Shown: in pieces, positions 1 to 22,436 of the stretch
How the letters are laid out: the number at the start of each line of letters is the position of its first letter
How positions within the stretch are numbered: position 1 is the first letter of the stretch
Virus record (IMG/VR): IMGVR_UViG_3300045581_001121
Coordinates: 1 to 22,436 of that record
Reading direction: 5' to 3' (one strand)
Length of the DNA stretch: 22,436 nt
From: a virus
Program-made: the position numbers and the translations under genes
Notes under the pieces: generated by a model
Told to the model about the DNA's origin: nothing
What the model saw: the letters and a program-made list of their open reading frames with translations, nothing else
The model's database searches: none

Positions 1-1544
1 CGGATCCAGTCGGCGATCATCGGCCGCACCCTGGCGCCGGCTTCGCAGGCGGCGGCCAGGCTCATCACCGCGTCGTCGTGGCAGCCGGCCGCGGCCTCGC
101 GGGTGCCGTCGGCACCCTGGCGGAACAGGCGCATCTGTTCGCCGTAGATGCTGTCGGGCGGGATGCCCAGTTCGCCCTGCTCGAGCAGCAGCAGCACCCG
201 GTCGGTCATGGCGATCTTGCTGGCCTTGCCGGTGTGGAACTCTTCGATGGGCACTCCGGGCCGCAGGCGGGCCAGAGCCTCGCCGACAGCAGCGCCAACG
301 CCGTTCTTCTCGATCAGCACCAGCTCCGGGTTGTACTGATCCATCAGGCGGGCGGTGCGCTGCAGGCCGTAGTCGCGGCTGCGGCGCGCATCGTTGAAGA
401 ACGCCACCACCTGCCAGGGGTTGGTGGTGACATCGAGCACGGTGGTGACCCACTCGTCGTCGCCGGCGCCGTTCGGGTCAATGCCGATCACGTAGTTGTG
501 GCCCCTGGTGGGCAGATCCAGGCCGCCGATGGCCTCAGAGGCCTTGATCAGGTCGTGCGGATAGACCTCGGCATCGGTGGCGGCGAAATCGAGCTCGAAC
601 TCCTGGCGGTAGCGCTGCTCGGTGAGCTGAAACTTGCGCCGGGTGTTCGCGGCATAGTCCGGATCCCGGGAGTAGATCGGATGCTGGCTCCAGTGGATCG
701 CGACCTTCGCGAACTCCCCGTTGGGGCTGCAGCGCAGGGTCGGGATGCCGTTGACGGTGCCCTCACCGATCGGCACCTCGCCGTGGTCGGTGCTCCAGTG
801 CTCATGGAACCGGCCAGAGCGGCCGTTGGGGGTGGAGACCCAGACGGCGCGGGCGCGCGGGCCCAGCAGGCTGAGGGTGGGCATGGCGCCGGTCTCGATG
901 CCGGCCAGCTTCTCGATGAACGCCCCCTCATCGAACAGCACGAAGGAGGCCGATGGGATGCCCCGGGCGGCCCGCTCGGTGGGGGGCAGGAAGTGCAAGG
1001 AGCCGCGGCCCTGGAACTGAATCTTGCGGGCGGAGTCCTTCGGCAGTGGGGGGCAATGGGAGCCCAGGGAAGCCGCCTGGCCCTTGATCCGTGCTGCCAG
1101 CTCAGAGGCGTCCTCACCGGTCTTGGAGAAGATGATCCCCACCCAGGCCGGCCGCTGGATGGCCTGCTGGAGCATGTATGAGATGACGGTCTCGGAAACG
1201 CCAGTCTGGCGGCTCTTGAGCACATAGGTGTTCTGGTGGGCGCGGATCGTGCGCACCAGCGAGAGCTGGTAGTCCCAGGGCACGAACGGCAGGAATTTCC
1301 CCTGCGACGCGATGTAGGTGCGAGCGGCGAAGTCGGGCCAGCGCTTCGGGAGCTGGTCCCACAGCTGCAGGGCCTGCTGCTGGCCAAACAGGCCGCGGCG
1401 GGGCAGGTACTGCAGCACCGGCCGCACGGCCTGCTTGCGGGGCAGGTGGAGGCCGGCAGGTCCCTGGCGAGGCCAGGAGTAGCAGGGGGTCTGGGTGCGG
1501 AGCTGGGCCTCATAGTCGGCCCAGGCCTCGTCATCCCAGGCCAT
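1..1544 (-). CDS. terL: Phage terminase large subunit, 3' end outside window
   Basis: This is the DNA-packaging motor: an ATPase that drives DNA into the procapsid and a nuclease that cuts the concatemer. The frame is open from ATG at 1544 to the window edge, giving 514 visible residues. A Walker-A-like segment KSRQTGVSET lies near residues 110-119, Walker B FVLFDEG at 201-207 and the coupling motif WVSTPNG at 235-241. The RNase-H-like nuclease follows: IGIDPNGAGDDEW (Asp356), LVLIEKNG (Glu412) and CHDDAV (Asp490/491). All expected catalytic acids are present. The ATG overlaps the stop of the upstream gene as TGATG, so translation is probably coupled. Only the C-terminal end is missing. Identity is read from the motif order; the packaging type (cos or headful) cannot be told from the sequence. 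Confidence 0.95.
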   Translation of the reverse strand, partial: MAWDDEAWADYEAQLRTQTPCYSWPRQGPAGLHLPRKQAVRPVLQYLPRRGLFGQQQALQLWDQLPKRWPDFAARTYIASQGKFLPFVPWDYQLSLVRTIRAHQNTYVLKSRQTGVSETVISYMLQQAIQRPAWVGIIFSKTGEDASELAARIKGQAASLGSHCPPLPKDSARKIQFQGRGSLHFLPPTERAARGIPSASFVLFDEGAFIEKLAGIETGAMPTLSLLGPRARAVWVSTPNGRSGRFHEHWSTDHGEVPIGEGTVNGIPTLRCSPNGEFAKVAIHWSQHPIYSRDPDYAANTRRKFQLTEQRYRQEFELDFAATDAEVYPHDLIKASEAIGGLDLPTRGHNYVIGIDPNGAGDDEWVTTVLDVTTNPWQVVAFFNDARRSRDYGLQRTARLMDQYNPELVLIEKNGVGAAVGEALARLRPGVPIEEFHTGKASKIAMTDRVLLLLEQGELGIPPDSIYGEQMRLFRQGADGTREAAAGCHDDAVMSLAAACEAGARVRPMIADWI

Positions 1545-2041
1545 CAGAAGTCACCTTCTCGATCCAGAGCCTCCTGCTCCTTTGGGCTCAACGCTGGCGC
1601 GCCGGCGCCGCCATCGCCGATCTGCTCCTGGGCCCGCTCGAACTTGTCGATGGTGAGCAGGAACTTGTTGATCTCGGCCAGGGTTCCCAGGGCGGTCTGC
1701 AGCTGCTTGGCCTGCAGGGAAGCCCGCAGGACATGCTCCATCCTCGAGACCTGAATGGCACCGAAGCGCAGCTTGTCGTAGAGGCTGGTGCCCTGAATGC
1801 AGAGCTCGTAGGCCTCGGCCACCAGGCGGGCCGCCACGGCTGGGCTGACCTTGAAGCCCTTGATCGCAACCGTCATCAGATCCTGGGGGCCGTAGCCCTG
1901 TTTCACGGCCAGGCCGAGCAGGGAATGGACCCGATAGTTCCGCTCTGCCGCTCTGGAGATGCTGCGGTCCTTCGTCTTCTGTTTGGGCTTGGGTTTCGCC
2001 TTCCGTGGTTTGGAATTGGCGCCGGCCTTTTCGCTGCTCAC
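1544..2041 (-). CDS. Putative small terminase-like protein
   Basis: This 165-residue protein is encoded directly before TerL, the usual place for the small subunit that recognises phage DNA. The N-terminus is very basic (KPRKAKPKPKQKTKDR), followed by a helical segment that could hold a helix-turn-helix (VKQGYGPQDLMTVAIKGFKV) and a long helical stretch (about residues 85-140) suited to oligomerisation. I chose GTG at 2041 over ATG at 2098. The GTG overlaps the upstream stop as GTGA and has the strong Shine-Dalgarno sequence AGGAGGAGG 9 bases upstream, whereas the longer start would overlap the previous gene by 61 bases. I do not recognise a family signature, so the assignment rests on position, size and character. 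Confidence 0.6.
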   Translation of the reverse strand: MSSEKAGANSKPRKAKPKPKQKTKDRSISRAAERNYRVHSLLGLAVKQGYGPQDLMTVAIKGFKVSPAVAARLVAEAYELCIQGTSLYDKLRFGAIQVSRMEHVLRASLQAKQLQTALGTLAEINKFLLTIDKFERAQEQIGDGGAGAPALSPKEQEALDREGDF

Positions 2042-2592
2042 GCCGGGTTGCCTCCTCCTGGAAACGTAGGCACGTCCTGCCGATGCCTCTGCAGCCACAG
2101 GCTCACCGCCTTGGTGCTGCGGTTCAGCATCAGGCCGATGGTGGCCATGTCATGCCCCTGGGCGCGCAGGCGCAGGGCCCTGGCACCCTCCTGCGGCGTC
2201 CAGCGCCGGAGACCAACGGGCACACGGTGCCGCCGCGGGCGGATCGTCACACCAGCACGCTCGAGCAGCCGCCGGATCGTCCGCTGTGACACTCGGTAAG
2301 AGCGAGCCAGCGACTTCAGGCTCTCGTCGGCCAGGTAGCGGTGCACCACCGTCTGCATCGGCAGGCGAACCGGGGGGGGCACCATCCCATCGCCGCCGGC
2401 CTGGAGGTTGTTGACCAGGGCCCGCAGCTGCCGCACCCGGCCGGCGCTGATCCGCGCATCAGCCAGCAGCTTGTAGACCGCCTGGGGTGAGCAGCCCATC
2501 GCCGCGGCGATCGCCTTCACAGGCGCGCCCTGCCGGTGCAGCGCCAGCATCTGGGCATGGTCGGCGGGGGTGAGGGGGTGGCCGGTAGGCAT
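2038..2592 (-). CDS. DNA-binding protein with three helix-turn-helix segments
   Basis: This 184-residue basic protein shows three separate HTH-like stretches. The first is near residues 12-43 (MLALHRQGAPVKAIAAAMGC, then SPQAVYKLL). The second is near 83-115 (DESLKSLARSYRVSQRTIRR), in the style of an invertase or resolvase HTH. The third is near 130-167 (WTPQEGARALRLRAQGHDMA, then RSTKAVSLWLQ). It is a sequence-specific DNA binder by inference and could be a late-gene regulator, a packaging-site recognition protein or a partner of the ParB-like protein. I chose ATG at 2592, with GAGG just before it; TTG at 2601 would overlap the preceding stop. Its stop overlaps the next GTG start by 4 bases. 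Function is not established. Confidence 0.75.
   Translation of the reverse strand: MPTGHPLTPADHAQMLALHRQGAPVKAIAAAMGCSPQAVYKLLADARISAGRVRQLRALVNNLQAGGDGMVPPPVRLPMQTVVHRYLADESLKSLARSYRVSQRTIRRLLERAGVTIRPRRHRVPVGLRRWTPQEGARALRLRAQGHDMATIGLMLNRSTKAVSLWLQRHRQDVPTFPGGGNPA
2051..2059 (-). promoter_or_regulatory. Strong Shine-Dalgarno fixing the GTG start at 2041
   Basis: On the minus strand the sequence is AGGAGGAGG, then 9 bases, then GTG at 2041-2039. It is one of the few clear ribosome-binding sites in this window and lies inside the end of the upstream gene. It decides the start of the small-terminase-like protein. Confidence 0.8.
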
Positions 2593-2597
2593 CAGCC

Positions 2598-3260
2598 TCA
2601 ACGGCCACGCTGAGCCAGCAGGGCCTCCACCGCCCGGGTGATGCGCGCTTCCGTGCTCTCCTCCTCCGGCATGGCCGCCGCAAGACGGCCCATCAGTGTC
2701 TGGAAATCGGTCAGGGCCTGCTGGTCTGGAAAGGTGAGCTGCACCGTCAGGCCGGCAGGGCCGGGCTCCGGAGCTTCTGGCTCTTGCGGGGGCGGCTCTG
2801 GATCGATGCCCTGAACGAGGGCCTTGAACTCATCGTCCGTGAACCAGGGACCCAGATCAAGGGTGGGGTGGTCCTCCAGCAGGCCCGCCAAGGCCGCGCC
2901 ATCGAACTCGCTCAGATCGCTGGCGCGGTTGTCGGCGACGCCATATTCGGCCTTCTGTGCCTCAGTGAGGTCCGTGCGCTGCACCGCGACCAGCGTGCGG
3001 CCATCAGCGGGCACCACCAGCACCTTCTCGATGCCGATGGCGGCGGCGGCCTCGGCAGTGCCGTTGCCGGCCAGGATCACGCCAGCCTCATCGATCACCA
3101 GACTCCTTGCGGCGCCGAACTCCTGCAGGGAGCGCTCGATCATCGCCGTGCTGCGCTGGGTGCGCCGCCGAGCGTTCTTGGGGTCCTGGATCAGAGCCTC
3201 CAGCGTGGTCTCGGTCGGCATGGTGACCGGGGCCAGAGAAGGGCGGCGACGCGTTGGCAT
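2598..3260 (-). CDS. ParB-like N-domain protein
   Basis: This protein of about 220 residues has the ParB/sulfiredoxin-like fold signature. A DPKNARRRT box comes near residue 24, then a helix AMIERSLQEFGAARSLVIDE, then GVILAGNGTAEAAAAIG and KVLVVP, with a TEAQKAEYGVADNRAS stretch typical of phage ParB-like proteins. A Pro/Glu-rich linker (PEPPPQEPEAPEPGP) separates it from a C-terminal helical domain. In phages such proteins occur beside terminases or methylases and may bind or nick DNA; the role here is inferred. The start is uncertain: ATG at 3260 or 3221, neither with a good Shine-Dalgarno. The frame runs upstream to 3431 but those residues look non-coding and overlap the divergent recombinase gene. 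Confidence 0.8.
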   Translation of the reverse strand: MPTRRRPSLAPVTMPTETTLEALIQDPKNARRRTQRSTAMIERSLQEFGAARSLVIDEAGVILAGNGTAEAAAAIGIEKVLVVPADGRTLVAVQRTDLTEAQKAEYGVADNRASDLSEFDGAALAGLLEDHPTLDLGPWFTDDEFKALVQGIDPEPPPQEPEAPEPGPAGLTVQLTFPDQQALTDFQTLMGRLAAAMPEEESTEARITRAVEALLAQRGR

Positions 3261-3323
3261 GAAAACGCAATCTGCGTGTAGCGCGTAACGTAGCTGCCTG
3301 GGAACATCCCTGTCACGGCACAC

Positions 3324-3343
3324 ACCACTGATCAAGGAGTGGT
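3324..3343. promoter_or_regulatory. Inverted repeat in the ParB-like/recombinase divergent gap
   Basis: ACCACT (3324-3329) and AGTGGT (3338-3343) are perfect 6-bp arms around GATCAAGG. The right arm partly covers the AGGAG motif (3335-3339) that would serve the TTG start at 3350, so binding or folding here could affect translation or transcription of the recombinase-like gene. It is short enough to be chance. Confidence 0.3.
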
Positions 3344-3349
3344 TTCCAC

Positions 3350-4192
3350 TTGCTAAAGCCTTCGCGATTGCCTTCTTCTGACAGGCTGAGAATCCTGCTG
3401 GAGACAGGCTTTTTCTGGTCTGAAGCGACAAGAGTCAGTGGTTTGTCGTTGATGGGCCTGCGCGGCTGGTGGTATCGAACGGGCTTGCAGATCTGTGATC
3501 CGGTCGACAGGGCGCTGGCGGAGCGACTAATACAAGCGAACTATCAGTTCAGCCCACCGCGGCTGTTTGATGGCCTGATGGTCTGCGGCAGATGCCGCGG
3601 CCGGATGACGAGGCCTGCACGAGCGCGCTCAGCTGGCAAGCCGCATCGGTGGGCCTGCCGCCGCTGCCGCACCAATGGCCGCCGAGTGTGGGTATCGGCC
3701 GCAGCCATCAAACGGGCCGTGTTCGAGGCGCTGCAGCGGCGGCTACCGGAGATGGCCCGGTTGTGTGAGCACCGCACCGGATTTCAGCACGAGCGGGAGC
3801 AGCGCTGGCTGGAGCAGCTGGAGCAGTTCCAAGCAATGGGGCAGCGACTGCATGAGGCAGGCGTGCCGCGCATGGCGCCCCAGGTGCTGGCGGCCCGGGT
3901 GCAACTGGCGCAGGATCAGCTGGGGGATCCGCCTGACCTGAACCGGCACGACTGGGGATCGACGTTCAGCAGCTGGGGGGCATGGGAGGGGGCCAGCTCA
4001 CACCAGTGGCGGATGGTGGCCGTCTTTTTCTGCCGGAAGGTCGTCTGGGATGGCGAGCGCCTCCAGGTGGTCCTGTTCGGCCGGCGCTTTGTCGATCCAT
4101 TGCTGATGGATGCCCAGCAGCACCCAGTTGATGGAGGTCTGTGGCCAGTTCACCCCCTCGCCCCGAGTCACCCTGCTCATCGGGAAGGGTGA
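3350..4192 (+). CDS. C-terminal part of a large serine recombinase (catalytic domain missing)
   Basis: The 280-residue product has the recombinase zinc beta-ribbon signature: FDGLMVCGRCRGRM near residues 73-86, then RWACRRC near 98-104, followed by a long coiled-coil-like helical region (about 115-185) rich in Glu, Gln, Arg and Leu. This arrangement is that of the DNA-binding half of large serine recombinases such as XisF-type enzymes. The N-terminal resolvase domain with the catalytic serine is absent, and the frame is closed by a stop at 3329-3331, so no upstream extension is possible. The TTG start has AGGAG 10-11 bases upstream, so a short product could still be made. The gene runs against its neighbours on both sides. 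It is either a remnant of an integration module or a stand-alone DNA-binding derivative. The first 60 residues are not recognisable. Confidence 0.6.
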   Translation: MLKPSRLPSSDRLRILLETGFFWSEATRVSGLSLMGLRGWWYRTGLQICDPVDRALAERLIQANYQFSPPRLFDGLMVCGRCRGRMTRPARARSAGKPHRWACRRCRTNGRRVWVSAAAIKRAVFEALQRRLPEMARLCEHRTGFQHEREQRWLEQLEQFQAMGQRLHEAGVPRMAPQVLAARVQLAQDQLGDPPDLNRHDWGSTFSSWGAWEGASSHQWRMVAVFFCRKVVWDGERLQVVLFGRRFVDPLLMDAQQHPVDGGLWPVHPLAPSHPAHREG

Positions 4193-4220
4193 GGATGAAG
4201 GCAGAAAAGCTGGGTCGATC

Positions 4221-4427
4221 TCATTGCCCACCCCATTCGATGCGCTGCCATGGATGCGGGTTTGCAGGATCCATGGCCACTGGCACCAGCTGATGGTCGA
4301 GCGGCACCAACAGCATCAGATCTCGCACGCCGCACGCATCAGCGCGATGACGCCGGCCCTGCAGGTCGAGCCACACGTCTCCGAGGCGGATCCGATCGGG
4401 TGGTGGGCAGTTCGGTTGGCTGATCAT
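4221..4427 (-). CDS. Small hypothetical protein (68 aa)
   Basis: It starts at ATG 4427, which overlaps the stop of the preceding gene as ATGA, and ends with WQRIEWGGQ. The visible features are a proline-rich start and a compact middle (RIRLGDVWLDLQGRRHRADA) that could be a small beta fold. No known motif was recognised. The coupling to the upstream frame and its natural amino-acid composition support it being real. It is the last gene of the right-hand part of the leftward cluster before the recombinase fragment on the other strand. Confidence 0.55.
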   Translation of the reverse strand: MISQPNCPPPDRIRLGDVWLDLQGRRHRADACGVRDLMLLVPLDHQLVPVAMDPANPHPWQRIEWGGQ

Positions 4428-4651
4428 GCCGTCAGTCCCTGCTGCCTGGCCAGCTCGCGAAGGCGTTGATCCTCGGGGCGATCGGGCGGAATGTAGGCCT
4501 CGCACCAGAGCGCGACGATCGGAGGTGGCGTCATCCACTGGTTTCCCTCTGATGCTGTCCGGCGTTGGCAGTCGTGGCATTCATCGAGCCAGTCGTCGGG
4601 GCCGTCGCCCCATCCGGGGCAGAGGGCGTAGTCGTTGGGAAGGGAAGTCAA
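4424..4651 (-). CDS. Small Cys-rich hypothetical protein, start uncertain
   Basis: The residues from about 4640 to 4424 look like genuine protein: CPGWGDGPDDWLDECHDC gives paired cysteines and acidic residues that could bind a metal. The only upstream start in frame is TTG at 4651, which has no Shine-Dalgarno. ATG at 4534 has AGAGGG upstream but would drop the cysteine part. The first 70 bases overlap, in another frame, the end of the gene at 4581-4853. Either the genes overlap, or the two frames are one protein split by a frameshift. The stop overlaps the next start as ATGA. Confidence 0.45.
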   Translation of the reverse strand: MTSLPNDYALCPGWGDGPDDWLDECHDCQRRTASEGNQWMTPPPIVALWCEAYIPPDRPEDQRLRELARQQGLTA

Positions 4652-4853
4652 GGTGGCAGCGACAAGGTTCAATCGAGACGCGCCAGGAGCCCTGGAAGCG
4701 GGGCTCGACGGCGTGGCCGGTGTGAAGCCACTGGCTGAGGATCCGGGCTGAATCGGCCCTGGGTGTGCGGGCGTAATCCAAGGCGCCAGTGATGACACCG
4801 CAGCGGCAGGTGGCGACAAAGCCGGTGGGGATGGGCTTGCGTGGATCAGGCAC
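4581..4853 (-). CDS. Small hypothetical protein with CRC motif (90 aa)
   Basis: It begins at GTG 4853 (MPDPRKPIPTGFVATCRCGV) with AAGAGGT six bases upstream, and overlaps the end of the preceding gene by 8 bases. The middle (residues 13-60) looks like protein, including TCRCG and EPCRCH, a possible metal-binding pair. The last 25 residues (QRLRPLPRMGRRPRRLAR) are very arginine-rich and look like an out-of-frame reading of the next gene. The true C-terminus may therefore have been altered by a frameshift near 4640-4660. No family was recognised. Confidence 0.5.
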   Translation of the reverse strand: MPDPRKPIPTGFVATCRCGVITGALDYARTPRADSARILSQWLHTGHAVEPRFQGSWRVSIEPCRCHLDFPSQRLRPLPRMGRRPRRLAR

Positions 4854-5034
4854 AACGCACCTCTTGATCTGTCAGATGCGGCCTGCAGGCGCGATGGCGC
4901 GCCATGAACTGATTGGAGAGGCTGACCAGCTCGTTGATGGCCATCGGCAGCTGCACCTCATGGATGTCAGCGCATCCGAGGCAGCGGAACACCGGCGGCT
5001 GATGGGCGTAGTCCAGGACGCAGTGGTCGTTCAT
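4846..5034 (-). CDS. Small putative zinc-binding protein (62 aa)
   Basis: FRCLGCADIHEVQLP gives a CxxC pair near residues 18-21, and FMARHRAC near 43-50 supplies a His and a Cys at the distance expected for a small zinc ribbon or finger. The ATG at 5034 overlaps the stop of the upstream gene as ATGA. Small proteins of this plan are common in phages, where they may bind nucleic acid or a host protein; the role here is not known. Confidence 0.65.
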   Translation of the reverse strand: MNDHCVLDYAHQPPVFRCLGCADIHEVQLPMAINELVSLSNQFMARHRACRPHLTDQEVRCA

Positions 5035-5429
5035 GTGACCTCCTGGGTGGCTCTGAGGGCTTCCAGCTCGGCCTCCAGCTGCCGGATCTTCTGCTTGGCC
5101 TGCCCCAGCAGGCCTGCAGGCGTGGCGCCATGGGGTTGGGTCACGGTGACAAGGATTGGGCCCTGGCTGGTCTCGAAGCGCATCTCGAGGAAGTTCGGTG
5201 CCTTGTCCTGGTTCTCCTGCATGAGGCCAAGGAAGATCCCGGCCAGCAGCTGAGGGCCGCTGCCGCGCATGCCGGCGGTGAGATCGGCGTTCTCGCGACC
5301 GAGCGCGATGCCGGTCAGCTCAGGGTTCTCGATCAGGTTGCACAGTCGCTCGTTGCTGCGCTCCAGGCGGCGGATGGTGCGCCAGGGAGCGAGCAGTCGG
5401 ACGATGGCGCGAAGCAATCGGGTGCTCAT
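5031..5429 (-). CDS. Hypothetical coiled-coil protein (132 aa)
   Basis: The N-terminal helix is basic and amphipathic (MSTRLLRAIVRLLAPWRTIR). A central segment (LLAGIFLGLMQENQDKAPNF, then LEMRFETSQGPILVTVTQP) alternates strands, and a C-terminal coiled coil (AKQKIRQLEAELEALRATQ) ends the protein. It may assemble into an oligomer, possibly near the membrane. It is linked by ATGA overlaps on both sides. No family was recognised. Confidence 0.65.
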   Translation of the reverse strand: MSTRLLRAIVRLLAPWRTIRRLERSNERLCNLIENPELTGIALGRENADLTAGMRGSGPQLLAGIFLGLMQENQDKAPNFLEMRFETSQGPILVTVTQPHGATPAGLLGQAKQKIRQLEAELEALRATQEVT

Positions 5430-5761
5430 GGCGTCGCCAGTGCCTCCAGCAGTTGCAGCAGCTCGCCGCGGACCGGATCGCTCTCGAAGGGGTGCATGTC
5501 GATCCGCTGCAGCAGCAGGGCCTGCAGGCGGCGGCGCTCCCGTTGCTCTCCCTCCGCCAGGGCCTTTCTTAGCTGAGCGGCCTCGGACACCTCCGCGTTG
5601 GCGGCCTCCAGGAGGGCAGCAACAGCGTTGTCGAGCTGGTCGCGCGCCGCGGCCAGGTTCGATGGAGTCAACGGTTCTGGCTGCCTGAGATCGGCCAGCG
5701 TGAAACTTTCCAGGAGACGAAGCCTGTGCTCCTGCGGGAACTTGACGTCAGACGTGCTCAT
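5426..5761 (-). CDS. Hypothetical helical protein (111 aa)
   Basis: The start chosen is ATG 5761, which overlaps the previous stop as ATGA and has GGGAGAAAG upstream; the longer frame to 5908 would overlap the upstream gene by 150 bases. The product MSTSDVKFPQEHRLRLLESF is mostly helical with many Ala, Leu, Glu and Arg residues, and has a charged stretch EGEQRERRRLQALLLQRID. No known domain is visible. It is translationally coupled with the next gene (ATGA at 5429-5426). Confidence 0.65.
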   Translation of the reverse strand: MSTSDVKFPQEHRLRLLESFTLADLRQPEPLTPSNLAAARDQLDNAVAALLEAANAEVSEAAQLRKALAEGEQRERRRLQALLLQRIDMHPFESDPVRGELLQLLEALATP

Positions 5762-6447
5762 AGGGCTTTCTCCCACTTGAAGGTTCGGGACCGGCATCGG
5801 TAGAAATCGACCGCATCGAGCCAGGCGGCGAGGGCGGCATCCACGTCGATGAGCTCGACGGTGGTCTTGCCAGGGCTGCAGAACAGCACGAAGGCACGCC
5901 GCGGCCACCAGCTGTGCGTGTCGCCCAGCAAAGCGAGAGCAGCCCCAAGCTCAGCCGCTACACGCAGAGGATTGAGCTGATCTGGCGTGCCGGTCTGGCA
6001 CATGCCGATGCCGATGTCGCCGCCATTGCAGAAGCGCACCAGCAGGTCGGCGGTGGTGGCGATGGGCAGACGCCGGTGGCGCAGCGGCAGGGGGGCGGCG
6101 AGCACCTCGAGCTGCTGCCAGAAGGGATGGGCAATCAACGGATCGATCGTGGGCAGGGCCGAGGTGAACGGCTCAACGGTGGGAGTCCAGCGTCCCCGGG
6201 CCGCAGCGGCCGGGTTGTAGAGGCTGTTGGCGTAAACGATGCAGGCGCGCACCACCACGGGATCACGCGTGGCCGGCAGCAGGGGAAACGGTGCGGGATG
6301 GGGATAGATCTTGTTGAGGATCTGCTGAGCAGAGAGCAGTTCGTCGCCTGCAGGGCTGACGAAGCCACCGTCTGGCAGGGCAAGCAGGGCCTGCGCAGCG
6401 GGAGTGGAGAACCAGGTGAAGGGCTCGGGCCGAGACAATGCGATCAC
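5758..6447 (-). CDS. Hypothetical protein (229 aa)
   Basis: GTG at 6447 overlaps the stop of a 48-codon frame upstream as GTGA and has AAGGG close upstream; another GTG lies one codon earlier (6450). The protein is rich in Pro, Ala and Trp and contains LLSAQQILNKIYPHPAPFP, PTIDPLIAHPFWQQLEVLA and ELIDVDAALAAWLDAVDFY. It appears soluble. No family was recognised. It is the longest of the small-gene block and is coupled to the gene downstream. Confidence 0.65.
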   Translation of the reverse strand: MIALSRPEPFTWFSTPAAQALLALPDGGFVSPAGDELLSAQQILNKIYPHPAPFPLLPATRDPVVVRACIVYANSLYNPAAAARGRWTPTVEPFTSALPTIDPLIAHPFWQQLEVLAAPLPLRHRRLPIATTADLLVRFCNGGDIGIGMCQTGTPDQLNPLRVAAELGAALALLGDTHSWWPRRAFVLFCSPGKTTVELIDVDAALAAWLDAVDFYRCRSRTFKWEKAL

Positions 6448-6590
6448 CACGGCCCTTTCCGCAGGTGAGCAGGCATCGATGTGATGGAGCAGCCAGGGCG
6501 CTGCCAGCGCACCTGCCAGCCGCCGGGGAGGGGGATGCGCCAGCGGCAGCCACCGCGGGCCACCTCGTTGGTCTTGCAGAAAATCAGCAT
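6444..6590 (-). CDS. Possible small gene (48 aa)
   Basis: An ATG at 6590 opens a 48-codon frame (MLIFCKTNEVARGGCRWRIP, with a later QVRWQRPGCSI). It fills the otherwise empty 160-base gap and ends in a GTGA overlap with the next gene. It has three cysteines and many Arg and Trp residues. There is no Shine-Dalgarno; the upstream gene ends 22 bases before the start, so re-initiation is possible. The perfect overlap and gap-filling support a real gene. Confidence 0.5.
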   Translation of the reverse strand: MLIFCKTNEVARGGCRWRIPLPGGWQVRWQRPGCSITSMPAHLRKGPW

Positions 6591-6612
6591 CGTCAGAAGG
6601 GGATTGAGGGAA

Positions 6613-6951
6613 TCACCAGTGCTCGGTGGGCTCCGCCGGCCCGATGGGTTCCGTGACTGGGATCCCAGTAACGGGCGCCGCGGCCGGTGCAGGAGCTGCA
6701 GCGACTGGCGTTGCCGCTGCCTCTTCCGTGGTCAGGAGCAGAGCCGTGGCCGCGGCCGTCTTCCAGACGCGACGATTGCCCATGGGCCTGAAGTCGTCAG
6801 CGACATGGAACCGGTACCCGCCGGCCCAGAAGTAGCGGCCCAGGTGCATGTCCACAGGCGCCTGGAAGGTCGGCGGAGCAGCAGGGTCGGTGATGGCGAC
6901 CATGGCGCCGAGGGGCGGGTGCTCGTGGGCAAGGGCGATGGGGGAAACCAT
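6613..6951 (-). CDS. Hypothetical protein with Ala/Pro-rich tail (112 aa)
   Basis: The start is ATG 6951, overlapping the previous stop as TGATG. The first 75 residues form a compact domain with aromatic residues (MHLGRYFWAGGYRFHVADDF). The C-terminal third is a low-complexity tail of Ala, Pro, Thr and Val (AAATPVAAAPAPAAAPVTG) ending in EPTEHW. Such tails are flexible linkers in phage proteins. No function is recognised. Confidence 0.6.
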   Translation of the reverse strand: MVSPIALAHEHPPLGAMVAITDPAAPPTFQAPVDMHLGRYFWAGGYRFHVADDFRPMGNRRVWKTAAATALLLTTEEAAATPVAAAPAPAAAPVTGIPVTEPIGPAEPTEHW

Positions 6952-7433
6952 CAGATCTCCTCCCTGCCCATCGAGGGCAGCAGGCCGGCAATGGCTTGCG
7001 GGGAGGCCTTGTGCAGACGGGCCTGCTCGGCAGTGACCTGCACCGCTGCGTAGGCCAGCTTGCGGCGGTTGCGGTGGATCGTGGCGATCGCCTCCTGGGG
7101 CAGCTCGCAACCGATCAGGCGGGCGCCAACGGCCGTTTCCACTCGACACGGGCCCGATGAATCGCGGAAGCCGCGGCCTGTGCCGGAATAGGCGGCTGTG
7201 CAGCAGCAGATCACGGCAGGATCAGACCCGACCATGCGCTCACCGGATGGGAGCACGTCGTAGTCCTCCAGGAACTCGTTGACCGCCAGGTCGTGGTTCG
7301 CGACGATGCCGGAATCGAAGCAGGCGAAACAGGCAACGCTGGGCAGCACAAAAGCAGGGCCGGCATGCGGACGGCGCTTATGCGCAGCCAACTCAGGAAG
7401 GCCAGCCGGACTTGGCGTGATGGAGGTTGTCAT
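6951..7433 (-). CDS. Hypothetical Cys-rich protein (160 aa)
   Basis: The ATG at 7433 overlaps the stop of the initiator-like gene as ATGA. The protein has two cysteine clusters: CFACFDSG near residues 35-42 and ICCCTAAYSG near 75-84, with further Cys at about 95 and 109. A metal site or disulfide cluster is possible. The C-terminal part (AIATIHRNRRKLAYAAVQVT) is helical and basic. No family is recognised. Its direct coupling to the initiator-like gene hints at a replication-associated role, but that is inference from position only. Confidence 0.65.
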   Translation of the reverse strand: MTTSITPSPAGLPELAAHKRRPHAGPAFVLPSVACFACFDSGIVANHDLAVNEFLEDYDVLPSGERMVGSDPAVICCCTAAYSGTGRGFRDSSGPCRVETAVGARLIGCELPQEAIATIHRNRRKLAYAAVQVTAEQARLHKASPQAIAGLLPSMGREEI

Positions 7434-8773
7434 CGGCCAGTGATGTGGCGGTGGTAGGCGAAGGGATCGGACTCACCGGTTTCTGGATCGATTGGAGCCA
7501 CGAAGGTGGCCGCGGCCACAACGGCTGCGGGCTGGTTCTGGGGCAGGTAGGCCACGAAACGGCGCTCCTTCAGCCAGCGAGCCATGTCCGGGAGGGAGGG
7601 AGCAAAGCCCGTGTCGGCTTGCTGCTGCTCCTGGGCCTGGACCTCAGCAGCAAGAGCGGCCAGCAGTTGATCGACGGTGTGGCCAGCGGCCAGGACGGCA
7701 CCCAGTTCGCGCTGGGCAGCAGGCAGGGATTGACAGGTGACCCGACGCGGAGCGGCCAGGTAGGCGCCGCGCAGCTGTTCAAAGGCCTCGGCAGCAGCTG
7801 GGCCGGCCCGCAGCTGCTCGCAGCGGCGCCGGTAGCCGGTGGCAAGGGACTTGCAACCACTGGCCGCGGCGTGCTGGAGGAACGGCTCCAGAACGCCGAG
7901 AGCGTCGGCGTGGTGGATGGCTTGGACGTCCGCGGCGCTGAGCTCGCGTGAAGCGGCGGGATGCTTCTGGCGGCGGCGGGTCCACCACTCCACCAGCAGC
8001 TGGCGATGGGGCCTGGCGCAGGCGGGCAGGCCGGCCTGCTGGCCTGCGGCCTGGGCGGTGGGCTGCTCGGTGGCAGGGGAGCAGGAAGCGCTGGCGGCCG
8101 GTTCGGCATGTCGCTGGGGAGCGTCGTTCTGGCCTGACGTTACCACGATCTGCCGATCTGTCACGACGGCGCCAGCCGTTGTGACCAGGGGTGCGGTGGC
8201 CAAGCTGTTTTCAACTCGTTGGGACATATATGTGTTTGGGATAGGTATTAACTCTTCTAGGTTTTCTAACTCTTCGTTTAAGGGTTTATTGATTGGGTCC
8301 CCCTGTGGGGGAGTCCCCCTGTGGGGGAGGGGTACCCCTGTAGGGCCTCCCCTACAGGGGGAGGGGTGCCCCTGCGGGGCCTCCCCTGCAGGGGGACTCC
8401 CCTTGTAGGGGAGGGGTGCTGCTGACTTCCGTTCTGCTGCAGTGGATTTGGGGCGCGATCGTTTGCGCTTTGTCTCCATCCGCACCCGATAGACGTTGGT
8501 GCCTCTTGGTCCGGTGCCGGCTTTGATGATCCAGCCCTCGTCCAGAAGGGTCTGAAGGGCTGCTCGGATGTCTCGTTCCTTCATGCCGCACTCCAGCGCC
8601 AGGCGCGGGACAGAAGGGAAGGCGTTATCATTCTGTCCGGCGTAAAACCACAGCCAGGCATAAACAAATACCAGGCGTCTTCTGCCCCTTTCAGCTGAAC
8701 TGCTCAGCAGTTCCAGCGGGATCTGAGCAAACAGCGGGCGGTGCAGTTCGCCGTTGAATGGTGCGGTTGGCAT
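7430..8773 (-). CDS. Winged-helix replication-initiator-like protein
   Basis: The N-terminal 100 residues match the HTH_36-type winged helix of phage and plasmid replication initiators: FVYAWLWFYAGQNDNAFPSV, then LALECGMKERDIRAALQTLL, then DEGWIIKAG and NVYRV for the wing. A low-complexity Pro/Gly linker follows (about residues 120-160), encoded by the palindrome array at 8299-8411. The C-terminal 200 residues are helical (VEWWTRRRQKHP, AADVQAIHHADALGVLEPFL) and may contact helicase or primase. The role by family is binding the origin and recruiting the replisome. Start: ATG 8773; GTG 8800 would add nine residues, and neither has a well-placed Shine-Dalgarno. It is the first gene of the leftward cluster. 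Confidence 0.75.
   Translation of the reverse strand: MPTAPFNGELHRPLFAQIPLELLSSSAERGRRRLVFVYAWLWFYAGQNDNAFPSVPRLALECGMKERDIRAALQTLLDEGWIIKAGTGPRGTNVYRVRMETKRKRSRPKSTAAERKSAAPLPYKGSPPAGEAPQGHPSPCRGGPTGVPLPHRGTPPQGDPINKPLNEELENLEELIPIPNTYMSQRVENSLATAPLVTTAGAVVTDRQIVVTSGQNDAPQRHAEPAASASCSPATEQPTAQAAGQQAGLPACARPHRQLLVEWWTRRRQKHPAASRELSAADVQAIHHADALGVLEPFLQHAAASGCKSLATGYRRRCEQLRAGPAAAEAFEQLRGAYLAAPRRVTCQSLPAAQRELGAVLAAGHTVDQLLAALAAEVQAQEQQQADTGFAPSLPDMARWLKERRFVAYLPQNQPAAVVAAATFVAPIDPETGESDPFAYHRHITGR
8299..8411. repeat. Array of seven GC-rich palindromes inside the initiator gene (candidate origin iterons)
   Basis: Seven units of the form CCCC(C)TGTRGGGG(G) lie at 8299-8311, 8315-8327, 8335-8345, 8349-8361, 8369-8379, 8383-8395 and 8399-8411, spaced about 14-20 bases centre to centre. 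Units 3 and 4 are inverted copies with 11-bp perfect arms and a 4-base loop (8346-8349). Units 5 and 6 form a similar pair. The blocks 8328-8361 and 8362-8395 are 34-bp tandem copies differing at four positions. The array lies between the winged-helix and C-terminal domains of the encoded protein. Spacing is not kept to multiples of three, so the units are read in different codon phases. This points to DNA-level function (origin or protein binding) or a mobile palindromic repeat. Confidence 0.85.
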
Positions 8774-9165
8774 GGCAGAAGCTGGTGTGGTTTCTTCCAC
8801 TCCCCTAGACCTGCTGCTTGCGTTGGATGCAGTAAGATGAGCCTGTTGCGGCCATCAGATTCGCTGGGGAGCGTGGCTGGTGGTCGCAGCCCGAAAGGGC
8901 AACATTGGCTCCGCCTCCCAGGCGGGGCCTTTGTTGTGGGCGGGTAACCGACCAGTCGACCGCAACCATAGCCGTATCGGGATGCCGCGACTCGGGACTG
9001 TTCCCAATCTGTTGCCGCCGGTGGCGCTGCACGGTGCCGCGAGGACGGTGCGGTTTCCCTGCCCATGGCTGCAGGAGGGCTGCACCGAGGTTCTTCACAG
9101 TGTCGATAGGACTTATGTTCGGGGCCGAACAGGCCTGTTTCCCATCGCCGCGCTCAAAGGTCGCC
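8774..9165. promoter_or_regulatory. Divergent control region between initiator and rightward genes
   Basis: These roughly 390 bases separate the leftward initiator gene from the rightward gene at 9166 and must hold the promoters of both. The + strand has a TAAGAT box at 8831-8836 without a convincing -35 element, a GCCC-GAAA-GGGC hairpin (8889-8900) and a strong terminator hairpin (8907-8935). Short frames occur here (for example ATG 8837 to 8947), but the terminator lies inside them and they do not look coding. No clear operator was identified. Confidence 0.55.
8907..8935 (+). terminator. Rho-independent terminator without an obvious upstream gene
   Basis: GGCTCCGCCT, loop CCC, then AGGCGGGGCC form a 10-bp stem with one G-U pair, followed by TTTGTT. 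A GNRA-type hairpin (8889-8900) lies just upstream. No coding gene on this strand precedes it, so it would end a short RNA of about 100 bases or act as an attenuator in the leader of the gene at 9166. Confidence 0.7.
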
Positions 9166-10056
9166 ATGGCTCAGCAGCACAACCAGCGCAGTACGCCGGT
9201 TTCAGCTGGTCCTGTTCTCAGTCCACAGCAGGTCGACTGGCTGCATGCAGAAGCGATCGGCCGTGAGCGGTTGCGCCTCCTGCTCGAGCAGTGGCTGCAG
9301 CGCAACGGCTGGAGCCTGGCGGTGGTTTCCCGCCTGGCCGAGCTGTCGCTGCTGGCCGAATCAAAAGAGCCGGTGCCGGACTGGGCCGCTGGCATGCCAC
9401 TGACACCAGGCAGCTGGGTGAACCACAAGGGACACGCCTGGGAAGCGGTCGGCACGCCCTTGTCGGAGCCGGCAGAAGGTGCCGACGGCTGGATCGATCA
9501 GGGCCTCACCAGCCGCCTGCATGCGTCAGGCCTCAACCTCTACCTGCGCAAGCGCAAGGCCACCCTGACGGTCACCTTCCTGCTGGAGATGGGCCGGCTG
9601 AACGAATGGGTCGCCAAGGTGCAGGCCGGTGAAGCCGATCCGCCCCGCGAGCCCCGGCTCAGTGAGCTCGTGAAAAAGGCGACCGTCATCAGTGACCAGC
9701 AAGGCGCCTACGGGCCGGAAGAGCTGCTGTCGATCGCTGGTGGACTGCTGGTGCCCCCTCCCTGGCCCGGCGAACCCACCAGCTCAGGGGCATTGGAGAG
9801 CGGCGTGCCGGCGCGACAGCTGCGCGCCGCCGCCGCCGCGGCCGGTCTGGACATCATCGACGACTGGGCAGTGATCGCCGATCTGTACCCCTGCAAAGAG
9901 AAGAGCCGTGTGGAGCGTCTCCAGCAGGTGCTGCGGGGCATCGCCCAGTGGGATGCGCAGCAGGAAGACGATGAACGCGCCGCCTGCCTGGTGCTCCTGC
10001 AACGGCTGAAGGATCACGCCGAACCCAAGGAGGTGCCGCAGATCGCTGGAGGATAG
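9166..10056 (+). CDS. Hypothetical protein, possible regulator (296 aa)
   Basis: ATG 9166 has AAAGG six bases upstream, a better start than the earlier in-frame ATG 9115. Residues 20-55 (RERLRLLLEQWLQRNGWSLA, then VVSRLAELSLL) look like a helix-turn-helix, and the middle (SGLNLYLRKRKATLTVTFLL) is basic and compact. The C-terminus is a charged helix pair ending in PKEVPQIAGG. As the first rightward gene, divergent from the initiator, it could be a control protein, but no family is recognised and the function is inferred from place and the HTH-like segment only. It converges on the gene at 10097-10369. Confidence 0.65.
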   Translation: MAQQHNQRSTPVSAGPVLSPQQVDWLHAEAIGRERLRLLLEQWLQRNGWSLAVVSRLAELSLLAESKEPVPDWAAGMPLTPGSWVNHKGHAWEAVGTPLSEPAEGADGWIDQGLTSRLHASGLNLYLRKRKATLTVTFLLEMGRLNEWVAKVQAGEADPPREPRLSELVKKATVISDQQGAYGPEELLSIAGGLLVPPPWPGEPTSSGALESGVPARQLRAAAAAAGLDIIDDWAVIADLYPCKEKSRVERLQQVLRGIAQWDAQQEDDERAACLVLLQRLKDHAEPKEVPQIAGG

Positions 10057-10096
10057 CTCCCGGCCTCAGCGCTGATCCCTGCCATGGTCCGAGAGA

Positions 10097-10369
10097 TCAG
10101 CGACGACGCCCGCTGATCAGCCTTCGTGCCATCTCAGGACGCTGCCACTCCACTTCTGTGGCGCTGCCATCAGCCTTAGCAGGGTTCAGCACGTACAGCC
10201 GCAAGCTCAGGCAGTCGTGGATTTCCGTGAGCCGCTGCCGGTTCTGCCACAGCAGATCGGCTGCTGCGGCATGAAGAACAGTGACATGGAGCACAGTGCC
10301 GGAGCGGGCCATGGTGAGCAGGGGAGGGCCGTCTGGGACTGAGCTGATGGCGTTGCTGAGCAGGGTCAT
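10097..10369 (-). CDS. Small hypothetical protein (90 aa)
   Basis: It begins at ATG 10369 (MTLLSNAISSVPDGPPLL) and is compact, with alternating hydrophobic residues (SGTVLHVTVLHAAAADLLWQ) and a basic C-terminus (ARRLISGRRR). It lies alone on the minus strand among rightward genes, divergent from the ERF gene with an 87-base gap (10370-10456) that must hold both promoters. There is no Shine-Dalgarno. No family is recognised; a small regulator is possible from the position only. Confidence 0.5.
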   Translation of the reverse strand: MTLLSNAISSVPDGPPLLTMARSGTVLHVTVLHAAAADLLWQNRQRLTEIHDCLSLRLYVLNPAKADGSATEVEWQRPEMARRLISGRRR

Positions 10370-10456
10370 ACCGGTCTGGTGATTAGTGCTAGTGTTCGGT
10401 GGCCGGTGTGGCAGAGCGTAGCCAGGCCGCGCCCAACCCAACCAGCAACGTTCGTG

Positions 10457-11416
10457 ATGGACAGCATTCCGCGCACGGGGCCACCAGCTGACCAGGCGCC
10501 GCAGCAGCCCCTGCCCGCAGCCAGTGATCCGATCACCCAGACCGTGCTCGAGCTGGCCGATCGGCTGGCGGCTGCTGAGGCAGACACAGCAAACCGCTTC
10601 GAGAGCATGCGAGCGGCATTCGCTGATCTTCGCAACCGACTGGAGTCACAGCGTGGGACCAGCAGCAGCACAGATGATCCGCGCCGTCGGTTGGTGGAGT
10701 TCCTGGGGTATGAGCCCAGTTCACAGCAGCAGATTGAACTGTTCACTGCCTATGCAGCCTGGCATGCGACTCAGCCCAGGCTTCAGGAGAACCGCTCGGC
10801 CGAATACGTGACCAAAAAGGGCCAGACGGTCAGCTATGGCTATGCCGATCTGGCAGGAGTGATCTCCGCAGCCCAGAGCGCTGCTGCGCATGGGCTCTGT
10901 GCGCTCACCAGACAGGAGTTCGACGACAACGGCCACCCGATCGTGACCGCCTACCTGGTTCACTCCAGCGGTGGTGCGATCAGCAGCGGGCCAGTGCCGC
11001 TGTTTGTGGGTGACAGCGAACGCCGCGGCCAGGCGCACGCCGCAGGGCTCACCACCTGCCGGCGCCTGGCGCTGCAGATGGTGCTCGGCCTGGCTGCTGA
11101 GAGCGACGACGACTTCAACTCCAGCACCGAGACATCACCTGCTGGCCGTGGTGCTGCATCACGGCCAGCTGCAGCAGCGCACCGGCCCAGCGGTGAGAGG
11201 CCGATGGCCAACCCGCCGCGCCGCGTGTCGGAAGCCACTGCACGTCCGGCGACAACTCGCCAGGGACCGCCGCCCGGCTGGCTCAGCAAGGAGGAGCACA
11301 CGGCGCTGGAGCAGGAGCTGATGGATCCAGCCATCACCCCGCAGCGCTTCCAGGAGATTGAGGAGAGGCTTCTGGCTGCCAAGCAAACGGCCAGCGCTGG
11401 GCCAGCAGGGCCATGA
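10457..11416 (+). CDS. ERF-family single-strand annealing protein
   Basis: Proteins of the ERF superfamily anneal complementary single strands in phage recombination and replication. The ERF core lies at about residues 93-222: QTVSYGYADLAGVISAAQSA, AAHGLCALTRQEF, TAYLVHSSGGAISSGPVPL and HAAGLTTCRRLALQMVLGLA, then AESDDDFN. This is the family order (YADL motif, LVHSSG strand, YARRYAL-like helix, acidic end). The N-terminal 90 residues are helical (LADRLAAAEADTANRFESMR). The tail holds a Pro/Ala/Arg linker and a charged helix. I chose ATG 10457; residues encoded upstream look non-coding. The start has no Shine-Dalgarno, like several rightward genes here. Assignment is firm from motifs; in vivo activity is inferred. 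Confidence 0.88.
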   Translation: MDSIPRTGPPADQAPQQPLPAASDPITQTVLELADRLAAAEADTANRFESMRAAFADLRNRLESQRGTSSSTDDPRRRLVEFLGYEPSSQQQIELFTAYAAWHATQPRLQENRSAEYVTKKGQTVSYGYADLAGVISAAQSAAAHGLCALTRQEFDDNGHPIVTAYLVHSSGGAISSGPVPLFVGDSERRGQAHAAGLTTCRRLALQMVLGLAAESDDDFNSSTETSPAGRGAASRPAAAAHRPSGERPMANPPRRVSEATARPATTRQGPPPGWLSKEEHTALEQELMDPAITPQRFQEIEERLLAAKQTASAGPAGP

Positions 11417-11702
11417 ATCAACACCATCAGAGTTCAGCACGCAGCCCTTAGGGGCCCATGCTGATGCTGCAGCGCATTCATGAGGTGCGTGTGATGGCCT
11501 CCCAGGGGATGCCGGCCACTGAGCGGACGACTCGGTGGTGACGAACCCAGCCTCTACCCTCCCGCCGCCGTTGGCGGCGGCAGACAACGGGCCCCGTCGA
11601 GGGATGTGGTTTCGCCCAAGAGCCCAGGCTCGAACAGGGCCACAGCAAGGCCATCCGCGCATTACCTGTCTGCTTTGAGTTGTTCTTCATCACTGTTATT
11701 CC
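11417..11702. other. Intergenic region between ERF and DUF2303 genes
   Basis: These 286 bases hold no convincing gene. A 27-codon frame (11458-11541, MLMLQRIHEVRVMASQGM) exists but has little support. A perfect 8-bp stem CCGCCGCC-GTT-GGCGGCGG lies at 11562-11580 with no T-run, so it is not a standard terminator. The last 50 bases before 11703 are AT-rich and may hold a promoter, though no clear -35/-10 pair is visible. Confidence 0.5.
11562..11580. repeat. GC hairpin, 8-bp perfect stem
   Basis: CCGCCGCC and GGCGGCGG flank a GTT loop. It could pause transcription or protect the 3' end of the ERF message, but it lacks the T-tract of an intrinsic terminator. Confidence 0.6.
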
Positions 11703-12566
11703 ATGACCCTTCTAGGAATTGAACCGGAATTTGGCGAGCTTTCGTCAATACGAACCGAAGCCGACGCCGTACATGAACAAACCCTGCTGGGAATTGAACC
11801 GGCGGAACTTGCGCCCGGCCGTATCTACGCCGTTCGCACTCCTACTGGATTCAAGACCATTGATCTTACCAGCGAAGAAACACTGAGAGCGTTTGGCGCG
11901 CAGCGTGACCGGCCGGTTTCTAGCTACGCCTTTCACCAGATACAGAGCTTTGTCAATTACGTGAAGGGTACTTTTGCCAAGGACTTTTCACAGGAGTCTG
12001 CTCTCTGCATTGCTGATGAAGCGGCCCTGACTATTCGTCTGATCTTCGACGCACAACCGCACCAGTGGGGCGATGTGTATGCCGATCTGAAGCTGCAGAT
12101 CTCACCGGAAGCAGCGCGCTGGAAGGCAAGCAGCGGCAAGTATGTGGAACAGCAGAATTTTGCCGAGTTTTGCGAACTGAATCTGCAGTCTTTTGCATCC
12201 CCTCCTGCTGCCACCGTGCTGGAGATCGCACAGACATTTCAGGCCAAGAACACGGTGGATTTCAGCAGCGCTGTGCGTCTCTCCAGTGGCGCTATCAAGC
12301 TCAAACGTGAGGAGAAGATTGAGGCCACTGCCGGCGAGCGGGCCGACATCACCATCCCCGAGGAGTTGACGCTGGCCCTGCCGCTGTTCAAGTACGACAA
12401 GACCTATCAGGTGCGGGCCCGTCTCCGTTACCGAATACAAGAGGGTGCGGTCCGCCTTTCCGTGTTGCTGATCGATCCCGAACTGGCGTTTGAGCACGCC
12501 TTTGGTGCGGTGGTCAACCAGGTGGCAGCCGCTTTGGAGATGCCCGTGTTCTGGGGCAAGGTCTGA
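11703..12566 (+). CDS. DUF2303 (YfdQ-like) phage protein
   Basis: This 287-residue protein matches the DUF2303 plan: GFKTIDLTSEETLRAF near residue 50, HQIQSFVNYVKG near 78-89, a strand block ending in WKASSGKYVEQQNFAEFCEL near 139-158, then VLEIAQTFQAKNTVDF and a C-terminal beta-rich part with YQVRARLRYRIQEG. The family is widespread in phages and has no firm function; it often lies beside annealing proteins and nucleases, as here. The N-terminus carries the heptapeptide TLLGIEP twice (residues 2-8 and 27-33), encoded by a near-identical 22-base repeat. The start at ATG 11703 has no Shine-Dalgarno. The gene is more AT-rich at its 5' end than its neighbours. Confidence 0.8.
   Translation: MTLLGIEPEFGELSSIRTEADAVHEQTLLGIEPAELAPGRIYAVRTPTGFKTIDLTSEETLRAFGAQRDRPVSSYAFHQIQSFVNYVKGTFAKDFSQESALCIADEAALTIRLIFDAQPHQWGDVYADLKLQISPEAARWKASSGKYVEQQNFAEFCELNLQSFASPPAATVLEIAQTFQAKNTVDFSSAVRLSSGAIKLKREEKIEATAGERADITIPEELTLALPLFKYDKTYQVRARLRYRIQEGAVRLSVLLIDPELAFEHAFGAVVNQVAAALEMPVFWGKV
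11706..11802 (+). repeat. In-frame 22-base direct repeat at the start of the DUF2303 gene
   Basis: The 22-base copies begin at 11706 and 11781, differ at two positions and are offset by exactly 75 bases (25 codons). Both contain GGAATTGAACCGG. Each encodes TLLGIEP, so the N-terminus appears duplicated. Confidence 0.75.
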
Positions 12567-12613
12567 CGTTTTGCCGTTTGTGCCCATCTGCTTCCTTTCC
12601 CCCCAACCCCACC

Positions 12614-13015
12614 ATGACCAGCGATCCAGACATCAACGACAGTGAGAGCATCGAGGCCTCGCCCTTTGGGCAGTTTCTGTTTTCCCAGCGCGATGGCCGC
12701 ACCCACCAGGAGCTTTCTCAGGCTCTGGCCGAGGTGAGCGAGGCGGTGTTGGCCAACGGCGGCACCGGCACCATCACTCTCAAGATCACGGTGAAACCCC
12801 TGGGACACGAAAGCCGCCTGGTGGTTCATGACGCCGTGACGGTGACGCCACCCAAGCCGATCAGGGAGTCGAGCATCTGGTTCTACAACGAGAAGCATCG
12901 TGGCCTGAGCCGGCGCGATCCGCATCAGGGCGAGCTCGATCTGGCTGTGATCCCCATGCGCCCGCGCACCGGCACTGCGATTGCCACAAACCGCGAGCTC
13001 AAGCCACGAGCTTGA
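12614..13015 (+). CDS. Conserved-looking phage protein next to DUF2303 (133 aa)
   Basis: It begins MTSDPDINDSESIEASPFGQ at ATG 12614. A helix (RTHQELSQALAEVSEAVLA) is followed by a beta-rich part (GTITLKITVKPLGHESRLVV, then HDAVTVTPP) and ends with RRDPHQGELDL. Proteins of similar plan are, from general knowledge, found next to DUF2303 genes in other phages, so the two may act together; I cannot confirm this by search. No function is known. The start has no Shine-Dalgarno (CCCACC before ATG). Confidence 0.7.
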   Translation: MTSDPDINDSESIEASPFGQFLFSQRDGRTHQELSQALAEVSEAVLANGGTGTITLKITVKPLGHESRLVVHDAVTVTPPKPIRESSIWFYNEKHRGLSRRDPHQGELDLAVIPMRPRTGTAIATNRELKPRA

Positions 13016-13050
13016 CCTGCTCAGACCCTATCCCACAACTCCATGCCGCC

Positions 13051-13395
13051 ATGAATGAACTGGTCACAAGCGAACCTGCGTTGCCCCTCACGGGCTTTGC
13101 CCTGTTCCTGAATGACCGGCTGCTGCTCCAGGGCGGCACGCCGACGCAGCTGTGCTTCTGCCAGCCTGATCAGCTCAGCTCCGAGGCCTACAGGCAACTG
13201 CTTTTGCTGTTGGAGGCTGCCCTTGGCGCGCGACACAACGAGCTGGCGCAAACCGATCCGGGTTCGATTCGCTCGTTGCTGCGCACGGTGACCCTGTGCC
13301 ATGCCGACCGACCGCGCGATCCATTCACCGGAGCCGTCCTGGCGCACGGCATCAAGCCGCTGTTTCGTGCGTTCACTGACCATGCCGAACCCTAG
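13051..13395 (+). CDS. Hypothetical protein (114 aa)
   Basis: ATG 13051 gives MNELVTSEPALPLTGFALFL. TTG at 13012, overlapping the preceding stop as TTGA, would add 13 residues. The protein is helical with a leucine-rich middle (SEAYRQLLLLLEAALGARHN) and may oligomerise. Its end overlaps the nuclease start by 14 bases. No family was recognised. Confidence 0.6.
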   Translation: MNELVTSEPALPLTGFALFLNDRLLLQGGTPTQLCFCQPDQLSSEAYRQLLLLLEAALGARHNELAQTDPGSIRSLLRTVTLCHADRPRDPFTGAVLAHGIKPLFRAFTDHAEP

Positions 13396-13963
13396 CCATC
13401 TGGAGGAGGACTTCGCCAACCAATGGCTGGTCTCCTTCCCAGACCTGCCTTTCCAGCGCGAACACACGCTGCCGATCTGGAGTGCTTGGGCGCTGTATCA
13501 GAAGCAGGAGAGCCTCAAGTCGCGTAGGCCTCCTCCCTACCGCGCCGATTTTGCCTGGCCCGCTGCTCAGGTCGCCGTGGAGATCAATGGTGGCATCTGG
13601 CGACCTGGTGGCCACTCCAGCGGCAGCGGCATCACCAGAGACATCACCAAAACCACCCTCGCTCAGCTGTCCGGCTGGGTTCTCATCCCCCTCTCCGATG
13701 CTCACATCTTTGATGGCACCCCCTACTGGCTCCAGCTCATTGCCGATCTCATTACGCACCGGAGAGATCAGCTACTCAACCGAGACACCCCAGGTGCTCC
13801 AGCTGGCAGGGGTACAGCTGCAGCGCACAGCGCACTGTCTCAACCCGTGGATGTTTCAGGAACAGGGCAACGCCGTTTCCGGTCTCGAACACAACGGGAT
13901 CGAGTGGATCTCCGTGCAGCACTGGGGCAGCTACGGCAGCAGGGAGCTACGACTGATCCATAA
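13382..13963 (+). CDS. PD-(D/E)XK-type endonuclease (Vsr/DUF559-like)
   Basis: Residues 50-105 hold the nuclease core: PPYRADFAWPAAQVAVEING with Asp56 and Glu68, then GHSSGSGITRDITKTTLAQL with Lys90, and GWVLIPLS as the last strand. This resembles the small phage nucleases that read DFAWP...AVEI.GG.W with a conserved GxG...D..K segment. It probably cuts DNA during recombination or repair, or resolves branched DNA alongside the ERF protein; the substrate is inferred. The ATG at 13382 overlaps the preceding gene. The last 57 residues (after about 13793) overlap the next gene in a different frame and look unnatural, so the original stop may have been lost by a frameshift. Confidence 0.72.
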   Translation: MPNPSHLEEDFANQWLVSFPDLPFQREHTLPIWSAWALYQKQESLKSRRPPPYRADFAWPAAQVAVEINGGIWRPGGHSSGSGITRDITKTTLAQLSGWVLIPLSDAHIFDGTPYWLQLIADLITHRRDQLLNRDTPGAPAGRGTAAAHSALSQPVDVSGTGQRRFRSRTQRDRVDLRAALGQLRQQGATTDP

Positions 13964-14396
13964 CGCCAAAGGCCTACTTCTCCTGCCATGGGGCCAGTAC
14001 ATTCAGGCAGAAGATAAACTGAAGGAACTGCACATCAATGATGGCGACTTTGTGTTAAATGCGCCTCCAGGGGGCATGTTGGTCCCTGTCGCTGGCAGGT
14101 ATTTCCCGCCTGGTTCACTCCAGATCATTGTCGATGAGAATGCTCTGCAGGTGGTGAACGAGCACACCACACTGCCCATCCCCGTGTTGGTGGCATCTGT
14201 GCCATGCAACGGCTGGTGCAAGAAGCAGCACATCTACATTGATCACGGCATGACCGAAAAGGCTGTCGTGTTCTTCAATGACAACGGCTGGCCGGTTTCC
14301 TGCCGCGAAAACATCCTCGATGGCGAAGACCGAATCTCCGTCCGCTGGTGGCGTTTTGACTACAGCCGGCCACTGCCTGAGGTGTCCCATGACTGA
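13794..14396 (+). CDS. Hypothetical protein (about 200 aa, start uncertain)
   Basis: The frame from about 13790 to 14396 reads as natural protein: CLNPWMFQEQGNAVSGLEHN, GIEWISVQHWGSYGSRELRL and VASVPCNGWCKKQHIYIDHG. It is beta-rich with many Trp and Gly residues and a CxxxC pair. GTG at 13794 is the first plausible start after the nuclease core, but there is no Shine-Dalgarno and the start could lie upstream inside the nuclease gene. GC content is lower than in the neighbours. No family is recognised. Confidence 0.55.
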   Translation: MLQLAGVQLQRTAHCLNPWMFQEQGNAVSGLEHNGIEWISVQHWGSYGSRELRLIHNAKGLLLLPWGQYIQAEDKLKELHINDGDFVLNAPPGGMLVPVAGRYFPPGSLQIIVDENALQVVNEHTTLPIPVLVASVPCNGWCKKQHIYIDHGMTEKAVVFFNDNGWPVSCRENILDGEDRISVRWWRFDYSRPLPEVSHD

Positions 14397-14652
14397 GACG
14401 ATCTTCCAAACTGAGTTGAGCCCATTCCTGGCCGCGCCGATCTGGCATGTTGAGCGCCAACCGGAGGGAGTGACCGACCCGATGGTGGTGCGCTTTCGCA
14501 AGAGTGGAAATCGCGGCAACTGTCTCCTCGATCAGAACGCCCGTTGGACGGACCTGGGGTGGGACAGCAAACGCTGGGTGCCGATGGCTCCAAGGGTGCC
14601 GAAGTGGCTGCTCAGGAGGGTGGAGGCTCACATGCAAGGAGTCGACCCATGA
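14389..14652 (+). CDS. Small hypothetical protein (87 aa)
   Basis: ATG 14389 overlaps the preceding stop by 8 bases. MTETIFQTELSPFLAAPIWH opens a protein with beta-type segments (DPMVVRFRKSGNRGNCLLD) and a basic tail (VPKWLLRRVEAHM). It ends in an ATGA overlap with the next gene. No family was recognised; coupling supports a real gene. Confidence 0.6.
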   Translation: MTETIFQTELSPFLAAPIWHVERQPEGVTDPMVVRFRKSGNRGNCLLDQNARWTDLGWDSKRWVPMAPRVPKWLLRRVEAHMQGVDP

Positions 14653-14777
14653 AACGGGAACGACTCCTTGGCCTGTTCATGACTGTCCTACCCATCGCCT
14701 GGATGGTTTGGGATGTTCATCACGATCCCTGCGGTCCAAAGGGCACAGCCTGGATCCGTTGCGCTGAATCCCGATGA
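14649..14777 (+). CDS. Small membrane protein (42 aa)
   Basis: MKRERLLGLFMTVLPIAWMV begins with a basic cap and continues as one transmembrane helix (residues 6-22), followed by WDVHHDPCGPKGTAWIRCAE with two cysteines. The ATG overlaps the previous stop as ATGA, and its own stop overlaps the next start in the same way. It is a single-pass membrane peptide of unknown role. Confidence 0.6.
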   Translation: MKRERLLGLFMTVLPIAWMVWDVHHDPCGPKGTAWIRCAESR

Positions 14778-14974
14778 GCCCTGATCTCAAGCTGAACCTG
14801 CGCCAGTGCACCTGCCGCAGGGCCCACATCGCTGGCGCCGAAGCCGCGGCCCTATCCGCAGAGGCCGCCCGCCTGACAGAGGCGGCCGCCGCCGCCAAGC
14901 GCCGTTATTTCCGCGAGCTCGAGACCTGCGACCTGCTCGGCGGCTACCACTCATCCTTCGCTCCGCTCAACTGA
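14774..14974 (+). CDS. Small helical protein with CxC motif (66 aa)
   Basis: MSPDLKLNLRQCTCRRAHIA is followed by an alanine-rich helix (AEAAALSAEAARLTEAAAAA) that may form a coiled coil. It is coupled on both sides (ATGA before it, TGATG with dCTP deaminase after it). No function is recognised. Confidence 0.6.
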   Translation: MSPDLKLNLRQCTCRRAHIAGAEAAALSAEAARLTEAAAAAKRRYFRELETCDLLGGYHSSFAPLN

Positions 14975-15489
14975 TGGCCACCCTTCCAGACCACGCGATC
15001 GAAACCCTCTGCCTTGCCGGCATGGTGACGCCCTTCGATCCGGAGATTTTGAACCCGGCCTCGCTCGACATCCGCCTTGGCGACACCCTGCTGATCGAGT
15101 CAGCCCAGTCGGAGGAGCTGGTCCCGTACCCGCTGCACGAGCACAGCGAGGACAACCCCTACCTGCTGCTGCCTGCTCAGTTTGCCCTGGCTGACTCGTT
15201 CGAGATGTTCAGCCTGCCGGACAACGTCGAGTGCGTGTTCAAGCTCAAGAGCAGCCGCGCCCGCGAGGGCCTCGATCACGCGCTGGCCGGTTTCGGCGAT
15301 CCCGGCTGGCACGGCAGCCGGCTGACCATGGAGTTCAAGAACAACCGCCAGCTGTGGCCGGTCAAGCTGTGGCCCCGCAAGCGGGTGGGCCAGCTGAAGT
15401 TCACCTGGATGAGCTCCAAGCCCCGCCGCAGTTACCGGGAGACCGGCAGATACAACGGGGACGTCACGGTGCAGGCGAGCAAGGGCTGA
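14974..15489 (+). CDS. dcd: dCTP deaminase
   Basis: Enzymes of this family turn dCTP into dUTP, the precursor for dTMP, and so change the nucleotide pool for phage DNA synthesis. The 171-residue protein shows NPASLDIRLGDTLL near 27-40 (family PxSxDxRLG motif), FKLKSSRAREGL near 89-100 (the phosphate-binding RSS region) and GDPGWHGSRLTMEFKNN near 108-124, with the catalytic Glu120 in the MEF position. VGQLKF near 138-143 and a C-terminal GRYNGDV match the substrate-closing tail. All key residues appear present. It starts at ATG 14974, coupled as TGATG. Whether it also has dUTPase activity cannot be told. It is the only recognisable nucleotide-metabolism gene in the window. Confidence 0.88.
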   Translation: MATLPDHAIETLCLAGMVTPFDPEILNPASLDIRLGDTLLIESAQSEELVPYPLHEHSEDNPYLLLPAQFALADSFEMFSLPDNVECVFKLKSSRAREGLDHALAGFGDPGWHGSRLTMEFKNNRQLWPVKLWPRKRVGQLKFTWMSSKPRRSYRETGRYNGDVTVQASKG

Positions 15490-15492
15490 ACC

Positions 15493-15696
15493 ATGACGCG
15501 ACCCAGCGACTGCGCTGCCCTTGGCGGCCCAACGATCAGCCGAGTTTCAGGCTCCATCGATGATGAGCAGAAAGAATGCGTTGAATGCCACAATTCTTGC
15601 CGGTGGGATATGACCGAGTCTCCGTTCTGGGGATTTGCCTCCAACTGTCCACACGGCAAACCATCAGATGAAGAGATAGAAGCATTCTGTTCATGA
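15493..15696 (+). CDS. Small Cys-rich protein (67 aa)
   Basis: ATG 15493 lies directly after the dCTP deaminase stop. KECVECHNSCRWDM gives CxxC and a further Cys, and FASNCPHG adds Cys-x-His, so a small zinc-binding fold is plausible. The GC content is lower than in the neighbours. No family was recognised. Confidence 0.5.
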   Translation: MTRPSDCAALGGPTISRVSGSIDDEQKECVECHNSCRWDMTESPFWGFASNCPHGKPSDEEIEAFCS

Positions 15697-15744
15697 ACAT
15701 TTCTCTATCCCCAGCGCGGTCACCCCCGTTCTGGATCCTGTCCA

Positions 15745-16134
15745 ATGCCTCGTTTTTTCTCCTCCCTTCTTTCTGTCATGTCCTCTCTGATCCAGCGCTT
15801 TGCCGCTGTCCTGTCCGGTCAACAATCTGAGATCGCATCGCTGAAGCAGCAGCTTGCTGCCGCTCTGGCCGATGACGCCGCCGATGACGCCGCCGTGGAA
15901 GCGGCGGAAGCCGCTGCTGCTGCTGCCCAGGCCCGTGCCGATGAGCTCCAGCAACTGATCGACGCCGATGCCATCGAGGACCAGCAGCTCGACAGCTTGC
16001 TGGCTGCCTATGAGCCGGCCCCCGAGACCGTCGCGGATGCTGCTCCTGAGGCCAGCACCGAGCCAGCCGAAGAGATCGTTGCTGATGCCTCTGCCGAGGC
16101 TGCAGCTGAATCTGCTGCTGAGCCGGCCTCCTGA
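15745..16134 (+). CDS. Acidic alanine-rich coiled-coil protein (129 aa)
   Basis: The N-terminus (MPRFFSSLLSVMSSLIQRFA) is amphipathic. It is followed by a coiled coil (QQSEIASLKQQLAAALADDA) and an acidic, low-complexity Ala/Glu/Asp/Pro tail. ATG 15778 (second Met) is an alternative start. From general knowledge, short acidic coiled-coil proteins of this plan occur among cyanophage virion-associated hypotheticals; this is not verified here. It is followed by a clear terminator. Confidence 0.6.
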   Translation: MPRFFSSLLSVMSSLIQRFAAVLSGQQSEIASLKQQLAAALADDAADDAAVEAAEAAAAAAQARADELQQLIDADAIEDQQLDSLLAAYEPAPETVADAAPEASTEPAEEIVADASAEAAAESAAEPAS

Positions 16135-16158
16135 TCTGGGCATCAGATCCGATTCGAT

Positions 16159-16191
16159 CGGCCGCTGCCCTCTGGTGGCGGCCGTTTTTTT
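16159..16191 (+). terminator. Rho-independent terminator
   Basis: CGGCCGCTGCC, loop CTCT and GGTGGCGGCCG pair as an 11-bp stem with two G-U pairs, followed directly by seven Ts. It ends the transcript of the small-gene run after the acidic coiled-coil gene and separates it from the M15 peptidase gene. Confidence 0.92.
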
Positions 16192-16239
16192 GTGCCGTCA
16201 GGCGCTCCCAGACTGACGCAAGAACAGAGCTGAGCCACC

Positions 16240-17043
16240 ATGACCAAGGGCAGCAACACGGCGGCCTCGGCCTCATCCCCGGCCGCTGACAGCAAGTCGG
16301 CCGCGGCCTCGCAGAAGCCGGTGATCTTCTCGCTGCAGGCGGTGCAGGACACCTGGCTCAAGAAGTCGATCGATCCTGCAGCTGAGCTGCCTGACGATGA
16401 GAAGGTGCTGGTGCCGGCCGGCACGCAGCTGGGTGTGGTGGCCACCACCGAGATCCAGGGCAACGCCCACGAGCTGGTGGAGCTGGGCGGCGGGGCCGGC
16501 ACCTGGCACGTCTTCATGCCTCACTTCAGGCGACTGCAGGGGGTGGCACCAGCGGGCCTGCAAGCAGCCGCGTTGGTGCTTCCCGCAGCCGTTGCGCATG
16601 TCGTGGCGGAGGAGATCGACTGGAGCGACTTCGGTTCCTTCATCACCCCCAACCTCACCGTGGGCGAAGTGCTGCAGTTCGACGCACGCCGGCGGCCCAT
16701 GGCTCAGAGCGCTGTGGTGCCCCGCATCCTGGAGACCGCCCGGGAGTTCCAGGCCATCCGTCAGGCCTGGGGCCGCCCGCTGGGGGTGACGAGCTTCTTC
16801 CGGCCCGAGCCCATCAATCGCGAGGTTGGCGGCGTGCCCAACAGCTTTCATGTCAGCGGCCTGGCCGTCGATCTCTATCCGGTCGGCCTGCCCCTGCAGG
16901 CCCTCTACGACTTCCTGATCACCCGCTGGACCGGTGGCTTCGGGGACGGCCGCAACCGCGGCTTCATCCACATTGATCGCCGCGACGGCGGTCGCTTTGT
17001 GCCGAGCGGTGGGGTGCGGCCGGCGGCGATCTGGCCCTACTGA
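16240..17043 (+). CDS. Zn-dependent M15-type peptidase (endolysin-like)
   Basis: Peptidases of this family cut peptide bonds in peptidoglycan. The C-terminal half holds the metal site: SFHVSGLAVDLYP with His204 and Asp211, and RGFIHIDRR with His244, preceded by LGVTSFFRPEPINREVGG. The N-terminal part has an Ala/Ser-rich start and a beta domain (about residues 28-97, VQDTWLKKS... to WHVFMPHF) that may bind the cell wall; this architecture is usual for cyanobacterial M15 proteins. The gene lies after a terminator, so it likely has its own promoter. There is no signal peptide, so release would need holin-type help. Its stop overlaps the convergent lysozyme gene by 7 bases. Confidence 0.85.
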   Translation: MTKGSNTAASASSPAADSKSAAASQKPVIFSLQAVQDTWLKKSIDPAAELPDDEKVLVPAGTQLGVVATTEIQGNAHELVELGGGAGTWHVFMPHFRRLQGVAPAGLQAAALVLPAAVAHVVAEEIDWSDFGSFITPNLTVGEVLQFDARRRPMAQSAVVPRILETAREFQAIRQAWGRPLGVTSFFRPEPINREVGGVPNSFHVSGLAVDLYPVGLPLQALYDFLITRWTGGFGDGRNRGFIHIDRRDGGRFVPSGGVRPAAIWPY

Positions 17044-17696
17044 GCGCTCCAGAGCGCCCCTTCCGCCTTGCGGCGCCGCCGCAGGCCTGCCTCGCTGGGC
17101 CCGCCCGGATTCACGTAGAGCATCAAGGCGCCCGGCACCTTCGACAGTTCCTGTGCATCGTTCTGCAGCCCGCGCTGCAGGCAACGGGTGAGGGTGGCAA
17201 AGCCCTCACTGCCATACCAGTGCGTGCCGCAGTTGTAGGTGAACGAGAGCAGGGCCGCCTGCTGGTTGATGCTCAGGCCTCCCCATCCCGTGATGCGACT
17301 GGCCAAGGCCTGCGCATCACGCTCCAGACGGGCCGCCAGCAGCGCATCGGCCTGGGCCTGGTTGATCGTGTCACCGCGGCGCACCGGCCGGCCATCGGCA
17401 AGGGTGGTGCTGCCCCAGCCGATCGTCCACGGCTCGCCGCCAGTCTCAGGATCAGGGTAAGCACTGAGCTTGCAGCCCTCGAACTCCTTCACCAGGGGCA
17501 GAGCCACGGTCACCACAGCATTCCAGGCAGGGCTGACAGCTGGGATCAACCAGGTGGCGGTGCGGATGTCGCCGCCCTGCTCGAGGCGCTGCCGCTGCTC
17601 GGGGGTGAGCAGCCCCTCCACCGCCGACCAGAAGGCCTTGTGGCCTGGATGTCCATCGACGGTGGCCAGGGCGTAGCGGAGCAGGGACGGATTCAT
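17037..17696 (-). CDS. GH24 phage lysozyme
   Basis: Lysozymes of the T4/lambdoid type cut the glycan strands of peptidoglycan. The catalytic triad is visible: Glu73 in VKEFEGCKLSAY, Asp82 in YPDPETGGEPW and Thr91 in TIGWGST. A later LSINQQAALLSFTYNCGT block matches the helical half. There are about 60 extra residues at the N-terminus without a signal or membrane helix, possibly a small accessory domain. The ATG at 17696 is coupled as ATGA to the preceding membrane-protein gene. It closes the leftward lysis cassette. Confidence 0.9.
   Translation of the reverse strand: MNPSLLRYALATVDGHPGHKAFWSAVEGLLTPEQRQRLEQGGDIRTATWLIPAVSPAWNAVVTVALPLVKEFEGCKLSAYPDPETGGEPWTIGWGSTTLADGRPVRRGDTINQAQADALLAARLERDAQALASRITGWGGLSINQQAALLSFTYNCGTHWYGSEGFATLTRCLQRGLQNDAQELSKVPGALMLYVNPGGPSEAGLRRRRKAEGALWSAQ
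17044..17057. repeat. Inverted repeat at the convergent lysin junction
   Basis: GCGCTC and GAGCGC flank CA, immediately after the M15 peptidase stop and within the last codons of the lysozyme. It may slow transcription from either side, but it has no T-run and is short. Confidence 0.4.
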
Positions 17697-17995
17697 GGCG
17701 TCGCAGCAGATGTGGTCTTGGCGTGGCGGGCGCTGGCGGCAGGGTCGAACAGCAGCGTGAGGATGCGCAGCTCCAGCGCGGAGGGATCACGGTGCACCAC
17801 CCGCTGCACGGCCAGGGAGAACAGCAACGACACCTGACCGGCGCCCTGCTGGATGGCGTTGATCACCTGGGCATCGATTGCCGCGAACACCTCCGGCAGC
17901 CGCTGACGTAGATCACGGCCCAGGGCCTGCAACAGCAGGATGACGAACTGCCGCATCAGCAACGACAGCAGCGGTCTGAGCAGGAAACCGATCAT
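17693..17995 (-). CDS. Small membrane-associated protein of lysis cassette (100 aa)
   Basis: The N-terminus MIGFLLRPLLSLLMRQFVIL is strongly hydrophobic with two arginines and could be a membrane-inserting or amphipathic helix. Further hydrophobic segments follow (QVSLLFSLAVQRVV). It is coupled by ATGA on both sides, between a two-helix membrane protein and the lysozyme. A holin or holin-modulating role is inferred from place and hydrophobicity; no family is recognised. Confidence 0.6.
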   Translation of the reverse strand: MIGFLLRPLLSLLMRQFVILLLQALGRDLRQRLPEVFAAIDAQVINAIQQGAGQVSLLFSLAVQRVVHRDPSALELRILTLLFDPAASARHAKTTSAATP

Positions 17996-18417
17996 GCAGG
18001 CTCAGGGTCATCGCCAGATCCATCCTGGGGCTCCCCAGGCGGTGGCACGATGCCGATCGGGCCGCTGAGCGGCTGTTTGCTTTCCTCGGCCTGTTCTGCC
18101 GTGCGGCGGCGGCTGACCAGCACACCTCCCGCCAGACCACCCATGGCGGCAGCAGCCGACTCAGCTGGACTGTGCACCACCAGGGCCAACAGGGTGTCGG
18201 TGGAGCGGCGGCCGATCTCGCCCATCTGCGACCAGGCCGGCAGGCATTCCAGCGGCCGACGGCTGCGGGCTTCGCAGAGCAGGGCTTGAGTCAGGCCTGC
18301 CACCAGCTGCCAGGCCACGTTGGCCACCACCACCCAACCGGCAATCGTGAGGCCGGCGCCAATCACAGGCGACACGCTGGCCAGTACCGGCGAGCGGCTG
18401 TTTCGTTTTGCCGTCAT
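17992..18417 (-). CDS. Holin-like two-helix membrane protein (141 aa)
   Basis: Residues 11-45 (SPVIGAGLTIAGWVVVANVA and following) form one transmembrane segment. Residues 72-101 (STDTLLALVVHSP, then AAAAMGGLAGGVLV) form a probable second. The C-terminus is a charged, Pro/Gly-rich tail (GPIGIVPPPGEPQDGSGDD). Two helices plus a short charged tail next to a lysozyme suit a holin, which would open the membrane for the lysin. The start is ATG 18417, overlapping the previous stop as ATGA. Confidence 0.6.
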   Translation of the reverse strand: MTAKRNSRSPVLASVSPVIGAGLTIAGWVVVANVAWQLVAGLTQALLCEARSRRPLECLPAWSQMGEIGRRSTDTLLALVVHSPAESAAAAMGGLAGGVLVSRRRTAEQAEESKQPLSGPIGIVPPPGEPQDGSGDDPEPA

Positions 18418-18680
18418 AGCTTGCCCTTCGTCAAACGGATTTCATGTTCCTGGAGCTGTTCCATCACTTCCTTGTATTGCTTCTGCTGTATATCAGAATT
18501 CTTGATCAATGTGCTCATCGACACACGCATCACTGAAACGTCTTTCCAGACCCCAATGCCTGCGCTGGCGGCTGCCATGAACGACAACGCTGAGATCGTT
18601 GCCAGCACAGGCAACAGATAGCTGCCGACAACGTTGGGAGGCTTGGGCTCGTAAGCCAGATGTGATTGATTGTTAGGCAC
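18414..18680 (-). CDS. Single-pass membrane protein with coiled coil (88 aa)
   Basis: A transmembrane helix spans residues 18-43 (VVGSYLLPVLATISALSFMA), followed by a charged coiled coil (SDIQQKQYKEVMEQLQEHEI) at the C-terminus. It starts at GTG 18680. A lysis accessory or spanin-like role is possible, but there is no signal peptide or lipobox. GC content is lower than in the neighbours. It is the first gene of the leftward lysis group; 137 bases (18681-18817) separate it from the fibre gene. Confidence 0.6.
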   Translation of the reverse strand: MPNNQSHLAYEPKPPNVVGSYLLPVLATISALSFMAAASAGIGVWKDVSVMRVSMSTLIKNSDIQQKQYKEVMEQLQEHEIRLTKGKL

Positions 18681-18817
18681 AGCTATGAGTCAAGAGCGCA
18701 GCGCATACAAGCTAGGCCTCATCCCCTTGACGGCTGCCAGAAGGTCACTGGCTGCTCGACTGCTGTCGCATGAAGGGATGAGTCACGCTAGCCGCGGCCG
18801 CAAGATGCTGTTTCGCT

Positions 18818-21800
18818 TCAGATCTTGAACACCACAATCATGCCATGTCCTACATGCTCATTGACAATGCCTGTTCCGGAAAAGAGCCTGTAGAGGTAGT
18901 AAACGTCGTGCTTTTGCCCAGGGAGAGATCTGGCCCATTGAGCACCGGCAGTCGTATCTGTGTACCGCGCCTCACCATTAAAGGCATCGAATGGTGGACC
19001 CAGGGGTGTGTTGATGCCTGGGGCCACGTAGGCGATTGGCCCCTGGCCGCCACCCTGATCACCCAACCAGTTGTTGTAGATGTCGAGAAATACTGTCACA
19101 AGTGAGTCGCCAGCCTGCACCCAGCTGATCCTTGGTGCCGTTGGAAACACGCTTGCAGGGGGCACGCTCCAGGTTGTGGTGTTGGTTGACCATCCAGAGT
19201 TCTCGCCAAATAGGTAGACAGCTCTTGCGTCGTAGAGGTTGTAGTAATTGGCAAGGTACACCTTCGGGAAATTGGCGCTGTTGGCCCCCGTGATGGTGCC
19301 CCCGAGGTCGATTGTGCTGGTGCCAGCAGATGTGGTGCGCAGCACACCGATCAGGCGGCGGGCTGGGTCTCCATTGCGCACCAGCACACCGTTCTGGTTT
19401 CCGCGGGTTGGCGGGGTCTGATCATCAGACCAGGCCACGTACTCGACCGCCAGCGTGGGACTGAGCGCCGTGCCGCTGTTGTAGAGATAGATGTCGTAGT
19501 TGGTGTTGGCAGAGCTGGCGCCGGCCAGGCTGAAGATCTGCACGCCGCTGAAGCGCACCACCTGCCAGCGCAGCGACTGCACGGAGTAGAGCGCCACCTC
19601 GTTGCCGTTGAACGGATGCAGGAACAGGCTGGTGGCATTCAGCTGGTTGCCGCTGGGCACGGCAGAGCCGCTGGACAGGCTGAGGCGCAGGTTCACGACG
19701 CTCTTGACGGCATCGCCCAGGGCCTGGATCAGCGTGGCCGGGCTGACAGCCAGGTCGTCGCGCAGAAACTCCTGGACCTCCTGACCGGTGGCAAACTCCA
19801 TGATCCCCCGCTGCGTCAGCGTCGCGATCGGCAGGGCCGGCAGAACGCCACCAAAGCCACCATCCCAGCTGGGGGCCCCGCGGACAACGCCACCGAGGTT
19901 CAGCTCGGTGTTGACCGTCAGCTTGTTGGCGATCAGCTGATCGAAGCTGGTCGGGAAAGCGACCTCGTCGATGGAGATCTCCGCCTCGCCGAGCGACTCG
20001 AACGAGATCTCGGTGCCGGTCGCCAGGTTCTGCAGGCCCTGGGGCGTGACCAGGAAGCCCTCTTCGTTGAAGCCGGAGCCGTAGACCCGTCCACCGTTCT
20101 GGTTGGTAAAGAAGTAGGTGAACTTGTTGATCGGGCCCAGGTCCAGCTGGTACTCCGGCAGGCTCTTGGTGTAGTTGAGGAAGCCACTCCACTCCCAGGC
20201 GTGGCCAAACAGGCGGATGTTGCTGGGCCGACGGAACTGGATCGCCCAGTTGTTCCAGGCGGTGGCAGCACCGCTGGGAGCACCGATGCCATCGAGGGCG
20301 CTCTGTGGGTTCCGCTCTCGGGTGGCCGCCGTCTTGGGCAGCAAGATCGTGTGGGCGTTGCCGGCACTGAAGCCCAGGCTCACCAGCAGCGAGTGGACGC
20401 CGAGGTAGTCGACGGCGCTGCGGTACTGCTTCTGGATCGCGGCATCGGTTGACCAGACGGTGGTGAGGTTGTACCCGCAGGTCAACGTGTCGTCGAGAGG
20501 ATCGGTGTCGTTGTCGAAGACGATCGCCGGCTGGGTGTTCTTCCAGAAGTCCTCGGGCCTGTAGCCCTCCTCCATGTGGACGTAGGCCTGCTCCCACTTG
20601 TTGGGATCCCAGGTGGTGTCGCTGTTCTGGGTCTTGCAGCTCCAGCTCTTGGAGAGGTAGCGGACCGTGTCGCCAGGCCGGTAGAGATTGCCGCTCGTCC
20701 AGGTGTTGACGGCATTCATGCGGCGGAGCTCCACCGATGCCGAGCGCTGCACACCAGAGCCCTGGGGGGCAACGTTGGCCGCCGCGGCCACCACCAGCAT
20801 CTGGTTGTCGGGGATCCCGCTGACGATCCCTCCAGTGCCCGGGGTGGTCTGGATCACGTAGTCGCGCACGGGCGTGCGGGAGCGGGCGGCAGTGGTGTTG
20901 CAGCGCAGCGAGTAGCGCCGTTCATCGACGGTGCGGACGTCCTGCAGGCGGCGGATGTAGAGACGGGCGCCGGCAAGTGCGGGCCAGGTCTGGCCGGTGT
21001 CGAAGCCCTGGCTGTTGGTGATCGCCTGGCCAGGGGCGTTGCCGTCCTCGTTCTGGAAAGCGGCAGTGACGACGACTCGATCGCCGTTGGCGCTGCTCCA
21101 GGGGGTGGTCGCCAGCTGAGCTCGGTAGTCGGCCCCGCGAGGGTTCTCGACCCAGACGTAGGAGCCTGGCGGGAGGCTGTAGCCGTCGCGCTCCAGGATG
21201 CGCGGCTGGCTGGGGTTGTTGAGCCCGGCCTCCAGTGGGGCGGTCAGCGTGATGGAGGTGGCGTTGTTGGCGGTCGACTCAGCGATGTTGCCGAGGTAGA
21301 TCTTGCGGACGTTGTTGCGCTTGTCCGCAAGGTTGGTGGCGACGCGGATGCTGCCGACGTTCCAGTTGCTGTCTGCGGCAAAGGCGACGTTCTTGTAGCC
21401 CTGGGCCAGGGCAGCGCAACCGCCGAAGTTGCTGTTGCTGTTCGTGATCGTCAGCTCGCCGCCGCTCTGGGCCCAATGGTGGATGCCCTGACCGATCGCG
21501 AAGACGCTGACCTCCTGCATGATCGCGTCGTTGATGGCGCGAATGTGGAAGCTGCGCCGGGCCGGGTGCATCCGCACATCGTTCGGGTCGCTGTTGATGT
21601 AGTCGGCGTAGTTGGCAAAATAGTTGCCCCAGGCAGGGCTCTGCGTGGTCAGATACTTCTGCCAGCAGCTGAGATCGCGCTGCATGCTGACGCCGGTGAA
21701 CTGCGCCAGCACCATGCTCTTGAAGCCGGTGGGCTTGGCGCCATCGGCAAACACGCCGCAGAGGCCGTAGTTGCTGCGGATGCTGCAGTTGAAGATGTAG

Positions 21801-22436
21801 GGGCTGGCGCTGATCGTGGTGTCGGTGTTGATGTCCTGGTTGCCAGAGGCAGGCCGGGGCCCAACGATCTCGAACTCAGCGTTGCGGGTGACTGCCAGGG
21901 CTAGATTGAGGCCGCCAGTGTTGTTGGCGCCGCCGAAGGCGCTGCGAATCTTGGTGTAGAACTCATCGAGTTCGGCCTTGCTGGCGAACTCGAAGCAGTG
22001 CAGCAGATGGTGAGAGCTGGTGCTACCCACCTTGTCCATGAACGTCAGGCCCCAGTAGTAGCCCGTGCCGGTGACCTTCAAGATGCTGCGGCGGTTGCTG
22101 CAGTCGGCGGCCTCATCGGCTGGGCTGGGGACCTCCACGGGCCGCAGGATGGTCTTGCGCAGGTCGCTGGAGACGGCGACGAGGCTGCAGCCGCGGGGCA
22201 GCAGAATCCCGCCGGTGGCCACCGGGTTGAAGGCCTGCAGCTCGGCGTCCGTCGGTTCCTTGCCGTCTTCCCACTCGAGCACCAGGGCAGCGCCGACGCC
22301 GTTGAGCATATTCATCGCCCCCGGGGAGATGACGATGCTCACCAGATCGTTGTTGCCCAGCGGGGCTTCGTAATAGCTCTTGGCGGTGATAATGCCGGCT
22401 TCAATGATCGCTCGGTTGAGCGTCTTGAACGGCCTC
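18818..22436 (-). CDS. Long tail-fibre/structural protein of cyanophage type, N-terminus outside window
   Basis: The frame is open to the right edge. Upstream of an internal GTG at 22342 it reads RPFKTLNRAIIEAG... NNDLVSIVIS, so the true start lies outside. At least 1,200 residues are visible. Segments match the virion fibre proteins of T4-like cyanophages: GGILLPRGCSLVAVSSDLRK, FGHAWEWSGFLNYTKSLPEY, INKFTYFFTNQNGGRVYGSG and FNEEGFLVTPQGLQNLATG. After them come LTQRGIMEFATGQEVQEF, a motif common in tail fibres, and a C-terminal part (SLFLHPFNGNEVALYSVQSL) typical of fibre tips. The protein probably binds the host surface. The last roughly 150 residues are encoded by DNA of lower GC, which suggests exchange of the tip. 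Confidence 0.85.
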   Translation of the reverse strand, partial: RPFKTLNRAIIEAGIITAKSYYEAPLGNNDLVSIVISPGAMNMLNGVGAALVLEWEDGKEPTDAELQAFNPVATGGILLPRGCSLVAVSSDLRKTILRPVEVPSPADEAADCSNRRSILKVTGTGYYWGLTFMDKVGSTSSHHLLHCFEFASKAELDEFYTKIRSAFGGANNTGGLNLALAVTRNAEFEIVGPRPASGNQDINTDTTISASPYIFNCSIRSNYGLCGVFADGAKPTGFKSMVLAQFTGVSMQRDLSCWQKYLTTQSPAWGNYFANYADYINSDPNDVRMHPARRSFHIRAINDAIMQEVSVFAIGQGIHHWAQSGGELTITNSNSNFGGCAALAQGYKNVAFAADSNWNVGSIRVATNLADKRNNVRKIYLGNIAESTANNATSITLTAPLEAGLNNPSQPRILERDGYSLPPGSYVWVENPRGADYRAQLATTPWSSANGDRVVVTAAFQNEDGNAPGQAITNSQGFDTGQTWPALAGARLYIRRLQDVRTVDERRYSLRCNTTAARSRTPVRDYVIQTTPGTGGIVSGIPDNQMLVVAAAANVAPQGSGVQRSASVELRRMNAVNTWTSGNLYRPGDTVRYLSKSWSCKTQNSDTTWDPNKWEQAYVHMEEGYRPEDFWKNTQPAIVFDNDTDPLDDTLTCGYNLTTVWSTDAAIQKQYRSAVDYLGVHSLLVSLGFSAGNAHTILLPKTAATRERNPQSALDGIGAPSGAATAWNNWAIQFRRPSNIRLFGHAWEWSGFLNYTKSLPEYQLDLGPINKFTYFFTNQNGGRVYGSGFNEEGFLVTPQGLQNLATGTEISFESLGEAEISIDEVAFPTSFDQLIANKLTVNTELNLGGVVRGAPSWDGGFGGVLPALPIATLTQRGIMEFATGQEVQEFLRDDLAVSPATLIQALGDAVKSVVNLRLSLSSGSAVPSGNQLNATSLFLHPFNGNEVALYSVQSLRWQVVRFSGVQIFSLAGASSANTNYDIYLYNSGTALSPTLAVEYVAWSDDQTPPTRGNQNGVLVRNGDPARRLIGVLRTTSAGTSTIDLGGTITGANSANFPKVYLANYYNLYDARAVYLFGENSGWSTNTTTWSVPPASVFPTAPRISWVQAGDSLVTVFLDIYNNWLGDQGGGQGPIAYVAPGINTPLGPPFDAFNGEARYTDTTAGAQWARSLPGQKHDVYYLYRLFSGTGIVNEHVGHGMIVVFKI

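Follow-up and report, generated by a model that had tools for sequence, protein, structure and literature searches.

A candidate lambda-type replication origin inside the initiator gene of a cyanophage-like virus

In-gene origins and the initiator gene of the window

Lambdoid phages have their replication origin midway along gene O, where the iterons, each of which is an inverted repeat, are followed by an AT-rich region (PMC7466680). O dimers on adjacent iterons form the O-some, to which P–DnaB is then added (PMC3985674). Among plasmids, pSK41 has its ori centrally within rep, and the linker encoded there is dispensable (PMC5703833). The iterons in the lambda phage record are CCCTCAAAACGAGGG-like inverted repeats with a short centre.

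We analysed the IMG/VR virus record IMGVR_UViG_3300045581_001121 over positions 1 to 22,436; this entire stretch of 22,436 bases is referred to here as the window. The virus is a relative of viruses infecting photosynthetic bacteria (cyanophage-like). The features discussed are as follows.

7430..8800, minus strand: initiator gene, an ORF of 456 aa with a GTG start at 8800
8528..8665, minus strand: HTH_36 winged-helix region (aa 46-91, PF13730, E 2.5e-8)
8298..8413, minus strand: palindrome array, iteron candidates; seven CCCC-N3-5-GGG(G) units, 14-20 bp apart
8246..8295, minus strand: AT-rich tract, candidate DNA unwinding element; 70% AT, gene-strand AATCAATAAACCCTTAAACGAAGA...
8112..8123, minus strand: in-gene copy of the inverted repeat CGCTCCCCAGCG, past the AT-rich tract
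8862..8873, minus strand: second copy of CGCTCCCCAGCG, ~60 bp upstream of the GTG start

The initiator gene is 65% GC and has a conserved in-frame ATG at codon 10. Its product matches PHROG 270/391/1032/678 (replication initiation / O-like; best E 7.5e-10) and is composed, from N- to C-terminus, of a winged helix, a disordered linker and a helical C-terminal region. As in a lambda-type in-gene origin, an O-like initiator (PHROG) carries an N-terminal HTH (HTH_36), and this winged-helix region is proposed to be the iteron-binding domain. The AlphaFold model of the initiator is poor overall, with a mean pLDDT of 51; values fall below 50 for aa 89-256, which form the linker, and the C-terminal part is mostly helical from aa ~260. 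Structure comparison superposed aa 33-90 of the model on winged-helix structures with Z 6-7, a very common fold, therefore no family was read from this result. None of the solved structures matches the initiator by sequence, and its C-terminal half is without a family match among Pfam-type and PHROG profiles. A protein search of 84,980 prokaryote genomes returned no relative of the initiator, and phage records searched at the DNA level gave no match. The initiator is flanked on one side by an Erf-like single-strand annealing protein gene (10379-11416, plus strand; PF04404, E 7.5e-8) and on the other by a ParB-like partition protein gene (2598-3431, minus strand; phrog_620, E 5.5e-24).

The palindrome array and its surroundings

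The initial annotation had described seven GC-rich palindromes inside a gene for a replication-initiator-like protein, between its winged-helix and C-terminal regions. The seven palindromes are confirmed as a block at 8298-8413, 2 bases past the end first given (8411), with unit centres near 8305, 8321, 8341, 8355, 8374, 8389 and 8405. The gene identity and the placement were also right. The array spans codons ~128-169 (390-510 nt into the gene), inside the predicted disordered linker, between HTH_36 (aa 46-91) and the helical C-terminal region (aa ~260 on). Tandem inverted-repeat units between the two protein regions of the initiator are a further feature of a lambda-type in-gene origin. The junctions between units are palindromic as well (GGGGGAGTCCCCC, AGGGGTACCCCT), the hairpin potential of the array is strong, and just two more CCCC-N3-5-GGGG matches occur elsewhere in the 22 kb.

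The units occupy all three reading frames, and are translated as PYKG, PAGE, PQG, CRG and HRG. When the protein was held fixed and the gene recoded synonymously with its own codon usage, the summed arm length averaged 7.0, compared to the observed 35, which 0 of 10,000 recodings reached. Reshuffling just the synonymous codons already within the array gave a mean of 19.6, and 67 of 10,000 shuffles reached 35. A dinucleotide shuffle of the array alone (observed 6, shuffle mean 2.7, maximum 24) was discarded as a poor control, because C and G runs readily make palindromes.

In gene orientation, AATCAATAAACCCTTAAACGAAGAG... comes directly after the array; no other 50-mer of the gene is as AT-rich. 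Because the gene is encoded by the minus strand, the window coordinates of this tract are lower than those of the array. Third-position AT is 0.65 in the tract versus 0.31. In each of the 12 genes tested, lambda included, the most AT-rich 50-mer was located at the array's 3' end or just past it. An A+T-rich region directly adjoining the iterons is again as expected for a lambda-type in-gene origin, and makes the tract a candidate for unwinding. Several homologues with quite different arrays (L067, L092, L095, L097 and others) have the motif AACAAGAACCC repeated in the neighbouring AT-rich tract, where it could act as a shared single-strand or helicase-loading signal.

The inverted repeat CGCTCCCCAGCG, read on the gene strand, has exactly two copies in the window, and these bracket the proposed origin. 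The pair is found at the same two places in relatives, ~740 bp apart, with 1-2 changes in the upstream copy of some, and synonymous conservation peaks again, at 0.93, around the in-gene copy. A scan of six related records (43-69 kb) turned up a single additional copy, and the reversed control pattern gave no match there. CGCTCCCCAGCG may be the site of a regulator, possibly as part of origin control. To our knowledge, such a pair has no counterpart as a control element. Further upstream, on the plus strand at 8885-8945, a GC-rich hairpin (GGCTCCGCCTCCCAGGCGGGGCC) with TTTGTTG after it resembles a terminator; in relatives, too, a hairpin of this sort precedes the initiator.

Conservation and exchange of the array among relatives

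Some twenty loci of the window's initiator gene are present in IMG/VR, most of them full-length. Every relative that reaches the linker has the array at the same place, with changed unit centres and sometimes changed arms; the unit of L018 and L025 is CCCCGTTACGGGG. A close relative without the array, named in the initial annotation as an outcome that would count against an origin, was not encountered among those covering the linker. Over ten relatives, the share of comparisons with identical synonymous codons was 65% for the whole gene. It reached 94% at one end of the array and 89% at the other, the AT-rich tract gave 87-93%, and the middle of the array was near the gene average (67-72%). 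This pattern fits turnover of the units while the array and tract persist. A synonymous test using an automatically chosen window per gene gave a weak or absent palindrome excess over synonymous shuffles in L029, L032, L033, L038 and others; that test is biased by picking the best stretch, and our conclusions use the anatomically fixed test alone.

The next family out is represented by CPKG_00028 of Cyanophage KBS-S-2A, a Synechococcus phage, where it is annotated as a hypothetical protein. CPKG_00028 is O-like by PHROG 678 (E 1.2e-17) and is ~32% identical to the window's initiator over the N-terminal 105 aa. Like the window, it combines an O-like initiator with a repeat array and an AT-rich tract at the same place: its linker contains CCCCAAAAGG-type repeats, then AATAAAAACCCAGTAAAAGAAAACCC. 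Unlike the window, its unit is CCCCCAAAAGGTGG, spaced about every 24 bp, and the C-terminal region is different. At the same linker position, relatives of KBS-S-2A have arrays of AGGTCGAAAACGACCT, CCCCTNNCAAAAACGNNAGGGG, ACCAAAAGGTCAT, TACCGGATYCRGTA or GGTTCAAAAATGAACC. Related initiator genes with same-place arrays of different units, the outcome for which the initial annotation had suggested a search, are therefore found in KBS-S-2A and its relatives. Some homologues have A-tract-centred units that resemble the double-stranded iterons of lambda.

The unit of one homologue (L037), AGGTCGAAAACGACC, encodes GRKRP, RSKTT or QVENDL depending on the reading frame, all within a single gene, so only DNA can be what is kept there. 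All three frames are also used by the iterons of lambda. Together, the reading frames, the conserved synonymous codons and the excess of palindromes over recodings show that DNA rather than protein is selected at the array.

Across 35 distinct genes of the KBS group, array similarity rose with winged-helix identity (r=0.71; Mantel 0/2000 permutations). Few independent switches (five unit classes) lie behind this linkage, and joint transfer explains part of it and could even account for it unaided, as the HTH and array are neighbours. Compared to identity of the C-terminal domain, r was -0.07, and the pairs L092/L095, L064/L069 and L065/L073 have an identical C-terminal segment (100%) yet unrelated arrays. 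The recognition helix and the unit change together: SRKxxQR occurs with AGGTCGAAAACGACCT (AGGTC...GACCT), and SQFVIRR pairs with CCCCTNNCAAAAACGNNAGGGG (CCCCT...AGGGG). Linkage of unit and HTH is what would be expected if a protein recognised the origin within its own gene. Tentatively, the winged helix and array may form a portable specificity cassette, exchanged as a block before a constant C-terminal domain, which would give mutually non-interfering origin types and a readable protein–DNA code, with the origin of the window's family bracketed by the CGCTCCCCAGCG pair of control elements; this composite proposal is possible rather than probable. A further set of homologues (L108-L137, e.g. 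L122 and L125) has the KBS-type C-terminal domain DLLxEFWxxKKGT joined to a different, ribbon-helix-helix-like N-terminal part. Its linker has no obvious iteron array and instead contains a conserved hairpin-like GGGAG...CTCCC.

Origin reading, rival explanations and known systems

The array and the adjoining AT-rich tract most likely constitute the replication origin of the virus, placed inside its initiator gene in the manner of ori-lambda. The initial annotation had proposed an in-gene candidate origin, and this proposal is favoured at the level of sequence by related initiator genes in which arrays built from other units occupy this position beside an AT-rich tract. In the mechanism we envisage, dimers of the N-terminal winged helix would bind the palindromic units, and adjacent dimers would pack into an O-some-like complex that melts the AT-rich tract. 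The C-terminal region would then recruit the replicative helicase, probably host DnaB, through a loader, while the array-encoded linker would serve as a disordered tether whose sequence is tolerated, not selected. Seven related records contain no DnaB-type helicase (DnaB_C), and no P-like helicase loader was recognised; the ORF downstream of the initiator (6951-7433) has phrog_35089 as its sole match, without an assigned function. GC skew, which had been suggested as a check, lends no support. It flips sign near the initiator gene in the window and in KBS-S-2A, coinciding with divergent transcription, and the sign change is opposite to that of a classical origin, as divergent transcription expects.

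Three other explanations were weighed against an origin. The initial annotation had named a mobile palindromic repeat as its main alternative, that is, a REP/RPE-like element inserted in frame into the linker, and short GC-rich palindromes in tandem within a tolerant linker are in keeping with such an insertion. However, a two-unit pattern matched 10 contigs among 2.9 million viral contigs, all carrying the window's initiator gene, and a looser pattern gave 7 scattered, unrelated, non-cyanobacterial matches in 84,980 genomes. In these scans the palindromes are not a feature of unrelated loci. In addition, neither the window nor seven related records contain a second or comparable array elsewhere, and homologues have a changed unit sequence at the same place, such that a mobile repeat is nearly excluded. 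Selection on the protein would account for the array if a Pro/Gly-rich low-complexity linker happened to use codons that yield palindromes. The linkers of the window's close family are indeed Pro/Gly in composition, and the in-region synonymous shuffles keep many palindromes (mean 19.6 of 35), but the presence of units in three frames, the conservation of synonymous codons and the quite different linker residues of homologues with the same layout (e.g. RSKTTY, QVENDL) make this explanation extremely improbable.

The array could also be an autoregulatory operator, or an RNA or ssDNA hairpin element such as an attenuator or primosome assembly site, instead of an origin. Its strong hairpin potential and the second conserved inverted repeat flanking the region, CGCTCCCCAGCG, are compatible with this, and initiators often autoregulate. 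Conversely, 390-510 nt inside the gene is an unusual position for an operator, the array is linked to the HTH domain and has an AT-rich neighbour, and the A-tract-centred units of homologues resemble the double-stranded iterons of lambda. Overall, an origin accounts better than such a role for the AT-rich neighbour and for the cassette behaviour, and we consider the operator or hairpin reading unlikely, although not to the degree of the two preceding explanations.

As an origin, the locus would place candidates in a virus group where none was found described: a non-exhaustive search of the cyanosiphovirus literature found no description of an origin, and the KBS-S-2A gene is annotated as hypothetical. 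It also suggests a rule by which origins in O-like genes could be located from sequence alone: one unit recurs in several reading frames, and the gene's most AT-rich tract comes next. The swapped pairs of winged helix and iteron provide a natural series for direct tests of initiator–origin specificity.

Compared to known systems, RepA_N-type plasmid initiators (pSK41) share with the window an origin within the initiator's own coding region. They differ in initiator family and replicon type, and the domain search gave no match to them. Ori-lambda and the origins of Stx lambdoid phages are closer, as they have inverted-repeat units in the initiator linker, read in several frames and followed by an A+T-rich tract; they also share the N-terminal HTH domain of the initiator. 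Unlike lambda, the window has no recognised P-like loader downstream, and no match was found between the C-terminal regions. The window's array has seven closely packed GC-rich units with a 3-5 bp centre, 14-20 bp spacing and no A-tract centre, whereas the lambda array consists of four units of 18-19 bp that contain an A-tract, and thus has fewer copies and a longer centre. The units had been annotated as unlike lambda iterons. This stands for their sequence and not for their kind, since lambda iterons are themselves inverted repeats (PMC7466680). The locus is very probably a lambda-type origin of the known kind, here with different recognition signals.
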